Shown here one piece after another: positions 1 through 64,000 of a stretch of DNA of 64,000 bases; within the stretch, counting starts at the first letter, position 1, and every line of letters starts with the position of its first letter. A program made the position numbers and the translations under genes. Origin of the DNA: Glycomyces harbinensis (GTDB lineage: Bacteria; Actinomycetota; Actinomycetes; Mycobacteriales; Micromonosporaceae); contig NZ_FNAD01000022.1 in assembly GCF_900101745.1 (NCBI RefSeq), positions 1-64,000 on the forward strand, written 5' to 3'. Under the pieces are notes generated by a model. That model saw only the letters and a list, made by a program, of their open reading frames with translations, searched no databases and was not told where the DNA came from.

Positions 1-296
1 GGGGGGTGAGGGGGTTCCGGCGGCTCGGGCGGGTGCGGGGGGTGCGGAGGGTGGGGAGGATGCGGCGGATTCGGGGGGTGCGGCGGGTGCGGAGGGTCCG
101 GGGGGTTGGGCGCGTCGGGTTCGGGCGGTTCGGGATAGCCCGGGTACGTCGGATAGGTCGGGTCGTCGGGATATCCGTGGCCGCGCTCGGCCTCGGTCCC
201 CTGCGCGGTGTCGGTGCCGCCGTCGAAGGCCAGCGCGAGCGCGGGCAGCACCGTGAGCGTCACGGCCGCGATGACCAGGGCCAAAAGGCGCCTCAT
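1..296 (-). CDS. secreted proline-rich protein, N-terminal part only
   Basis: The minus strand from the ATG at 296 is open to the window edge. It encodes a signal peptide (MRRLLALVIAAVTLTVLPAL, ending near ALA), a short acidic/tyrosine-containing stretch with PTYPTYPGYP, and then a run of Pro-Pro-His/Asn/Glu units (HPPHPPNPPHPP). A G-rich stretch just before the ATG may be the ribosome site. The low-complexity plus-strand ORF over the same bases is a shadow. No family recognised. The C-terminus lies outside the window, so function cannot be given; a wall-exposed spacer or adhesive tail is only a guess. Confidence 0.6.
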   Translation of the reverse strand, partial: MRRLLALVIAAVTLTVLPALALAFDGGTDTAQGTEAERGHGYPDDPTYPTYPGYPEPPEPDAPNPPDPPHPPHPPNPPHPPHPPHPPHPPEPPEPPHP

Positions 297-373
297 GAGG
301 CCCCCATACCCGTTTCAAGGTGTTCATTAGGATTCACGGTGATTATTCTGCTTTACGAAGTTTGGTGAAATCA

Positions 374-1156
374 ATGGCCATTTGGTGGCAAGGGTTGCTC
401 TTCGCTCTCGTGGTGGTCGCGGCGGCCAGCGTCGTCGTGGCGCTGCTCCAGCGTTTCGCTCCGCCGACGACCCGGGGGCACAACAACGAGCTCGGCACGA
501 CGCTGTTCGAGCTGCTGACGGTCCTGTACGCGATCGTGCTGGCATTCGTGCTGATCACGGCGTGGGAGGACAAGAACGAGGCCGGGCACGTGACCTACAA
601 GGAGGCGAACGAGCTGGTCGACGTCTACTGGTCGGCCGCGGCGCTCGAACCCGACCAGCGCGACGACGTGCGCGCGGCGGTGCGGGCCTACACCGACGAG
701 GTGATCGCGGTCGAGTGGCCCGCGATGCGCGACCAGGACCCGATCACCTCGGAGGGCCTGATGCTGCTCGACGCGATGCGGGCGCCGGTCGCGGCGGTGC
801 AGACCGACGAGGACGCGGTCCAGGCGCGCCTGGACACCACGCGGGACGGCGTCCTGTCGGTCGAGGAGTACCGCACGGAGCGGCTCTTCCAGGCGCAGCG
901 CGGGCTGGGGCCGGTCATGTGGACCGTGCTGGTGCCCGGGGCGCTCCTGGTGTTCGCGGTGATGCTCACGCTAGGCACGCCGACCCGCAAGTACCAGTAC
1001 GTGCTGGTGGGGCTCATCTCCGGGATGGTCGCCCTGATGCTGTTCGCGGCGTACCAGCTCGAGTACCCGTACAGCCGCAGCGGGGCCACCGACCCGGCCG
1101 CCTACGAGGCGGCGATCGACCGGTTCGACGTGATCGATGAGCAGTATACGCATTGA
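374..1156 (+). CDS. DUF4239 (bestrophin-like domain) membrane protein
   Basis: A 260-residue protein with the layout of the DUF4239 family. An N-terminal membrane helix (residues about 5-25) is followed by the family segment beginning RGHNNELG and a second helix with FELLTVLYAIVLAFVLI. A soluble acidic middle region follows, and two helices lie near the C-terminus (PVMWTVLVPGALLVFAVMLT and YVLVGLISGMVALMLFAAY). The ATG at 374 is preferred because it places the first helix at the N-terminus; an in-frame ATG at 320 would add 18 polar residues. The gene is divergent from the proline-rich protein and sits about 90 nt before the encapsulin gene. The molecular function of the family is not established. 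Confidence 0.75.
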   Translation: MAIWWQGLLFALVVVAAASVVVALLQRFAPPTTRGHNNELGTTLFELLTVLYAIVLAFVLITAWEDKNEAGHVTYKEANELVDVYWSAAALEPDQRDDVRAAVRAYTDEVIAVEWPAMRDQDPITSEGLMLLDAMRAPVAAVQTDEDAVQARLDTTRDGVLSVEEYRTERLFQAQRGLGPVMWTVLVPGALLVFAVMLTLGTPTRKYQYVLVGLISGMVALMLFAAYQLEYPYSRSGATDPAAYEAAIDRFDVIDEQYTH

Positions 1157-1249
1157 TGACCCGTCTGGGTGAAATTTTCGATTTCGTCCCCATAACGAGT
1201 TAACATGCTAGATGAGATATAACCGCCTCAACGTGAGGAAGTGTGCAAC

Positions 1250-2674
1250 ATGACCGATGCCGTTGTCGAAAGCACTCCCGCAGTACCTGAGCAGGCCGCG
1301 AACGGGCAGCACCCCGCCACCAGCCTCAGCACCGCCGCAGCGCGGAACCTCGCCACCACCACCAAGTCCGTCCCGCAGATGCAGGAGATCACCTCCCGGT
1401 GGCTCCTGCGGGTCCTGCCGTGGGTCCAGACACAGGGCGGCGCCTACCGCGTCAACCGGCGCCTGACGCACACCGTGGGAGACGGCCGGGTCGAGTTCAC
1501 CACCGAGGGCGACGCCGTGCGCGTCATCCCGACCGAGCTGGGCGAGATCGCGCAGCTGCGCGGGATCGACGACGAGGAGGTGCTGTCCGCGCTCGCCGAC
1601 CGCTTCGAGCAGCGCGAGGTCGGCGCCGGGGAGCGCATCGCCGAAGAGGGCCGCCCGGTCGACGGGATCCACCTCATCGCCCACGGCCGCGCCGAGCAGT
1701 TCGGCTCCGGCCCGTTCGGGGACCAGTCCTCGCTCGGCCGCCTGGTCGACGGCGACCACTTCGGCGAGGAGCTCCTCACCGAGGACGCGCCGACCTGGGA
1801 CCACGACGTCATCGCCGCGACCCCGATCACCGTCCTCACCCTCCCGGCCGCCGCGGCGGCCGAGCTGGTCGACCGCATCCCGGCGCTCGCCGCGCACCTG
1901 GAGCGGTACAAGGCGGGCCGGTCGGCGAAGGCCAACAAGCACGGCGAGGCCGCCATCGCCATCTCGGCGGGCCACACCGGCGAACCGGACCTGCCGACCA
2001 CGTTCGTCGACTACGACCTGGCGCCGCGCGAGTACGAGCTCTCCGTGGCGCAGACGGTCCTGCGGGTCCACACCCGCGTCGCCGACCTCTACAACCAACC
2101 GATGAACCAGATGGAGCAGCAGCTGCGGCTCACCGTGGAGGCCCTTCGCGAACAGCAGGAGGACCAGCTGCTGAACAACCGCGAGTTCGGGCTCCTGCAC
2201 AACGCGGCGCTGAGCCAGCGCATCCCGACCCGCTCGGGCGCGCCCACGCCCGACGACCTGGACGACCTGCTGAGCCGCCGCCGCGACACGCAGTTCATGC
2301 TCGCCCACCCGAAGGCGATCGCCGCGTTCGGACGCGAGCTGAACAAGCGCGGCCTGTACCCGACGCCGACGCTCGTCGAGGGCCGCGAGGTCCCCGCCTG
2401 GCGCGGCGTCCCGATCCTGCCGTGCAACAAGATCCCGATCAGCTCGGCGCGCACGACTTCGATCATCGCCATGCGGACCGGCGAGGACAACCAGGGCGTC
2501 GTCGGCCTGCGCCAGGTCGGGCTGCCCGACGAGTACGAGCCGGGCCTTTCGGTGCGGTTCATGGGGATCGACGAGAAGGCCGTCATGTCCTACCTGGTCA
2601 GCGCCTACTACTCGGTCGCGGTCCTGGTCCCCGACGCGCTCGGCGTCCTCGAGCACGTCGAGATCGGCCGCTAG
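1250..2674 (+). CDS. eshA: family 2B encapsulin shell protein (EshA-type)
   Basis: A 474-residue protein matching family-2B encapsulins: an HK97-fold nanocompartment shell protein with an inserted cyclic-nucleotide-binding-like domain. Residues 1-60 form the N-arm. The segment with [13 protein letters not shown] follows, then the cNMP-like domain (about 100-225, with [10 protein letters not shown]). The shell core (about 226-474) carries the family hallmarks [33 protein letters not shown] and [22 protein letters not shown]. The phosphate-binding cassette has Gly-Glu but lacks the Arg that contacts cAMP in classical domains (TWDHDV instead). The ATG at 1250 is chosen because GAGGAA ends 9 nt upstream; the GTG at 1241 overlaps that site. 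An extended -10 (TGCTAGAT, 1207-1214) may be its promoter. First gene of the shell-cargo-ispH cluster. Confidence 0.93.
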
Positions 2675-2684
2675 GCCCCGAGGC

Positions 2685-2724
2685 TCCGGGGCGGCCGCGA
2701 ACGCACCACCGCGGCCGCCCCGGA
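2685..2724 (+). terminator. strong hairpin between shell and cargo genes
   Basis: A perfect 15-bp inverted repeat (TCCGGGGCGGCCGCG and its complement) with a 10-nt loop starts 11 nt after the shell stop codon. It has no U-tract, as is common for terminators in high-GC actinomycetes. It could partly end transcription or protect the shell mRNA 3' end, which would make shell protein more abundant than cargo. Confidence 0.65.
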
Positions 2725-2785
2725 CCCGTACGACGCGCCCATCGATGCCGTTCCCTCCGAACGACCTGCCGCCCAGGGAGGCCCC

Positions 2786-3811
2786 ATGACCGTGCTGACC
2801 GACCGCTTCAGTGCCAACCACACCGCCGAACGCGACGCCATCGACGCCGGGCTGCGGAACGCCGCGGCCAGGCTCCCCGCCCCCGCCGCGCGGATCGCGG
2901 CCTACCACTTCGGATGGACCGACGAGGCGGGCGAACCCGCGCACGCCAGCTCGGGCAAGGCCCTGCGCCCGCTGCTGACGCTCCTGGCGGCGAAGACCGT
3001 CTCGGGCGACTGGCGCTCGGCCGTCCCGGCCGCCGTCGCGGTCGAGCTGGTCCACAACTTCTCCCTCATCCACGACGACATCATCGACCGCGACTGCCTG
3101 CGGCGACACCGCCCGACCGCGTGGAAGGTCTACGGGGTCAACGACGCGATCCTCGTCGGCGACGCCCTGCACGCGCTCGCGTTCGAGGTGATCGCCGAGG
3201 CCGGCGGCGACCGGGCACCGGCCGCCACGGGCCTGCTCGCCCAGACCGTGCGGGCCCTCATCGAGGGGCAGCTCGCCGACACCCGCTTCGAGGAGCGCGA
3301 CCATGTCGCGCTCGACGAGTGCGTGGCCATGTCGGAGGCCAAGACCGCCTCGCTCATGGGCTGCGCGACCGCGCTCGGGGCCCTGTTCGGCGGCGGCACG
3401 CCGCAGCAGGTCGACGCCCTGCGGGACTTCGGGTGCCGCCTCGGGCTGGCCTTCCAGCACGTGGACGACCTGCTCGGGATCTGGGGCGACCCGGACGTCA
3501 CCGGCAAGGCCGTCTACTCGGACCTGCGCAACCGCAAGAAGTCGCTGCCGGTGACCGCCGCGCTCGGCTCGGGCCGCCGGGAGGCGGCCGAGCTCGCGAG
3601 CCTCTACGGCGCCGCCGGGCAGTTGAGCGACGCCGAACTGCACCGGGCCGCCGAACTCGTGGAGGCCTGCGGCGGCAGGGAGGCGAGCCAGAGCGCGGCC
3701 GCGTCCCTCACCGAGGCGGCCGCCGGCGTCCTCATGGCGCAGCGCCTCCGGGGCGAAGCGGTCGAGGAGCTCACCAGTCTGGCCGCGAGCACGGTCGGCC
3801 GGGTCTGGTGA
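2786..3811 (+). CDS. family 2 encapsulin cargo, polyprenyl diphosphate synthase-like
   Basis: A 341-residue trans-isoprenyl diphosphate synthase homologue of the type linked to family-2B encapsulins. The first Asp-rich motif is LIHDDIIDRD (D97, D98, D101). The second is degenerate, HVDDLLGIWGDP (D227, D228), followed by YSDLRNRKKSLPV, a signature shared with other encapsulin-associated members. It probably condenses allylic diphosphates with IPP inside the shell; product length cannot be read from the sequence. The N-terminus before the catalytic fold (AAYHFGW at residue 39) is short, leaving about 25 residues for a shell-targeting segment. A GGGAGG site lies before the ATG. The stop overlaps the ispH start by 4 nt. 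Confidence 0.88.
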   Translation: MTVLTDRFSANHTAERDAIDAGLRNAAARLPAPAARIAAYHFGWTDEAGEPAHASSGKALRPLLTLLAAKTVSGDWRSAVPAAVAVELVHNFSLIHDDIIDRDCLRRHRPTAWKVYGVNDAILVGDALHALAFEVIAEAGGDRAPAATGLLAQTVRALIEGQLADTRFEERDHVALDECVAMSEAKTASLMGCATALGALFGGGTPQQVDALRDFGCRLGLAFQHVDDLLGIWGDPDVTGKAVYSDLRNRKKSLPVTAALGSGRREAAELASLYGAAGQLSDAELHRAAELVEACGGREASQSAAASLTEAAAGVLMAQRLRGEAVEELTSLAASTVGRVW

Positions 3812-4785
3812 CCGCGGTCCGCCGGGTGCTCCTGCCCGCGCCGCGGTCGTTCTGCGCCGGGGTGGAGCGGGCGATCGAGATCGTGGAGCGGCTCCTGGAG
3901 CAGCACGGCCCGCCCGTGTACGTGCGCAACCAGATCGTCCACAACACCCATGTGGTGGCCGACCTGGAGTCGCGGGGCGCGGTGTTCATCGCGGAGCTGG
4001 ACGAGGTCCCCGAGCACGCCGTGGTGGTCTTCAGCGCCCACGGGGTGGCCCCGGCGGTCGAACGCGAAGCGGCCGAGCGGGGCCTGGACGCGGTCGACGC
4101 GACCTGCCCGCTGGTGGCGAAGGTCCACGCCGAGGCGAAGCGGGCGGCCGACGCGGGGGACACGGTGATCCTCATCGGGCACGAGGGCCACGAGGAGGTC
4201 GTCGGAACGCTGGGGGTCGCGCCCGAGCGGACGGTGCTCGTCGAGAGCGCCGCGGCCGTGCCGGCCTTGGAGGTCGACGACGCCGCGAAGGTCACGTACC
4301 TGAGCCAGACCACGCTGTCGGTGACCGAGGTGGAGCAGATCGCCGGGGCGCTGAAGGACCGCTTTCCGAACATCAAGGGGCAAGGCGCCGAAGACATCTG
4401 CTACGCCACCAGCAACCGCCAGGCGGCGGTCGCCGCGGTGGTGGCGGAGGCGGACCTGGTCCTGGTGGTGGGCTCGGCGAACTCCTCGAACTCGAACCGC
4501 CTGGTGGAGCTGGCGGCCGAGGCGGGCGTGGCGGCCCACCTGATCGAGGACGCCGGGCAGATCGAGCCGGCGTGGATCGAGGGCGCGCGGACGATAGCGG
4601 TGACGGCCGGGGCGTCGGCGCCGCCGGCGCTGGTGGACGAGGTCGTGGCCGCGATCGGTGCGACGGGCCCGGTCGAGGTCGTGGAGCGGCCGGTGACCGA
4701 GGAGACGCAGGAGTTCCTGCTCCCCCAGCGGCTCCGGTCAGACGATCGGCGAAGGCTCGGATCGGCCGGCGCCCGCGACGAGTGA
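3808..4785 (+). CDS. ispH: 4-hydroxy-3-methylbut-2-enyl diphosphate reductase IspH
   Basis: A 325-residue protein for the last step of the MEP pathway, converting HMBPP to IPP and DMAPP with a [4Fe-4S] cluster. The three cluster cysteines are C16 (RSFCAGV), C100 (DATCPLV) and C198 (EDICYATSNRQ). Substrate-binding histidines are in VHNTHV, SAHGV and GHEGHEE, and the SQTTLS and SANSSNS motifs are intact. The GTG start at 3808 overlaps the TGA of the cargo gene (GTGA), so the two are translationally coupled. That ties supply of C5 units directly to the prenyl synthase cargo. No other MEP-pathway gene is in the window. The last 25 residues form a charged tail beyond the usual end. Confidence 0.95.
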   Translation: MTAVRRVLLPAPRSFCAGVERAIEIVERLLEQHGPPVYVRNQIVHNTHVVADLESRGAVFIAELDEVPEHAVVVFSAHGVAPAVEREAAERGLDAVDATCPLVAKVHAEAKRAADAGDTVILIGHEGHEEVVGTLGVAPERTVLVESAAAVPALEVDDAAKVTYLSQTTLSVTEVEQIAGALKDRFPNIKGQGAEDICYATSNRQAAVAAVVAEADLVLVVGSANSSNSNRLVELAAEAGVAAHLIEDAGQIEPAWIEGARTIAVTAGASAPPALVDEVVAAIGATGPVEVVERPVTEETQEFLLPQRLRSDDRRRLGSAGARDE

Positions 4786-4876
4786 AGGGCCGGCGGTCGA
4801 GGTGCACCGTGCCGCGGTCCTCGTCCTGAAGGCTCGAGCCGCGGCGATCGGATCATCGCTGGTGAAACCGCACGGG

Positions 4877-4906
4877 GCCCGGCCGCGCATGGCGCGGCCG
4901 GGCTTT
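4877..4906. terminator. bidirectional terminator after ispH
   Basis: A perfect 12-bp stem (GCCCGGCCGCGC) with a 3-nt loop followed by TTT on the plus strand. It lies between convergent ispH and the hydrolase gene. Confidence 0.85.
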
Positions 4907-4925
4907 CCGGTTTCCTGAGTGTGGC

Positions 4926-6062
4926 TTACGGGTTGTGGAACTGAAGCTCGGGCCATGCGTCGCTCGGGCCGCACAGGATCGGTTCGCGGTCGCCCCTCAG
5001 GTGCTGGTCCACGAAGGCGGTCACGAGGGACCGGGAGATCTCGTTGCTGCGGAAGCCGTCGAGTTCGTCCTGGTTGAGTCCGGCCTGCTCGCCGAGCGGT
5101 CCGAAGTCGGTCATGGAGCTGTGGGTGGTCCCGTCGACGGTGATCCAGCGCTTCCAGTCGTCGAGGCGCTTCCAGGCCTTGGACCAGGTCTTGTCGTCGC
5201 CGGGCTGGCCGTGGACTTCGGCGCCGACCATCATGAAGGGCCGGTCGAGCTTGTGCGGGTCGAGGGCGAAGAAGGTGCCGTCGAGGTTGAAGCCGGCGTC
5301 GAAGCGGTCGTCGTCGGCCATGACCCGGTGGCTGCCGGCGCCGCCGATCGAGTGGCCGCCGACGGCGATGCGGTCCTCGTCCACGCCGAGGCCCTCGGGT
5401 GCGGGAGTGTCGTCGCCGGTGAGCCGGTCGACCACGAAGGACAGGTCCTCGGAGCGGTTCGGCACCAGGGTCTCGGTGTCGAGGTCCTCCTGAGTGCAGG
5501 TGAGGCATTCGGTGGTGCGGCCGTCGGGGAAGGTGATGGGCGCTTCGTAGTTGTGGCCGACCGCGGCCACCGCGTAGCCGCGGCTGGCCAGCTCCTCGCC
5601 GAGTCCGGTGAGCGTGGCGCGTGGGAACGAGAATCCGGGAGACAGGACCACGAGCGGCAGGTCGCCGGCGTCGGCGAGCGGTTCGGCGCCGGTCACCGAG
5701 TTCGTCTCGACCGAGGCGAGGAGTTCGCCGGGCAGTTGCAGCTGGGCGCCGAAGAGCGCGCCTTCCTCGGGGGTCATGTACGGGGCGGTCGCGCCCTCGG
5801 TCTGGCCGGTCGGGTACCACATGGTGACCATGAGCTCCCGGTCCTCTTCGGGGACCCACACGTCGGCGCGGTCCTCGTCGACGAGGCGGAACTGGGTGGT
5901 GCCGGTGGCGTACTCGCCGCCCGGTTCGGGGACCGCCAGCGCGGCGGTCTCCTGCGGGTCGGCGGTCTCGGCCGTGGCGGCGTCGAGGGTGAAGGCTCCT
6001 GTCCCCGCGGCGAGTGCCGCTGCGGTCGTTCCCAGGAGCGCGTTTCGCATCGAGCGTCTCAA
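4926..6062 (-). CDS. secreted alpha/beta hydrolase, PAF-acetylhydrolase/lipase-like
   Basis: A 378-residue exported hydrolase. Residues 1-31 form a signal peptide (MRRSMRNALLGTTAAALAAG). The mature part has the platelet-activating-factor acetylhydrolase layout: LVVLSPGFSFPRATLTGL, the nucleophile elbow GGHSIGG, NLDGTFF, and a late His in TTHSSMTDF. It probably cleaves an ester or short acyl group outside the cell. The start is taken as TTG at 6062 because AGGAAG lies 5 nt before it; the ATG at 6050 would be 17 nt away. The gene converges on ispH, so it is not part of the encapsulin operon, although hydrolases are sometimes found near such systems. Confidence 0.8.
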   Translation of the reverse strand: MRRSMRNALLGTTAAALAAGTGAFTLDAATAETADPQETAALAVPEPGGEYATGTTQFRLVDEDRADVWVPEEDRELMVTMWYPTGQTEGATAPYMTPEEGALFGAQLQLPGELLASVETNSVTGAEPLADAGDLPLVVLSPGFSFPRATLTGLGEELASRGYAVAAVGHNYEAPITFPDGRTTECLTCTQEDLDTETLVPNRSEDLSFVVDRLTGDDTPAPEGLGVDEDRIAVGGHSIGGAGSHRVMADDDRFDAGFNLDGTFFALDPHKLDRPFMMVGAEVHGQPGDDKTWSKAWKRLDDWKRWITVDGTTHSSMTDFGPLGEQAGLNQDELDGFRSNEISRSLVTAFVDQHLRGDREPILCGPSDAWPELQFHNP

Positions 6063-6211
6063 GGATGCTTCCTATCCGGTGGGAGGTGGCGCGGGCCCGA
6101 ATCGGGCCCGCTCCTCCACGGTAGGTGCGCGGGGTCCTTGTCCCCCTGGGTAATTCGACCAGAGTGGGTAGGTCTTTCTACCGATCTTTCGGGCCCGCCG
6201 GCCCTGAAGGC

Positions 6212-8365
<2,154 letters not shown>

Positions 8366-8427
8366 GCGGCGAGTGTGCCCACGGGTCGTTTCGTCGGCAC
8401 GTGGGGCATGTTTCCGGGATGCTAAGT

Positions 8428-8462
8428 GGCCCGCAATCGCGCCGGGGCGGCGATTGCGGGCC
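8428..8462 (-). terminator. hairpin between narK and nasA
   Basis: A perfect 13-bp inverted repeat (GGCCCGCAATCGC) with a 9-nt loop lies downstream of the narK stop and upstream of nasA. No U-tract. It suggests narK transcripts end or are processed here and that nasA has a separate promoter or reduced read-through. Confidence 0.65.
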
Positions 8463-8502
8463 GGAAGAGCGACACTGCTCGATCGATATGCGGGCGGCGG
8501 GT

Positions 8503-9912
8503 TCAGACCTTCGCGTAGGCGAGGCTGGGGGCCTGGTCCACGAAGACCTTGCGCTGGTAGAACCACCAGTTGAGGGCCAGGAAGACCACGTAGCCGCCGA
8601 GGAAGACGTACATGGCGATGACGACCGAGCCGGTCTGCTCGTTGGAGATCCGGAAGCCCTGGTTGATGAGGAACCCGCCGAAGGCGCCGATCGCCGAGAT
8701 CCAGCCGAGCGCGGCGGCGGTGAGCTTCTTGGCCTGCAAGACCTCGGCCTCAGAGGTCTCGCGTCCGGCAGTCGCGGTGGCCTCGGCCTGGAAGATCGCC
8801 GGGATGGACCGGTAGGTCGAGCCGTTGGCGACCCCGCTCATGAGGAACAGGACCATGAACGAGACGAAGAACAGCGCGAACGAGCCCGTGTCGATGCCCG
8901 CGATGGCGCCGAGGACGCCGGCCCCCATGAGGATGAACGAGAGGCTCGTGATGGGCGCACCGGCCCACTTGTCGGCGAGCCAGCCGCCGAACGGGCGCGA
9001 GATCGAGCCGACCAGGGGGCCGAGCGCGGCCAGCCACAGGGAGCTGAACTCGGGGAACTCGATCTTGATGACCAGCGGGAACGCGAAGGAGTAGCCGATG
9101 AACGACCCGAACGTCCCGATGTAGAGGACGCTCATGATCCAGGTGTGCTTGCGCGCCAGCGCCGGGACCTGCTCGCGGATCCGGGTGCGCGAGACCGACA
9201 GGTTGTCCATGTAGCGCCAGGCCATGACCGCGGCGAAGAGCGCCAGGAGCATCCACAGCAGCGGGACGTTGTGCAGCCAGATGTCCGCGCCCGCCTCGTT
9301 GACGCCCTGGGAGGCGCCGAGGACGCCGACGGCGATCACGAACGGGCCGACGAACTGGACGGCCGGGACACCGATGTTGCCGCCCGCGGCGTTGACGCCG
9401 AGGGCCGTGCCGCGGTACCGCTCCGGATAGAAGAAGGAGATGTTCGCCATCGAGGAGGCGAAGTTGCCGCCGCCGAAGCCGGCCGCGACCCCCGCGACGA
9501 TGAACAGCCAGTACGGGGTGCCCGGCGTCATCAGGCAGTAGGCCAGCAGCGTGGTCGGGATGACCAGGAGCGCGGCGGAGATGATGGTCCAGTTGCGTCC
9601 GCCGAAGACCGCGACGGCGGCGGTGTAGGGGATGCGCAGGAACGAGCCGACCAGGTTCGGCACCGCCGTCAGCCAGAACAGCTGGCTGACGGTGAACTCG
9701 AACCCGGCGGCGGCCAGATAGGGGGTGATGATGCTGAACATGACCCAGACGGAGAAGCCCAGGTGTTCGGCGAGCACCGACCACAGGAGGTTGCGCCTGG
9801 CGACCTTGCGGCCGGTGGACTTCCAGAAGGCCTCGTCGTCGGGTCGCCAGTCGGTGATCCAGCCCTTGCGTCCGGGGGCGGTGCCGGTCGGTTGCGTCAG
9901 TGTCGCTGTCAT
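8503..9912 (-). CDS. narK: nitrate/nitrite transporter NarK (MFS)
   Basis: A 469-residue 12-helix transporter of the nitrate/nitrite porter family. Nitrate signature motifs are visible: GFGGGNFASSMANISFFYP in helix 5 and GVANGSTYRSIPAIF in helix 11. Conserved arginines also appear in LRIPYTAAVAVFGGRNW and SRPFGGWLADKW. It imports nitrate for the adjacent nitrate reductase or exports nitrite. The ATG at 9912 is chosen to begin just before the polar leader MTATLTQPTG; an ATG at 9954 would add 14 residues. The gene is divergent from the ABC exporter. I looked for a GlnR-type box upstream and found no clear one. Confidence 0.9.
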   Translation of the reverse strand: MTATLTQPTGTAPGRKGWITDWRPDDEAFWKSTGRKVARRNLLWSVLAEHLGFSVWVMFSIITPYLAAAGFEFTVSQLFWLTAVPNLVGSFLRIPYTAAVAVFGGRNWTIISAALLVIPTTLLAYCLMTPGTPYWLFIVAGVAAGFGGGNFASSMANISFFYPERYRGTALGVNAAGGNIGVPAVQFVGPFVIAVGVLGASQGVNEAGADIWLHNVPLLWMLLALFAAVMAWRYMDNLSVSRTRIREQVPALARKHTWIMSVLYIGTFGSFIGYSFAFPLVIKIEFPEFSSLWLAALGPLVGSISRPFGGWLADKWAGAPITSLSFILMGAGVLGAIAGIDTGSFALFFVSFMVLFLMSGVANGSTYRSIPAIFQAEATATAGRETSEAEVLQAKKLTAAALGWISAIGAFGGFLINQGFRISNEQTGSVVIAMYVFLGGYVVFLALNWWFYQRKVFVDQAPSLAYAKV

Positions 9913-10063
9913 GGCCCCACATTCGGGCAGCGGCATTGCCTGGAGGTGCGGCACCTGTGCCGGGGCCGTGAAGTTCGGCTCACGGTCCTGTTACGGAGGG
10001 TGTGAAAGCGGCGCGGGCGCGTACGCCAGCAGGCCGAGAACCCGGTCACATCGCGCGATGGCC

Positions 10064-10077
10064 TAGCGTTAGCGGCT
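10064..10077 (+). promoter_or_regulatory. -10 box for a leaderless ABC ATPase transcript
   Basis: TAGCGT at 10064-10069 ends 8 nt before the ATG at 10078 and no Shine-Dalgarno sequence is present. The mRNA therefore probably begins at or next to the start codon. No convincing -35 at standard spacing. Confidence 0.5.
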
Positions 10078-10995
10078 ATGGACGCCGCCATCGAGGTCGC
10101 CGACCTCCGCAAGACCTACCGCGGCCGCAGGACCGGTGAGGTCCGCGCGGTCGACGGCGTGAGCTTCCGCGTCGAACGCGGCGAGTTCTTCGGCATCCTC
10201 GGCCCCAACGGGGCCGGGAAGACCACCACCCTCGAGATCGTCGAGGGCCTGCGCCGGCCCGACTCCGGGACCGTGCGCCTGCTCGGGCGGTCCCCGTGGC
10301 CGCACTCCCCCGAGCTCACCGGCCGCGTCGGCGTGCAGCTCCAGGCCTCCGCGTTCTTCGAGTTCCTCTCCGCCGAAGAGCAGATCGAGACGTTCGCCGA
10401 GCTCTACGGCGCGTCGAAGACCCGCGGCGCGGAGATGCTCGAACTCGTCGGCCTCGCCGAGCACGCGAACGTGCGCTGCGAGAAGCTCTCCGGCGGCCAG
10501 CAGCAGCGCCTGTCCATCGCCTGCGCCCTCGTCGGCGACCCCGAGCTGGTGTTCCTCGACGAGCCCACCGCCGCCCTCGACCCGCAGGCGCGGCGCAACC
10601 TCTGGGACCTCATGCGCGCGATCAACGCCGAAGGCCGCACCGTCGTGCTCACCACGCACTACATGGAGGAGGCCGAGGCGCTCTGCGACCGGGTGGCGAT
10701 CATGGACGCCGGGAAGATCCGCGCCGTCGACTCCCCCGCCGGGTTCGTCAAGGGCCTCGACGCGCCCACGCGCGTCACCGTCGCGGCCGGGCAGCTCACC
10801 GGCGAGCGCATCGACGAGCTCGCGGCGGGCGAGGCGGTCAGCGCCGACGAGACCACCGTCGTCTTCGAGACCCGCGACCCGCGGAAGCTCCTGACGGCCC
10901 TGGCGTCCGACGGGGCCCTGGAGGGCCTGGCGGTGCGCACGGCGAACCTCGAGGACGTGTTCCTCCACGTGACCGGACGGGAATGGCGCGCATGA
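10078..10995 (+). CDS. ABC exporter ATP-binding protein (ABC-2 type)
   Basis: A 305-residue ATPase with Walker [11 protein letters not shown], signature KLSGGQQQRLSIA, Walker B LVFLDEPTAALDPQ and the switch His in LTTHYMEEAE. The C-terminal 90 residues form the extension typical of drug/lipid exporter ATPases and end in LEDVFLHVTGREWRA. It pairs with the permease immediately downstream (ATGA overlap at 10992-10995). Substrate unknown; such two-gene systems export antibiotics, lipids or peptides. Transcription appears leaderless. Confidence 0.9.
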   Translation: MDAAIEVADLRKTYRGRRTGEVRAVDGVSFRVERGEFFGILGPNGAGKTTTLEIVEGLRRPDSGTVRLLGRSPWPHSPELTGRVGVQLQASAFFEFLSAEEQIETFAELYGASKTRGAEMLELVGLAEHANVRCEKLSGGQQQRLSIACALVGDPELVFLDEPTAALDPQARRNLWDLMRAINAEGRTVVLTTHYMEEAEALCDRVAIMDAGKIRAVDSPAGFVKGLDAPTRVTVAAGQLTGERIDELAAGEAVSADETTVVFETRDPRKLLTALASDGALEGLAVRTANLEDVFLHVTGREWRA

Positions 10996-12089
10996 GCCTC
11001 GACACCGAGACGATCCCCGACACCGCGCCGCCGAAGGGCCGGGCGTTCCTGAGCCTGTTCAAGGCCCTGGGCCGCGGCTGGCTGCGCGACCGCAGCCAGG
11101 TGTTCTTCACGATCCTGCTGCCGCTGATGTTCATGGTCCTGCTGTCGAGCGTGTTCGGCTCCACCGGCGACTCGGCCTCGCGGATCCTCGCCGTGGGCGA
11201 CGTCCCGGTGCTCGAGGGCGCCGACGCCGACGACTTCGACGTGGCCTCGGCGCCCGACCTGGACAAGGCGCTGGCGCTGCTGCGCGAGGGCGAGGCGGAC
11301 GCCGCAGTCGTCCAGGACGGCGACACGGTGCTCGTCTACCCGTCGCCGACGAGCTCGACCTCGGGTGCGATCGCGGCGGGGAACCTCTCGGCGCTGGTCG
11401 ACGACGTGAACGTCGAGGTCCTCTCGGCGGCGGCCCCGGGCGAGCCGGTGCTCCGAACCGAGGTCGAGGAGGCCGACGGCGGCTCGCTCAGGCCCATCCA
11501 GTACCTGGCGCCGGGCATCCTGGCCTGGGGGATCGCGATCTCGGGCGTGTTCGGGGCGGCCGGCACGATCGTGGACTGGAAGCGGGACAAGCTCCTGCGG
11601 CGCCTGCGGTTGACGCCGGCGTCGGTGTCGACGTTCCTGGGCGCGAAGGTCTCGGTGAACCTGGTGGTCGCGATCGCGCAGACCGCGGTGTTCCTGGCGG
11701 TGGCGGCCCTGGGGTTCGGGCTGGAGCTGTCGGCGTGGACGTGGTTCGCGGCGCCGCTGGTGCTGCTGGGGACGCTCGCGTTCCTGGCGATCGGGGTGGT
11801 CATCGGCGGCATCGCCAAGACCAGTCCGGGCGCGGCGGGCCTGAGCAACCTGGTGACGATGCCGATGGCCTTCATCTCGGGCGCGTTCTTCCCCCTGGCC
11901 CTGTCGCCGGAGTGGGTGCAGACGCTGTCGTACCTGTCCCCGATGCGGTACCTGAACGAGGCCTTGCAGTCGGTGGTGGTCTACGGGGAGCCGCCGACGG
12001 CGGTCCTGCCGCAGATCGGCTTCCTCGCGGTCTTCGCCGCGGTGGTCGCCCTGATCTCGTGGAAGACCTTCAAGTTCGACGAGTTGTGA
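10992..12089 (+). CDS. ABC-2 type exporter permease
   Basis: A 365-residue permease. A cytoplasmic N-terminus leads into helix 1 (VFFTILLPLMFMVLLSSVFG). A soluble outer domain of about 110 residues follows, then helices 2-6 (GILAWGIAISGVFGAAGTIV to GFLAVFAAVVALISW). The PMAFISGAFFPLALSPEWVQ segment before the last outer loop is characteristic of ABC-2 permeases. The start codon ATG 10992 overlaps the ATPase stop by 4 nt. A weak hairpin at 12094-12108 may end the operon. The following 110 bases hold an A/T-rich patch (12150-12195) but no gene. Confidence 0.88.
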   Translation: MSLDTETIPDTAPPKGRAFLSLFKALGRGWLRDRSQVFFTILLPLMFMVLLSSVFGSTGDSASRILAVGDVPVLEGADADDFDVASAPDLDKALALLREGEADAAVVQDGDTVLVYPSPTSSTSGAIAAGNLSALVDDVNVEVLSAAAPGEPVLRTEVEEADGGSLRPIQYLAPGILAWGIAISGVFGAAGTIVDWKRDKLLRRLRLTPASVSTFLGAKVSVNLVVAIAQTAVFLAVAALGFGLELSAWTWFAAPLVLLGTLAFLAIGVVIGGIAKTSPGAAGLSNLVTMPMAFISGAFFPLALSPEWVQTLSYLSPMRYLNEALQSVVVYGEPPTAVLPQIGFLAVFAAVVALISWKTFKFDEL

Positions 12090-12219
12090 GCGAAGCTCAC
12101 TGAGCTTGCGCCGCTTGGGTTGTCGGACCCCGCGTGTACTATTGCGCCAGGGGTCACTTAAGGGGTATATATCACGATAAATGCGGAAATAGGCGCCTTT
12201 GGCTATCGCCTGGTGCCGC

Positions 12220-13071
12220 TCAGTTCGCCTTGAGGACCGCGTCGTAGACGTCCCTTCGGCTCACGCCGTAGCGGACCGCCACCTCCTTCATCGCCGTCTT
12301 GCGCTCGGTTCCGGCCGCCTCCAGGGCGGCCACCGCCGCGGCCATCGCCTCCGGGGTCGCCTCGCTCGCGTCCGGGCCCGTCCAGCCCGAGACGACGAGC
12401 GTGATCTCGCCTCGCGGCGGGTCGGCCTCGGCGCCCTCGGCCAGCGCGCCCAGGCCGCCGCGCCGGACCTCCTCGTGGGTCTTGGTCAGTTCCCGGCACA
12501 GCGCCGCGGGCCGGTCCTCGCCGAGCACCGAGGCCATGGCGCGCAGCGTGTCCGCGACGCGGCGCGGCGACTCGAAGAACACCATGGTGCGCCGCTCCTC
12601 GGCGAGCTCGGTGAACAATCGGCGGCGCTCGCCGTCCTTGCGGGGCGCGAAGCCCTCGAAGCAGAACCGGTCGCACGGCATCCCCGACAGCGCCAGCGCC
12701 GTCGTCACCGCGCTCGCGCCCGGCGCGCAGGTGACCGCGATCCCGGCGTCGACGGCGGCCCTGACCAGCCGGAATCCGGGATCCGACACCGACGGCATGC
12801 CCCCGTCGGTGATGACGGCGACCCGCTTTCCGTCGTACAATTGTTCGAGAAGGGTCGCCGTTTTCCCGCTCTCGTTCGCCTCGAAATACGACGTGATCGC
12901 AGCTGTTGGAACGACTCCGAGTTCGCTCAAGAGCCGGCGGAGCCGCCGGGTATCCTCTGCGGCGATGACGTCGGCCCGGGCCAGCTCGGCACGGAGCCGA
13001 GACGAGGCGTCCTCTGGATTTCCCAGCGGCGCACCGAGAAGCACCAAAACGCCTGTTGATGATGTCGACAC
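12220..13071 (-). CDS. rsmI: 16S rRNA (cytidine1402-2'-O)-methyltransferase RsmI
   Basis: A 283-residue SAM-dependent tetrapyrrole-methylase-fold enzyme that 2'-O-methylates C1402 in the decoding centre. Motifs: LLGAPLGNPEDAS, AAEDTRRLRRLL, ITDGGMPSVSDPGFRLV (SAM loop), CAPGASAVTTALALSG, FEGFAPRK and MVFFESPRRVADTL. The C-terminal KEVAVRYGVSRRDVYDAVL is the usual helix-turn-helix-like tail. GTG at 13071 is preferred because GGGGGA lies about 10 nt upstream and the conserved N-terminus begins a few residues later. It is divergent from the Mrr-like gene. Confidence 0.93.
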   Translation of the reverse strand: MSTSSTGVLVLLGAPLGNPEDASSRLRAELARADVIAAEDTRRLRRLLSELGVVPTAAITSYFEANESGKTATLLEQLYDGKRVAVITDGGMPSVSDPGFRLVRAAVDAGIAVTCAPGASAVTTALALSGMPCDRFCFEGFAPRKDGERRRLFTELAEERRTMVFFESPRRVADTLRAMASVLGEDRPAALCRELTKTHEEVRRGGLGALAEGAEADPPRGEITLVVSGWTGPDASEATPEAMAAAVAALEAAGTERKTAMKEVAVRYGVSRRDVYDAVLKAN

Positions 13072-13245
13072 CCGGCCAGTATCCCCCACCGCCTCCGGCG
13101 GTGAACCGGCTCGGTGAACGCGCCGCGACGGGCCGCACATGCAGGATGCCGATCCATGCTGTCGGGTACCGGACATTGACCTTACGCGTGAGCGAACGGT
13201 AACGGATACTCGTAGTCACAACACAGGCGACATAACGCCAGCCGC

Positions 13246-13282
13246 CTCACGGCGACGCTTGCAAGCCGTAAATCTGTCGAGC
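13246..13282 (+). repeat. copy A of a 37-nt intergenic element
   Basis: This 37-nt stretch matches 42261-42297 at 31 of 37 positions. Both copies share CTCACGGCG, GCTTGCAAGCCGT and TGTC. Each contains the palindrome GCTTGCAAGC and an ACGGC...GCCGT pair able to form a small hairpin. Here it lies 24 nt before the start of the Mrr-like gene, in its leader. Origin and role unknown. Confidence 0.5.
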
Positions 13283-13306
13283 CCTCTGAACCAAGTGGAG
13301 GCCGCC

Positions 13307-13966
13307 TTGTCCGTGATACTCAGAGTTGGAGCGGGAATCGCCGCTCTCATCCTCGGTTACCTCGTTCTCGGATTCATAGCGGACCATTGGGCCTGGTTCG
13401 CGTCGGTGGCGATCCTGTTGGGGGGCACGACCCTCGCGGGTTGGTTCCTGTTCCGCAGCCGCGGCCACGAGCACCGGGACCGGGCCCTGACCGCCGAGCG
13501 GCACGCGCTCATGCGCGACGTCGACAGGATGAACATCCCCGACTTCGACGTGATGATCGGCCGCCTGCTGGTCGGCCTGGACGCCAAGCGCGTCAAGAAG
13601 TTCGGGCACCGCAAGAACGACCTGGGCTGCAACTACGTGGTCACCTTCTCCAACGGCAAGCGGATCATCGTGCGCGCCAAGAAGGACGACCGCGCGATGC
13701 GCAGCCGCAACGGCAACCGGCACGTCCAGATCCTCGGCGGCGAGATCAAGCCGCGCTGGGACTGCGACGCGGGCGTGCTCATCACCAACGCCAACCTGCA
13801 CTGGATGCACCACGCCTCCCGCAACGAGGCGGTGGCCGCGCAGCTGGGCGTCCTCATCGTCGACCGGATCCGCCTGGCGGAGTGGATCGAGACCGGCGAG
13901 GCTCCCGTCGAGCTGCGTCCGGTCCGCGCCGCGATCCCGGCGAGCAGCGCGACGGCCGTGCAGTGA
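13307..13966 (+). CDS. membrane-anchored Mrr-like (restriction-endonuclease fold) protein
   Basis: A 219-residue protein with two membrane helices (residues 3-30 and 35-57) and a cytoplasmic domain resembling the Mrr catalytic fold: FDVMIGRLLVGLDAKRVKKFG, then NDLGCNYVVTFSNGKRIIV, RAKK, and AGVLITNANL plus LIVDRIRLAEWI. In active Mrr proteins the core reads Asp...Asp...Gln/Glu-x-Lys. Here the second Asp is Asn and the Gln/Glu is Arg (RAK), so nuclease activity is doubtful. The TTG at 13307 follows GGAGG by 5 nt; GTG 13313 is also possible. The gene is monocistronic, with repeat element A in its leader and a terminator after it. Confidence 0.6.
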   Translation: MSVILRVGAGIAALILGYLVLGFIADHWAWFASVAILLGGTTLAGWFLFRSRGHEHRDRALTAERHALMRDVDRMNIPDFDVMIGRLLVGLDAKRVKKFGHRKNDLGCNYVVTFSNGKRIIVRAKKDDRAMRSRNGNRHVQILGGEIKPRWDCDAGVLITNANLHWMHHASRNEAVAAQLGVLIVDRIRLAEWIETGEAPVELRPVRAAIPASSATAVQ

Positions 13967-13986
13967 GCGGCATGAAGTGGTGAAAG

Positions 13987-14012
13987 GCGCGGTGCCGGGA
14001 GCGGCACCGCGC
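13987..14012 (+). terminator. terminator after the Mrr-like gene
   Basis: A perfect 11-bp stem (GCGCGGTGCCG) with loop GGAG, 20 nt past the stop codon. Confidence 0.7.
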
Positions 14013-14056
14013 GGTGAGACTCCGCCGCGCCGGGAGGCAGCGCTCCGCGGCGCGGC

Positions 14057-14103
14057 GACACGACCGCGGCCCCGGGCTCTGAGCCCGGGGCCGCGGTCGT
14101 GTC
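14057..14103. terminator. very long bidirectional hairpin
   Basis: A perfect 23-bp inverted repeat around a single central T, between the convergent Mrr-like gene and the HtrA-like gene. Arm begins GACACGACCGCGGCCCCGG. It probably terminates the regulator/protease operon on the minus strand. Confidence 0.85.
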
Positions 14104-14110
14104 CGGGAGG

Positions 14111-15565
14111 TCAGGAGGCGGCGAGGGTCGCCGTGGTCTCCTGCTCCTGCTCGTCCCTGGAGTAGGTGATGGCGATCTCGGTGCCCGAGGCGGTGCCCTG
14201 GACGGCGGCGACCACTTCGGAGGCGCTGGTGATCGGCTCGCCGTTGACGGCGGTGATGATGTCGCCCTCCTGGAGCCCGGCGGTCTCGGCGGGCGAGCCG
14301 CCTTCGACGCTGAGGACCATGGCCCCGTTGCCGTCGGTGTCGGCCACCGAGACGCCGAGGTAGCCCTGCTCGACCGAGCCGTTCTCGATGAGCTGCTCGA
14401 CCGTGTTCTGCACGGTGTTGGACGGGATCGCGAAGCCCAGGCCGATCGAGCCCGAGTCGGTGGTCGCGATCGCGGTGTTGATGCCGATGAGCTCCCCGTT
14501 GCCGTTGACGAGCGCGCCCCCGGAGTTGCCGGAGTTGATGGCCGCGTCGGTCTGGAGGAGCCCGGTGAGGGTCTGGCCCTGCTGCTGGCCCATGCCCTGG
14601 GACTCCTCGCCGGCGACGGTCATGGACCGGTCGAGGGCCGAGACGATGCCGGTGGTCACGGTGCCTTCCAGGCCCAGCGGGGAGCCGATGGCGAGGGCCG
14701 CGTCGCCCACCTGGATGCCGTCGGAGTCGCCGAAGGCGATCGGCGTCAGGTCGTCGACGCCGGAGACCTGGATGACGGCGAGGTCCTGGGTGTAGTCGGT
14801 GGCGATGATCTCGGCTCCGGCGGTGGTGCCGTCGGAGAAGCGGACCTCGACCGACTGCGCGCCGTCGACCACGTGGTTGTTGGTGACGATGTAGCCGTCG
14901 TCGGAGTAGACCACGCCCGAGCCCTCGGCGGAGTCGGTCACGATGGTGACCACCGAGGGGCTGACCTTGTTGACGATGTCGGTGTAGGTCATGCCGTCGC
15001 CGGCGTCCATCGAGACGGACTCCACGACGGTGGTCCCGCCGCCCGAGTCGTTGAGGAACCATCCGGCGATGCCGCCCGCGCCGCCGGCGGCGAGTGCCAG
15101 GACGAGCGCCCCGGCGACGAGCTTGCCGCGGCCCCGCGGCGCGACGGGCACGCCGGGCTGCTGGTACATCGGGGGGACGGGCGGCCCGGCGGGAGGCCAG
15201 CCGGGGGCGGTCCCGGGCGCGGCCATCTGCGGGACGCCGTGGGGGGCGTGCGCCCCCTGGAGGACGCGGGTCTGCTCGGTCGGCGCGGCCGCGGGAGCGA
15301 CGGGCCCGGCGTGGTTCGGGAGTCCGGAGGGGCCGGCGGGCGGTCCGGCGGGCTGCGGTGCGGCGGGGTGGGCGGCCGGGGCGCCGTGGCCGACGACGGC
15401 CGTGTCGCCGGGGCTCACCGGGGGCAGGCTCGACTCGCCCGCCACGGGCAGGTTCGGTTCGGCCAGGAGGTCCGGCTGCTCGGCCGGCGGGGCGGTCTCA
15501 GGGGCGGAAGGCCCTTCAGGGCCCTGCGGTGCGGTCCCCTCGGGGGCCTTCTCAGTGCTGCTCAT
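14111..15565 (-). CDS. HtrA/DegP-family serine protease, PepD-like
   Basis: A 484-residue membrane-anchored protease. Residues 1-145 are a disordered Pro/Ala-rich cytoplasmic tail. One helix follows at 148-171 (LVAGALVLALAAGGAGGIAG). The trypsin-like domain has the full triad: H231 (TNNHVV), D261 (QDLAVIQ) and S348 (SGNSGGAL). A PDZ domain occupies about 390-480 (GYLGVSV, AGLQEGDIITAVNG). It should degrade or chaperone misfolded exported proteins outside the membrane. The order regulator, kinase, HtrA protease matches mprA-mprB-pepD of Mycobacterium. No Shine-Dalgarno precedes the ATG at 15565. The 182-nt gap after the kinase holds an A/T-rich tract (about 15604-15630) that could carry its own promoter. 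Confidence 0.9.
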   Translation of the reverse strand: MSSTEKAPEGTAPQGPEGPSAPETAPPAEQPDLLAEPNLPVAGESSLPPVSPGDTAVVGHGAPAAHPAAPQPAGPPAGPSGLPNHAGPVAPAAAPTEQTRVLQGAHAPHGVPQMAAPGTAPGWPPAGPPVPPMYQQPGVPVAPRGRGKLVAGALVLALAAGGAGGIAGWFLNDSGGGTTVVESVSMDAGDGMTYTDIVNKVSPSVVTIVTDSAEGSGVVYSDDGYIVTNNHVVDGAQSVEVRFSDGTTAGAEIIATDYTQDLAVIQVSGVDDLTPIAFGDSDGIQVGDAALAIGSPLGLEGTVTTGIVSALDRSMTVAGEESQGMGQQQGQTLTGLLQTDAAINSGNSGGALVNGNGELIGINTAIATTDSGSIGLGFAIPSNTVQNTVEQLIENGSVEQGYLGVSVADTDGNGAMVLSVEGGSPAETAGLQEGDIITAVNGEPITSASEVVAAVQGTASGTEIAITYSRDEQEQETTATLAAS

Positions 15566-15747
15566 GTACGCAGCATGCAGGTCGCAGCTCTCGGCCCGCT
15601 GCGAAAACGCCTTAAAACCCTTTAATGAACCGAGGCGGGCCCAGGCCCGGGCGCACTGGTCAGACGGGTCGGACCTGCGCGGCGGCGCCGGGGAGGCCCC
15701 GCTTTGGACCGGCGCTTCCTTAGAGAAGCCACAAGACGTCCCGGCGC

Positions 15748-17256
15748 TCATTCGGCCGGCGGCTCGGCGGTCGGCTCGGCGGTCAGCCGCACCGTGAACT
15801 CGGTGCCCTCGCCGGGCTCGGACGCGACCTGGACGGTCCCGCCGTGGGCCTTGACGATGGCCGCGACGATCGCGAGGCCGAGCCCCGACCCGGAGTGCAC
15901 GACCGCGTCGGAGCGGAAGAACCGCTCGAAGACCCGCTCGGCGGTCGCGGGCTCCATGCCGGGCCCGTCGTCGGTGACCGTGGCGCGCACCGTCTCGCCC
16001 TCGGCGGCGATCTCGACGCTGACGCGCGTGCCCGCGGGCGTGTGCCGGACGGCGTTCGACAGGAGGTTGTCGAGGACCTGGCGCATGCGGGCCCGGTCGG
16101 CCGCGACGACCGTGGAGCCGCCGGGCACGTACGCGAAGCTGAACTCGTGGTCCTCGGACATGACCGCGTGGGCCGCGACGGCCTCGTGGCCGAGCACGGC
16201 GAGGTCGACCGGTTCGGTCTCCACCGGCCGCTCCTGCCCCAGCCGCGCCAGGTGCAGCAGGTCCCCCACGAGCAGGCCCATGCGCTTGGCGGCCTCCTCG
16301 ATCTGCCCGATGTAGTGCTGGCGGTCGGCCTCGGGCATCTGCGGGTTGGTGCGCACCAGCTCGGCGTACCCGCGCACGCTCGTCAGCGGGGTCCGCAGCT
16401 CGTGCGAGGCGTCGGCGATGAACTCCCGCATCCGCTCCTCGGAGTCGTGCGCGCGCTCCTCGGAGTACTCGCGGGCCCTGATCGAGCCCTCGATCTTGGT
16501 GAGCATCGAGTTGATGGCCCAGCCGACGCGCCCGACCTCGGTGTTCGGGTCGTGGTCGGGGACGCGCCGCGAGTAGTTCCCGGCCGCGATCATCGCCGCG
16601 GTGTTCTCGATCTGGCGCAGCGGCGACAGGCTCGCGCGCACCAGGCCCACGCCGATCGCCGCGAGGCCGGCCAGGACGCCCGCGCCGATGAGCAGGTCGA
16701 CCCACACCAGGCCGGCGACGGTCTTGTCGAAGTGCGCGAGCTTGTAGGAGAGCACGTAGTAGGCGTCGGCCTGGAGGTTGTGCTCCTCGGGGTCGTACTC
16801 GGGGTCGCCGGTGCCGACCTCGGTGCCGCGCACGCCCAGCACCCGCCAGCGCGTGGTGCCGTCCTCGCCGAGCGCGGTGAAGGCCTCGCCGTCGGCGGCC
16901 TCGAGGTCGTCGTAGTCGAACACGGGCATGTCGTGGCGGTCGTCGGGCCCGTCCAGGCGGTTGCCGTCGCTGCCGAGGATGCTGAAGATGTACTGCTCGG
17001 GGCGCAGCCCGGGGGCCTCGTCGGAGTCCTCGAAGATCGTGACGTCGAACATGTCGGGCTCCCAGCTGAGGAGCTGGGTCTCGAGCTCTTCGTCGACGGT
17101 GCCGAGGAAGTAGGCGTGCAGGGCCATGATCGTGGAGACGCTGATGAGGATGAGGGATCCGGCCACGAGGACGAGCACGGCCGCGGTGAGCCGGACCCTC
17201 AGGGGGGTGCGGTCCCACTTGTCGCGGACGCCTTCAACGACGCGCGGTGCGCTCAA
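15748..17256 (-). CDS. sensor histidine kinase, MprB-like
   Basis: A 502-residue two-component sensor. Helix 1 lies at residues 22-44 and an outer sensor domain of about 140 acidic residues follows. Helix 2 (LLIGAGVLAGLAAIGVGLV) leads to HAMP, then the H-box FIADASHELRTPL, the N-box DNLLSNAVRHTP, the G1 motif VTDDGPGM and the G2 motif GSGLGLAIV. The start is TTG at 17256, whose TTGA overlaps the regulator's TGA, giving translational coupling. There is no in-frame ATG/GTG before the first helix that fits better. Family knowledge: MprB-type kinases sense envelope stress and act on the adjacent OmpR-type regulator. Confidence 0.9.
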   Translation of the reverse strand: MSAPRVVEGVRDKWDRTPLRVRLTAAVLVLVAGSLILISVSTIMALHAYFLGTVDEELETQLLSWEPDMFDVTIFEDSDEAPGLRPEQYIFSILGSDGNRLDGPDDRHDMPVFDYDDLEAADGEAFTALGEDGTTRWRVLGVRGTEVGTGDPEYDPEEHNLQADAYYVLSYKLAHFDKTVAGLVWVDLLIGAGVLAGLAAIGVGLVRASLSPLRQIENTAAMIAAGNYSRRVPDHDPNTEVGRVGWAINSMLTKIEGSIRAREYSEERAHDSEERMREFIADASHELRTPLTSVRGYAELVRTNPQMPEADRQHYIGQIEEAAKRMGLLVGDLLHLARLGQERPVETEPVDLAVLGHEAVAAHAVMSEDHEFSFAYVPGGSTVVAADRARMRQVLDNLLSNAVRHTPAGTRVSVEIAAEGETVRATVTDDGPGMEPATAERVFERFFRSDAVVHSGSGLGLAIVAAIVKAHGGTVQVASEPGEGTEFTVRLTAEPTAEPPAE

Positions 17257-17972
17257 CGATGCTGCTCCCGCAGGACGTAGCCGATGCCCCGCAGGGTCTG
17301 GATGAGCTTGGGCTCGCCGGTGTCGACCTTGCGGCGCAGGTAGGACACGTAGGATTCGACGATGCCGTCGTCGCCGCGGAAGTCGTAGCGCCACACGTGG
17401 TCGAGGATCTGGGCCTTGGAGAGGACGCGGCCGGCGTTGATCATGAAGTAGCGCAGGAGCTTGAACTCGGTGGGCGAGAGCTGGACGGCCTTGCCGGCGC
17501 GCCAGACCTCGTGGGTCTCCTCGTCGAGTTCGAGGTCGGCGTACTGGAGGCGGGAGGGGCGGGGCAGTTCGCCGGAGGAGCGGCGCAGGACGGCGCGGAT
17601 GCGGGCGACGACCTCTTCGAGCGCGAAGGGCTTGGTGATGTAGTCGTCGCCGCCGACGGAGAGGCCGGTCACGGTGTCGGCGGTGTCGTCGCGGGCGGTG
17701 AGGAAGAGCACGGGGGTGTGGTCGGAGCCCGAGCGCATGCGGCGCACGACCTCGAAGCCGTCGAAGTCGGGGAGGTTCACGTCGAGGACGACCAGGTCGG
17801 GGCGGTGGCGTGCGATGGACCGCAGCGCCTCGTCGCCGGTGCCGACGGCGTGGACGGCGAAGCCCGCGTAGCGCAGCGAGGTCGCCAGCAGCTCGCAGAT
17901 GTTCTCCTCGTCCTCGACGACGAGGAGGGTGGCCTCGGTCTCGGTGCTCGGCTGGCCAGTCGAAAGCGGCAT
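17253..17972 (-). CDS. OmpR-family response regulator, MprA-like
   Basis: A 239-residue regulator. The receiver domain has acidic residues in VVEDEEN, the phospho-acceptor Asp in LVVLDVNLPDFDGF, Thr in LFLTARD and Lys in DDYITKPF. The C-terminal winged helix carries LSPTEFKLLRYFMINAGRVL and VESYVSYLRRKVD. ATG 17972 has a GAGAGG site just upstream; the longer open frame to 18299 has no conserved sequence. It heads the regulator-kinase-protease operon, so it probably autoregulates and drives the PepD-like protease. Its promoter is annotated separately. Confidence 0.92.
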   Translation of the reverse strand: MPLSTGQPSTETEATLLVVEDEENICELLATSLRYAGFAVHAVGTGDEALRSIARHRPDLVVLDVNLPDFDGFEVVRRMRSGSDHTPVLFLTARDDTADTVTGLSVGGDDYITKPFALEEVVARIRAVLRRSSGELPRPSRLQYADLELDEETHEVWRAGKAVQLSPTEFKLLRYFMINAGRVLSKAQILDHVWRYDFRGDDGIVESYVSYLRRKVDTGEPKLIQTLRGIGYVLREQHR

Positions 17973-18026
17973 AGGCCTCTCACAGGGTCGGCGGGTCAGG
18001 GCTCCGCAGGTCACAGATGGTTCTGA

Positions 18027-18055
18027 AGCATACGCCTGCGGCACTGGCGCGCCAA
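18027..18055 (-). promoter_or_regulatory. promoter of the regulator-kinase-protease operon
   Basis: On the minus strand TTGGCG (-35, 18055-18050) and TATGCT (-10, 18032-18027) are separated by exactly 17 nt. Predicted start near 18020 gives a 5' UTR of about 48 nt before the ATG at 17972. Confidence 0.55.
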
Positions 18056-18216
18056 GCCGTCGCGGAACGGCACTGTCGCGCGCAAGCTCGCCTACGGCTC
18101 GCGAGCATCGCCGAGGCGGCGGACGGCGCGTGACCGTGCGCACGGGGCCGCGACACGGACGAGTGACCTTTATCCGAGTAGTGCCCGGGTTTGCGGGAAA
18201 CGGTCGCGCGCGAGCT

Positions 18217-18241
18217 GTTTTCCGTCGTGACCGTCGGATAG
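18217..18241 (+). promoter_or_regulatory. SigB/SigF-type promoter before the STAS gene
   Basis: GTTT (18217-18220), a 15-nt spacer and GGATAG (18236-18241) resemble the GTTT-N14-16-GGGTAT pattern read by general-stress sigma factors. The predicted start would be about 70 nt before the ATG at 18321. This would place an anti-anti-sigma factor under the sigma factor it releases. The rest of the 348-nt gap shows no gene. Confidence 0.4.
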
Positions 18242-18320
18242 ACTTTGTGTCGCAGCCGAGACCGTGTTCGAGGACATCGACGTGCTCGGGCCGGGGCACC
18301 CTACCGAATCAGGTGAGTTC

Positions 18321-18674
18321 ATGACGTTGTCAATCGAGACCGCCACGACCGACGCCGGGGTCGTCACCGTCGAACTGGCCGGCGAGGTCGACTACGCGAC
18401 CGCGCCCCAGATCCGCGAGACGATCACCAACGCCCTCGAAGCTGGCGGAGCCACCGCCATCCGGGTCGACGTCGCCAAGGTGACGGTCCTCGACTCCACC
18501 GGTATCGGCACCATCGTGGTGGCCTACCGGATCGCCCGTGAAATGGGCGTGGCGCTGGCGGTCGTCAATCCCAACCGCTTCATCACCCGACTGTTCACCG
18601 TCGTCGGCGCCGAGGAGCTCCTGGAAGAGCCCACCGAGACGTTCTCGAGCAAGGAGCGTTCCGCGGCCGGCTAG
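18321..18674 (+). CDS. STAS-domain anti-sigma factor antagonist (RsbV/SpoIIAA-like)
   Basis: A 117-residue single STAS domain. The phosphorylatable serine is S59 in the conserved VTVLDSTGIGTIV, so the switch is intact. Such proteins bind the unphosphorylated RsbW-type anti-sigma kinase and release a sigma factor. GGTGAG lies 5-8 nt before the ATG at 18321. No anti-sigma factor or sigma gene adjoins it; the closest candidate partner in the window is the degenerate RsbW-like protein at 28668. A hairpin terminator follows. Confidence 0.85.
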   Translation: MTLSIETATTDAGVVTVELAGEVDYATAPQIRETITNALEAGGATAIRVDVAKVTVLDSTGIGTIVVAYRIAREMGVALAVVNPNRFITRLFTVVGAEELLEEPTETFSSKERSAAG

Positions 18675-18732
18675 TCCGCGCCGCCGCTCGAACTCCACAC
18701 CGAAGTCCGCCGCCGTGCGGCGCTCAGGCCAT

Positions 18733-18763
18733 GACCGCCGGTCCCCGCTGGGGGCCGGCGGTC
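18733..18763 (+). terminator. terminator after the STAS gene
   Basis: GACCGCCGG-T-CCCC pairs with GGGG-CCGGCGGTC around a short loop, with one bulged T. Confidence 0.65.
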
Positions 18764-18891
18764 GCGTTCGCGGGCTTGCGGGAGGGCGCGAAACGCCGCT
18801 GTGGCGAACCAGACTCGGGGCCGCTTCCGCCTGCTGCGCAGCACCTTCGCATCGTCCCGAGTGATCGGCTCCGCAACGGCGTTACCGGTAC

Positions 18892-18976
18892 TACACTTTC
18901 TCCTCCCCCCGGTTACCCTTGAGTCCGGGGACTGCCGTCCCCTTCCACGCAGCGTCAAAGAAGAGGCGATTCAGTC
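18892..18976 (+). promoter_or_regulatory. possible kgd promoter and leader
   Basis: TACACT at 18892-18897 fits a -10 box; no clear -35 at 17 nt. Start would be near 18904, giving a leader of about 70 nt ending in AGAGGCG before the GTG. Apart from this and the STAS terminator, the 302-nt gap 18675-18976 shows no gene. Confidence 0.3.
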
Positions 18977-21900
18977 GTGTCGAGTGCGACTCCGGGCAAT
19001 CCGTTGACCGATTTCGGTGCCAATGAATGGCTGGTCAACGAGATGTATGAGCGTTACCGCGAAAACCCCGACAGTGTGAGCGCCGGGTGGCGCGAGTTCT
19101 TCGGCGGCGATCCGCAGGCCACGCAGTTCGGCGACGAGCGGCCGTCCGCGAACGGGGCGAAGAGCGAGCCGGTCCCGGCGGCGCCCGCCGCCGCCGAGAA
19201 GCCGGTCGAGGCCGCCCCGAAGCCGGCCCCCGAGCCGAAGCCGGAGCCCGCTCCCGTCCCTGCCGCTGCGGCACCCGCACCAGTCTCACCGAAGAAGGCG
19301 GACCCCGTCGTGAACGAACCCGGCACCAAGCCGCTCAAAGGCGTCGCGGCCAAGGTAGCCCAGAACATGGACGCTTCCCTGGAGATCCCCACCGCGACCT
19401 CGGTGCGGGCGGTCCCCGCGAAGCTCCTGTTCGACAACCGGATCGTCATCAACAACCACCTCAAGCGCGGCCAGGGCGGGAAGGTCTCCTTCACGCACCT
19501 CATCGGCTACGCGCTGGTGCAGGCGGTCAAGGCCCACCCGGGCATGAACGCCTCCTACAAGGAGGTCGACGGCAAGCCGCAGCTCGTCACCCCCGAGCAC
19601 GTGAACCTCGGCCTCGCGATCGACCTCGCCAAGCCCGACGGCACCCGCACACTCGTGGTGCCCTCGATCAAGAACTGCGAGTCGATGGACTTCCGCGAGT
19701 TCTGGCAGGCCTACGAGGACCTGGTCCGCAAGGCCCGCGGCAACAAGCTGACCATGGAGGACCACGCCGGGGCGACGCTGACGCTGACCAACCCCGGCGG
19801 CATCGGCACCGTCCACTCCGTGCCGCGTCTGATGAAGGGCCAGGGCCTCATCGTCGGCGTCGGCGCCATGGAGGTGCCCGCCGAGTTCGCCGGAGCCTCC
19901 GACGAGACCCTCTCCGACCTGGGCGTCTCCCGGATCATGACCGTGACGTCGACCTACGACCACCGGATCATCCAGGGCGCCGAGTCCGGCCAGTTCCTCG
20001 CCACGCTGCACCGGCTGCTGCTGGGCGACGGCTTCTTCGACGAGGTCTTCCGCTCGCTGCTGATCCCCTACGAGCCCGTGCGCTGGGTCCGCGACGTCTC
20101 CAAGACGCACGAGGGCCAGATCGACAAGAACGCCCGCGTCATCGAGCTCATCCACGCCTACCGGGTCCGCGGCCACCTCATGGCCGACACGAACCCGCTG
20201 CACTACGAGATCCGCCGCCACCCCGACCTCGACATCCTGTCGCACGGCCTCACCCTGTGGGACCTGGACCGGACCTTCCCGGTCGGCGGCTTCGCCGGGC
20301 AGCAGCGCATGAAGCTGCGCGACATCCTCGGCGTCCTGCGCGACTCGTACTGCCGCCGCATGGGCGTGGAGTACATGCACATCCAAGACCCCGAGGAGCG
20401 CGCCTGGCTCCAGCGCCGCATCGAGGTCCCGTTCGAGAAGCCGAAGGTCGAGGAGCAGAAGCACATCCTCGGCCGCCTCAACGCCGCCGAGGCGTTCGAG
20501 ACGTTCCTCCAGACGAAGTTCGTCGGCCAGAAGCGCTTCTCCCTCGAAGGCGGCGAGTCGCTCATCCCGCTGCTGGACCGCGTCCTCAACGAGGCCGCCG
20601 GCGCCGAGATCGACGAGGTCGTCATCGGCATGCCCCACCGCGGGCGCCTCAACGTCCTGGCCAACATCGTCGGCAAGAAGCTCTCCAAGATCTTCACCGA
20701 GTTCGAGGGGCACATCGACCCCAAGAGCATCGGCGGCTCCGGCGACGTCAAGTACCACCTGGGCCTGACCGGCAAGTTCACCTCCCCCGACGGGAAGTCC
20801 GAGACCGTCGTGTCGGTCGCGGCCAACCCCTCGCACCTGGAGGCCGTCAACCCGGTCCTCGAAGGCATCGTCCGCGCCAAGCAGGACCGCCTCAACCTGG
20901 GCGAGCAGGGCTTCACCGTCATGCCCGTGGCGATCCACGGCGACGCGGCCTTCGCGGGCCAGGGCGTCGTGGCCGAGACGCTGAACCTCTCGCAGCTGCG
21001 CGGCTACCGCACCGGCGGCACCGTCCACGTCGTGTGCAACAACCAGGTCGGCTTCACCACCGCCCCGACGCACTCGCGCTCGAGCCTGTACTGCACCGAC
21101 GTCGCCCGCATGATCCAGGCGCCGATCTTCCACGTCAACGGGGACGACCCCGAGGCCGTGTGCGAGGTCGCCAAGCTCGCGTTCGCCTACCGCCAGCAGT
21201 TCCGCAAGGACGTCGTCATCGACATGGTCTGCTACCGGCGCCGCGGGCACAACGAGGGCGACGACCCGAAGATGACCAACCCGCAGATGTACGAGGTCAT
21301 CGACGGCAAGCAGTCCGTCCGCAAGCTCTACACCAGGGCGCTCATCGGACGCGGCGACATCACCATGGAGGACGCCGAAGAGGCCCTCGCCGACTACCAG
21401 GCGCAGCTCGAGCGGGTCTTCCGCGAGACCAAGGAGGCCCTGTCGGGCCAGACCGGTCCGCTGCCGTGGCGCCACCAGCCCGAACCGGTGGCCGACATCG
21501 ACACCGCCGTGGACGCCGAGACGATCGCGATGATCGGCAAGGCCCACACCACGCTCCCCGAAGGCTTCGCGCCGCACAAGGCGGTCCGCCGGGTCCTGGA
21601 GAAGCGCAGCGAAATGTCCGTCTCGGGCACCGTCGACTGGGCCTTCGCCGAGACCCTCGCGTTCGGCTCGCTCCTGATGCAGGGCAAGGCCGTCCGCCTC
21701 GCCGGGCAGGACTCGCGCCGCGGCACCTTCGTGCAGCGCCACGCCGTCGTCATCGACCAGGCCACCGGCGACGAGTACACGCCGCTCGCGCACCTGGGCG
21801 AGCGCACCGCGAAGTTCTTCATCTACGACTCGCTCCTGAGCGAGTTCGCGGCCCTGGGCTTCGAATACGGCTACTCGGTCGAGAACCCCGAGATGCTGGT

Positions 21901-22675
21901 CGCCTGGGAGGCCCAGTTCGGCGACTTCGTCGACGGCGCCCAGACCATCATCGACGAGTTCATCTCCTCGGGCGAGGCCAAGTGGAGCCAGCACTCCGGG
22001 GTGACCCTGCTGCTCCCCCACGGCCACGAGGGCGCCGGACCGGACCACACGTCCGGCCGCATCGAGCGGTTCCTCCAGCTGTGCGCCGACGAGAACATGC
22101 GCGTGGTCAACTCCACGAGCCCGGCCAACTACTTCCACCTGCTGCGCCGCCAGGCCCTCGACCCGGTCAAGAAGCCGCTGGTCGTGTTCACGCCGAAGTC
22201 ACTGCTGCGCCACAAGGCCGCGGTCAGCCAGCTCGACGAGTTCACCGGCGGCCGCTTCCACCCGGTCATGCACGACCCGGCCGTCGCCGACGGCCGGATC
22301 CGGGCCGAGGACGTCAAGCGGGTCCTGCTGTGCTCGGGCAAGGTCTACTACGACCTGGCCGCCGCCCGCCAGAACCGCGGCGTCACCGACACCGCGATCC
22401 TGCGCGTCGAGCAGCTCTACCCGCTGCCGGCCGAGGAGCTCAAGAGCGCCCTCGGCGCGTTCCCGAACGCGACCGACACCGCTTGGGTCCAGGAGGAGCC
22501 GGCGAACCAGGGCGCCTGGTCGCACATCGCGCTCAACCTGCTCGAGCAGCTCGGCGGGGTCCACCTGCGCCGCATCTCCCGCCCGGCCGCCGCCGCGCCG
22601 TCCACCGGCTCGCCGAAGGTCCACGAGGTCGAGCAGCAGGCGCTGGTCGACGTGGCGGTCCCGCAGCCGCAGTAG
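18977..22675 (+). CDS. kgd: multifunctional 2-oxoglutarate decarboxylase/dehydrogenase Kgd (E2-E1 fusion)
   Basis: A 1232-residue actinobacterial fusion. Residues 1-45 are the SucA N-terminal segment ([20 protein letters not shown]), and about 50-110 are a Pro/Ala/Glu linker. About 110-350 form a dihydrolipoyl-acyltransferase domain without a lipoyl domain (active-site His in [11 protein letters not shown]). About 370-1232 are the thiamine-diphosphate E1 with [71 protein letters not shown] and [15 protein letters not shown]. It converts 2-oxoglutarate in the TCA cycle, giving succinyl-CoA with partner E2/E3 or succinic semialdehyde alone. The GTG start follows AGAGGCG. The 950-residue antisense ORF is a codon-bias shadow. 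Confidence 0.96.
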
Positions 22676-22689
22676 CGAAGACGAGAACG

Positions 22690-22717
22690 ACGGGGGAGGC
22701 TCGCGCCTCCCCCGTTT
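22690..22717 (+). terminator. terminator after kgd
   Basis: A perfect 11-bp stem (ACGGGGGAGGC) with loop TCGC, followed by TTT. Confidence 0.8.
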
Positions 22718-22794
22718 CGCGTCCCCGGGCGGCGGGAACGGGACCTGGGGCGCCACACCCGCCACACTGGTAGTGGTTTCATGTATTCACACTC

Positions 22795-22822
22795 TTGACT
22801 CCTGTGATGAGAGCGATAACAA
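22795..22822 (+). promoter_or_regulatory. promoter with overlapping LacI-family operator for the sugar ABC operon
   Basis: TTGACT (22795-22800) and TAACAA (22817-22822) are 16 nt apart. Overlapping the -10, TGAGAGCGATAACA (22808-22821) fits TGNNANCGNTNNCA, the general pattern of LacI-family operators. A LacI-type repressor bound here would block RNA polymerase until inducer sugar is present. No lacI-like gene is in the window. Confidence 0.55.
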
Positions 22823-22828
22823 TGACGG

Positions 22829-22853
22829 GACGGCCCACCCTCACCGGGCCGTC
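22829..22853 (+). promoter_or_regulatory. hairpin in the 5' UTR of the sugar ABC operon
   Basis: GACGGCCC pairs with GGGCCGTC around a 9-nt loop, between the promoter and the ribosome-binding site. It may stabilise the mRNA. Confidence 0.35.
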
Positions 22854-22885
22854 TTGACAAAGAATCACATTGGAGTGATGCATTC

Positions 22886-24208
22886 ATGCCGAACCATCCC
22901 TCGCCACCTGGCCCCTTCTCCAGGCGGGCGCTCCTCACCGGCACGGCGGCGGCCGCCGGGATCGGCCTGGCAGGATGCGGTTCCGCGTCCGAGGCGTTCA
23001 GCGATCAGACCACGGTCAAGCAGTGGAACCTGCTCGCCGGCTCCGACGGCGCCATCATGACCTCCATGCACGACCAGTTCATGGAAGAGACCGGGACCAA
23101 CCTCAAGGCCACCACGTTCGCCTGGGGCACCCCGTTCTACACCAAGCTCGTCATGGGCGCCTCGGGCGGCAACGCCGCCGACGTCGCCACCATCCACCTC
23201 TCGCGGCTCGAGAGCCTCTCCCCCGCGACCCTGCTCGACGCGATCGAACTCGACGAGCTCATCGACGCGGGCCTCGACCCCGAGGACTTCCCGCCCTCGA
23301 TCTGGGAACGCTGCTTCGTCGACGACCGGATCTACGCCGTGCCGATCGACACCCACGCCCTGGTCAACTACTACAACCGCGGCATCTGTGCGGAGGCCGG
23401 CGTCCTCAACGCCGACGGCACGCTGTTGGAGACCCACGGCGTCGAGGAGTACTTCGACCTCCTGCGCGCCGTCAAGGACGTCACCGGCGAGTACGGCACC
23501 TCGCTCGACACGAACGCCGGCTGGCGGCAGTTCTGGGCCTGGTACCGCCAGCAGGACGGCGAGTGGACCTTCCACGAGGACGGGTTCGAACTCGACGACG
23601 ACAAGGCGTTCAACGCCATCGACACCATCTACCGCATGGCCGAAGAGGGCCTGTGCCCGCGCATCTCCGACGGCGGCGCGACCGCGGCCAACTTCGAGAA
23701 CGGCCTCGGCGGCCTCGTCCAGGTCGGCAACTGGGAGATCACCCGCTTCCGGGCGTTCAGCGAGGCCAACGGCCTCGACTTCTCCATGGCCGAGATGCCC
23801 GACTTCTTCGGCAACCGCCGCACGCAGGGCGACTGTCACTCCTACGTGCTGCCCCGCCACAACAGCTGGAACCCCGAGGTCCGGGCCGCCACGATCGAGT
23901 ACGTCTCCTGGATGCTCCAGCACAGCTTCGAGTGGGGAGCGGGGGCCGGGCACACCCCGGCGTACCTGCCGGTCACCGAGAGCGCCGAGTACCAGGAGCT
24001 GGAGCCCAACGCCGAGTACTCGGGCGTGGTGGACAACGTCCAGTTCGACCCCAAGGTCTGGTTCGCCGGCTCGGCGGCGCGCCTGCCGGACGAGGTGGCC
24101 GCGGTGCTCGCCGGCGTGTACGCGGGCAACACCGACCCCGAAGCCGCGCTCGAGGGCATCAAGGAGCTCGCGCAGACGCTGGTCGAACTCCCCAACCCGA
24201 TCGATTAG
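22886..24208 (+). CDS. sugar ABC transporter substrate-binding lipoprotein
   Basis: A 440-residue family-1 (maltose/oligosaccharide type) binding protein. The N-terminus carries twin Arg (SRRALLTGTAAAAGIGLAGC) with the lipobox LAGC, so it may be exported by Tat and lipid-anchored. The mature part shows VKQWNLLAGSDG, AADVATIHLSRL, FVDDRIYAVPIDTHALVNYY and LVQVGNWEITRF, typical of extracellular solute-binding proteins. GGAG lies 10 nt before the ATG. It starts a three-gene operon with two permeases. The exact sugar is unknown. Confidence 0.9.
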   Translation: MPNHPSPPGPFSRRALLTGTAAAAGIGLAGCGSASEAFSDQTTVKQWNLLAGSDGAIMTSMHDQFMEETGTNLKATTFAWGTPFYTKLVMGASGGNAADVATIHLSRLESLSPATLLDAIELDELIDAGLDPEDFPPSIWERCFVDDRIYAVPIDTHALVNYYNRGICAEAGVLNADGTLLETHGVEEYFDLLRAVKDVTGEYGTSLDTNAGWRQFWAWYRQQDGEWTFHEDGFELDDDKAFNAIDTIYRMAEEGLCPRISDGGATAANFENGLGGLVQVGNWEITRFRAFSEANGLDFSMAEMPDFFGNRRTQGDCHSYVLPRHNSWNPEVRAATIEYVSWMLQHSFEWGAGAGHTPAYLPVTESAEYQELEPNAEYSGVVDNVQFDPKVWFAGSAARLPDEVAAVLAGVYAGNTDPEAALEGIKELAQTLVELPNPID

Positions 24209-24230
24209 AACGATTCAAGGGACCTCTCTC

Positions 24231-25169
24231 ATGACTACTGAAACCGAAACGCCGGCCGCGGCGCCGACGGCGGAGCAACCGCCGCCCCCGGCCGCGCGGG
24301 CGCCCAGGCGCCGCTCGTGGCTGGGCCTGTGGTTCGTCCTGCCGTTCGCCGCCGTCTACGCGGTCTTCATGCTCTGGCCGATGCTGCTCGGCCTGTACTA
24401 CTCCTTCACCGACAAGAGCCTCACCGGCCGCCCGGTCTCCTGGATCGGCCTGGAGAACTGGTCGGAGGCCTTCGGCGACGCCAAGGCCTGGGACTCGCTG
24501 TGGAACACCGCGTGGTTCACGATCCTCAGCACCCCGCCCCTGGTGGTCCTCGGCCTCGCGTTCGCGCTCCTGGCCCACCGCGCCCGCAAGCTCGGCTGGT
24601 TCCTGCGGCTGTCCTTCTTCGCGCCGTTCGTCATCCCCGTCTCGGTCGTCACCATGGTCTGGCTCTGGATGTACCAGCCGGCCGGCGGCCTCATCAACCA
24701 CTACCTCGGCGAATGGGGCCTGGGAGGGGACCGCCTGTGGGCGTTCCAGGCCGAGTCGATGGGCTCGGTCGTCATCACCACGGTGTGGTGGACCCTCGGC
24801 TTCAACTTCCTGCTCTACCTCGCGGCGCTCCAGACCATCCCCCAGGAGGTCTACGAGGCCGCCGACATCGACGGCGCCAACGCGTTCCAGAAGCTGTGGG
24901 GCATCACCCTGCCGCTGCTGGGGCGCACCACCGCGCTCGTCGTCGTGCTCCAGCTGATCGCCTCGCTGCGCATCTTCGACCAGTACTACCTGATGGCCGG
25001 GGGCGCCTCCAACCTGTCGCCGGAGAACGTCTTCATCCAGTACATCTACAACTCCGGGTTCGTCGGATTCCGGGTCGGCTACGCCTCGGCCCTGTCCTAC
25101 ATCCTCTTCTTCTTCATCCTGCTCGTCGCCCTCGTCCAGTTCCGCCTGATGTCGAGGAGGGAGGATTAA
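24231..25169 (+). CDS. sugar ABC transporter permease, MalF-type
   Basis: A 312-residue permease with six helices after a 30-residue Pro/Ala-rich N-terminus. The cytoplasmic EAA loop is present (YEAADIDGANAFQKLWGITLPLL), the site where the ATPase docks. Further helices include LFWF/LPFAAVYAVFML and ILFFFILLVALVQF. AAGGGACC precedes the ATG at 24231. It lies 22 nt after the binding-protein stop and its TAA is 1 nt before the next permease start. Confidence 0.9.
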   Translation: MTTETETPAAAPTAEQPPPPAARAPRRRSWLGLWFVLPFAAVYAVFMLWPMLLGLYYSFTDKSLTGRPVSWIGLENWSEAFGDAKAWDSLWNTAWFTILSTPPLVVLGLAFALLAHRARKLGWFLRLSFFAPFVIPVSVVTMVWLWMYQPAGGLINHYLGEWGLGGDRLWAFQAESMGSVVITTVWWTLGFNFLLYLAALQTIPQEVYEAADIDGANAFQKLWGITLPLLGRTTALVVVLQLIASLRIFDQYYLMAGGASNLSPENVFIQYIYNSGFVGFRVGYASALSYILFFFILLVALVQFRLMSRRED

Positions 25170-25170
25170 C

Positions 25171-26058
25171 ATGACCGCCTTGCAAACGAGGACGCCCTCC
25201 TCCGAGACCGGACCGCGCACCGTCAAGCGCAGGCGCGGCAGGATCACGGCCGGGACGGCGCTGGTCTACTTCGCGGCCTTCTTCCTGGCCGTGCTGTGGC
25301 TGGTGCCCCTGCTGTGGGCGCTGTCCACCTCGTTCAAGACCGAGACCGAGGCCAGCCTCGGCCAGCCCATCCGGTGGATCCCCGACGAGTGGTCCGTCGA
25401 GGGGTACCGGGTCCTGTTCGAACGCGGCGACCACGTCATGTGGATGATCAACTCCACACTGGTCTCCGTGATCGTCACGGTGCTGACCCTGGTGCTGTGC
25501 GTGCTCGCCGCGTACGGCTTCTCGCGGCTCGACTTCCCCGGCAAGAAGGTCGTCTACGCGGTGATCCTGGCCGGGATCATGGTGCCGCAGCAGGCGCTCA
25601 TCATCCCGATGTTCGACGTCGTCAGCGCCCTGCGGATGGTCGACACCTACTGGGGCCTCGCGCTGCCGCAGGTGGTCGCCCCGGTGATGATCTTCATCCT
25701 GAAGCGGTTCTTCGACGCCATCCCCCGCGACTACGAGGAGGCCGCCCGCATCGACGGCGCCGGACACCTGCGGACGCTGTGGAGCGTCATCCTGCCGCTG
25801 TCGGGCCCGATCCTCGCCGCCGTCGGCATCTTCACGTTCATCGGGTCGTGGAACAACTTCCTGTGGCCGCTGCTGGTCGCCAACGACCCGTCGATCATGA
25901 CCCTGCCGGTCGGCCTGGGCGTCGTCGCCGGGGGCTACGGCCTCCTGTACGCCCAGAACATGGCCGCCGCCGTCCTGGGCGCGCTGCCGCTCTTGATCGT
26001 CTTCATGCTGTTCCAGAAGCAGATCGTCAAGGGCGTCGCCGGCGTCGGCCTGAAGTAG
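25171..26058 (+). CDS. sugar ABC transporter permease, MalG-type
   Basis: A 295-residue six-helix permease. Motifs: LVPLLWALSTSFKTETEA near the first loop, YGFSRLDFPGKK, and the EAA loop YEEAARIDGAGHLRTLWSVI. GGAGGATTAAC directly before the ATG is the ribosome site and overlaps the previous stop. No ATP-binding subunit follows; the operon ends in a terminator. In many actinomycetes such importers share one MsiK-type ATPase encoded elsewhere, which is the likely case here. Confidence 0.9.
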   Translation: MTALQTRTPSSETGPRTVKRRRGRITAGTALVYFAAFFLAVLWLVPLLWALSTSFKTETEASLGQPIRWIPDEWSVEGYRVLFERGDHVMWMINSTLVSVIVTVLTLVLCVLAAYGFSRLDFPGKKVVYAVILAGIMVPQQALIIPMFDVVSALRMVDTYWGLALPQVVAPVMIFILKRFFDAIPRDYEEAARIDGAGHLRTLWSVILPLSGPILAAVGIFTFIGSWNNFLWPLLVANDPSIMTLPVGLGVVAGGYGLLYAQNMAAAVLGALPLLIVFMLFQKQIVKGVAGVGLK

Positions 26059-26073
26059 GCTCCCCCCGGTGAA

Positions 26074-26107
26074 AGAGGCGGGACGCGAAGGTTCGCGTCC
26101 CGCCTCT
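26074..26107. terminator. bidirectional terminator after the sugar ABC operon
   Basis: A perfect 16-bp stem (AGAGGCGGGACGCGAA) with a 2-nt nominal loop, between convergent genes. Confidence 0.85.
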
Positions 26108-26150
26108 CGGCGTCCTCACCGCGGCGTCCGCCGCCTCAGATCCGGCGCTG

Positions 26151-26645
26151 TCACAGCACCCCTTCCTTGGCCAGGCACGAGGCCGGCGCGTAGCCGACCG
26201 CGTCGCCGGACTGGATCCGGATCCACTCGGTCTCCCACTGCAGGCCGCCGCAGCCGATCGTCTTGCCGCCCTCGACCGCGTCGCACGCCCCGTTGACCCC
26301 GGTGTGGTTGTGCAGGCGGATGAGGCGCCGCGCGCCCATGTCGGTCTCGGTGAAGATCGAGACGCCGAACGTCGCCTTCACGGTGTACCTGCACGTCAGC
26401 AATTGCTCCTGGCCCCAGCCCTCGGAGAGGATCGCGTGCTGCGCCGCGATCGGGCGCGCCTCGGTCCCCGAGGCGCCCGACCCGGCGCCCTCGGACGCGA
26501 CGCTCTCCCCGTGCCTGGCCAGGGCGATGGCCACGACCATGATGGCCGCCGCGATCGCGACCCGCACCAAGAGCTTCTTGGTGACGCCCCACGTGCTTCC
26601 GGCGGCGGACTTGAGCCCGCCCTTGACCCGACCCATAACCGACAT
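26151..26645 (-). CDS. hypothetical membrane-anchored protein with extracytoplasmic Cys-containing domain
   Basis: A 164-residue protein not assigned to a known family. A short basic N-terminus is followed by one helix (LLVRVAIAAAIMVVAIALA, about residues 27-45), then a linker rich in Gly/Ser/Glu and an outer domain of about 105 residues with four cysteines (TCRYTV, GACDAV, IGCGGL, ASCLAK) that may pair as disulfides. The segment WIRIQSGDAVGYAPASCLA resembles the end of an SH3-like fold. GGGGAGAAG lies about 11 nt before the ATG. Convergent with the sugar ABC operon. Confidence 0.6.
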   Translation of the reverse strand: MSVMGRVKGGLKSAAGSTWGVTKKLLVRVAIAAAIMVVAIALARHGESVASEGAGSGASGTEARPIAAQHAILSEGWGQEQLLTCRYTVKATFGVSIFTETDMGARRLIRLHNHTGVNGACDAVEGGKTIGCGGLQWETEWIRIQSGDAVGYAPASCLAKEGVL

Positions 26646-26861
26646 GGCCGCTTCTCCCCTTGCCCTCGGCGCTCGAAACCCCGTTGGCGAGCGCTCGGCG
26701 TGATGCCGGCGGGCGCAGGCGCGCACCGCGGTGACATCCATTACAGGGTGAGGGCGCCGGGGCCGGCCGGAGGCCGAACCGGCCAGAAACCGGCCCCACT
26801 GTCGCTCATTTGACGCGGCCGCGGTTACGGCCGTGTGGTTCGCGGCGGGTCGACGGACCCC

Positions 26862-27821
26862 TTAGCGCAGCACGACGACCTTCCCGAACGAGTCGCCCGA
26901 GGCGAGCCGTCGCAGGGCCTGCTCGGCGTCCTCGAGCGCGTGGGTCGAGTCCACGACCGGCCGCAGGCCGCTCTCGGCGCAGAACAGGAGCAGTTCGACC
27001 AGCTCCTCGCGGGTGCCCATGGTCGAGCCGAGGATCTCCAGCTGCTTGAAGAAGACGTGGCGCATGTCGACCTTCGGCGCATGGCCGCCGGTGACACCGC
27101 AGTTGACCAGGCGCCCGCCCGGTTTGAGCGACTTGATCGAGTGCTCCATGACCGGCTCGCCGACCGAGTCGATCACGACGTCCACCCGTTCGGGCAGGCG
27201 GCCGTTCGCCTCGACGGGGACCGCGCCGAGCTCGGCGGCCCGCTCGCGGCGCTCGGGGCTGCGCCCGGTGGCGTACACGCGGGCGCCGAGGGCCTTCGCC
27301 AGGACGATCGCGGCGGTCGCGACGCCGCCGCCGGTGCCCTGGACCAGCACGGCGCCGCCGGCGGGCAGCCGGCCCCGCGTGGTGAGCATCCGCCAGGCGG
27401 TGAGGTACGCGGTCGGCAGGCACGCGGCCTCGGCCGCGCTCCAGCCCTTCGGGACCGACAGGAGGTTGCGCGCGGGCACCGAGACGTACTCGGCGAGCGT
27501 CCCCGGGTGGAGCTCAGACAGGAGCGTCCGCTTCGGATCGAGCGTCTCGTCCTTGAGCGAGGCGTCGGCGATGACGGGGTAGACGACGACCTCGTCCCCC
27601 GATTCGGTGCGCCCGACGGCGTCGGTGCCGAGGATCATCGGGCACTGCTCGGCGCGCAGGCCCACGCCCGCGAGCGACCAGAGGTCGTGGTGGTTGATCG
27701 AGGCGGCGACGAGCTCGACGCGCGTCCAGTCCTCGGGCACGGCCGGGGGTTCGATCTCACCCACCGAAAGGGCCGAGAAGGGGTCTTCGGGGTTCACGTT
27801 GCGGGCGTAGGCGGCGAGCAT
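26862..27821 (-). CDS. zinc-type alcohol dehydrogenase-like (MDR) oxidoreductase
   Basis: A 319-residue medium-chain dehydrogenase/reductase. The GroES-like half carries SINHHDLWSLAG and GTDAVGRTESGDEV. The Rossmann half carries VLVQGTGGGVATAAIVLAKA and DVVIDSVGEPVMEHSIKSLK. The catalytic zinc cysteines of true alcohol dehydrogenases are not evident, so it is closer to quinone-reductase-like members. GGAGG is 8 nt before ATG 27821. It is divergent from sodN with a 189-nt shared upstream region. A GC-rich inverted repeat at about 26759-26797 may terminate it. Substrate unknown. Confidence 0.82.
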   Translation of the reverse strand: MLAAYARNVNPEDPFSALSVGEIEPPAVPEDWTRVELVAASINHHDLWSLAGVGLRAEQCPMILGTDAVGRTESGDEVVVYPVIADASLKDETLDPKRTLLSELHPGTLAEYVSVPARNLLSVPKGWSAAEAACLPTAYLTAWRMLTTRGRLPAGGAVLVQGTGGGVATAAIVLAKALGARVYATGRSPERRERAAELGAVPVEANGRLPERVDVVIDSVGEPVMEHSIKSLKPGGRLVNCGVTGGHAPKVDMRHVFFKQLEILGSTMGTREELVELLLFCAESGLRPVVDSTHALEDAEQALRRLASGDSFGKVVVLR

Positions 27822-28010
27822 CGGGTTGACCTCCGGTCTTGGCGCAGCTGGCGAGCCGTCGATTGGCAGAGCGTCGATCTCACTGTCCATCATGGTGTTC
27901 GGTGAGAAACAGTGTCGCGTCCCTAACTCTAGGGGCCGGGCCGAAATCGGCCTCCGGAGAGGTAGGGTCGGCGGTGGAATCACAACCCAACCAAAGAAGC
28001 TGGAGGGGCT

Positions 28011-28421
28011 ATGTTCAAGCCTCTGTTCAAGCGGTTGCTGCCGCAGGTCTCGGCTTCGGCTCACTGCGACCTGCCGTGCGGGGTCTACGACCCGGCCCAG
28101 GCTCGCATCGAAGCGGAGTCGGTCAAGGCCATTTCCGAGAAGTACCAGGCCAACGAGGACCCTGAGTTCCGCACTCGCGCCCTGATCATCAAGGAGCAGC
28201 GTTCGAACCTGGTCAAGGAGCACCTGTGGGTGCTGTGGACCGACTACTTCAAGCCGCCGCACTTCGAGAAGTACCCGCAGCTGCACACCCTCGTCAACGA
28301 GGCGACGAAGCTCGCGGGCGCGGCCGGCACCAAGGGCCACGCGGACCCGAAGGTCGCCGACGACCTGCTCGCGAAGATCGACGAGATCGCGACGATCTTC
28401 TGGGAGACCAAGAAGGCCTAG
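28011..28421 (+). CDS. sodN: nickel-type superoxide dismutase
   Basis: A 136-residue precursor of Ni-SOD. A 17-residue propeptide (MFKPLFKRLLPQVSASA) precedes the mature N-terminus HCDLPCGVYDPAQARIEAES. The Ni-hook ligands are His1, Cys2 and Cys6 of the mature protein. The rest is the four-helix body (EHLWVLWTDYFKP). It dismutates superoxide in the cytoplasm as a hexamer after propeptide removal. GGAGGGGCT directly precedes the ATG. The maturation peptidase gene sodX, usually next door in Streptomyces, is not adjacent here. I saw no Nur box upstream. Confidence 0.96.
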   Translation: MFKPLFKRLLPQVSASAHCDLPCGVYDPAQARIEAESVKAISEKYQANEDPEFRTRALIIKEQRSNLVKEHLWVLWTDYFKPPHFEKYPQLHTLVNEATKLAGAAGTKGHADPKVADDLLAKIDEIATIFWETKKA

Positions 28422-28437
28422 CGCCGCAGACGTCAGT

Positions 28438-28476
28438 GAAGCGCCCGCCACCGCGGTCAGCGGCGGCGGGCGCTTC
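28438..28476 (+). terminator. terminator after sodN
   Basis: A 12-bp outer stem (GAAGCGCCCGCC) plus a 4-bp inner stem, just past the stop codon. Confidence 0.75.
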
Positions 28477-28667
28477 GCCGTCTCAGGGGCCGGTCCGCGG
28501 GGTCGGGTGCTCGCCGGGAAGATCGGCGTCCGGGCGGGCTGCGCGGCACGGGCGAAGGCCGGCGCTGGGGCGCGATTCCAGGGTGGTACCCGTATGTCGG
28601 GGCGTCCCACTATTCTGTAGAGCGAGAGGGCGGAAGTCCTTCGGCCCCTCGATCACAGGAAGCGGCG

Positions 28668-29132
28668 ATGACGGTGAGCGAAGAGCGCGAGGACGTCCTG
28701 CTGCTCGATGTGCCCTCGACGGGCGACTACCTGTCGGTGCTGCCGACCGCCACGGCCGCGGTGGCGACCAGGCTCGGGTTCTCGCTGGACGAGATCGAGG
28801 ACCTGCGCGCGGCGGTGAACGCCGCCGTGGCGCTGCTGATCCCCACGGCGTCGAAGCCCGCGGAGTCGGGGAGGCAGCGCCCGTTCCGAAGGAAGCCCGG
28901 CGAGCCGCTGCGGTGCCGCCTGGAGGTGGGCGTCGAGGCCCTCCAGATCGTGCTGAGCCGCCCGAAGGGCGAACCGCTGCCCGATGCGGGGACCTACCAG
29001 TGGCAGGTGCTCAAGGCCCTCACGGACGAGGTCGAATCCGAGATCGAGGGCGGTACCACCACGATCAGGATCCGCCAGCGCCGCCCGGCCACCGAAGCGG
29101 ACGCCGACACCGAACGCCACCAGATCAACTGA
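28668..29132 (+). CDS. RsbW/UsfX-like anti-sigma factor ATP-binding protein, degenerate N-box
   Basis: A 154-residue protein with the actinobacterial anti-sigma (HATPase_c) layout: PSTGDYLSVLPTATAAVATR, FSLDEIEDLRAAVNAAVALL, and CRLEVGVEALQIVLSRP. In active relatives the helix reads AVDEAC; here it is AVNAAV, so the Glu needed for ATP hydrolysis and Mg binding is missing, and G-boxes are hard to see. It may bind a sigma factor without kinase activity. AGGAAG lies 5 nt before the ATG. Usually a SigF/B gene follows; here none does, only a tandem repeat and a terminator. Confidence 0.6.
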   Translation: MTVSEEREDVLLLDVPSTGDYLSVLPTATAAVATRLGFSLDEIEDLRAAVNAAVALLIPTASKPAESGRQRPFRRKPGEPLRCRLEVGVEALQIVLSRPKGEPLPDAGTYQWQVLKALTDEVESEIEGGTTTIRIRQRRPATEADADTERHQIN

Positions 29133-29139
29133 CCCGCCC

Positions 29140-29306
29140 GAAACTGTCACACCCCCGAGGCACCATCGAAACCGGGGGCCTTCCCCAGGGCCGTCAATGG
29201 GTCTTCGCGGTGCCTTCGAACAGCGCCCGCCGAAACTGTCGTACCCCTCGGGCACGATGGAAATCGGGGGCCTTCCCCGGGGCCGCCGATGCGTCTTCGG
29301 GCTGCC
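29140..29306 (+). repeat. tandem pair of about 75-bp intergenic repeats
   Basis: Units at 29140-29214 and 29232-29306 match at roughly 80% of positions with no gaps. Both start GAAACTGTC and both contain GGGGGCCTTCCCC and GTCTTCG. They sit between the RsbW-like gene and the whiB1 terminator and encode nothing recognisable. They look like duplicated promoter-like or mobile small elements. Confidence 0.6.
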
Positions 29307-29318
29307 CGGACCCCGGAC

Positions 29319-29357
29319 AGCTTGAAGGCCCGGCCGCCGGGCCGGGCCTTTCAAGCT
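29319..29357. terminator. terminator between the repeat pair and whiB1
   Basis: AGCTTGAAGGCCCGGC pairs with its complement with a single bulged base and a 6-nt loop. It is placed to end whiB1 transcription from the minus strand. Confidence 0.75.
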
Positions 29358-29406
29358 TCTGTCGTCGCAAATTCGAGGGATGGACTACATCAAGGGATTG
29401 CGCGTG

Positions 29407-29670
29407 CTAGCCGACGACCTGGGTGGCGAGCGTGCGCACGGCACCGGAGCGGCGCTTGAGCTCGCGGCGCTCGACCTCGCTCATGCCGCCCCAAACACCG
29501 GCGTCCTGGCCGCTCTCGAGCGCCCACCGCAGGCACTCCTCGATCGCGGGGCAGCGCCGGCAGACGTTCTTGGCCTGCTCGATCTGTACCAGTGCCGGTC
29601 CGGTGTCCCCGATCGGGAAGAACAGTTCGGGGTCCTCGTCGCGGCAGATGGCCTCGTGGCGCCAATCCAT
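29407..29670 (-). CDS. whiB1: WhiB-family iron-sulfur regulator WhiB1/WblE
   Basis: An 87-residue protein with the WhiB1 pattern MDWRHEAICRDEDPELFFP. The four [4Fe-4S] cysteines are C9, C37, C40 and C46, and the GVWGGMSE turn precedes the basic tail RRELKRRSG. WhiB1 is an essential, NO-sensitive partner of the principal sigma factor in mycobacteria. The ATG at 29670 is favoured because AAGGAG ends 8-9 nt upstream; a TTG directly before it would add one residue. It has an unusually long upstream gap carrying CRP-like sites. Confidence 0.95.
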   Translation of the reverse strand: MDWRHEAICRDEDPELFFPIGDTGPALVQIEQAKNVCRRCPAIEECLRWALESGQDAGVWGGMSEVERRELKRRSGAVRTLATQVVG

Positions 29671-30072
29671 CAAAACATCTCCTTGCTAAGAATCAAGCTT
29701 GTTGATTACACGGTGTTATGAACAGTTCTTGCGTTTTCGGGCGTAGCAGGGCCCGGCAGCGGGCCGTACGGGCGTTTCCGTCGCGCTTCGCGTCAGTGCC
29801 GCTCGGATTCCGCCACGGCTTCCGTGTGGCGGTCGCACCTCGCGGGCGGCACTGGTGAGCACTCAGGACGGATATCGGTTCCCAGCAAGGGGAATCGTTG
29901 TCACCGCGATCGCGGAGGGCTCCCGCATCGCTTCAGCGCCATTGCTGAACGCCGGGGCATCGGGAGCTATCGCACCTTGCGGCGTCGGCCGTCCAAGTGA
30001 CGGCCGGGCAAGCCGCAAACATACAACTCCGCAAGTGTCGCAGCGACCGGCTCGCACCTGAACCCGTCTCCC

Positions 30073-30090
30073 TTGTGAATACTTTCACAA
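30073..30090. promoter_or_regulatory. CRP-type binding site 1
   Basis: TGTGA-N6-TCACA at 30074-30089 is a perfect match to the CRP/cAMP-receptor consensus, inside a larger perfect palindrome (CCTTGTGAA, 4-nt spacer, TTCACAAGG, 30071-30092). On the minus strand it covers the -10 position relative to TTGACA at 30106-30101. Confidence 0.65.
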
Positions 30091-30133
30091 GGATGGGATT
30101 TGTCAAGGGTTCGACTCCGGAAATGCGCGCTAA

Positions 30134-30147
30134 GTGAGTGAACTCAC
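30134..30147. promoter_or_regulatory. CRP-type binding site 2
   Basis: GTGA-N6-TCAC, centred 59 bp from site 1. It lies upstream of the minus-strand TTGACA (30106-30101), at a typical activator position. Confidence 0.5.
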
Positions 30148-30524
30148 CGCGCTACCTCGAAGAAGACTCGGGGAACACTTCCTCAACGCCGCCGGGACCC
30201 CTACCGCGGATCCTCAGAGCGGCCTCCGCCACACTCCCCCGAACTGAAAACACCGGGGTCGGTGACAGCGAGTCGAACCGGTTTGACACACTGGTACTCA
30301 AGGTTGGCCGACTCACCACGCTCGGAAGTCTCGCCAGGGCTTGACCACATTCTTGGCTCGCAAGCTTCGCCAAGACATAAGTACCCACACCGTGCCTGGT
30401 CTATACGCACCGAAAAGACGATATTCGGTTGTAAGTCTCGCGCCGTCCCTGTAGGGATGGCGAAATCAACCTTGCCTGCTCACGGGCGAGTTGTCAACAC
30501 CCACTCCGAGGTTTTCCCAAGTTG

Positions 30525-31478
30525 TTAGCAGGCCACCCGCAGTGCCTCTGGGACCGAGTCGAGATCCAGTTCGGTCAGCTCACCGAGGTAATCCCCGTCG
30601 AGTTGGAAGGCTTGCGGGAGCGACGCGCGCAGCCGAATCCTGGAGAGATCGTGATGCGTCACCGCGTGTTTGCCGTCGGGCCCGTCCCGACCGACCAGCA
30701 GTGAAGCGGCGGTCATCGCGGCGTCCGACAGACCAAGTTTACGCAGAATCAGGACATCAAGTCCAGCATTAAAGGATGCCCGCGCGTTGAGATTCACCGG
30801 AAGGGCGCCCATGTAGGTCCACGGTGCGCAGTTCTGCACCACGGCCATACCGGTGGAGAGGTCCGTCTCGCCCGTCGACATCTCGACCTCGATCGAATCG
30901 CCTTCCACACCATGCTCATTGAGCTCCGCCATCACCGCGCGCGCATAGTGGGCGCCGAGATTGCGCTTCTTTCGGTACGACTCCACCTTCTTGATGATCG
31001 ACGCGTCCCAGCCGATTCCGGCGCAGAAGGTGAAGAGCCGGTCGGTGTCCTCGGCCCTCGCCCGGCCCAGGCTCACCGTGCGCACCCGCGACTCCTCCAG
31101 TGCGGCCACGATCGCCATCGAGGCGCGGCGGCGGTCCCAGGGCAGGCCCAGGGCCCGTGCGAAGACGTTGGTGGAACCGGCCGGGATCGGCGCGAACACC
31201 GGTGCCTCCGCGGCGGTCCGGCCGCCGGCCAGCAGCCCGTTCACGACCTCGTTCACCGTGCCGTCGCCGCCGAGGCTGAGCACGACGTCGTAGCCCCGGT
31301 CGGCGCCGCGCGTGGCGAGCTCCTCGCCGTGGCCGCGCCGGTGGCTCAGCTCCACGTCGAGGTCGAGCACGCTGCCGAGCTTCTTCCTCACCCAGCGCGT
31401 GCGGCGACGCGAGCCGGTGGAGGCCTTCGGGTTCACGATGAGCAGACCACGCTGTGGCGCCGGTTTCAGGTCGCGCAT
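30525..31478 (-). CDS. diacylglycerol/lipid kinase family protein
   Basis: A 317-residue DAGK catalytic-domain protein. Near the N-terminus is the nucleotide-binding start LLIVNPKASTGS, then the hallmark VLSLGGDGTVNEVVNGL and IPAGSTNVFARALGLP. The C-terminal beta domain carries QLDGDYLGE. It phosphorylates a lipid such as diacylglycerol or a sphingoid-like compound at the membrane. Located between whiB1 and a small membrane protein, an order also seen in other actinomycetes around whiB1. Confidence 0.88.
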   Translation of the reverse strand: MRDLKPAPQRGLLIVNPKASTGSRRRTRWVRKKLGSVLDLDVELSHRRGHGEELATRGADRGYDVVLSLGGDGTVNEVVNGLLAGGRTAAEAPVFAPIPAGSTNVFARALGLPWDRRRASMAIVAALEESRVRTVSLGRARAEDTDRLFTFCAGIGWDASIIKKVESYRKKRNLGAHYARAVMAELNEHGVEGDSIEVEMSTGETDLSTGMAVVQNCAPWTYMGALPVNLNARASFNAGLDVLILRKLGLSDAAMTAASLLVGRDGPDGKHAVTHHDLSRIRLRASLPQAFQLDGDYLGELTELDLDSVPEALRVAC

Positions 31479-31510
31479 AGGCGCAGCGTAGCCCGGGATA
31501 CGGTTGACGT

Positions 31511-31960
31511 GTGAACGAAACCGATGCCGGAATGGGCGCGGTCACCGAAACGCACGGTGACGATCCGCGCCCTTGGACCCTCACCGTGGCCGCGGGCCTG
31601 TTCTGGCTGCTCGCAACAGGACTCGTCGCGGCGGGAGCATGGGGTCTGATTCAGCTGGTGACCGGCGACGTCGACACCGCCGGCGGTGCGATCGGCATCG
31701 CGCTGCTCGCGTGGCTGGCGGCGCTCTACTACTGGTTCATCGGCCGGCGGCTGCTCCAGCAGCGGGACGTCATCGCGCAGGCGGTCTTCCAGGCGCTCAT
31801 CTGGCTTCCGGTCGGGTACTACCTCCGAGAGGCCGCGCATCCTGTGATCGGGATCGCGGCGTGGGCGCTGGCGGCGGCGCTGGTCGGACTGGTCCTCAGC
31901 GGACCGACGCGGCGGGCCGTGGGCTTCGGCGAGCGGCGGCCCTTCGGCGAGGCCGAATAG
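31511..31960 (+). CDS. hypothetical small integral membrane protein
   Basis: A 149-residue protein with four predicted helices (LTVAAGLFWLLATGLVAAGAW, GAIGIALLAWLAALYYWF, VFQALIWLPVGYYL, GIAAWALAAALVGLVL). No family recognised. The GTG start lies 6 nt after a -10-like TACGGT (31499-31504) and lacks a Shine-Dalgarno, suggesting a leaderless mRNA divergent from the lipid-kinase gene. A CGGCTC/GAGCCG hairpin follows the stop. Confidence 0.65.
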   Translation: MNETDAGMGAVTETHGDDPRPWTLTVAAGLFWLLATGLVAAGAWGLIQLVTGDVDTAGGAIGIALLAWLAALYYWFIGRRLLQQRDVIAQAVFQALIWLPVGYYLREAAHPVIGIAAWALAAALVGLVLSGPTRRAVGFGERRPFGEAE

Positions 31961-31961
31961 C

Positions 31962-31980
31962 CGGCTCAGGGGCGGAGCCG
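31962..31980. terminator. short hairpin between convergent genes
   Basis: CGGCTC pairs with GAGCCG over a 7-nt loop, directly after the stop at 31960. Confidence 0.35.
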
Positions 31981-32075
31981 AACAGCGCACTCGGTATGAC
32001 CGACGAATGAGCTCGGCCGCACTTGAGTCGACGACCTCCTGGACCGCAACCGAGCGTTCGACCGGCTGAGCGGAT

Positions 32076-32831
32076 TCAGGCCTCGGCGGCGCGGCGCTCG
32101 ATGAGGGCGATGAGTTCGGGTGCGGCGCCGAGGGGTTCACCCTCATGGGCGATGCCGGCCTCGCGGGCCGATTCCAGCGCGGCGTCGCACAGCAGTCCCG
32201 GTGCGATGAAGTAGCAGACCGCCGCGATGCGCTGGGCCCCTTGGTCTTTCAATGACTTCACGGTCTCGCCCGCGCGCGGGCCGGGGCCCGAGGCGAAGCC
32301 CGGTCCGGCCGGGACGCCCAGCAGGCGGCCGGCTTCGGCCGCCACCGCGGCGACATGCGCGCGGCCCTCGTCGACGCGGGTGCCCGCGGCGCAGACCACC
32401 ACTCCGTCGATGCCGTAGGGCAGGTCGCGGACGAGGACGTTCGCGAGCGACAGGTCCCCCACCGGGCGCGCCACCGCGACCGCGAGTCCCGGCCGGGACT
32501 CCTCGGCCCGCTTGGCGACCTCCGGGAGATCGGTGCGGGAGTGGTAGGCGTCGGTCAGCAGCAGGGGCAGCGCGACCGCGGCGCTGACGCCGGTGTCGGC
32601 GATGCCCCGCAGCACCTCGACCGGGTGCGGCTCGTTGAACTCGAGGAAGCCGACGTCCGCCCCGGCCGCCCGCGCGATGGCGCGGACGGCCTCCGGGGAG
32701 CGCGGATCGGGGCTGCCGTGCGCGACCAGCACGATCGGCCGCAGCGGCGGTTCGGGCCCCGAACCGGTGGGCGCGCGAGCACTCGCCGCGGCCGCAGCCG
32801 CGCCGGGTTCGCGCACCGACCGGTCAGACAT
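32076..32831 (-). CDS. CbiX/SirB-like sirohydrochlorin chelatase
   Basis: A 251-residue chelatase of the CbiX type made of two similar halves. Metal-site motifs: IVLVAHGSPDPRSPEAV, VALPLLLTDAYHSRTDL in the first half and AVCYFIAPGLLCDAAL in the second. The family inserts Fe2+ (or Co2+) into sirohydrochlorin; next to a siroheme-dependent sulfite reductase the expected product is siroheme. The ATG at 32831 overlaps the cysH stop by 8 nt, so it is the last gene of a coupled operon. An Ala/Pro-rich N-terminal 30 residues precede the fold. Confidence 0.85.
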   Translation of the reverse strand: MSDRSVREPGAAAAAASARAPTGSGPEPPLRPIVLVAHGSPDPRSPEAVRAIARAAGADVGFLEFNEPHPVEVLRGIADTGVSAAVALPLLLTDAYHSRTDLPEVAKRAEESRPGLAVAVARPVGDLSLANVLVRDLPYGIDGVVVCAAGTRVDEGRAHVAAVAAEAGRLLGVPAGPGFASGPGPRAGETVKSLKDQGAQRIAAVCYFIAPGLLCDAALESAREAGIAHEGEPLGAAPELIALIERRAAEA

Positions 32832-33534
32832 GCAGCCCGCACTCGGTCTTGTCGAACGCGGCCCAGCGGCCGGCGCGCGGGTCCTCGCCCGGCGCGGTGC
32901 GCCGCGTGCACGGCCAGCAGCCGATCGAGCGGAAGCCGTCCTTGAGCAGCGGGTTGACCGGGATGTTGTAGCGCTCGATGTACGCCTCCTGGTCGGCCTC
33001 GGTCCACTTCGCGATCGGCGAGACCTTGACCTTGCGGCGGGACAGGTCGAAGTCGACGACCTTCGTGCCGGCGCGGGTCGGGCCCTCGTCGCGGCGCAGG
33101 CCCGTGGCCCAGCCGTCGTAGTCGGCCAGCGCCCGGTTGAGCGGGAGCACCTTGCGCAGGGAGCAGCATTCGTCGGGGGCGCGGGAGAACAGGCGGGGCC
33201 CGAACTCGGCGTCCTGGGACAGCACCGACTGGTCGGGCTGGATGGAGCGGACGTTGACGTCCATGGTGGAGGCGACGAAGTCGCGGACCTGGAGGGTCTC
33301 GGGGAAGTGCAGGCCGGTGTCGAGGAAGACGACGTCGATGCCGGGGGCCACCTGGCTGGCCAGGTGGACCACCGCGGCGTCGGCCATGGATGAGGTCACA
33401 CAGAAGCGCTCGCCGAACTCGCCGACCGCCCACTCGATGATCTGGTGGGCCGTGGCGTCTTCGAGGCGCGTCCCCGCTTCCGTGGCGAGGTCACGGAGTT
33501 CGAACGGGTCTCGTTGATTCCCTGTGCTGCTCAT
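32824..33534 (-). CDS. cysH: adenylylsulfate/phosphoadenylylsulfate reductase CysH
   Basis: A 236-residue thioredoxin-dependent reductase. The N-terminal P-loop-like segment is FCVTSSMADAAVVH, with VVFLDTGLHFPET after it. Four cysteines typical of [4Fe-4S] APS reductases are present: C123-C124 (DECCSLRK) and C206/C209 (GCWPC). The catalytic C-terminal C232 lies in KTECGLH. The cluster cysteines point to APS rather than PAPS as substrate. GGAG lies 9 nt before the ATG. Preceded by the zinc-ribbon gene (23 nt) and overlapping the chelatase. No ATP sulfurylase genes are in the window. Confidence 0.95.
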   Translation of the reverse strand: MSSTGNQRDPFELRDLATEAGTRLEDATAHQIIEWAVGEFGERFCVTSSMADAAVVHLASQVAPGIDVVFLDTGLHFPETLQVRDFVASTMDVNVRSIQPDQSVLSQDAEFGPRLFSRAPDECCSLRKVLPLNRALADYDGWATGLRRDEGPTRAGTKVVDFDLSRRKVKVSPIAKWTEADQEAYIERYNIPVNPLLKDGFRSIGCWPCTRRTAPGEDPRAGRWAAFDKTECGLHV

Positions 33535-33557
33535 GCTGCTTCACTCCGATCGGGGTG

Positions 33558-33764
33558 TTACTCGGGCTGAGGGCCCGTTGTGGGCGGCGCCGCGTAAACC
33601 GGTGCGGCGGCCATCCCGTGGTACTTGACGGCGAAGACACGGGTGCAGTCCGCGCAGTGCCATCCGCCCTTGATCTCGACGTCGCTGTCGGGCTCGGGCG
33701 CATAGGGTCTGATGTCCTCCCCGCCGCAATAGGGGCAGAGGTAGGGGACGACGCGGCCGCTCAC
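33558..33764 (-). CDS. 68-residue zinc-ribbon protein in the sulfite reductase operon
   Basis: A small protein with two CxxC pairs (LCPYCGGEDI and HCADCTRVF) forming a likely zinc ribbon, and a Pro-rich tail. The GTG start at 33764 overlaps the sir stop (GTGA), so expression is coupled. A similar small gene lies between the sulfite reductase and cysH in Streptomyces. Role unknown; the position suggests assembly of, or electron/sulfur delivery to, the sulfite-reduction enzymes. Confidence 0.75.
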   Translation of the reverse strand: MSGRVVPYLCPYCGGEDIRPYAPEPDSDVEIKGGWHCADCTRVFAVKYHGMAAAPVYAAPPTTGPQPE

Positions 33765-35422
33765 TGGAGTGCCGTCTCTTCGGCGCGGTGGACCCATTGG
33801 GCGAAGGTCTCGCCTTCGGTCCTGGTGTCGAGGTAGCGGCGGGTGACGCGTTCGACGTAGTCGCCGAGGTCGGCGGAGGCGACCTTGAGGCCGCGGGACT
33901 TGCGGCCCAGGCTCGCGGCGGAGGCGTGGCCGCCGCCGAGGTGGACCTGGAAGCCCTCGACCTGCTGGCCGTCGACGGTGACGAGCTGGCCCTTGAGGCC
34001 GATGTCCGCGGTCTGGGTGCGGGCGCAGGCGTTGGGGCAGCCGTTGACGTGGATCGAGATGGGCGTGTCGAGTTCGGGGACGCGCTTCTCGAGTTCGGCG
34101 ACGAGGTCGCGGGCGCGGTCCTTGGTGTCGACGATGGCGAGCTTGCAGAACTGAATGCCGGTGCAGGCCATGGTGGATCGGCGCCAGGGGGACGGGTTGG
34201 CCTCCAGGCCGATGGCGCGCAGGTCCTCGACGGCCTCGTCGACGCGGTCTTCGGGGATGTCCAGGAGCAGGAGCTTCTGGAGCGGGGTGGCGCGGATGCG
34301 GTCGGAGCCGTACTTCTCGGCGATGTCGGCGAGCTGGTCGAGGATCGTGCCCGAGACGCGGCCGGCGACGGGGGCGACGCCGATGAAGTAGTTGCCGTCG
34401 TTCTGCTTGTGGACGCCGATGTGGTCGAGGAGCTTCTCGGGGACCGGGGGCTGCTCGAGGTCGGGGAGCTTCCGGCCGAGGTAGGCCTCGGATTCGAGGA
34501 CCTCGCGGAACTTCTCGGCGCCCCAGTCCTTGACGAGGAACTTCAGGCGGGCGCGGGTGCGCAGGCGCCGGTAGCCCCAGTCGCGGAAGATGCGCACGAC
34601 GTTGACCCAGACCTCGACGATGTCGTCCTGGGAGACCCACACGCCCAGGCGCGGGGCGAACATCGGGTTGGTGGAGAGGCCGCCGCCGACGTAGAGGTCG
34701 AAGCCGGGTCCGAGTTCGGGGTGGTGGGCGCCGATGAGGGAGATGTCGTTGATCTCCCAGGGGCTGTCGGGCAGCCAGCCGATGGTCGACTTGAACTTGC
34801 GCGGCAGGTTGGAGAGGGTGCGGTCGCCGATGAAGCGGTCGTAGATCTCCTGGATCTGCGGGGTGGCGTCGATGACCTCGTCGGTGCTGACGCCGGCGAC
34901 GGGGGAGCCGAGGATGACGCGCGGGCAGTCGCCGCAGGCCTCCTGGGTGTCGAGGCCGACGGCTTCGAGGCGGCGCCAGATCTCGGGGACGTCCTCGACG
35001 CGGATCCAGTGGTACTGGACGTTCTCGCGGTCGGTGACGTCGGCGGTGTCGCGGCCGAACTCCTTGGAGATGCCGGCGACGGTGCGCAGCTGTGCGAGGC
35101 TGAGCTGGCCGCCGTCCATGCGCACGCGCATCATGAAGAACTTGTCGTCGAGCTCTTCCTCTTCGAGGATGCCGGTCTTGCCGCCGGCGATGCCGGGCTT
35201 GCGCTGGGTGTACAGGCCCCACCAGCGGAAGCGTCCGCGCAGGTCGGCGGGGTCGATGGAGTCGAATCCCCCGTGGGCGTAGATGCCCTCGATGCGCTGC
35301 CGAACGTTGAGCGGGTTGTCGTCCTTCTTGGACTGCTCGTTCTTGTTGAGCGGCTCCCGGTGACCCATCGCCCATTGGCCTTGGCCTTTGGGGCGGGACG
35401 GTTTGCGCGTTGGCGTTGGCAC
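33761..35422 (-). CDS. sirA: ferredoxin-dependent sulfite (or nitrite) reductase, siroheme type
   Basis: A 553-residue siroheme/[4Fe-4S] reductase. Two ferredoxin-like halves are visible: RGRFRWWGLYTQRKPG with NVQYHWIR, then ACGDCPRVILGSPVAG. Cluster/siroheme cysteines are in TMACTGIQFCKLAIV and NGCPNACARTQTADIG. Neighbouring cysH and the chelatase favour sulfite as substrate; nitrite is possible because a nitrate reductase without nirBD is in the window. The GTG at 35422 follows GAGGAG by 4 nt; an ATG at 35434 has no ribosome site. A Cys-containing leader peptide lies upstream. Confidence 0.92.
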   Translation of the reverse strand: MPTPTRKPSRPKGQGQWAMGHREPLNKNEQSKKDDNPLNVRQRIEGIYAHGGFDSIDPADLRGRFRWWGLYTQRKPGIAGGKTGILEEEELDDKFFMMRVRMDGGQLSLAQLRTVAGISKEFGRDTADVTDRENVQYHWIRVEDVPEIWRRLEAVGLDTQEACGDCPRVILGSPVAGVSTDEVIDATPQIQEIYDRFIGDRTLSNLPRKFKSTIGWLPDSPWEINDISLIGAHHPELGPGFDLYVGGGLSTNPMFAPRLGVWVSQDDIVEVWVNVVRIFRDWGYRRLRTRARLKFLVKDWGAEKFREVLESEAYLGRKLPDLEQPPVPEKLLDHIGVHKQNDGNYFIGVAPVAGRVSGTILDQLADIAEKYGSDRIRATPLQKLLLLDIPEDRVDEAVEDLRAIGLEANPSPWRRSTMACTGIQFCKLAIVDTKDRARDLVAELEKRVPELDTPISIHVNGCPNACARTQTADIGLKGQLVTVDGQQVEGFQVHLGGGHASAASLGRKSRGLKVASADLGDYVERVTRRYLDTRTEGETFAQWVHRAEETALQ

Positions 35423-35481
35423 GGTACTCCTCATCGCGGACACGGGTGTGGCATGGTTCGACGGCAGACAGCCGGAAGGAA

Positions 35482-35571
35482 TTAAGCGCACATGCGACAG
35501 GCGGCGCTGAACACACGGCAGAAGTCGACGTGGCGGCGTGCCACCAGTCGGAGCCCGTGTGTGCGAGACAT
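35482..35571 (-). CDS. cysteine-containing leader peptide upstream of the sulfite reductase operon
   Basis: A 29-residue ORF from ATG 35571 to TAA 35484-35482, 59 nt before the sir start. It has the form of the actinobacterial putative leader peptides: LVARRHVDFCRVFSAACR, then MCA at the end, with three cysteines at 18, 25 and 28. Peptides of this type precede sulfur-assimilation genes, and some cysteine-rich ones attenuate expression according to Cys-tRNA supply. Here ribosome stalling at the clustered Cys codons could change access to the sir start. No strong Shine-Dalgarno is seen. Confidence 0.75.
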   Translation of the reverse strand: MSRTHGLRLVARRHVDFCRVFSAACRMCA

Positions 35572-35652
35572 GCCTAGAAGCATGACACAGGTTCAGGCCC
35601 GCTGCGGGTGACGTCCCGCTCCATGGACATCAGGTCACATGAGGGTTACACG

Positions 35653-35690
35653 CGACCGGCCGGGTTCCACGGGGGAAGTCCGGCCGGTCG
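35653..35690 (-). terminator. terminator after pdtaS
   Basis: An 11-bp perfect stem (CGACCGGCCGG) over a 16-nt loop, 20 nt past the pdtaS stop codon and upstream of the sulfur operon. Confidence 0.7.
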
Positions 35691-35709
35691 TCAGCTGGTG
35701 CTACGGCTC

Positions 35710-37188
35710 CTACTGGAGGCCGAAGTCGACGACGGCCTCGGTGCCGCCTTCGGCGCGGGGGCGCATGTCGATGGTGCCGCGCAGCTCCCCGGTGACGAGG
35801 GTGTGGACGATCTGGAGGCCCAGGCGCGTGGAGTCGGCGATGCGGAAGCCCTCGGGCAGGCCCTTGCCCTGGTCGGAGACGGTGACGCGGAAGCGGTCGC
35901 CGTCGCGCTCGACGCCGATGACGACCTCGCCGTCCTGCCCGGGCGGGTAGGCGTGCTCGACGGCGTTCTGGATGAGCTCGTTGACGACCATGACCAGCGG
36001 CGTCGCGTACTCGCTGGGCAGGACCCCGAAGGTGCCCTCGCGGCGCAGCGTCACCTTGGACTCGGCGACGGAGACCTCGACGGCCATGGAGGCGACGCGG
36101 TCGACGATCTGGTCGAAGCCGACCGACTCGTCCGAGGACTGCGAGAGCGTCTCGTGGACGAGCGCGATCGAGGCGACGCGGCGCACGGACTCCTCCAGTG
36201 CGAGCCGGGCCTGCGGGGACCCGACGCGGCGGGCCTGGAGGCGCAGGAGCGCGGCGACGGTCTGGAGGTTGTTCTTGACGCGGTGGTGGATCTCGCGGAT
36301 GGTCGCGTCCTTGGTGACCAGTTCGCGGTCGAGGCGCCGGACCTCGGTGATGTCGCGGACGAGCACGAGGGCGCCGGCGGCCTTGCCGCCCGGGCGCAGC
36401 GGCAGGGCCCGCATGAGGACCGTGGCGCCCTTGGCCTCGATCTCCTTGCGGCGCGGGGTGCCGCCGGCGAGCGCGTCGGCGATGCGGCGGGCAGCGTCGG
36501 CGCCGACGTCGGCGCTGGAGGGGAGGCTGCGGGTGAGTTCGGCGAGGTCGCGGTCCCGCAGGTGCCCGGTGACGCCCATGCGCCGGTAGGCGGAGAGCGC
36601 GTTCGGCGAGGCGTAGCGGACGAGGCCGTCGGAGCCGATGCGCACGAGGCCGTCGCCGATGCGCGGCGCCGTCGTGGGCTCGCCGGGCAGCAGCGGGGGC
36701 GGGAAGCCGCCGTCGGAGAGCATCTGGACGAGGTAGTCGGCGGTCTTGAGGTAGTTGAGTTCGAGGTGGGAGGGGCTGCGCGTGTCCGAGAGGTTGGTGT
36801 CGCGGGCGGCGACGGCGATGATCTGGCTGCGGTCGCGGCGGCGCACGGGGATGGCCTCGTGGCGGGCGGCGACGTCGCCGCGCCAGACCGGGTCGCCCTC
36901 GCGGAAGATGCGGCCCTCGGTGAAGGCGACGTGCAGGTGCTTGGCGTCCTCCCCTTCGAGGAGGCGCCCGACCTGGTCCTCCTCGTAGGCGGTCGGGCCG
37001 GTGGTGGGCCGGACCTGGGCCAGGCAGACGTAGCTGCCGGGGTGGTCCTTGACCGCGCCCCACAGCAGGAAGTCGGCGAAGGAGAGGTCGGCGAGGAGCT
37101 GCCATTCGGCGACGAGCCGCTGGAGGTGGGCCGCGGAGTTCGACGTCAGGTCGGTGTGCGCGCTGATTACGTCACGGAGTGTGGACAC
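35710..37188 (-). CDS. pdtaS: sensor histidine kinase PdtaS
   Basis: A 492-residue soluble kinase of the HisKA_2/HWE-like class. An N-terminal GAF-type domain (about 1-150, FADFLLWGAV) is followed by a PAS-like domain (about 175-290, DGLVRIGSDGLVRYASPN). The H-box is IREIHHRVKNNLQTVAALLRLQARR, seen in positions about 300-325, and the ATPase has MVVNELIQNAVEHAYPPG and GKGLPEGF. PdtaS phosphorylates the RNA-binding regulator PdtaR. In Mycobacterium it adjoins whiB1; here 6 kb with the lipid kinase and sulfur operon lies between. GTG 37188 sits 7 nt after TACCAT, so the mRNA is probably leaderless. Confidence 0.92.
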   Translation of the reverse strand: MSTLRDVISAHTDLTSNSAAHLQRLVAEWQLLADLSFADFLLWGAVKDHPGSYVCLAQVRPTTGPTAYEEDQVGRLLEGEDAKHLHVAFTEGRIFREGDPVWRGDVAARHEAIPVRRRDRSQIIAVAARDTNLSDTRSPSHLELNYLKTADYLVQMLSDGGFPPPLLPGEPTTAPRIGDGLVRIGSDGLVRYASPNALSAYRRMGVTGHLRDRDLAELTRSLPSSADVGADAARRIADALAGGTPRRKEIEAKGATVLMRALPLRPGGKAAGALVLVRDITEVRRLDRELVTKDATIREIHHRVKNNLQTVAALLRLQARRVGSPQARLALEESVRRVASIALVHETLSQSSDESVGFDQIVDRVASMAVEVSVAESKVTLRREGTFGVLPSEYATPLVMVVNELIQNAVEHAYPPGQDGEVVIGVERDGDRFRVTVSDQGKGLPEGFRIADSTRLGLQIVHTLVTGELRGTIDMRPRAEGGTEAVVDFGLQ

Positions 37189-37303
37189 CCGATCAATGGT
37201 AGCGGCGCCCTGGAGCCGGGGCCCCTTTCCGATCGCGGAACGGGCCAGGTCACGGGCGGCGAAAACGCCCCGTCGCAGTCGGCGGGGCGTTCGGTACAGG
37301 CGG

Positions 37304-37606
37304 TTACGGCAGTGTCATGTCCGGCTTATCGAGCTCTTCGACGTTCACGTCCTTGAAGGTCAGGACCCGGACGTGCTTGACGAAGCGGGCGGGGCGGTAC
37401 ATGTCCCAGACCCACGCGTCGCTCATCTCGACCTCGAAGTAGGTCTCCGCGTCGGCGCCACGGACGTGGACCTCGACCGCGTTGGCCAGGTAGAACCGCC
37501 GTTCGGTCTCGACGACGTAGGTGAACTGCCGCACGATGTCCCGGTACTCCCGGTACAGCTGCAGCTCCATGTCGGTCTCGTACTTCTCGAGGTCCTCGGC
37601 GCTCAA
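37304..37606 (-). CDS. DUF2469 conserved actinobacterial protein
   Basis: A 100-residue protein typical of DUF2469 (MSAEDLEKYETDMELQLYRE, RRFYLANAVEV, ADAWVWDMYRPARF variants and LTFKDVNVEEL). Function unknown, but it is nearly always next to rnhB and lepB in actinomycetes, as here. The TTG start is supported by AAGGAGGAG 2-3 nt upstream region; the equivalent ATG in relatives begins at the same residue. Confidence 0.9.
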   Translation of the reverse strand: MSAEDLEKYETDMELQLYREYRDIVRQFTYVVETERRFYLANAVEVHVRGADAETYFEVEMSDAWVWDMYRPARFVKHVRVLTFKDVNVEELDKPDMTLP

Positions 37607-37718
37607 CGCTCCTCCTTCTCAACGACGGTTCCCACGATAGTGCGCGAGTGCCCCGCCCCGCGCAGGGCTGGCCTTCGCGGGTCCGGGATTCACCCTGCGA
37701 GGCCCCGGCAAACCCGTA

Positions 37719-38369
37719 TCAGGTCGGGGCGGGTACGGCGTGCACGGCGACATTGGCGTACGAGAGGCGGTGCTGCTCGCACGGTCCCCTCGCGCGCAGG
37801 GCCGCGTCGTGGGCCGCGGTGCCGTATCCCTTGTGGACGGCGAATCCGTATCCGGGGTGGTCCAGGTCGAGCTCGGCCATGAGGCGGTCGCGGGTCACCT
37901 TGGCGACCACGCCCGCCGCCGCCACGCAGGCCGCGGTCCGGTCGCCCTTGACGACGCCGAGGCTGCCGGGCAGGCCGGGGACGGGGAACCCGTCGGTGAG
38001 CACGAACCCCGGGCGCACGGGCAGCCGCGCCACGGCGACCCGCATGCCCTCCAGGTTGCACACGCCGATGCCGCGCCGGTCGATCTCCCGCGGACCGTAG
38101 AGGACGACGCTCATCGCGGCCTTCGCCCGCCGCAGCCGCTCGAAGACGCGCTCGCGCGCGGCCTCGGTGAGGAGCTTGGAGTCGTTGAGCTCGTCCAGCC
38201 GCGCGTTCGGCGGCAGGCATACGGCCGCCACGGCCAGCGGCCCGGCGCACGCGCCGCGCCCGGCCTCGTCGGTGCCCGCCACGGGGCCGAGGCCTCGCCG
38301 CGACAGCGCGGCCTCGAGCGCGTAGAGGTCGCCGTCGCGGCGCATCCGGGAAGGGGCGGGCCGCAGCAT
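37719..38369 (-). CDS. rnhB: ribonuclease HII
   Basis: A 216-residue RNase HII that nicks RNA in RNA/DNA hybrids and removes misincorporated ribonucleotides. Catalytic acidic residues are in GTDEAGRGACAGPLAVAAV (DE) and in VLTDGFP; LNDSKLL and VVKGDRTAACVAAAGVVAKV are also intact, as is HPGYGFAVHKGYGT. The ATG at 38369 is 2 nt after the lepB stop. The ATG at 38345 is an alternative that would remove eight residues. Confidence 0.94.
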   Translation of the reverse strand: MLRPAPSRMRRDGDLYALEAALSRRGLGPVAGTDEAGRGACAGPLAVAAVCLPPNARLDELNDSKLLTEAARERVFERLRRAKAAMSVVLYGPREIDRRGIGVCNLEGMRVAVARLPVRPGFVLTDGFPVPGLPGSLGVVKGDRTAACVAAAGVVAKVTRDRLMAELDLDHPGYGFAVHKGYGTAAHDAALRARGPCEQHRLSYANVAVHAVPAPT

Positions 38370-38371
38370 GG

Positions 38372-39067
38372 TCAGGACGGTTCGGGGACGTCGTCGAAGG
38401 TCGAGGGGACCGAGAACCAGTTGAAGTCGTTGAAGGGCCAGAACAGCACGAAGGCCTTCCCGATGACCGCGTCGACCGGGATCGTCGAGGACTCCACGTC
38501 GCCGCCGGTGCGGATGAAGCGCTCGCGCGAGTCGCCCGAGGCCGAGCGGTGGTCGCCCATGACCCACAGGCGCCCCTCGGGGACGACCACGTCGAACGGG
38601 TCCTGCGAGGGCACGTCCTGCTCGCCGGTCAGCGGGTTCGTGTACAGGTAGGACTCCTCTTCGAGGGGTTCCCCGTTGACCGAGATGTTGCCTTCCTCGT
38701 CGGCCACCACGTGATCGCCGCCGATCGCGATTACCCGCTTGATGAACTCGTCCTCCTCCATGACCGAGCGCCACGACTCGGGTGCGGTGAAGACGATGAT
38801 CTCGCCGCGCTCGGGTTCGGAGAAGTCGTACACGAGCTTGTTGACGAGCACTCGGTCGTTGATCTGGAGGGTGTTCTCCATCGAGCCCGAGGGGATGTAA
38901 TAGGTCTGGACGACCCAGGTCCGCACGACGATCGCCACCAGGATGGCGACGCCCAGGAGGATGGGCAGTTCTTTCCAGAACGATCCCTTCTTCTTGGGCT
39001 GCTGCTTTTCGGAGGATTCCTCGGCGCGCTCGCCGTCGGCGCCGGGCGCTTGCCCTTCTTCGATCAC
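38372..39067 (-). CDS. lepB: signal peptidase I (first copy)
   Basis: A 231-residue type I signal peptidase with a charged cytoplasmic N-terminus (residues 1-30), one membrane helix (32-52), the catalytic Ser S62 in YIPSGSMENTL, Lys K110 in DEFIKRVIAIGGD, and the C-box GDHRSASGDSR. It removes signal peptides on the outer face of the membrane. The GTG start overlaps the stop of the second lepB gene (GTGA). Two tandem signal peptidases between rplS and rnhB are common in actinomycetes. Confidence 0.95.
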   Translation of the reverse strand: MIEEGQAPGADGERAEESSEKQQPKKKGSFWKELPILLGVAILVAIVVRTWVVQTYYIPSGSMENTLQINDRVLVNKLVYDFSEPERGEIIVFTAPESWRSVMEEDEFIKRVIAIGGDHVVADEEGNISVNGEPLEEESYLYTNPLTGEQDVPSQDPFDVVVPEGRLWVMGDHRSASGDSRERFIRTGGDVESSTIPVDAVIGKAFVLFWPFNDFNWFSVPSTFDDVPEPS

Positions 39068-40326
39068 GGTGCGAGTCTACGCGCTCGCGCTCCGGCCCCA
39101 GGCCCGCCCGTCCCGGTGGCGGGCAAGGCGGGCGGCGGGTTCCAGTAGGTGCCCCAGGCGGCGGGGACGCCTTCGCGCACAGCGCCGTCGGCGGCGGGTT
39201 CGCCCTCTTCGGCGGCGGTCCCGGAGGTGCCTTCGAGGACGTCGAAGGCCGCGGGGATCTCCAGTTCGGTGGCGCGGTCGGTCGGCCAGACCAGGGCGAT
39301 CGCGCGGCCGATGATGTTCTCCACCGGCACCGGGCCCTGGCAGCGGGAGTCCTTGGAGTTCCCGCGGTGGTCCCCCATCACCCACACCTCGCCCTCGGGC
39401 ACGGTGACCTCGTCGAACAGGCGCGAATGGCAGGTGCCGGGCGCGACGTCGAGCGGCGCGTCGTCGTAGACGTAGTCCCCCTCGTGGAGGGACACGCCGT
39501 TGACGACGACGTTGCCGTCGGCGTCGCAGCACGTGACGGTGTCGCCGCCGACGGCGATCACCCGCTTGATGAAGTCCTTCTCGTCGGGCTCGGCCAGGCC
39601 GATGAGGTCGAGGACGCCGGTGGTGAGGTCGCCGACCAGGCCGTCGTCGCCGCCGGCGGGCCGGTACTCCGGGTCCCAGCTGTCGGTCCCGCGGAAGACG
39701 ACCACCTCGCCGCGCTGGGGGCTGCGCAGCGTCGTGGTGAGTTTGAGGACCAGGACCTTGTCACCCTCCTGGAGGGTCTGCTCCATCGAGCCGGAGGGGA
39801 TGTAGAACGGCTGCACGGCGAAGGTCCGCAGCAGCACGGCCGCGGAGAACGCGACGACCAGCAGCAGCGGCAGTTCGATCCACAGCGACAGGTACTGGCG
39901 CTTGTGCGGCTGCGAGAGGCGGCTCTCGGACTCCTTGGCGGCCTTGTGCTCGCCGGAGTCGTCGCGCCCGGTGCCGACGTGGTCGTGGGCGGCCGACACG
40001 CGGTCGTGGGCCGCGCTGACGCGGTCGTGGGCGGCGGACACGCGCTCGCGTTCGGCCGTTACCCGGTCCACCGGGGGCGGGACGCGGTCGCGCGGGCCGG
40101 TCGGGCCCTCGGTCCTGCGGAGAGGGCGGGTCGCGTCCAGGCCGGGCACGAGCGGTCCGGTGGCCCTGGGCGCGCCCGCGACCGGGCCGCTGGGCAGCCT
40201 GCCGGGCGGCGGGCCGGAGCACCGCGGATTCGCGGGCGGCGGGGACCCGTCCCCGCCGGGACCGGGGAGTCGGCTCCAGTCGATGCGGCGGGCGCCCTTG
40301 TCCCCGCCGGGAGAACCAGGACTCAT
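39064..40326 (-). CDS. lepB: signal peptidase I (second copy) with long repeat-containing N-terminus
   Basis: A 420-residue type I signal peptidase. Residues 1-145 are a disordered Pro/Gly/Arg-rich cytoplasmic tail including three exact RVSAAHD heptads (95-115). The helix is at about 150-170, catalytic S180 in YIPSGSMEQTL, K254 in KDFIKRVIAVGGD, and the C-box is GDHRGNSKDSR. An insertion of about 30 residues before K254 and a cysteine pair (VTCCDADG) plus GTCHS distinguish it from its neighbour. The start is ATG 40326. The N-tail may direct it to a membrane site or partner. Confidence 0.92.
   Translation of the reverse strand: MSPGSPGGDKGARRIDWSRLPGPGGDGSPPPANPRCSGPPPGRLPSGPVAGAPRATGPLVPGLDATRPLRRTEGPTGPRDRVPPPVDRVTAERERVSAAHDRVSAAHDRVSAAHDHVGTGRDDSGEHKAAKESESRLSQPHKRQYLSLWIELPLLLVVAFSAAVLLRTFAVQPFYIPSGSMEQTLQEGDKVLVLKLTTTLRSPQRGEVVVFRGTDSWDPEYRPAGGDDGLVGDLTTGVLDLIGLAEPDEKDFIKRVIAVGGDTVTCCDADGNVVVNGVSLHEGDYVYDDAPLDVAPGTCHSRLFDEVTVPEGEVWVMGDHRGNSKDSRCQGPVPVENIIGRAIALVWPTDRATELEIPAAFDVLEGTSGTAAEEGEPAADGAVREGVPAAWGTYWNPPPALPATGTGGPGAGARARRLAP
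39982..40044 (-). repeat. three 21-bp coding repeats (RVSAAHD)
   Basis: Three head-to-tail copies in the cytoplasmic tail of the second signal peptidase. The heptad may form a short amphipathic helix or coiled coil. Copies differ only at a few synonymous sites. Confidence 0.8.
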
Positions 40327-40358
40327 GTGCTGAGGGTAGCCGAATCCGGCGCGCAATG

Positions 40359-40383
40359 AAAAACCCCGGGCGAGTGCCCGGGG
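40359..40383 (-). terminator. intrinsic terminator after rplS
   Basis: On the minus strand CCCCGGGC, loop ACTC, GCCCGGGG, then TTTTT: a classical Rho-independent terminator 48 nt past rplS. The signal peptidase genes therefore need their own promoter. Confidence 0.9.
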
Positions 40384-40431
40384 CTTCCAGAAGTCTTGCG
40401 GCGGGCCCGTTCAGGGCCCGCGGAGAGCGCC

Positions 40432-40779
40432 TTAGAGTTCGCGCTTCTCCTTGATCTTGGCGGCCTTGCCCTTGCGGTCGCGCAGGTAGTACAGCTTCGC
40501 GCGGCGGACCTTGCCTCGCATGGCGATCTCGATCGAGTCGACCATGGGGCCGTGGACCGGGAAGGTGCGCTCGACGCCGATGCCGTAGCTCAGCTTGCGG
40601 ACCGTGAAGGTCTCGCCGATGCCCGCGCCGTGGCGGCGGATGACGACACCCTGGAAGACCTGGACACGGGACCGGTTGCCTTCCTGGATCCGGACGTTCA
40701 CCTTGACGGTGTCGCCGGGACGGAAGTCCGGCAGGTCGGCGCGCATGGAGGCGGCGTTCAGCTCATCCAGAATGTTCAT
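40432..40779 (-). CDS. rplS: 50S ribosomal protein L19
   Basis: A 115-residue L19. Characteristic segments: [55 protein letters not shown] and [20 protein letters not shown]. The ATG at 40779 is preferred over the TTG at 40788 because AAAGG is 9 nt upstream and it gives the usual length. Last gene of the rpsP-rplS ribosomal block, closed by a strong terminator. Confidence 0.97.
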
Positions 40780-40865
40780 TGGTTGCAACCTTTGTTGATA
40801 CGGAAGTTCAGAAGTCCTGCCGGGAGAGGTACCGCTTGAACGAACGGCACGTCACGGGAACTCAC

Positions 40866-41642
40866 CTACTCTGCCACACCCTGCTCGGGAAGGGCGAGCC
40901 CGGCCCCTTCGAGTAGGCGCCGGTCACGTTGATCGAGGCTACCCGGGTCCAGGCGCTCCAGCAAATCCGGACGGGCCGCCGCGGTGCGAAGGAGGGCCTG
41001 GTCACGGCGCCAGCGGTCGACCTTGCCGTGGTCCCCCGAGAGGAGGACCGGCGGGATCGCGTGGCCGCGCCACTCGGCGGGCTTGGCGTACGCGGGCGCC
41101 TCGAGGAGCCCGGCGTTGTGCGACTCGTCGTCCAGGGACGCGGCGTTGCCGAGGACCCCGGGCACCAGGCGCGCCACGGCCTCGACGATCGCCAGGACGG
41201 CGACCTCGCCGCCGAAGAGCACGTAGTCGCCGATGGAGACCTCGGTGACCTCCATACGATCGGCCGCGTAGTCGACCACCCGCTGGTCGATGCCCTCGTA
41301 GCGGCCGCAGGCGAACATGAGCCACGGCTCGGCCGCCAGCTCGCGGGCCATCGCCTGCGTGAAGGGCCGCCCGGCGGGGCTCGTCACGAGCAGCCGCGGG
41401 CGCGCCTCGCCGGCGTCGAACACGAGCTCGTCGAGGCACTCGCCCCACGGCTGCGGCTTCATGACCATCCCAGCCCCGCCGCCGGCGGGGGCGGCGTCGA
41501 CCGAGTGGTGGACGTCGTGGGTCCAGCGGCGCAGGTCGTGGACGCCGAGGTCGATCAGGCCCTTCTCGCGGGCGCGGCCGATGAGCGAGAGGTCGAGCGG
41601 CTGCAGGTACTCGGGGAAGACGGAGACGACGTCGATTTTCAT
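40866..41642 (-). CDS. trmD: tRNA (guanine37-N1)-methyltransferase
   Basis: A 258-residue SPOUT-family enzyme methylating G37 of tRNAs. Knot motifs: [68 protein letters not shown] and [12 protein letters not shown]. Located 16 nt after rimM, in the conserved rpsP-rimM-trmD-rplS order. Confidence 0.97.
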
Positions 41643-41658
41643 GAGAGCTCCGAACGCA

Positions 41659-42177
41659 TCACAGCTCCAGCAGGCCCGGCGGCAGGTCGACGGTGATGAT
41701 CCCGGCCTCGACGTCGACCTCGCGGATCATGTCGGCGACGAACGGGACGAGCGCCGGCGTCCGCCCCTTGCGCTTGACCACGAGCGTCTCGTAGGCCGCG
41801 CCGTGGTCGACGCGCTGCACGGTGCCGATCTCGGCGCCCTCGAGGTCGGCGACGATGAGGCCGATGAGCAGCGTGTCGTGGACCTCGTCCTCGTCGGCGA
41901 CCAGCTCCTCCTCTTCGACCTCGACGCTCAGGACGACGCCGCGCAGCAGCTCGGACGCGTTGCGGTCCGAGTGGCCCTCGAAGCCGATCATCGGCCGGCC
42001 CTGGTGCCAGCGCACCGTCACGGCCGTGAGCGGGGCGCCCTTGAGCTGCCCGCCCTTGGTCCGGTATTCGACGCCGGGCTGGAACCGGGCCTCGGGATCG
42101 TCGGTGCGGACTTCGACGACGACCTCGCCGCGCAGCCCGTGCGGGCGCACGATGCGGCCGACCACCAGCTCTGTCAT
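41659..42177 (-). CDS. rimM: ribosome maturation factor RimM
   Basis: A 172-residue protein with the N-terminal RimM domain ([19 protein letters not shown]) and the C-terminal PRC-barrel ([36 protein letters not shown]). It assists 30S head assembly through S19. GAGAGG precedes the ATG at 42177. A hairpin and repeat copy B lie between khpA and this gene. Confidence 0.95.
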
Positions 42178-42234
42178 GGGAACCTCTCTCCAGTGCCGAC
42201 GCGGCGCGCAGGCTTCGCGGGGGGACAGCGCAAC

Positions 42235-42259
42235 GGCCCCGAGGATGATCCTCGGGGCC
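42235..42259. terminator. hairpin between khpA and rimM
   Basis: A perfect 11-bp stem (GGCCCCGAGGA) with a 3-nt loop. No U-tract. It may attenuate transcription between the rpsP-khpA and rimM-trmD parts of the block. Confidence 0.65.
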
Positions 42260-42260
42260 A

Positions 42261-42297
42261 CTCACGGCGCAGCTTGCAAGCCGTGAACTTGTCTAGC
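42261..42297 (+). repeat. copy B of a 37-nt intergenic element
   Basis: Partner of 13246-13282 (31/37 identical), given on the plus strand, which is antisense to the surrounding ribosomal operon. CACGGC and GCCGTG are fully complementary here. It directly abuts the hairpin at 42235-42259. Confidence 0.5.
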
Positions 42298-42304
42298 GGA
42301 TGAC

Positions 42305-42535
42305 TCAGTAGGAATCGACGACCTCGACACGAATGCCCTTGCCGCCGATCGAGCCGATGACCTGGCGCAGCGCGTTCACGGTGCGGCCGCCACGGCCGAT
42401 CACCGTCCCGAGGTCGTCCGGGTTGACCCGGACCTCGAGCCGCTTGCCGCGGCGGGAGTCGACCAGGCGGACACGAACGTCGTCCGGATGGTCGACGATG
42501 CCCTTGACAAGGTGTTCAAGCGCCGGTCGCAGCAC
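42305..42535 (-). CDS. khpA: KH-domain RNA-binding protein KhpA
   Basis: A 76-residue single KH domain with the GxxG loop IGRGGRTVNALRQVI. It binds RNA and in relatives partners with KhpB. The GTG start is 2 nt after the rpsP stop codon, the standard actinobacterial position between rpsP and rimM. Confidence 0.95.
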   Translation of the reverse strand: MLRPALEHLVKGIVDHPDDVRVRLVDSRRGKRLEVRVNPDDLGTVIGRGGRTVNALRQVIGSIGGKGIRVEVVDSY

Positions 42536-42537
42536 GA

Positions 42538-43023
42538 TTACTCCCCTTTGGTCTCAGAGGCCTCGTCGGCGGGGGCCTCGACCTCTTCAGTCTTAGCCGA
42601 TTCGTCGGCCTTGGCGGCGGACTTCTTCGACTTCGGCGCGGCCTTGACGGCCTCCTCCGAGACGTACGCCTTCGAGGGGTCGATGCCCGACTCCTTGAGG
42701 GCGGCCACGTAGAGGGTGTCCTTCTCCGGCTTCGGCTCGGCGACCTTCAGCGGGGCCGGCGCGGGCAGGCCCTTGAACTGCTGCCAGTCGCCGGTCTTGC
42801 GGAGGATGGCCTTGACCGTGTCCGAGGGCTGGGCGCCCACGGAGAGCCAGTGCTGGATGCGGTCGGACTTGACCTCGATCCGGGACGGGTTCTCCTTCGG
42901 GTGGTAGATCCCGACGTTCTCAATGACCTTGCCGTCGCGCTTGACGCGCGAGTCGGCGATGACGATGCGGTACTGGGGAGTACGGATCTTCCCCATTCGC
43001 GTGAGGCGAATCTTCACTGCCAC
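42538..43023 (-). CDS. rpsP: 30S ribosomal protein S16
   Basis: A 161-residue S16 whose first 80 residues are conserved ([52 protein letters not shown]). It is extended by a charged, Lys/Glu/Ala-rich tail of about 75 residues typical of actinomycetes. The GTG at 43023 is preceded by AGGAG. First gene of the block; the 160 nt upstream should carry its promoter. Confidence 0.97.
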
Positions 43024-43184
43024 GTTTTGTTACTCCTGTTGTAAGGATCACGTAGGCGCGCACGTTTTCCAGGGGAATCACTCCGGATTGCGTTCACGCC
43101 GAAACTTGGCCTTGCGTCACGGTAGTTGAGAGGGCTTCCGTCCCAAAGCTCATGTACAGCGTCAGAGTCTAGCGCACCGGGCGA

Positions 43185-44591
43185 TCAGTACGACCGGGCC
43201 AGGTACGCGATGAGACCGGACTCATCCAGGGAGTCGGGCACGGTGCCGTCCTCGCGCTGCAGGACCCGGACCGTGACGGCCGAGCCGGCCGCCCGCTTCT
43301 CGCCCTCGACGCCGCAGGCGTCCCACGGCAGGCGCGCGTAGCCGTGCTGGGCGGCCTCGATCGCCTCGTCCACCGTGGCGGCGTCGGTCGTGTGCGTCTC
43401 GCGGAACTCCAGGGCCTCGTCCCACAGCTTCATCTGGGCGGCCTCGAGCGCGGCGGCGACGGCCTCGGCGAGCATCCCGAGCGGGATGGTCTGCTTCGTG
43501 CCCTCGATGCGGCTGACCACGGTCGCCTCGCCGTTCTTGAGGTCGCGGGGGCCGATCTCGATGCGGACCGGGTAGCCCTTGAGCTCGGCGTCCACGGCGC
43601 GGCGGCCGAAGGCCACGTCGCCGCGGTGGTCGAGCTTGACGCGCAGGCCGTCGCCCTTGAGCTCGTCGTAGACCTTCTTCGCGGCCGACTGGACCTCGTC
43701 GGAGTCCTTGACGACCATGACGAGGACCTGGACGGGGGCGAGCCTCGGCGGGACGCGCAGCCCCGCGTCGTCGCCGTGGCCCATGATGAGGCCGCCGACC
43801 ATGCGCGTCGAGGTGCCCCAGGAGGTCGTCCAGCCGAGCTGCTGCTTGCCGTCGGAACCCTGGAACCGGATGTCGAAGGCCTTCGCGAAGTTCTGGCCCA
43901 GCTCGTGGGAGGTGCCCATCTGGAGGACCTTGCCGTCGCGCATGAGGACCTCGGCGCCGAAGGTGTTCAGGGCCCCGGCGAAGCGCTCGGCCTCGGTCTT
44001 GATGCCGCGCAGCACCGGCAGCGCGAGCACGTTCTCCATGAAGTCGGCGTAGACGTCGTGGAGGATGCGCAGCGTGAAGGCGTGCGCGTCCTCATAGGAC
44101 TCGTGGACCGTGTGGCCCTCCTGCCAGAGGAACTCCGAGGAGCGCAGGAACAGGCGGGTGCGCAGCTCGTAGCGCATGACGTTGCACCACTGGTTGAGCA
44201 GTAGGGGCAGGTCGCGGTACGAGTTGACCCACTTCGCCATGTACTCGCCGATGATGGTCTCCGAGGTGGGGCGGATCGCGAGCTTCTCTTCGAGCTCCTT
44301 GCCGCCGCCGTGCGTGACCATCCACAGCTCGGGCGCGAAGCCCTCGACGTGGGCCGCCTCCCGCTGGAAGTACGACTCGGGGATCAGCAGGGGGAACGAG
44401 GCGTTCTCCGTGCCGGTCTCCTTGATGCGGTCGTCCATCTCGTCGACCATCCGCTCCCACAGCGCGAACCCGGTCGGTCGGATCACCTGCGAGCCCTTCG
44501 CCGGACCGTTCTCGGCCAGCTCGGCTTTGGCGACGACGTCCTGGTACCAGCGAGGAAAGTCCTCGCCCTGCGGTGTGAGTACATTGGCCAT
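43185..44591 (-). CDS. proS: prolyl-tRNA synthetase, archaeal/eukaryote-like short form
   Basis: A 468-residue class II synthetase without the bacterial editing insertion. Motif 2 lies in NQWCNVMRYELRTRLFLRSSEFLWQEGHT, motif 1 in GFALWERMVDEMDDRIKE, motif 3 in GTSTRMVGGLIMGHGDDAGLRVPP; the anticodon-binding domain follows (PVQVLVMVVKDSDEV). It ends in the short C-terminal zinc-like domain remnant and final Tyr typical of this type (LIAYLARSY). The ATG at 44591 (MANVLTPQGEDFPRWYQDVV) is the family start. Divergent from the P-type ATPase. Confidence 0.95.
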   Translation of the reverse strand: MANVLTPQGEDFPRWYQDVVAKAELAENGPAKGSQVIRPTGFALWERMVDEMDDRIKETGTENASFPLLIPESYFQREAAHVEGFAPELWMVTHGGGKELEEKLAIRPTSETIIGEYMAKWVNSYRDLPLLLNQWCNVMRYELRTRLFLRSSEFLWQEGHTVHESYEDAHAFTLRILHDVYADFMENVLALPVLRGIKTEAERFAGALNTFGAEVLMRDGKVLQMGTSHELGQNFAKAFDIRFQGSDGKQQLGWTTSWGTSTRMVGGLIMGHGDDAGLRVPPRLAPVQVLVMVVKDSDEVQSAAKKVYDELKGDGLRVKLDHRGDVAFGRRAVDAELKGYPVRIEIGPRDLKNGEATVVSRIEGTKQTIPLGMLAEAVAAALEAAQMKLWDEALEFRETHTTDAATVDEAIEAAQHGYARLPWDACGVEGEKRAAGSAVTVRVLQREDGTVPDSLDESGLIAYLARSY

Positions 44592-44733
44592 GGTCAGGGA
44601 TTCTACGGGCCGCACCCCGCCGGGGCGCAATCGGATTCGCCCGCGTGGGGGCCGTCTCGCCTCGGCCGGAAGGAGGAGGCCCGAAACGGGACCCTCGGTC
44701 CTTCGGCGGTGATACATCACGGCATCTGTCGCA

Positions 44734-44745
44734 TAAGCTGTCGAC
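44734..44745 (+). promoter_or_regulatory. -10 box for a leaderless P-type ATPase transcript
   Basis: TAAGCT (44734-44739) ends 6 nt before the GTG start, with GATACA 17 nt upstream as a weak -35. No Shine-Dalgarno is present. Confidence 0.5.
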
Positions 44746-47148
44746 GTGACAACACCCATGCTGGCAGGTGACCGGGGCCTGACCGCCGCCGAGGTCGCCG
44801 AGCGCATCGAGGCCGGAGACGTCAACGAGGCGAAACGCCACACCAGCCGCCCGCTCTCGGCGATCCTCCGCGCGAACCTCTTCACCCCGCTCAACGCCGT
44901 CATCGGCGTGCTCGCCGCCATCGCGATCGGCTTCACCGCCATGGAGGAAGGCCTCCTGGAGGGCCTGAAGCAGGGCCTGTTCGCCGGCGTCATCATCGCC
45001 AACATCCTCATCGGAACGATCCAGGAGCTGCGCGCCAAGCGCACCCTCGACAAGCTCTCGCTGATGAACCGGTCGAACGCGAAGGTCCTGCGCGACGGCG
45101 AGGTCCAGGAGATCGAGCCGAACCGGATCGTGCGCGACGACCTGGTCTACGTCGAACCGGGCGACCGGATCGTCGTCGACGGCCCCGTGGTCGAGTCCCG
45201 CAACCTCGAGATCGACGAGTCGCTGCTGACCGGCGAGGCCGACCCGGTCGCGAAGACCCCCGGCGACGAGGTCCGCTCCGGCTCCTTCGCCGTCGCCGGC
45301 ACCGGACTGTTCCGGGCCGAGCACATCGGCGCCGACTCCTACGCCGCCAAGCTCGTCGAGGAGGCCAGCAAGTTCACCCTGGCCCGCTCGGAGCTGCGCG
45401 AGGGCATCAACCGCTTCATCAAGCTCATCAACTGGCTCATCGTGCCGATCGCGCTGCTGCTCATCGTCAGCCAGCTCGCCGACGCCGCCAACTGGCGCGA
45501 GATCATCGTCCGCACGGTCGCCGGGATCGTGCCGATGATCCCCGAGGGCCTCGTGCTGCTGACCTCGGTCGCGTTCGCCGTCGGCGTCATCCGCCTCGGC
45601 GCCCGCAAATGCCTCGTGCAGGAGCTGCCCGCGATCGAAGGGCTCGCCCGCACCGACGTGCTGTGCCTGGACAAGACCGGGACGCTCACCGAGGGCGGCA
45701 TGGACGTCGACGAGATCCGCCCGATCGACGGCGCCGACGGGGACTCGGTCACCGACGCGCTCGCCGCCCTGGCGGCCGCCGACGACAGCCCCAACCCGAC
45801 CATGCAGGCCGTCGCCGCCCACCTCGGCGAGCAGGGCGCCCCCGATCCGAACTGGCGCGTCATCGACGTCATGCCGTTCTCCTCCGCCCGCAAGTGGAGC
45901 GGCACCCGCTTCACCGACCACGGCACCTGGCTCCTGGGCGCGCCGGACGTGCTCCTCGACGCCGGCGACCCGATGGCCCTCGAAGCGGACATGCTCGCGG
46001 CCCAGGGCCTGCGGGTGCTGGCCCTGGTCACCGCCGAGTCGGCCTCGACCACCGGCGGCGTCACGGGCGTCAAGGCCCAGGCCCTGGTGGTCCTGCGCCA
46101 GCGCCTGCGCTCGACCGCCGCCGCGACCCTCGCCTACTTCAAGGACCAGGGCGTCGCCGTCAAGATCATCTCCGGGGACTCCCCCGCCGCCGTGGGCGCG
46201 GTCGCCGCGCAGCTCGGCGTCGAGGGCGCCGCCGACACCGTGGACGCCCGGCGCCTCCCGGAGGACCCCGAGGAGCTCGCGGACCTGCTGGAGCGGGCCA
46301 CGATCTTCGGACGGGTCAAGCCGCACCAGAAGCAGGCGTTCGTGAAGGCGCTCCAGTCGCGGGGCCACACGGTCGCGATGACCGGCGACGGCGTGAACGA
46401 CGTGCTGGCGCTCAAGGACGCCGACCTCGGCATCGCGATGGGCTCGGGTTCGGCCGCGGCCAGGTCGGTCGCGCAGGTCGTGCTGCTGGACGACGAGTTC
46501 GCGACGCTCCCGCACGTGGTGAACGAGGGCCGGCGGGTGCTGGGCAACATCGGGCGGGTCTCGAACGTGTTCTTGACCAAGACGGTCTACGCGATCGCCT
46601 TGGCGCTGTTCATCGCCGTGGGCGCGATCTCGGCGTGGATCGCGGGCAGCGACCCCCTGCCGTACCCGTTCCTGCCGATCCACCAGTCGCTCATCAACCT
46701 GTTCACGATCGGGCTCCCGGCGTTCTTCCTGGCGCTGGCGCCGACGTTCGACCGGGCCCGGCCCGGGTTCGTCAAGCGGGTCCTCAAGTTCGCGATCCCG
46801 GCGGGGATCTGCTGCGCGGTGCCGACGTTCGTGGTCTACCTGGCGGCGCTCGCGCACGACGGCTACGACTCGCAGCTGCCGCAGACCACGGCCGCGATCA
46901 CGCTGTTCTGCCTGGCGCTGGCGGCGCTGGCGATCGTGGCGAAGCCGTACACGTGGTGGAAGGCGCTCCTGGTGGGCGGCTGCGCGGCGGCGTTCCTCGT
47001 GGTCTTGGCCGTGCCGCCGTTCGCGCGGTTCTACGAGCTGGAGCTGCCGGGCGCGTGGAACACCACGGCGGCGGCGATCGGCGTCGCCTCGGGTGTGGGC
47101 GCGCTCCTGTTCTGGCTGGTGGTGCGCCCCAAGCACCTCAAGGACTGA
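44746..47148 (+). CDS. P-type cation ATPase, CtpE-like
   Basis: An 800-residue HAD-superfamily P-type ATPase with about ten helices. Motifs: actuator IDESLLTGEADPV; helix-4 IVPMIPEGLVLLTSVAF; phosphorylation site LCLDKTGTLTEGG; hinge MTGDGVNDVLALKDADLGIAMGSG (in part). It lacks an N-terminal heavy-metal domain. The pattern is closest to mycobacterial CtpE, a calcium-uptake pump, but the ion cannot be proven from sequence. The GTG start at 44746 suits a leaderless transcript. It is divergent from proS and followed by two hairpins. Confidence 0.88.
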   Translation: MTTPMLAGDRGLTAAEVAERIEAGDVNEAKRHTSRPLSAILRANLFTPLNAVIGVLAAIAIGFTAMEEGLLEGLKQGLFAGVIIANILIGTIQELRAKRTLDKLSLMNRSNAKVLRDGEVQEIEPNRIVRDDLVYVEPGDRIVVDGPVVESRNLEIDESLLTGEADPVAKTPGDEVRSGSFAVAGTGLFRAEHIGADSYAAKLVEEASKFTLARSELREGINRFIKLINWLIVPIALLLIVSQLADAANWREIIVRTVAGIVPMIPEGLVLLTSVAFAVGVIRLGARKCLVQELPAIEGLARTDVLCLDKTGTLTEGGMDVDEIRPIDGADGDSVTDALAALAAADDSPNPTMQAVAAHLGEQGAPDPNWRVIDVMPFSSARKWSGTRFTDHGTWLLGAPDVLLDAGDPMALEADMLAAQGLRVLALVTAESASTTGGVTGVKAQALVVLRQRLRSTAAATLAYFKDQGVAVKIISGDSPAAVGAVAAQLGVEGAADTVDARRLPEDPEELADLLERATIFGRVKPHQKQAFVKALQSRGHTVAMTGDGVNDVLALKDADLGIAMGSGSAAARSVAQVVLLDDEFATLPHVVNEGRRVLGNIGRVSNVFLTKTVYAIALALFIAVGAISAWIAGSDPLPYPFLPIHQSLINLFTIGLPAFFLALAPTFDRARPGFVKRVLKFAIPAGICCAVPTFVVYLAALAHDGYDSQLPQTTAAITLFCLALAALAIVAKPYTWWKALLVGGCAAAFLVVLAVPPFARFYELELPGAWNTTAAAIGVASGVGALLFWLVVRPKHLKD

Positions 47149-47166
47149 CGTTCGCGTCGCGCTTCG

Positions 47167-47190
47167 GGGAGGGCCTTCGGGTCCTCCCCT
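47167..47190 (+). terminator. terminator after the P-type ATPase
   Basis: GGGGAGG pairs with CCTCCCC over a short loop with extra inner pairs, followed by TTCGTCG. Confidence 0.55.
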
Positions 47191-47201
47191 TCGTCGTCCC
47201 G

Positions 47202-47228
47202 CCGCCGCTACATCGGATGTAGCGGCGG
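47202..47228. promoter_or_regulatory. perfect palindrome upstream of the Drr-type exporter, possible operator
   Basis: A 12-bp inverted repeat (CCGCCGCTACAT) with central CGG. TACAT-CGG-ATGTA resembles a dimeric repressor site and lies 64 nt before the exporter start. A second terminator is the alternative. Confidence 0.45.
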
Positions 47229-47291
47229 ACGTGGCGGGCGTGTAGCGCCTTCCGGGTGAGAGCAACGCTAACGATCATCCAGGAGGCGAAC

Positions 47292-48251
47292 ATGTCGCAG
47301 CGCGACCTCGCGATCCGAGCCGAAGGGCTCGTCAAGCACTTCAAGGACGTCAAGGCCGTCGACGGCGTGGACCTGGAGGTCCCGGCCGGCACGGTGTACG
47401 GCGTGCTGGGCCCGAACGGCGCCGGCAAGACCACCACGGTGCGGATGCTGGCCACCCTGCTGCGTCCGGACGCCGGGAACGCGACCGTGTTCGGCCGCGA
47501 CCTGCTCGCCGACGCCGCCGCGGTGCGGTCCCAGGTGAGCCTCACCGGGCAGTACGCGTCGCTGGACGAGGACCTGACCGGCATCGAGAACCTGATCCTG
47601 CTGTCGCGCCTCTACGGGTACGCGAAGCCGGCCGCGCGGGAGCGCGGCGCGGAGCTGCTGGAGGCGTTCGGCCTGTCCCATGCCGCCGGCAAGCAGGTGA
47701 AGGCCTTCTCCGGGGGTATGCGCCGCAGGCTCGACATCGCCGCGTCGATCATCGTGACGCCCAAGCTCCTGTTCCTGGACGAGCCGACGACGGGCCTGGA
47801 CCCGCGCAGCCGCAACCAGGTGTGGGACGTGGTCCGCACGATCGTCGCCGAGGGCACCACGGTGCTGCTGACGACGCAGTACCTGGAGGAGGCCGACCAG
47901 CTCGCGGGCCGCATCGCGGTCATAGACACCGGCCGGGTCATCGCCGAGGGCACCCCCGGCCAGCTCAAGTCCTCGGTGGGCGCGGGCTCGATCCGGGTGC
48001 GCCTGCACCACGCCGACCAGCGCGTGCACGCGCAGAAGGTCCTCGCCGAGGCGCTGGGCGCCGAGGTCGAGCTCGACGACGACCCGGTGTCGGTCACGGC
48101 GCGGCTCTCGCCCGGCCGGGACACGGCCGCGCAGGGCGCCGAAGCCCTGGGCGAGCTGGCCCGCGCCGGCGTCCTCGTGGACGACTTCTCGCTGGGCCAG
48201 CCGAGCCTGGACGAGGTGTTCCTGGCCCTCACCAACCGCGTTCAAGCCTGA
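47292..48251 (+). CDS. daunorubicin-resistance (DrrA)-type ABC exporter ATPase
   Basis: A 319-residue ATPase: Walker [19 protein letters not shown], signature [15 protein letters not shown], Walker [21 protein letters not shown], and switch Gln in [13 protein letters not shown] (Gln replaces the usual His, as in DrrA). The C-terminal domain with [18 protein letters not shown] is the DrrA-type tail. AGGAGGCG lies just before the ATG at 47292. It pairs with the permease 31 nt downstream. Likely exports a drug or lipid. Confidence 0.9.
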
Positions 48252-48282
48252 GCCGCACGGACTTCAAGGAAGGAAAACCGCA

Positions 48283-49140
48283 ATGACCGTTACGCAGACC
48301 GATACCAAGTCCGATGCCGATGCTCCGGCCCCGGTCGAGAAGGAGCACCTGAAGCGGCTCCTGGCCACGGGCGAGCGCCCGCCCGCGCCGAGCGCGTTCA
48401 CGTCGGCGAGGGTGTTCGCCTGGCGTTCGATGCTGAAGATCAAGCACGTGCCCGAGCAGCTGATCGACATCCTGATCTTCCCGATCATGATGCTGCTGAT
48501 GTTCACGTACCTGTTCGGCGGGGCGATCGCGGGCGGCACCGTCGACTACCTGCAGTTCCTGCTGCCGGGCATCATGGTGATGAGCATCGTGATGACCACG
48601 ATGTACACGGGCATGAGCGTGAACATCGACATCAACAAGGGCGTGTCGGACCGGTTCCGGACGCTGTCGATCTGGCGGCCCGCGCCCATGGTCGGGTACC
48701 TGCTGGCGGACCTGTTCCGCTACGCCGCCGCCGGGGCGATCATGTTCGGCACGGGCATGGTCATGGGCTACCGGCCCGATGGCGGCGCGGCGGGCGTGCT
48801 GCTGGGTGTGGCGCTGCTGCTGGTGTTCTGCTTCGCGTTCTCGTGGGTGTGGACGTGGCTGGGCCTGATCACCCGCTCCGAGAAGACCGTCATGTCCATC
48901 TCGATGTCGATCATGTTCCCGCTGACGTTCCTGTCGAACATCATGGTGGACCCGTCGACGATGCCCGGCTGGCTCCAGCCGGTCGTGAAGAACACGCCGA
49001 TCAGCCAGCTGGTCGACGGGGTGCGGGGCCTGTTCGACGGGAACGTCGACTCCGGTTCGGTGCTCACGACGCTGATCTGGTCGGGCGGGTTCATCGCGGT
49101 GTTCGGGTTCCTGACCATCAGGGCCTACAACCGCAGGTAG
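48283..49140 (+). CDS. DrrB-type ABC-2 exporter permease
   Basis: A 285-residue permease with six helices after a 45-residue cytoplasmic N-terminus. Motifs typical for DrrB: SMLKIKHVPEQLIDILIFPI, LFGGAIAGGTVDYLQFLLPG, GVSDRFRTLSIWRPAPMVGY and VDPSTMPGWLQPVVKNTPIS. An AGGAAGG site precedes the ATG. The operon ends in a long hairpin. Confidence 0.9.
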   Translation: MTVTQTDTKSDADAPAPVEKEHLKRLLATGERPPAPSAFTSARVFAWRSMLKIKHVPEQLIDILIFPIMMLLMFTYLFGGAIAGGTVDYLQFLLPGIMVMSIVMTTMYTGMSVNIDINKGVSDRFRTLSIWRPAPMVGYLLADLFRYAAAGAIMFGTGMVMGYRPDGGAAGVLLGVALLLVFCFAFSWVWTWLGLITRSEKTVMSISMSIMFPLTFLSNIMVDPSTMPGWLQPVVKNTPISQLVDGVRGLFDGNVDSGSVLTTLIWSGGFIAVFGFLTIRAYNRR

Positions 49141-49162
49141 GGCTTTACTGAAAACACCCGGC

Positions 49163-49219
49163 GAGGCCGGGCGGGACTCGATGCTCGCGACGTGAGCATG
49201 AGCAGTCCCGCCCGGCCTC
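49163..49219. terminator. large bidirectional hairpin
   Basis: A perfect 16-bp stem (GAGGCCGGGCGGGACT) with a nested ATGCTC/GAGCAT stem in the loop, and flanking ACACCCG/CGGGTGT that can extend it. Separates the exporter operon from the convergent regulator gene. Confidence 0.85.
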
Positions 49220-49235
49220 TTCGCTTGCGCGGGTG

Positions 49236-52200
49236 TCAGAGCCGCCAGTCGGGGGCGTCGGCGCCGGGGCGGTAGACGCAGGCGGCGCCGGTGGCGACGG
49301 CGGCCTTGAGGTGGTCGGCGAGGGCGGGGTGGCCGTCCTCGATCTTCTTGAGGGTGTTGCGGATGCGGTTGGTGACGCTCTTGCGGGCGCGCTCGTGGTT
49401 GTCGCCGAGCCTGCGGGAGCGCCCGCCCAGGCCGGTGGCGGCCTTGAGGTGGTCGATGAGGGCCTGGCGTTCGGCGTCGAGCGCGGCGGTGCGGGCGTCG
49501 TCGCCGAGGGCCGCGGCGGTGTCGATCTGCTCGTCGAGGGTCTCCAGGTGCTCGCGGTAGCGGGCGCGGGCCTCGGGGTCGAGGAGGTCGTCGCCGCCGA
49601 GCCTGGCGTCGGCGGCCACGGTCTCGCCGCCGTGGTCGCCGGAGTATCCGGCGAGCAGGTCGGCGGCGGCGGCTTCGACGCCGGGCTGCGAGAGGAGGCG
49701 GTGGAGGTCGGCCAGGCCCTTGGTGTGCGGGAGGTGGACGACGCGCCCGGCGTAGGCGAGGGTCCACGTGGATCCTTCGCGGCGGAAGACCGCTCCGTTC
49801 GCGGTGGCCTGCGGCGCGGGCGGGACCGCGAGCTCGGCGGCGGCGGCGCGGGCGATCTCGGCCCAGGGCGCGGCGTCGAGCAGGTCGGCCTGTTCGGCGG
49901 CGGCCTTGAAGTGCGCCGCGGCGCGGCCGGTGTCGCCCGCGGCCGCGGCGAGCGTGCCGAGCCAGTGGCTGACGGGCCCGCTGATGCTGGTGCCCCACAT
50001 GGCGACGAGCCATTCGCCCTCGTGGGGCGCGAGGCGTTCGCGGAGCCGCGCGACGGCTTCGGCGTCGCCTTCGGCGACGGCCAGTTCGGACGCGAAGCGC
50101 AGCCGCAGCGACTCCCAGGAGCCGTACAGGTCGGCCTCCGGTTCGAGGCGGTCCCTGACGCGGCGGGCCCGGTCGATCTCGCCGCGCTGCAGCGCGGTGA
50201 TGCCCGAGAGCAGGTCGGCGTGCCACACCCCGAAGGAGGAGTTCACGTGGTCGGGCGCCAGTTCGGGCGCCTCGCCGCGCGCGAGCTGGAGCTCCCAGCG
50301 CAGGTGGTTCACCAGGTCGGTGTAGGAGCGGTCGCCTTCGGCCATGTAGTGCGAGTGCTCGATGTGGTCGGCGGCCTCGTCGTAGCGGCCCTGGAGCATG
50401 GCCACGATGGCCCGGTCGATGTGGGCGCCGCCGTGCCAGCGCTCGGAGTCGCTGTTCTCGGCGAGCGCGCAGAACTCGGCGAGCTGCCCCCGGTAGGCGG
50501 GGTCGCCCTGTTCGAGGAGCACGACCCAGCGGAGCGAGGAGGCGAGGAGGCGCATCTCCATGTCGCCGGTGCGGCGGGTGATCTCCGTGAGCTCCTCCAC
50601 GATGGACTGCCGCTGGGCGGCGGTGCCGGGGCCCCAGTTGGAGGCGTGGGTGGCCCACAGCCCGAAGGAGATGTCCTCGTCGGAGCCCGACCGCCGGGCG
50701 GCGACCATGTACTGCAAGAGCAGCTTGCGGGTGAGTTCGTCGTGGTCCAGGCCGGGCTCGGGGGCCTTCCCGGCCAGGCCCTCCAGCGCGTCGGCCTTGA
50801 GGCGGGCGAGCTCGTCGAGGCGCTGGTCCTGGGGGACGTCCATCACGGCGCGGGTGAGCAGCATCGGGTCGCCCGACTCCTCGGCCTCGTCGAGGGCAAG
50901 GTCGTAGATGCGCCGGGCCTCGTCCTCGCGACCGAGCCACCGCACGGCCCCGGCCAGGTCGAGGCGGAGCAGGACCCGCCTGCGGCGCATCGCGGGAGTG
51001 CAGCGCTCGACGGCGCGGCGGTAGTACTTCTCGGCGCCGCCGATGCTGAGGCAGCTGTTCGACTCGACGCCGGCGCGGGCCAGGAACTCGACGGCGGTCT
51101 CGGGGTCGAGGTCGTCGCCGGCGAGCCAGGCGTGGTGGGCGATCTCGGTGGTGAGCATGAGCTTCTGGAGCGATTCGTCGGCGACGAGGGCGCGGACGAC
51201 GCAACCGTGGTGGTGGGCGGCCTCGGCCCCGCTCATGGTGTTGTAGAGGGTCTCGCGCACGAGGTCGTGGACGAAGACGTACCGGTCGGGTTCGCGGCGC
51301 ACGAGCCGGGTCTGGCAGGCGGCGTCGAGCGCGCCCTCGATCTCGTGGAGGTCGAGCCCGGAGGCCTGGGACATGACGGCGGCGTGGAATTCGCGGCCGC
51401 CGATCGAGGCGAGGGTGAGCATCCGGACGAGCGGCCGGGGCAGCTGGTCGATGCGGCGCTGGAGGGCGTCGCGCATGCCGGCGGTGGTCGCGTCGACGGG
51501 CTGGCCCGAGGCCCACAGGCGGGCGGTCTGCTCGACGAAGAACGGGTTGCCGCCGGTGCGGCGGGTGATCTCGGCGACGGTGGCCGCGTCGGGGGCGTCG
51601 CCGACGGTGCTGCGCACGAGGGCGGCGACGCCGTCCTCGTCGAGCCCGTCGAGGCCGATCATCGTGGCCTTGGCGACGAGCGGGAGCATCCGGGCCCGCA
51701 GGCGGTGGCCGGGGTCGATCTCGGAGTCGCGGTAGGTGCCGACGAACAGGATGCGCTCGAAGAACGTGTGCTGGCAGGCGAACTTGAGCAGTTCGATGCT
51801 GCCGGAGTCGGCGAAGTGGAGGTCGTCGAGGACGATCAGGAGCGGGCCGCGCTGGGAGGCGCCGATGAGCAGCTGGGTGACGGCGTCGTGGAGTTCGAAG
51901 TCGGCGGGCGGGGCGCCGTCGCCCCGGCCCAGGAGCGCGTCGACGGCGGGGGCGGGGTGCAGGGCGCGCCAGTCCTCGTCGCCGAGGCGGGCGCGCAGCG
52001 AGCGCAGGACCTGGATCCACAGCCAGTGCTCGGGGACGGCTTCGGACTCCCAGGAGGTGGCGAAGAGGACGGTGAGGTCGCCGCGGTGGGCCGCGGCGAC
52101 GTCGGTGACGAGGGCGGTCTTGCCGATGCCGGCCTCGCCGGTGATGAGGGCGAGGCCGCCGTGGCTGGCCACGGTGCGTTCGACGGTCGTGCGCAGTGCC

Positions 52201-52241
52201 GCGGACTGGTGCGCGCGGCCGATCAGGAGCGATTCGGTCAC
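49236..52241 (-). CDS. large AAA-ATPase/TPR regulator
   Basis: A 1001-residue protein. The N-terminal STAND/AAA ATPase has LLIGRAHQSAALR, Walker A ITGEAGIGKTALVTDV and Walker B LLIVLDDLHFADSGS (about residues 1-330). A long helical region of TPR-like repeats follows (about 400-800). The C-terminal domain carries EGSTWTLAYAGRVVHLPHTK, LKGL-like GLADLHRLL, and a helical end with RARKSVTNRIRNTLKKIEDG, which recurs in actinobacterial ATPase regulators and may bind DNA or a partner. No LuxR helix-turn-helix was seen. GTG 52241 is the most likely start (GACACT 6 nt upstream suggests leaderless). Signal unknown. Confidence 0.78.
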   Translation of the reverse strand: MTESLLIGRAHQSAALRTTVERTVASHGGLALITGEAGIGKTALVTDVAAAHRGDLTVLFATSWESEAVPEHWLWIQVLRSLRARLGDEDWRALHPAPAVDALLGRGDGAPPADFELHDAVTQLLIGASQRGPLLIVLDDLHFADSGSIELLKFACQHTFFERILFVGTYRDSEIDPGHRLRARMLPLVAKATMIGLDGLDEDGVAALVRSTVGDAPDAATVAEITRRTGGNPFFVEQTARLWASGQPVDATTAGMRDALQRRIDQLPRPLVRMLTLASIGGREFHAAVMSQASGLDLHEIEGALDAACQTRLVRREPDRYVFVHDLVRETLYNTMSGAEAAHHHGCVVRALVADESLQKLMLTTEIAHHAWLAGDDLDPETAVEFLARAGVESNSCLSIGGAEKYYRRAVERCTPAMRRRRVLLRLDLAGAVRWLGREDEARRIYDLALDEAEESGDPMLLTRAVMDVPQDQRLDELARLKADALEGLAGKAPEPGLDHDELTRKLLLQYMVAARRSGSDEDISFGLWATHASNWGPGTAAQRQSIVEELTEITRRTGDMEMRLLASSLRWVVLLEQGDPAYRGQLAEFCALAENSDSERWHGGAHIDRAIVAMLQGRYDEAADHIEHSHYMAEGDRSYTDLVNHLRWELQLARGEAPELAPDHVNSSFGVWHADLLSGITALQRGEIDRARRVRDRLEPEADLYGSWESLRLRFASELAVAEGDAEAVARLRERLAPHEGEWLVAMWGTSISGPVSHWLGTLAAAAGDTGRAAAHFKAAAEQADLLDAAPWAEIARAAAAELAVPPAPQATANGAVFRREGSTWTLAYAGRVVHLPHTKGLADLHRLLSQPGVEAAAADLLAGYSGDHGGETVAADARLGGDDLLDPEARARYREHLETLDEQIDTAAALGDDARTAALDAERQALIDHLKAATGLGGRSRRLGDNHERARKSVTNRIRNTLKKIEDGHPALADHLKAAVATGAACVYRPGADAPDWRL

Positions 52242-52532
52242 TCGACCAGTGTCGCCGACCCCACCGACAACCGCCACGGGGTTCTCGGTTGATTGTCGAC
52301 TATCGGACGTTGGACACGCGGTCCTGTTCCCGCTGGTCGAGGGGGCGAATATGTTCAAATTGCGACTTTGGTGACGTCCGGTTTCACCGAATCCACACGA
52401 GACTTCACCGTGAGTGATTAAGGTCCTTCGGAAAGTAGACGTCTCGGCGTCGAAGGGCGGCCGGACCGCCCCCACCGGCGGTCCACGAGGCCGCACCTGA
52501 GCCGAGAGCCGACGAACCAGGGAGCAATCCTC

Positions 52533-52991
52533 ATGGCCGAGTCCATGTTCAAGCAGTCAACCACCACGAAGTCACGGACGACCTGGCGGATGGTCGTGAT
52601 CGGGGCGGCCGTCCCGTTCGCGATGCTCGCCGCCGCGCCGGCGGTGAGCGCCGCCGAGGTCGAGCAGGTCGAGACGGTGAGCAGCGAGCAGCTGCCGCCG
52701 CTGCCGGTCGATCCGCCGGCCGGACTGCCCGACCCGCAGGCCCTGCTGGACCTTCAGCAGTGCCTCACCGACGTGCAGGCGCTCCTGCCCGCCGACGCAC
52801 CGGTTCCGGACCTGCCCGCGGAGGCCGAGCAGCTGCCGCCGCTGCCGGGCGCGCCGCTGCCGGCCGTGCCCGACGTGGGGGCGCTGAACGACATCTGCCA
52901 GCAGGTGCTGACGGTGCTCCAGGACCAGGCTCCGGACCTTCCGGTCGACCCGCCTGCCGACCTGCCGCCGGCGCCGCTGCCGGCCGAGTAG
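52533..52991 (+). CDS. hypothetical secreted Pro/Leu-rich protein
   Basis: A 152-residue protein with a signal peptide (residues about 17-40, MVVIGAAVPFAMLAAAPAV, cleavage near SAA). The acidic mature part has repeated QLPPLP / PADLP-type units and two cysteines (QQCLTDV and DICQQVL) that could pair. AGGGAG lies 9 nt before the ATG. No family recognised. The 291-nt upstream gap holds GGTGA/TCACC half-sites near 52372-52388 but no gene. Confidence 0.65.
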   Translation: MAESMFKQSTTTKSRTTWRMVVIGAAVPFAMLAAAPAVSAAEVEQVETVSSEQLPPLPVDPPAGLPDPQALLDLQQCLTDVQALLPADAPVPDLPAEAEQLPPLPGAPLPAVPDVGALNDICQQVLTVLQDQAPDLPVDPPADLPPAPLPAE

Positions 52992-53009
52992 CCGAGGCAG
53001 CCGTGAGCG

Positions 53010-53036
53010 GGGCCCGCAGCATCCTGCTGCGGGCCC
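53010..53036. terminator. bidirectional terminator
   Basis: A perfect 12-bp stem (GGGCCCGCAGCA) with loop TCC between the convergent secreted-protein gene and dapC. Confidence 0.8.
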
Positions 53037-53099
53037 TGTGCCGTGCCCGACGTTGTTCCGGACGGTGTCGCGAGCGCGCGCTCGGCATCGCTTCAAGCG

Positions 53100-54215
53100 C
53101 TACTTCAAGCGCTGCGCGGCCTCCGCGAGCGCCTCGTCGGTCGCCGTCAGGGACAGCCGCACGTGGCGGTTCCCCTTGGCGCCGTAGAACTCCCCCGCCG
53201 CGGCGAGGATGCCGCGCTCGGCCAGCCAGGACACGGTGTCCCAACACGGCTCGTCGCGGGTGGCCCACAGGTACAGGCCCGCGGCCGAGTGGTCGATGCG
53301 GAACCCGGCGGCTTCGACCGCCCCGCGCAGGACGTCGCGGCGCCGCTCGTAGCGGGCGCGCTGCTCGATCGCGTGCGACTCGTCGTGCAGGGCCGCGATC
53401 GTGGCCTGCTGGACGGGCCAGGGGACCATGAAGCCCGCGTGGCGCCGGATCTCCAACAGGTCGGCGATGAGCTCGGGGTCCCCGGCGAGGAACGCCGAGC
53501 GGTACCCGGCCAGGTTGGAGCGCTTGGACAGCGAGTGCGCGGCGAGGAGGCCGGTGAGGTCGCCGTCGTTGACGCGCGGGTCCAGGACGGACACCGGCGG
53601 GTGCTCCTCGTCCCAGCCGAGGGTCAGGTAGCACTCGTCGCTGGCGAGGACCACGCCGCCGTCGCGGGCCCAGCGGACCAGCCCGCGCAGGTGCTCGACC
53701 GAGGCGACCTCGCCGGTCGGGTTGGTCGGGTAATTGATCCAGGCCAGTCGCAGCCGCGAGCCCGCGGCGTCGCGCGGGTCGGCCACGGGCAGCGCCTGGG
53801 CCTTGGCGAGGATCGCGCCGATCTCGTACGTGGGGTAGGCGATCTCGGGGTAGGCGACGGCGTCGCCGGGGCCGACGCCCAGCTGGAACGGCAGGTTCGC
53901 GACCAGTTCCTTCGAGCCCACGGTGGGCAGGACCGCCACGTCGTCGGCGACGCCGGTGTGGCGGTGCAGCCACGAGCGCATCGCCTCGCGCAGCGGTTCG
54001 GGGCCGGCCACGGTCGGATAACCGGGCCTCGCGGCCGCCTCGGCGAGCGCCTGCCTGACGACCTCGGGCACCTCGTCGACCGGGGCCCCCACGGTGAGGT
54101 CGACCAGGCCGCCGGGATGGGCCGCCGCGCGTTCCTTGAAGGGGGCCATGCGGTCCCAAGGGAAGCGCGGCAGCCGCCGTGCCGGGGAGGCGCTGTGGAG
54201 GCGGCGCAGCGCCAT
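53100..54215 (-). CDS. dapC: succinyldiaminopimelate transaminase
   Basis: A 371-residue class I PLP aminotransferase. The active-site lysine is in AHSLSKRSNLAGYR; other marks are DLTVGAPVDEVPE, TVGSKELVANLPFQLG, INYPTNPTGEVA and ASDECYLTLGW. It makes N-succinyl-LL-2,6-diaminopimelate for lysine and peptidoglycan synthesis. The ATG at 54215 is 5 nt after the fdxA stop; the fdxA-dapC pair is conserved in actinomycetes (fdxC-dapC in Mycobacterium). The conserved MAPFKERAAAHPGG region begins at residue 23. Confidence 0.93.
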   Translation of the reverse strand: MALRRLHSASPARRLPRFPWDRMAPFKERAAAHPGGLVDLTVGAPVDEVPEVVRQALAEAAARPGYPTVAGPEPLREAMRSWLHRHTGVADDVAVLPTVGSKELVANLPFQLGVGPGDAVAYPEIAYPTYEIGAILAKAQALPVADPRDAAGSRLRLAWINYPTNPTGEVASVEHLRGLVRWARDGGVVLASDECYLTLGWDEEHPPVSVLDPRVNDGDLTGLLAAHSLSKRSNLAGYRSAFLAGDPELIADLLEIRRHAGFMVPWPVQQATIAALHDESHAIEQRARYERRRDVLRGAVEAAGFRIDHSAAGLYLWATRDEPCWDTVSWLAERGILAAAGEFYGAKGNRHVRLSLTATDEALAEAAQRLK

Positions 54216-54220
54216 CGCGG

Positions 54221-54541
54221 CTACTCCTCTTTCGCGGGCAGTTCGGCCACGAACGGGACGTCGCTGTCGATCTTGCCGACCTTGGAGGCCCCGCCGGGGC
54301 TGCCGAGGTCGTCGAAGAAGTCCACGTCGGCCTTGGTGTACGGGGCCCACTCTTCGGGGACGTCGTCCTCGTAGAAGATCGCCTCGACCGGGCACACCGG
54401 CTCGCAAGCACCGCAGTCGACGCACTCGTCAGGGTGGATGTAGAGCTTCCGGTTGCCTTCGTAGATGCAGTCGACCGGGCATTCTTCAATGCAAGCCTTG
54501 TCGAGCAGGTCCACGCACGGCTCGGCGATTACGTAAGTCAC
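54221..54541 (-). CDS. fdxA: 7Fe ferredoxin [3Fe-4S][4Fe-4S]
   Basis: A 106-residue ferredoxin. The N-terminal cluster motif is [19 protein letters not shown] and the second is [19 protein letters not shown]. Single-electron carrier in the cytoplasm and a possible donor for the sulfite or nitrate reductases of this window. The GTG at 54541 is preceded by AGGAAGG. First gene of fdxA-dapC; a TnpB element lies just upstream on the other strand. Confidence 0.96.
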
Positions 54542-54672
54542 GAGTCGTCCTTCCTACAGCGCGCAATCGGGCGGACTGCGCTGAGATGAGCCTAAACCCT
54601 AGCGCCTGCCCCTCAGACGGGTCCTCCTGTCGGTTCGGATGGTGAGAGCCGCCCCTTGGTTCATCTTTTACA

Positions 54673-54692
54673 TACAGGTGGAGTAACCTGTA
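54673..54692 (+). repeat. left-end hairpin of the tnpB element
   Basis: TACAGGT, 6-nt loop GGAGTA, ACCTGTA, directly before the tnpB start. Confidence 0.5.
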
Positions 54693-54695
54693 AAG

Positions 54696-55841
54696 GTGAT
54701 CGAGTCGAGGATGCGGGCGTACCGGTTTCGCTGCTACCCGACGCCGGAACAGGCCGATAACCTGATGCGGACGTTCGGATGCGTCCGCCTCGTCTACAAC
54801 AGGGCCCTTGACGCACGCACCAAGGCCTGGTACCGGCGCAGGGAACGCGTCAACTACGCGCAGACCTCGGCACTGCTCACCAAGTGGAAGCAACGGAAGG
54901 ATCTCGCCTTCCTCAACGAGGTCTCTTCCGTTCCACTGCAACAGGCGCTCAGGCATCTCCAATCCGCGTACGCGGGATTCTGGGAAGGCCGCACGAACTA
55001 TCCGCGTTTCAAGAGGAAGCGCACTGCCGGGTCAGCCACGTACACCCGGTCGGCATTCACCTGGCGAGACGGGGGCTTGAAGCTCGCCAAGCACTCTGAG
55101 TTCTTGCGACTGAAATGGTCTCGGCCACTCCCACGTGCGTCGGCGCCGTCGATGGTGACGATCTCGCGGGACAGCGCCGGGCGCTGGTTCGTGTCGCTCC
55201 TGGTAGAAGCCGACGTTCCTACTCTGCCCGAGCACACCGAGGCGGTGGGCGTCGATGCGGGGCTTTCGAGCCTGTTCACCCTCTCCACCGGTGAGAAGAT
55301 CACCAACCCCCGGCATGAGCGCCGCGACCGCGAACGCATCAAACACCGCCAGCGGGAACTGGCACGCAAGCAGAAGGGCAGCAAGAACTTCCAGAAGGCG
55401 AGACTGCAGCTCGCCCGCGCACATGCGCGGATCGCCGACCGGCGGCTCGACACCATGCATAAGTTCACCACTCGACTGGTTCGCGAAAACCAAGTGATCT
55501 GCATCGAGGACCTGAACGTGCGCGGCATGATGGGCGACCACAGCCTCGCCAGGGCGATCGCCGACGCCTCGTGGGCGACCTTCCGACGCCTCCTGGAGTA
55601 CAAGTGCGAGTGGTACGGCCGCGAACTGATCGCGATCGACCGCTTCTACCCGTCGTCCAAAGTCTGCTCCGCTTGCGGCACCGTCAACGCGGCCGTCTCC
55701 TTGGCTGAGCGGACATTCAAATGCCGAGACAACAGCTGCGGACATGTCGAAGACCGCGATGTGAACGCCGCAAAGAACATTCTGGCCGCCGGACTGGCGG
55801 TTGCAGCCTGCGGAGACGGTGTAAGACCAAAGCGCTCCTAG
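54696..55841 (+). CDS. tnpB: TnpB RNA-guided nuclease (OMEGA effector)
   Basis: A 381-residue TnpB, normal length. The N-terminal domain begins RAYRFRCYPTPEQADNLMRT. RuvC residues are D187 (VGVDAGLSSLF), E271 (CIEDLNVRGM) and the Asp of EDRDVNAAKNIL (353-355), all present. The zinc finger is C324/C327 (CSACG) with C343/C348 (CRDNSCG), where the second pair has four rather than two intervening residues. An active TnpB cuts DNA matched by the guide of its omega RNA next to a short TAM. GTG 54696 has a poor ribosome site; ATG 54711 is an alternative. Its GC content is lower than that of its neighbours. Confidence 0.9.
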   Translation: MIESRMRAYRFRCYPTPEQADNLMRTFGCVRLVYNRALDARTKAWYRRRERVNYAQTSALLTKWKQRKDLAFLNEVSSVPLQQALRHLQSAYAGFWEGRTNYPRFKRKRTAGSATYTRSAFTWRDGGLKLAKHSEFLRLKWSRPLPRASAPSMVTISRDSAGRWFVSLLVEADVPTLPEHTEAVGVDAGLSSLFTLSTGEKITNPRHERRDRERIKHRQRELARKQKGSKNFQKARLQLARAHARIADRRLDTMHKFTTRLVRENQVICIEDLNVRGMMGDHSLARAIADASWATFRRLLEYKCEWYGRELIAIDRFYPSSKVCSACGTVNAAVSLAERTFKCRDNSCGHVEDRDVNAAKNILAAGLAVAACGDGVRPKRS

Positions 55842-55936
55842 CGCGGCGGCAACCGTCGTTGAAACAGGAAAGCCGATCGGGCGACCGATCGGAACGCTCC
55901 CTCCTCGGAGGGAGGGGAGGCCAATGCCATTTGTAG
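55842..55936 (+). ncRNA. omega-RNA 3' scaffold and guide of the TnpB element
   Basis: Directly after tnpB come CCGATCGG-GCGA-CCGATCGG (55873-55892) and CTCCCTCC-TC-GGAGGGAG (55897-55914), then GGGAGG. This is the expected form of the omega-RNA scaffold end. The bases from 55921 on would be the guide copied from flanking DNA. The RNA probably begins inside the tnpB 3' end, which I cannot place. Confidence 0.6.
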
Positions 55937-55951
55937 ACCCGAAGGCTTGGG

Positions 55952-56878
55952 GTGCGCCAGATGCTGGGACCGGAACATATAGGCCGTCGCGTGGCGGTTC
56001 GGATCAGGTTGGACGGCGTGGGACCGGGTCCCCGGTTCACGGACATCACGGGCGAGCTTATCGAGGTCGGCGCGGAGCGCTGGCGCGTGCTGCCCGCCAC
56101 AGGGGCAGCCGTCACCATTGACGCCGCGGCGGTGGTCGCGGCCCGGCCGATCCCGCCGAAGCCGACCCCGTTCTCGGAGATCATCGGCCTCGAGCGGGCG
56201 CTCGCGGCGACCTGGCCCGCGCCCGAGACCGCCGACCTGGGCGGCTGGCTCCTGCGCTACGCCGAGGGCTACACCAGGCGCGCGAACTCGGCGCTGGCGC
56301 TGACGGCGCCCGAGGGCGGGACCGACGCGGCGCTCGCGGCGGTGGAGGCCTGGTACGGCGAGCGCGGGGCGCGACCGCTCATCGCGACGGCCGGGCCCGT
56401 GACGAAGCGGCTCGACCAGGAGCTCGCCGCGCGCGGCTGGGAGGCCGAAGCCGAAACGGCCGTCCTGGTCCGCCCGATCGGGCCGGTCGCGTACGGCGGC
56501 GAGGCCGTGGTCCGGGACGCGCCGAGCGCGCGGTTCCTGGAGCTGGCGGGCCGGGGCCGCGCCGAGGTCGCCGCGAAGGTCCTCGGTTCCGGACCCGACC
56601 GCGGGTACGCGGAGATCCGGCGCGAGGGCGTCCTGGCGGCGAGGGGCCGGGGCGCGGTCGCGGGCGACCTGGTCGCGATCAGCGGCATCGGGACGCTGCC
56701 GGGGCACCGCAGGCAGGGCCTGGGGACCGAGGTCCTCAGGGCCTTGGAGGCGTGGGGCGCCGGGGTCGGCGCGCGGCGCGCCGTGCTCCAGGTCGAGACC
56801 GGCAACGAGGCGGCCCTGGCGATGTACCGGCGGCTCGGCTACGCCGAGCGCTACCGGTACCACTACCGCGGGCGCTAG
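55952..56878 (+). CDS. GNAT-family N-acetyltransferase
   Basis: A 308-residue acetyltransferase. An N-terminal SH3-like stretch of about 65 residues (RFTDITGELIEVGAERWRVL) is followed by a GNAT domain whose acetyl-CoA loop is SGIGTLPGHRRQGLGTEVLR, ending QVETGNEAALAMYRRLGYAERYRYHY. Homologues in this context are annotated as an N-acetylglutamate-synthase-like type; the substrate is not proven. GTG 55952 has GAAGG 6 nt upstream; ATG 55961 is possible. Its upstream region was replaced by the tnpB element. Its stop codon overlaps that of the next gene (CTAG). Confidence 0.85.
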   Translation: MRQMLGPEHIGRRVAVRIRLDGVGPGPRFTDITGELIEVGAERWRVLPATGAAVTIDAAAVVAARPIPPKPTPFSEIIGLERALAATWPAPETADLGGWLLRYAEGYTRRANSALALTAPEGGTDAALAAVEAWYGERGARPLIATAGPVTKRLDQELAARGWEAEAETAVLVRPIGPVAYGGEAVVRDAPSARFLELAGRGRAEVAAKVLGSGPDRGYAEIRREGVLAARGRGAVAGDLVAISGIGTLPGHRRQGLGTEVLRALEAWGAGVGARRAVLQVETGNEAALAMYRRLGYAERYRYHYRGR

Positions 56879-57366
56879 CGGGCCTCGGCGGCCTTCGCGC
56901 GGGACGGGTTCGCCTTGAACTCGAAGGCGATCTTGGTGGCCTTGAGCTCGCGCCCGTAGACGTCCACGCCGAGGGCCATGACGATGAGGAAGCCGACCCA
57001 GCCCGAGACGGCCAGCAGCGCGAAGTAGATGAGGGTCTGGGAGAACACGCCGTCGAGCGTCGGGTAGTCGACGCGGGCGATGAGCGGGTTGACCAGGACG
57101 GCGAACAGCGCCGCGATCAGGAAGACGACGAGGAGTTCACCGGTGATCTCGCGGCGCTGGCGGCGCACGCCCCACCAGATGCCGGCACTGACCGCGACGG
57201 CGGCCATGGCGCCGAAGGTGTAGACGCCGACGAGGTCGCCGACGGCGGTGCCCTCGCCCCAGACGTTCGAGGCGATCCGTCCGGCGAGGTTGGCGGCGAT
57301 CAGGCCGAGGGCGAACCCGTAGAGGGAGGGCCAGTGGGGCATGAGGAGGCGGCTGAGGAGGGTCAC
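56875..57366 (-). CDS. hypothetical four-helix membrane protein
   Basis: A 163-residue protein with four helices (LYGFALGLIAANLAGRIA, VYTFGAMAAVAVSAGIWW, LLVVFLIAALFAVLVNPL, TLIYFALLAVSGWVGFLIVM) and a short basic tail. No family recognised. The GTG at 57366 overlaps the upstream gene's TGA by 4 nt and AAGGAG lies 8 nt upstream. Convergent with the GNAT gene, sharing CTAG as both stop codons. Confidence 0.7.
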   Translation of the reverse strand: MTLLSRLLMPHWPSLYGFALGLIAANLAGRIASNVWGEGTAVGDLVGVYTFGAMAAVAVSAGIWWGVRRQRREITGELLVVFLIAALFAVLVNPLIARVDYPTLDGVFSQTLIYFALLAVSGWVGFLIVMALGVDVYGRELKATKIAFEFKANPSRAKAAEAR

Positions 57367-57815
57367 GGTCGGGACTCCTTCGTGGCGGAGGGGATTGCTT
57401 GCTTCGGGGCCTGCGATCCGGCGGCGGGCCGGGGCGTCGTGGCCGGTCTGGGACGAAAATACTGCCACAGCGCGACGGCGATTCCGGCGGTGCCGGCCAG
57501 GAGCAGCGCGTAGCCGTTGAAGCCGCTGGTGATCACGAGCGAGCCGGCGGCGGTGGGCATCGAGGCGGCGAGGACCACGGCGAACCAGGCGAGGGCGGTG
57601 AGGACGACGATCCAGCGTCCGCGGACGAGCCACACGCCGAGGGCGGCGAGGCCCCAGTTCCAGAAGAACGCGAGCGCGCCGGCGAGCGGCACGGCGATGC
57701 CGCCGATGTAGAAGGGCACCAGGAAGGACTCGATGAGCGCGGCGAGGAGCGCCGCCGCCACGACGACGATCGCGCCGCCGGCGCGGATCGCCGTTTCGAG
57801 ACCCTTCGCACGCAC
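57363..57815 (-). CDS. hypothetical membrane protein, DUF6113-like
   Basis: A 150-residue four-helix protein (AIVVVAAALLAALIESFLVP, LAGALAFFWNWGLAALGVWL, WIVVLTALAWFAVVLAASMP, GYALLLAGTAGIAVALWQYF) with a basic C-terminal tail. The layout recalls the DUF6113 family found near fdxA in Streptomyces; that assignment is from memory of the family's shape. Coupled to the following gene by a GTGA overlap. Confidence 0.65.
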   Translation of the reverse strand: MRAKGLETAIRAGGAIVVVAAALLAALIESFLVPFYIGGIAVPLAGALAFFWNWGLAALGVWLVRGRWIVVLTALAWFAVVLAASMPTAAGSLVITSGFNGYALLLAGTAGIAVALWQYFRPRPATTPRPAAGSQAPKQAIPSATKESRP

Positions 57816-58147
57816 GGTGGCGATCCTACGGCAGTGGGTGGGAGCCGGTTACCATCCCCAGCCCCACCCACCGCGGGGAAAGGTAGGACCCACTCTCCCG
57901 CCCGGGTCCGACGAGAACGCCGCGCTCGGGCACCCGTGTCACCCGAACGTGTCGTGCGGCGGCGCATGGGCGCCCGCGCCCGACGCCGGGGCGACGCCGA
58001 CGCCTCAGGGCGCCGACGGATGGCGGTTCGGCACGCTCGCCGCGCCTCGGCGCGGCGGCCCCGCCGCCGCGCGGTTCCCCTTGACCGCCTTGGCGTACCG
58101 GCGCGTTGGACGCGAGCCGCGACACCGCAATCCGGGACAATCACCTC
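57816..58147. other. 332-nt gap between divergent membrane-protein genes
   Basis: Contains GC-rich self-complementary stretches around 58047-58075 and a -10-like GACAAT (58136-58141) 6 nt before the SulP start, consistent with a leaderless mRNA. No gene seen. Confidence 0.4.
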
Positions 58148-59878
58148 ATGACCATCACCCGAGAGACGACTGCCACGAAACGACGACGCTTCCGACAGCT
58201 GTTTCCCGAACGGTCCGACTTCGCCCACGCCGGGCGCCACTGGCACACCGACCTCCTCGCCGGGCTCACCGTCGCGGTCGTCGCGCTGCCGCTGGCGCTC
58301 GGGTTCGGCATCGCCTCGGGGCTGGGGGCCTTCGCCGGCCTCATCACCTCGATCATCGCCGGCGTCCTCGCCGCGCTCCTGGGCGGCTCGAACCTCCAGG
58401 TCACCGGCCCCACCGGCACCATGGCGGTGGTCCTGGTCCCCCTCGCGGCCACCCACAGCCACGCGGGCGTCATGCTCGTCGGCATCATGGCCGGGCTCAT
58501 GCTCATCGCCCTCGCCGTCGCGGGCGCGGGCCGGTACGCCCGCTACGTGCCCGTCCCGGTCGTCGAGGGCTTCACCGCGGGCGTCGGCGTCGTCATCGCG
58601 ATCCAGCAGCTGCCGCCCGCGCTCGGCCTGCCGGCGCAGAACGCGCACCTGCTCACGGGCGCATGGGATTCGGTCGCGGCCTTCGCCGCGGAGCCCGACT
58701 GGGGCCCGCCCGCGGTCGCCTTCGCGGTCGCCGCCGCGGTCCTGCTCGGCTCGCGCCTGCACTCCCAGATCCCGACCCCGCTCCTGGCGGTCGTCGCCGC
58801 CACGGCCGTGACCTGGTTCGCGCACCTCGAAGTCGGCGTCATCGGGTCGCTCCCGCGCACGATCCCGGCCCCCGAAGCCGGGTTCTTCGACTTCGCCTTC
58901 GCCGAGATGCCCGACCTGGTGGCCGCCGCGATCGCGATCTGCGCCCTGTGCGCGCTCGAGTCCCTGCTCTCGGCCACCGTGGCCGACAACATGACCGTCG
59001 ACCAGCACCACAACCCCGACCGCGAGCTGTTCGGGCAGGGCGTGGGCAACCTGGTGACGCCGTTCTTCGGCGGCATGCCGTCCTCGGGGGCGCTCGCGCG
59101 CACCGCGGTCAACGTCCGCTCGGGCGCGGCCGGGCGCCTCGCCTCGCTCACGCACGCGCTCGTGCTGGCGCTCATGATGCTCGCGCTCGCCCCGCTGGTC
59201 GCGCACGTCCCGCTCGCGGCCCTCGCCGGGGTCCTCATCGCGACCTCGATCCGCATGATCGAGGTCGGCTCCATGCTCGCCCTGGCGCGCTCGACGCGGT
59301 CCGACGCGGCCGTCATGTGGCTGACCCTCGCCGCGACCGTGGTCCTCGACCTGGTGTGGGCGGTCGCGGTCGGCGTCGCGCTCGCCGGGCTCCTGGCGCT
59401 GGGCCGGATCTCCAGGTCCGTGTCCGTCGAGGAGGAGCCGATCGAGCCGGCCGACCACCACGACGAGGAGGCCGCGCTGCTCCACGAGCACATCGTGGCC
59501 TACCGGCTGGAGGGCCCGCTGTTCTTCGCCGCGGCCCACCGGTTCCTGCTCCAGCTCCTCGACGTCGCCGACGTGCGGGTCGTGGTCCTGCGTATGAGCC
59601 GCGTGTACACAATGGACGCATCCGGTGCGACGGTCCTCGCCGACGCGGTGCGACGCCTGGAGCACCGCGGCATAGCGGTCTACCTCTCCGGTCTCGAACC
59701 GGTGCACGCGAAACCGCTCGAAGCCCTCGGCATCCTGGAGCCGCTGTGGCAGCAGGGCCGGCTGTTCGAGCACACCAGCGAGGCCATCGCGGCCGCCCGC
59801 CGGCGCCTGAAGTCCGACGGGCTCCTAGAGCAGCTCGAAGCGGAGGCCGCCGCTCAGGCCGAAGCGGAGCGCCCATAG
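58148..59878 (+). CDS. SulP-family anion transporter with STAS domain
   Basis: A 576-residue SLC26/SulP transporter. About 12-14 helices begin at AGLTVAVVALPLALGFGIASG; the family signature region GPTGTMAVVLVPL and the helix-10 motif FGGMPSSGALARTAVNVRSGA are present. The cytoplasmic C-terminal STAS domain spans about 440-550 (YRLEGPLFFAAAHRFLLQL, MDASGATVLADAVRRL). It imports sulfate, bicarbonate or a similar anion; no carbonic anhydrase or sulfate gene adjoins. The ATG at 58148 has no Shine-Dalgarno. Its 3' end overlaps the convergent heparinase-like gene by 54 nt. Confidence 0.9.
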   Translation: MTITRETTATKRRRFRQLFPERSDFAHAGRHWHTDLLAGLTVAVVALPLALGFGIASGLGAFAGLITSIIAGVLAALLGGSNLQVTGPTGTMAVVLVPLAATHSHAGVMLVGIMAGLMLIALAVAGAGRYARYVPVPVVEGFTAGVGVVIAIQQLPPALGLPAQNAHLLTGAWDSVAAFAAEPDWGPPAVAFAVAAAVLLGSRLHSQIPTPLLAVVAATAVTWFAHLEVGVIGSLPRTIPAPEAGFFDFAFAEMPDLVAAAIAICALCALESLLSATVADNMTVDQHHNPDRELFGQGVGNLVTPFFGGMPSSGALARTAVNVRSGAAGRLASLTHALVLALMMLALAPLVAHVPLAALAGVLIATSIRMIEVGSMLALARSTRSDAAVMWLTLAATVVLDLVWAVAVGVALAGLLALGRISRSVSVEEEPIEPADHHDEEAALLHEHIVAYRLEGPLFFAAAHRFLLQLLDVADVRVVVLRMSRVYTMDASGATVLADAVRRLEHRGIAVYLSGLEPVHAKPLEALGILEPLWQQGRLFEHTSEAIAAARRRLKSDGLLEQLEAEAAAQAEAERP

Positions 59879-61366
59879 CCGGTCGGGCGCGCCGCGGTGG
59901 TCGGTGGTGTCCACCGAGTCGATCACGGCGTCCTCGGGGTTGACGCCGTGGAGGACGAGCGTGCCGCGCTCCCCCGCCCACACGGCGCGGTCGCCCTCGA
60001 GTTCGGGACAGATGCGGCTGACGAACGTCTCGGTGATCTCAGGACCGAAGTCCTCCAACGTGATCGTGTCCTCGGTCCACGCGAACTTGCGGATGAGCGC
60101 GCCGTCGCCGTAGGCGTCGATGTACGCCTCGACGCCGTTGCCGGTGTCGACCAGTTCGGCGCGCGAGTCCTCGCCGAGCTGCTGCCCGGCGCCCTCGACC
60201 GTGGGCACCGAGTGCCACGCCGAGGACGGGTGGACCTGCTCGTAGCGCTCGTCCCCGAAGTACGCGGCGGTGTACTCGCCCGCGCCGGGGTCGCACACGA
60301 GCTGCTCGCCGTCGACGGCGATGAGGAACGAGCCCAGGTCGAGGTGGTTGTGCGGCTCGTCGTTGTAGCCGCCCTTGACCGCGAGCGCCCACATGCGCCG
60401 GCCGCTGCGGCGGCGCTCGACGAACCAGCCGACGTCGGCGAGGAACGCCCGGCCGGGCTCGACCGTGTCGCCGAGGGGCCGGCCCCATTCGAGGGTGCGG
60501 GTGAGCGGGGCCCAGCGGGCGCACGCGTCGTCGGCGAAGGTCTGGGTCCGGGCGGCGGCGGGCAGCGGGACGCCGAGCCGGTCGTGCAGGCGCGTGAGCA
60601 GGCCGGCGGGCAGGAGCGTGTCGGGCCCGGCGTCGCCGAAGGTCGCGAACGAACCGGGGTAGAGCTGGGCGCGGGCGGGGAACGCGGCGATCGCCTCGTT
60701 GCCGGCGAGGAGGTCCTCGCCGGTGGCGTCGCGCCAGGCCTCCGCGAAATAGGTGAAGTAGCCGAACCCGTAGACCCAGTAGTCGACCCCCTCGACGCAG
60801 CCGCCGTCGGGGCCGAAGGAGAACAGGTAGCTCTGGAGCGCGGGCAGGATGCGGCCGCGGACGCGGTCGAGGTCGTAGCCCAGGGCGAGGGCGGCCATGC
60901 CGGCGGCGCCGGCGCACACGGCGGTCCAGTTGGAGATCCGCAGCTCCCACCACAGCGGGAACTCGGATTCGAAGAGCGGGTCGAGCACGCGTTCGCGGAT
61001 CTCGGCCTCGATCTCGGCCGCGCCTTCGACGTCGTCGCGCAGGCGCAGGATCTCCGCGAGGGTCTGGGCGGTCTCGCAGGCGAAGAGGTCGACGCAGGTG
61101 CGCGGGTCGAAGTCGATGCCCCAGTGGGCGGGCAGGGCCCAGGAGCGCTCCTGGCAGACGTCCTTGAGCAGTGAGGACAGGGCGGGCCCCTCGCCGACGA
61201 CGGCGAGCGCGGCGAGGTGGCGCCGGCGGGCGAAGTACTGGGCCTCGTAGGGCAGGCGCCGGCCGTCGGCCGCGAAGTCGTCCGCCAGCGCGGGGTCGAA
61301 GGCGGGTACGGGCCGCGCGGCGATCTCGCGCAGTTCTTCAAGCAGCGCCGTACGAAGGTCGCTCAA
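59825..61366 (-). CDS. heparinase II/III-like protein
   Basis: A 513-residue protein with an alpha-toroid first half (NWTAVCAGAAGMAALAL, GCVEGVDYWVYGFGYFTYF) and a beta-rich second half. The hallmark is GGYNDEPHNHLDLGSFLIAV, matching the H/N motif of the heparinase II/III family, followed by VCDPGAGEYT. No signal peptide is seen, so it probably acts in the cytoplasm on an imported uronic-acid-type oligosaccharide. TTG 61366 is the only reasonable start; AAAGG is about 10 nt upstream. It is divergent from the MerR regulator and overlaps sulP at the 3' end. Confidence 0.75.
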   Translation of the reverse strand: MSDLRTALLEELREIAARPVPAFDPALADDFAADGRRLPYEAQYFARRRHLAALAVVGEGPALSSLLKDVCQERSWALPAHWGIDFDPRTCVDLFACETAQTLAEILRLRDDVEGAAEIEAEIRERVLDPLFESEFPLWWELRISNWTAVCAGAAGMAALALGYDLDRVRGRILPALQSYLFSFGPDGGCVEGVDYWVYGFGYFTYFAEAWRDATGEDLLAGNEAIAAFPARAQLYPGSFATFGDAGPDTLLPAGLLTRLHDRLGVPLPAAARTQTFADDACARWAPLTRTLEWGRPLGDTVEPGRAFLADVGWFVERRRSGRRMWALAVKGGYNDEPHNHLDLGSFLIAVDGEQLVCDPGAGEYTAAYFGDERYEQVHPSSAWHSVPTVEGAGQQLGEDSRAELVDTGNGVEAYIDAYGDGALIRKFAWTEDTITLEDFGPEITETFVSRICPELEGDRAVWAGERGTLVLHGVNPEDAVIDSVDTTDHRGAPDRLWALRFGLSGGLRFELL

Positions 61367-61464
61367 GAGACCAACGCCTTTCGGGATAAGGTGGGGAGGG
61401 GGCGGGGGATCCTGCCGTGGCTCAACGGTAACGCGGGCGCGCTTTCCGTCATAGACTCCCTCGT

Positions 61465-62127
61465 ATGCGCATCGGGGAGCTGTCGGAGCGGACGGGCGTT
61501 CCGGCCGCCACCATCAAGTACTACCTGCGGGAACGCCTCCTGCAGCCGGGCGAGCACGTCGAGGGCAACACCGTGGAGTACGGGCCCGGGCACGTGCACC
61601 GGCTGACGCTCATCAGGGCCCTGTCGGAGACGGCGGGGCTGTCGGTGGCGCAGATCGGCGAGGTGCTGACCGTCCTTGCGCGCCATCCGGAGTCGGGATT
61701 CCAGGCGATGGGCGCGGCCCTCGCGGCGACGCACCGGGACCCGAAGTTCTCCCTGGGGAGCGAGGGGACCTCGGAGGCGGCGGAGCGGACGGTGGACCAG
61801 CTGCTGGGCGAGTACGGCTGGGCCGAGGTGGCGCCGCCGAACTACCGGGACGCGCTGGTGACGGCGCTGACGGCGTTCTACCGGTTGGGGAACCCCGACC
61901 CGCAGGAGGTCCTGGGCCATTATGCGGACGCGGCGGCGGCGCTGGCCTCGGCGGACATGGAGGCGATCGCGGAGGCGACGAGGATCGAGGGCGTCGACGT
62001 GGAGCAGGCGGTGGTGGCGACGGTGCTGGGCGAGACGATCTTCGCGGCGCTGCGGCGCATCGCGCACGTCGCGGCCTCGGCCAGGACGCAGGCCGAGCAG
62101 GGGCCTTCGGGCACAATGGGGTCGTGA
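61465..62127 (+). CDS. MerR-family transcriptional regulator
   Basis: A 220-residue regulator. The N-terminal winged helix is MRIGELSERTGVPAATIKYY with YLRERLL and an arm RLTLIRALSETAGLSVAQI; it lacks the cysteines of metal sensors. The 140-residue C-terminal part is all-helical with no recognised ligand domain. TAGACT (61452-61457) lies 7 nt before the ATG, so the mRNA is probably leaderless. It could control the divergent heparinase-like gene. Confidence 0.88.
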   Translation: MRIGELSERTGVPAATIKYYLRERLLQPGEHVEGNTVEYGPGHVHRLTLIRALSETAGLSVAQIGEVLTVLARHPESGFQAMGAALAATHRDPKFSLGSEGTSEAAERTVDQLLGEYGWAEVAPPNYRDALVTALTAFYRLGNPDPQEVLGHYADAAAALASADMEAIAEATRIEGVDVEQAVVATVLGETIFAALRRIAHVAASARTQAEQGPSGTMGS

Positions 62128-62166
62128 GAGCGAACCCGACTTCTTCGTCTTCCCGGCGGCTCGGCC

Positions 62167-62976
62167 GTGGCTGAGGGACTGCGCATCGACCGCGACCCGC
62201 GCCGTCCGAGCATGATGCACCTGCTGGCGGACGGGGTGGTCCAGGCGACGATCGACCTCGACGACCCGTCCTATCTGGACGCGGAGTACATGCAGCGGAT
62301 CGCCTACCTGGTGGACGCGATGGCGGAGCCGAAGCGGCCGCTGCGGGTGCTGCACCTGGGCGCGGGGGGCCTGGCGCTGGCGCGGTACGCGGCCGCGACG
62401 CGTCCGGGCTCGTACCAGCAGGCGGTGGAGACGAACGAGGCGCTGGTCGCGCTGGTGCGGGCGGAGGCGCCGCTGCCGCGCGGGGTCAAGGTGAAGATCC
62501 GGCACACCGATGCGCGCGAGGCGGTCGAGAGCGCCCCCGAGGCGAGCTACGAGCTCATCATCACCGACGTGTACGCCGAGGCGCGCGTGCCGGCGCATGT
62601 CACGAGCACCGAGTTCCTGGCGGCGGCGCGGCGGGTGCTGCGTCCGGGCGGGCATTACGCGGTGAACCTGTGCGACGGCGGTCAGATGCGGTTCCTCAAG
62701 CCGGCGCTGGCGGCGATGGGCGCGGTGTGGCCGCACGTGGCGGTCATGGCGGAGCCGGCGGTCCTGCGGGGACGGCGGTTCGGGAACGTGGTCGCGGTGG
62801 CGGCGGACGTCGAGCTGCCGGTGGCGGCGCTGCGGCGCCGCTGCGCGGGCGCGGCCTTCCCGTGCCGGCTGCTGGAGGGCGCGGAGCTGCGGGACTACAT
62901 CGGGGGCGCGGTCGCGGCGACGGATGCGACCGCGATCCAGTCCCCGCCGCCGCCGAGGTCCCTGAGGAGCTTCTGA
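62167..62976 (+). CDS. spermidine synthase-like methyltransferase-fold protein
   Basis: A 269-residue protein of the spermidine-synthase fold: SYLDAEYMQRIAYLVDAM, VLHLGAGGLALARYAAA (SAM/dcSAM loop), AVETNEALVALV, TDAREAVESAP, and YELIITDVYAEARVPAHV in place of the usual catalytic Asp segment. It may be a polyamine aminopropyltransferase or a methyltransferase; in actinomycetes such stand-alone proteins have no proven role. GTG 62167, 39 nt after merR. Confidence 0.75.
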   Translation: MAEGLRIDRDPRRPSMMHLLADGVVQATIDLDDPSYLDAEYMQRIAYLVDAMAEPKRPLRVLHLGAGGLALARYAAATRPGSYQQAVETNEALVALVRAEAPLPRGVKVKIRHTDAREAVESAPEASYELIITDVYAEARVPAHVTSTEFLAAARRVLRPGGHYAVNLCDGGQMRFLKPALAAMGAVWPHVAVMAEPAVLRGRRFGNVVAVAADVELPVAALRRRCAGAAFPCRLLEGAELRDYIGGAVAATDATAIQSPPPPRSLRSF

Positions 62977-63260
62977 CCGGTCGCGGCTCGGCGGTCGCGC
63001 CGCCGTTTGACGTCGTTTCGGCGGGCGTCTTCGGTCGCCGTCTCGGCCGCCGTCGCGGCCGCGACCGGGCGGCCGTGTCGCACCCGCCGGGCACTGTTGA
63101 AGCCGGGGGCGGCACCGAACCCGAGCCCCGCTCACCCACGCCCGACGTCCGGGCCAGCGCCGGGTCGACCGTTCGGACAATAAACCCGCTGGATAGTGGC
63201 CCTGTCTCCCCGCGGATCACCACTGTCCGATCCTGACCCATGGCCCACCTCACACAAGAC
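62977..63260. other. gap after the spermidine-synthase-like gene, no gene seen
   Basis: GC-rich with short complementary segments (CGGTCGCGG near 62978 and CCGCGACCG near 63056), which may form a loose terminator. No coding signal. Confidence 0.35.
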
Positions 63261-63290
63261 TTGGCGATGCGGGTCACCTTGTACTAGCGT
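63261..63290 (+). promoter_or_regulatory. promoter of the riboswitch-controlled gene
   Basis: TTGGCG (63261-63266), 18-nt spacer, TAGCGT (63285-63290). Predicted start near 63297 leaves a leader of about 275 nt, enough for the riboswitch. Confidence 0.55.
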
Positions 63291-63360
63291 CGGCGCCTGT
63301 TCCGGTCGGGTCCTCAGGGCTCCCCCAGAGACCCACCCGTCCGGACCGCCGAGCCGCGCT

Positions 63361-63562
63361 GCGCATGACGCCCGTTCTCTCCGGTACGGGGCGATACACC
63401 GCAGTGCGGGCCGGGGACCCAGCCGCGTCGTCCCCCCAGTCCGCGCATTCAGCGGGCTCCAGCGACGCACGGGGTGAATCCCGCGGAGGCCCGGCCTCCG
63501 CGGGTAGGGCGCACTTCCCTGCCCGAACCCGACAGCTAACCCGGTAGGCGGCCGAGGAAGAA
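63361..63562 (+). promoter_or_regulatory. cyclic-di-AMP riboswitch (ydaO/yuaA type)
   Basis: The leader carries the conserved blocks of the ydaO class in order: CCGGGGACCCA (63411-63421), GGGGTGAATCCCGCGG (63471-63486), then TAGGGCGCACTTCCCTGCCC (63505-63524) and CGAACCCGACAGCTAACCC (63524-63542) with GTAGGCGGCCGAGGAAG. The class binds c-di-AMP and shuts off downstream expression; in actinomycetes it precedes cell-wall hydrolase genes (resuscitation factors, NlpC/P60 proteins). The 5' boundary is approximate. Confidence 0.88.
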
Positions 63563-63572
63563 AGGCCACCTT

Positions 63573-64000
63573 GTGGCTCAAGCCTGCTCGAATACCGAAC
63601 ACAGTTCCCGCGCCACCGCCATTCTCCGACGCGTCGCCGCCTACACGGGCGTGACCCTTGCGGCCGTCGGTCTCGTGACCGCCTTCGCGGCGGCCCCGGC
63701 GGAAGCGGCCGACATCGACTACGAGGCGGCTTCGGCCTCCGAGATCGAGGACCACCTCGGCGATCTCGAAACCGAGCTCGACGGCGCGAACGCCGACCTC
63801 GCCGGGCTCCAGGCGCAGTTCGATGCGGCCCAGGCCGTCATCGACGCCGCCTCCGCGGAGTACGGCACCTCCGACGCGCAGCTGAGCTACGTCACCGCCG
63901 CGGTCGAATCCGCGGACGACGAGCTCGGCGCGAAGGTCTCGACCCTCGTCGAGTACGCGCAGGAGCAGTCCGACAAGTACACCGAGGCCCAGGAGGCCGC
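63573..64000 (+). CDS. secreted coiled-coil cell-wall protein, N-terminal part (likely NlpC/P60 or similar hydrolase)
   Basis: Open to the window end (142 codons seen). The signal peptide is residues about 15-50 (ILRRVAAYTGVTLAAVGLVT, cleavage near AEA-A). A Glu/Asp/Ala-rich coiled coil follows, with EIEDHLGDLETELDGANADL and similar heptads. AAAGG is 7 nt before the GTG at 63573. Coiled-coil N-termini of this form precede NlpC/P60 peptidase domains in RipA-type hydrolases, and the c-di-AMP riboswitch supports such a role. The catalytic domain is outside the window. Confidence 0.75.
   Translation, partial: MAQACSNTEHSSRATAILRRVAAYTGVTLAAVGLVTAFAAAPAEAADIDYEAASASEIEDHLGDLETELDGANADLAGLQAQFDAAQAVIDAASAEYGTSDAQLSYVTAAVESADDELGAKVSTLVEYAQEQSDKYTEAQEA

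Follow-up and report, generated by a model that had tools for sequence, protein, structure and literature searches.

Encapsulin shell proteins are virus-derived, and a shell gene of Family 2B in Glycomyces harbinensis raises the question of which enzyme the shell encloses and what a second ispH gene does beside it. The enzymes concerned are a terpene cyclase (TC), a polyprenyl (prenyl diphosphate) synthase (PT), and IspH itself. Passages of PMC12407261 place terpene cyclases among the studied encapsulin cargo and speak of the contents of PT-type and TC/PT-type 2B encapsulins as putative cargo. We analysed the first 64,000 nucleotides of contig NZ_FNAD01000022.1 (contig C22 of the genome), here called the window, in which the locus comprises the following features.

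320 to 1156, + strand: Bestrophin-like gene upstream of the shell gene (PF14023, 176.6 bits)
1250 to 2674, + strand: Family 2B encapsulin shell gene (ATG at 1250 with GAGG upstream; alternative GTG at 1241)
1613 to 1873, + strand: cNMP-binding-like domain (PF00027) inserted in the shell protein, residues 125 to 211 counted from the GTG at 1241
2685 to 2724, + strand: hairpin just 3' of the shell stop codon, with a perfect 15-bp stem of 14 G-C pairs and one T-A pair
2786 to 3811, + strand: IdsB-like PT gene (motifs DDIID and DDLLGIWGD)
3808 to 4785, + strand: second ispH (HMBPP reductase; TIGR00216, 300.4 bits, above the cut-off of 187.85)
4877 to 4903, no strand assigned: 12-bp hairpin between ispH and a convergent hydrolase gene, a possible transcription end

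The shell gene is confirmed as Family 2B by its profile matches: read from 1241 or 1250 to 2674, it scores 758.9 bits against NF041163 (encap_f2b; cut-off, 400), its protein scores 460 bits against PF19307 and carries the PF00027 insert, and the closest PDB structure is the 2B shell 9bhu. PT matches PF00348 at 197.9 bits. The second IspH matches LytB at 312.8 bits in addition to TIGR00216, and its residues 4 to 313 align to the solved IspH structure 3zgl. Shell, PT, and ispH follow one another in that order on one strand, and the PT stop codon (TGA, 3809 to 3811) overlaps the ispH start codon (GTG, 3808 to 3810) as GTGA. These features agree with the earlier note, which had described a Family 2B shell gene in a terpenoid context, with a synthase gene and a linked, overlapping ispH on the same strand.

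This arrangement is conserved across the genus. Each of the 22 Glycomyces genomes searched has one strong 2B shell, and shell, PT, and second ispH are contiguous and co-oriented in 21 of them, which argues that the arrangement is not due to chance; in the 22nd (G007), the assembly breaks at this point, PT running off a contig of 3731 bases while a different contig has the second ispH some 140 bases from its end. The Bestrophin-like gene likewise adjoins the shell gene in 21/22 genomes. The comparison with relatives that the earlier note had proposed shows that ispH is not always unlinked: it adjoins shell and PT in those 21 genomes, and shell-ispH linkage occurs in other actinomycete families as well.

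Wherever the contig extends far enough to show it (20 genus loci), a TC gene lies upstream of the shell gene. The sole PF19086 cyclase of the G. harbinensis genome is encoded at positions 57062 to 58762 of contig C6, near the end of that contig (59463 nt). The strand of the gene is the one that a junction between C6 and the start of the window would require, and the two contigs, C6 and C22, probably do adjoin there. This gene, which bears the published cargo-type motif, lies outside the window on another contig and was hence invisible to the earlier note. Its frame contains two PF19086 matches, the linker motif GPNGVGTSGAR at residue 343, and the motifs DDHF and DDYY, and so has the two cyclase domains and the GPTGLGTSAAR-like linker motif by which Family 2 GS-like TCs are recognized. 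A C-terminal repeat of the linker motif was not found in this frame, which the contig end truncates at the C-terminus. The TCs of two genus relatives score 1096.7 (G003, locus L134) and 1119.3 bits against NF041168 (f2_encap_cargo3), both below its cut-off of 1200, and the former scores 533 bits against germacradienol/geosmin synthase 5dw7. Among the shell-bearing loci, a GPxGLGT-type motif is confined to TCs: it occurs in 32/38 GS-like and 18/20 2-MIB-like TC matches and in 0/72 PT and 0/38 IspH matches, the remaining 6 of the 38 GS-like matches lacking it by the search pattern used.

By gene content, the locus is assigned to the TC/PT type of Family 2B terpenoid encapsulin loci, conserved in Glycomyces. 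From sequences and structure models, we lean toward a reading in which TC is the enclosed cargo, held through its linker motif, and PT and the second IspH are a substrate-supply pair outside the shell. The shell would enclose the two-domain geosmin-synthase-like TC, recruited through GPNGVGTSGAR; the second IspH would reduce HMBPP to IPP and DMAPP, PT would join IPP and DMAPP into a prenyl diphosphate of C15-C20, which would pass through the shell to the enclosed cyclase.

The earlier note had taken PT as the cargo, with IspH co-expressed or docked at the shell, in a compartmentalised prenyl-diphosphate factory, a reading that we hold possible but doubtful. Part of it stands: PT directly follows the shell gene, and ispH directly follows PT, in each of the 21 genus genomes with readable shell and PT, and PT scores 424.7 bits against the NCBIfam model for 2B PT cargo (NF041169, "family 2 encapsulin cargo polyprenyl transferase"). 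That score is nevertheless below the cut-off of 450, and elsewhere a Stackebrandtia PT and a Streptomyces PT fragment reach 466.1 and 453.2 bits. The window PT, like the window IspH, has no recognizable loading-type segment, and it lacks the cargo-type motif. Its predicted structure (mean pLDDT, 92.2) averages 56 over residues 1 to 10 and 90 to 96 over the following blocks, with helices from residue 6, and so contains no disordered N-terminal domain of 50 to 100 residues, unlike the 2B PTs that passages of Andreas and Giessen (2021; PMC8346489) describe with such a domain, suggested there for loading. In the model of a Streptomyces shell-linked PT (L072), by contrast, residues 1 to 60 fall below a pLDDT of 50. 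By start picks that are heuristic, and clearly wrong for L017, L035, L046, L059, and L114, genus PTs have 51 to 57 residues before the GKxxRP block and Streptomyces PTs up to 119. PT may still be cargo despite its short N-terminus, since shell-linked PTs with no cyclase match in the fetched stretch are also short there (61 residues before GKxxRP in L016, 60 in L027, 58 in L028, 65 in L031, and 60 in L042). A Stackebrandtia locus (L022) has shell, PT, and ispH with no cyclase match nearby, and among such loci PT is the most promising cargo that can be seen. Some fetched regions contain a PT-ispH pair but no shell, which weighs against PT as cargo. For Glycomyces, we keep to TC as the candidate cargo.

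Exactly two ispH genes are present in each of the 22 Glycomyces genomes, the other copy of G. harbinensis being on contig C35 (G000:C35). The second IspH proteins of the genus form one clade of 22 rows (support, 100/100), a separate lineage by sequence. A single clade of all shell-linked IspH proteins was rejected (p-AU, 1.7e-37; 39 rows, the group being defined by linkage). In the first IspH tree, a 40-row group with 99/91 support comprises L206, L210_18202, and 38 housekeeping rows, a label drawn largely from that tree itself; in the second tree, from which three very long rows were removed, the same 40 rows need two changes, one of them forced by strong branches. Both trees omit 19 duplicate rows.

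The Fe-S cluster of IspH is oxygen-sensitive, and IspH, linked as it is to the shell gene, might itself be cargo shielded from oxygen within the shell, a point that the earlier note had left open. The idea gained no support. From the FCAG motif to the stop, shell-linked IspH proteins span 296 to 321 residues versus 302 to 320 in the 38 housekeeping copies, with no C-terminal extension over the latter, and the window IspH has at most 14 residues before FCAG in its gene context (starts are ambiguous in some relatives). With neither a C-terminal tail nor the cargo-type motif, IspH is a very unlikely cargo.

Shell, PT, and ispH may form an operon with co-expression of the three genes. The alternative is that shell and PT-ispH are two adjoining transcription units, the pair making another isoprenoid as a mere neighbour of a TC shell, which we consider improbable. 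The hairpin after the shell gene looks terminator- or attenuator-like but has no T-run, and the whole 111-nt shell-PT gap folds at z -3.25 versus dinucleotide shuffles; perfect stems of at least 9 bp occur in 18/21 genus gaps, although not always adjoining the shell stop codon. A hairpin of this strength makes a single even transcript doubtful. With mononucleotide shuffles as the background, z is -2 or lower in only 11 of the 19 genus gaps that were folded, so that in several genomes the whole gap is no stabler than base make-up gives. Scans for consensus promoters and T-run terminators gave no match at the locus genes in the window. The nearest named equivalog of PT is the GGPP synthase IdsB (NF045549; 314.8 bits, below the cut-off of 475), and TC resembles geosmin synthases, which use FPP; PT may thus feed another product. 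A second ispH was also found in 10 of 18 shell-less genomes of the host's family that were tested, and PT is present in the fetched region of 11/14 second-ispH loci without a shell. Two separate units are at odds, however, with the genus-wide linkage, with the 12 of 39 other shell-bearing genomes of the family in which ispH neighbours the shell gene, and with a shell-PT distance of only 6 to 8 nt in genomes G012 and G021. With ispH starts set by alignment to the window protein, PT-ispH spacing is of the GTGA type in 9/21 genus genomes, the window included, while 5/21 have other overlaps or read-ons and 7/21 have gaps of 20 to 154 nt.

PT-ispH pairs, often with dxs or ispG, are found with and without a nearby shell, so that PT plus IspH looks like a substrate-supply module. 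A more elaborate version, which we offer as a long shot, would attach IspH and PT to the outer face of a TC-filled shell, where they would convert HMBPP to prenyl diphosphate, for passage through the pores to the cyclase; recurrence of ispH from different lineages would then reflect selection for a channel and not for co-expression alone.

The Glycomyces locus resembles the Family 2B TC/PT operons described in PMC8346489 and PMC12407261 in combining a 2B shell with a cNMP-binding-like insert, a terpene cyclase, and PT, and differs in having, genus-wide, a second ispH directly after PT. Most 2B systems likewise have a single shell gene, operons with two shells making up 21% according to PMC12407261. 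Streptomyces 2B PT systems (e.g., L037 to L089) also have the shell followed by an IdsB-like PT, 50 to 54% identical to the window PT over the matched part, but PT is much longer at its N-terminus in several of them (60 residues of disordered sequence in L072), and ispH is absent from the fetched flanks (0/51 Streptomycetaceae loci sampled). Loci in Nonomuraea, Planotetraspora, and Sinosporangium (L007, L055, L079, L084, and L090) likewise bring together shell, GS-like TC, PT, and second ispH, with ispG in L007 and L084 and dxs in L007; their order, in contrast, is PT-ispH-shell and then TC, their PT is of another subfamily (about 30% identity), and their IspH is in a separate clade. Clusters of PT and ispH with or without dxs and ispG (e.g., L208, L209, and L219) share the IdsB-like PT beside a second IspH but have no shell match in stretches of up to 20 kb. 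In the openly licensed literature, we found no paper linking a native encapsulin to IspH by its title or the start of its abstract; ispH may already figure in the supplement of PMC8346489.

For the putative cargo of PT-type and TC/PT-type 2B encapsulins, Glycomyces offers a clean natural case, with one shell gene, a motif-bearing TC upstream wherever the locus is readable, and a PT that lacks a loading segment. Paralogues of the MEP pathway occur beside 2B shell loci: dxs and/or ispG are also present in 7 of 16 non-genus loci that have shell and ispH. As the shell-linked IspH proteins moreover do not form one clade, the provision of substrate seems to recur as a component of the 2B system.

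The genome of Glycomyces harbinensis is 6.17 Mb in 35 contigs, with the window at the start of contig C22. It contains two ispH genes and three PF00348 enzymes, so that the ispH gene at 3808-4785 is a second copy. The locus comprises the following features:

1250-2674 (+): shell gene, Family 2B encapsulin
2685-2724: 15-bp hairpin between shell and polyprenyl synthase genes
2786-3811 (+): polyprenyl synthase (PT) resembling IdsB and matching the NCBIfam 2B PT-cargo model (NF041169), with both scores below cut-off
3808-4785 (+): IspH, residues 4-313 aligning with a solved IspH

Profile matches and alignment thus bore out the three gene identities given in the earlier note (Family 2B shell, polyprenyl synthase, and IspH).

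All 22 genus genomes contain one strong 2B shell and exactly two ispH genes. Shell, PT, and second ispH are contiguous and co-oriented in 21 of the 22, the exception (G007) having a contig break between PT and ispH; the linkage is therefore kept in related genomes, a comparison proposed earlier. A two-domain, geosmin synthase (GS)-like terpene cyclase (TC) lies upstream in 20 of 20 genus loci with enough sequence, a count that leaves out G007 and the window’s own locus, both cut short. A Bestrophin-like (PF14023) gene, located at 320-1156 in the window, adjoins the shell in 21/22 Glycomyces genomes and is also found in 5/78 non-genus shell loci (L036, L050, L061, L086, and L092; 25-31% identity); its product is a possible functional partner of the shell. 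In three loci (L123, L131, and L137, from G001, G016, and G014, respectively), PT is missing the usual stop codon, and its frame runs 127-358 nt beyond the ispH start in a different frame, representing either a real C-terminal overlap or a frameshift.

The operon proposed earlier stays putative, and the hairpin at 2685-2724 makes a single even transcript doubtful. The shell-PT gap has a folding energy of -55.8 kcal/mol (z, -3.25). The window contains 14 perfect hairpins of ≥11 bp, whereas four Markov sequences have 0-1 each. In 18/21 genus gaps there is a perfect stem of ≥9 bp, z is ≤-2 in just 11/19 folded gaps (mononucleotide shuffles), and G012 and G021 have gaps of 6-8 nt and no hairpin. 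The window hairpin has no T-run and may be a terminator, an attenuator setting the shell-to-enzyme ratio, or an mRNA-end stabilizer. The longest perfect hairpin found in the window is a 22-bp inverted repeat with a 3-base loop at 14057-14103.

The sole PF19086 cyclase of the window genome is located at 57062-58762 of contig C6, which ends at 59463 with the cyclase frame still open. Strand and position fit, without proving, a break at which the C6 end abuts the window start. For the TC of a relative (L134), the match to germacradienol/geosmin synthase 5dw7 scores 533 bits, and that to NF041168, the GS-like TC cargo model, 1096.7 bits (cut-off, 1200). The window genome’s own TC contains the motifs DDHF, NDLFSYERE, DDYY, NDVCSYHKE, and GPNGVGTSGAR, the last of which resembles the GPTGLGTSAAR consensus suggested as a targeting sequence by Andreas and Giessen (PMC8346489). 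Using our own search pattern, with duplicate loci left out, this cargo-type motif was found in 32/38 GS-like and 18/20 2-MIB-like TC matches and in 0/72 PT and 0/38 IspH matches in shell-bearing loci. Window positions 1-320, at the contig start, contain GC-rich short-unit repeats. On the minus strand, these repeats and the C6 end (L178) contain a protein frame whose start is signal-like and which includes PHPP repeats; it lies antisense to a glycine-rich frame extending the cyclase to the C6 end without a stop.

The earlier note took PT to be the cargo, with IspH co-expressed or docked. The window PT model has a mean pLDDT of 92.2 (25-row alignment) and is weak only in the first ten residues and last block, unlike that of the shell-linked Streptomyces torulosus PT (L072), where pLDDT is <50 across residues 1-60. 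The distance from PT start to the GKxxRP block is 51-57 residues in 21/22 genus genomes (heuristic start picks; G007 left out owing to a run of N) and 33 to 74 residues in PTs with no shell match in the fetched stretch (complete genes only; heuristic starts). Shell-linked PTs with no cyclase match (Streptosporangium, Catellatospora, and Micromonospora) have just 58-65 residues there (heuristic starts), and a short N-terminus may therefore not prevent loading. An IspH C-terminal extension was sought and none was found, FCAG to stop spanning 296-321 residues in shell-linked copies versus 302-320 in 38 copies classed as housekeeping. From these N-terminal, C-terminal, and motif comparisons, known sequence marks of 2B cargo point to the TC. 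PT may still be cargo, at lower probability: the window PT has neither a disordered N-terminus nor the motif, but the N-termini of some other shell-linked PTs are also short and leave room for it.

Of 573 shell relatives, the 80 best were kept, of which 78 are non-Glycomyces; 15 of these 78 loci have ispH in the flanking sequence covered (≤10 kb, in several cases shortened by contig ends), all with PT. Within the same set, linkage was found in 0/51 loci placed in Streptomycetaceae versus 15/27 others (a group that includes a [Kitasatospora] too, L047). Nonomuraea gerenzanensis (L007) is an additional case, and dxs and/or ispG are present in 7/16 non-genus shell-ispH loci (L007, L017, L036, L050, L073, L081, and L084). 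In the family, 45/101 sampled genomes have a 2B shell. Outside the genus, ispH lies ≤10 kb from the shell in 12/39 shell-bearing genomes (10 of 12 on the same strand); each of the 12 belongs to the 15 genomes that have at least two ispH genes, and linkage was found in 0/24 with one or none. One shell-bearing genome, G082 (about 10.4 Mb; completeness, 100), has no LytB match and may therefore use another isoprenoid route.

A second ispH is also present in 10 of 18 shell-less family genomes (sampled from 56; 20 listed, two incomplete ones dropped), which counts against a shell-specific role. Of 15 further second-ispH loci that were extended, one (L221) has a shell; the remaining 14 include PT in 11 and dxs and/or ispG in 10 (stretches of ≤20 kb). 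Very divergent IspH-like genes in L208 (8234-9124), L209 (4995-5858), and L210 (1378-2286) share 35-40% identity with the window IspH and lie 3.5-16 kb from another ispH. The shell-linked IspH proteins of the 22 Glycomyces genomes form one clade and five Nonomuraea-type proteins a separate one (support, 100/100 each). A single clade of all 39 shell-linked IspH rows was rejected (p-AU, 1.7e-37), and placing shell linkage on the tree takes 6 changes, of which strongly supported branches force at least 4; ispH therefore became linked to 2B shells repeatedly, or was gained there and lost several times.

PT-type systems are described in PMC8346489 as often carrying terpenoid precursor genes, so this kind of system is known. 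We found ispH not named alongside encapsulin systems in searchable published text. The nearest named relatives of PT are GGPP synthases, whereas FPP is the substrate of geosmin synthases, and this mismatch remains in a cyclase-supply reading. Because other shell-linked PTs have short N-termini, we hold that reading at slightly better than even and no higher: the shell of this Family 2B terpenoid locus would hold the geosmin synthase-like cyclase, while PT and the second IspH would supply the substrate of the enclosed enzyme.
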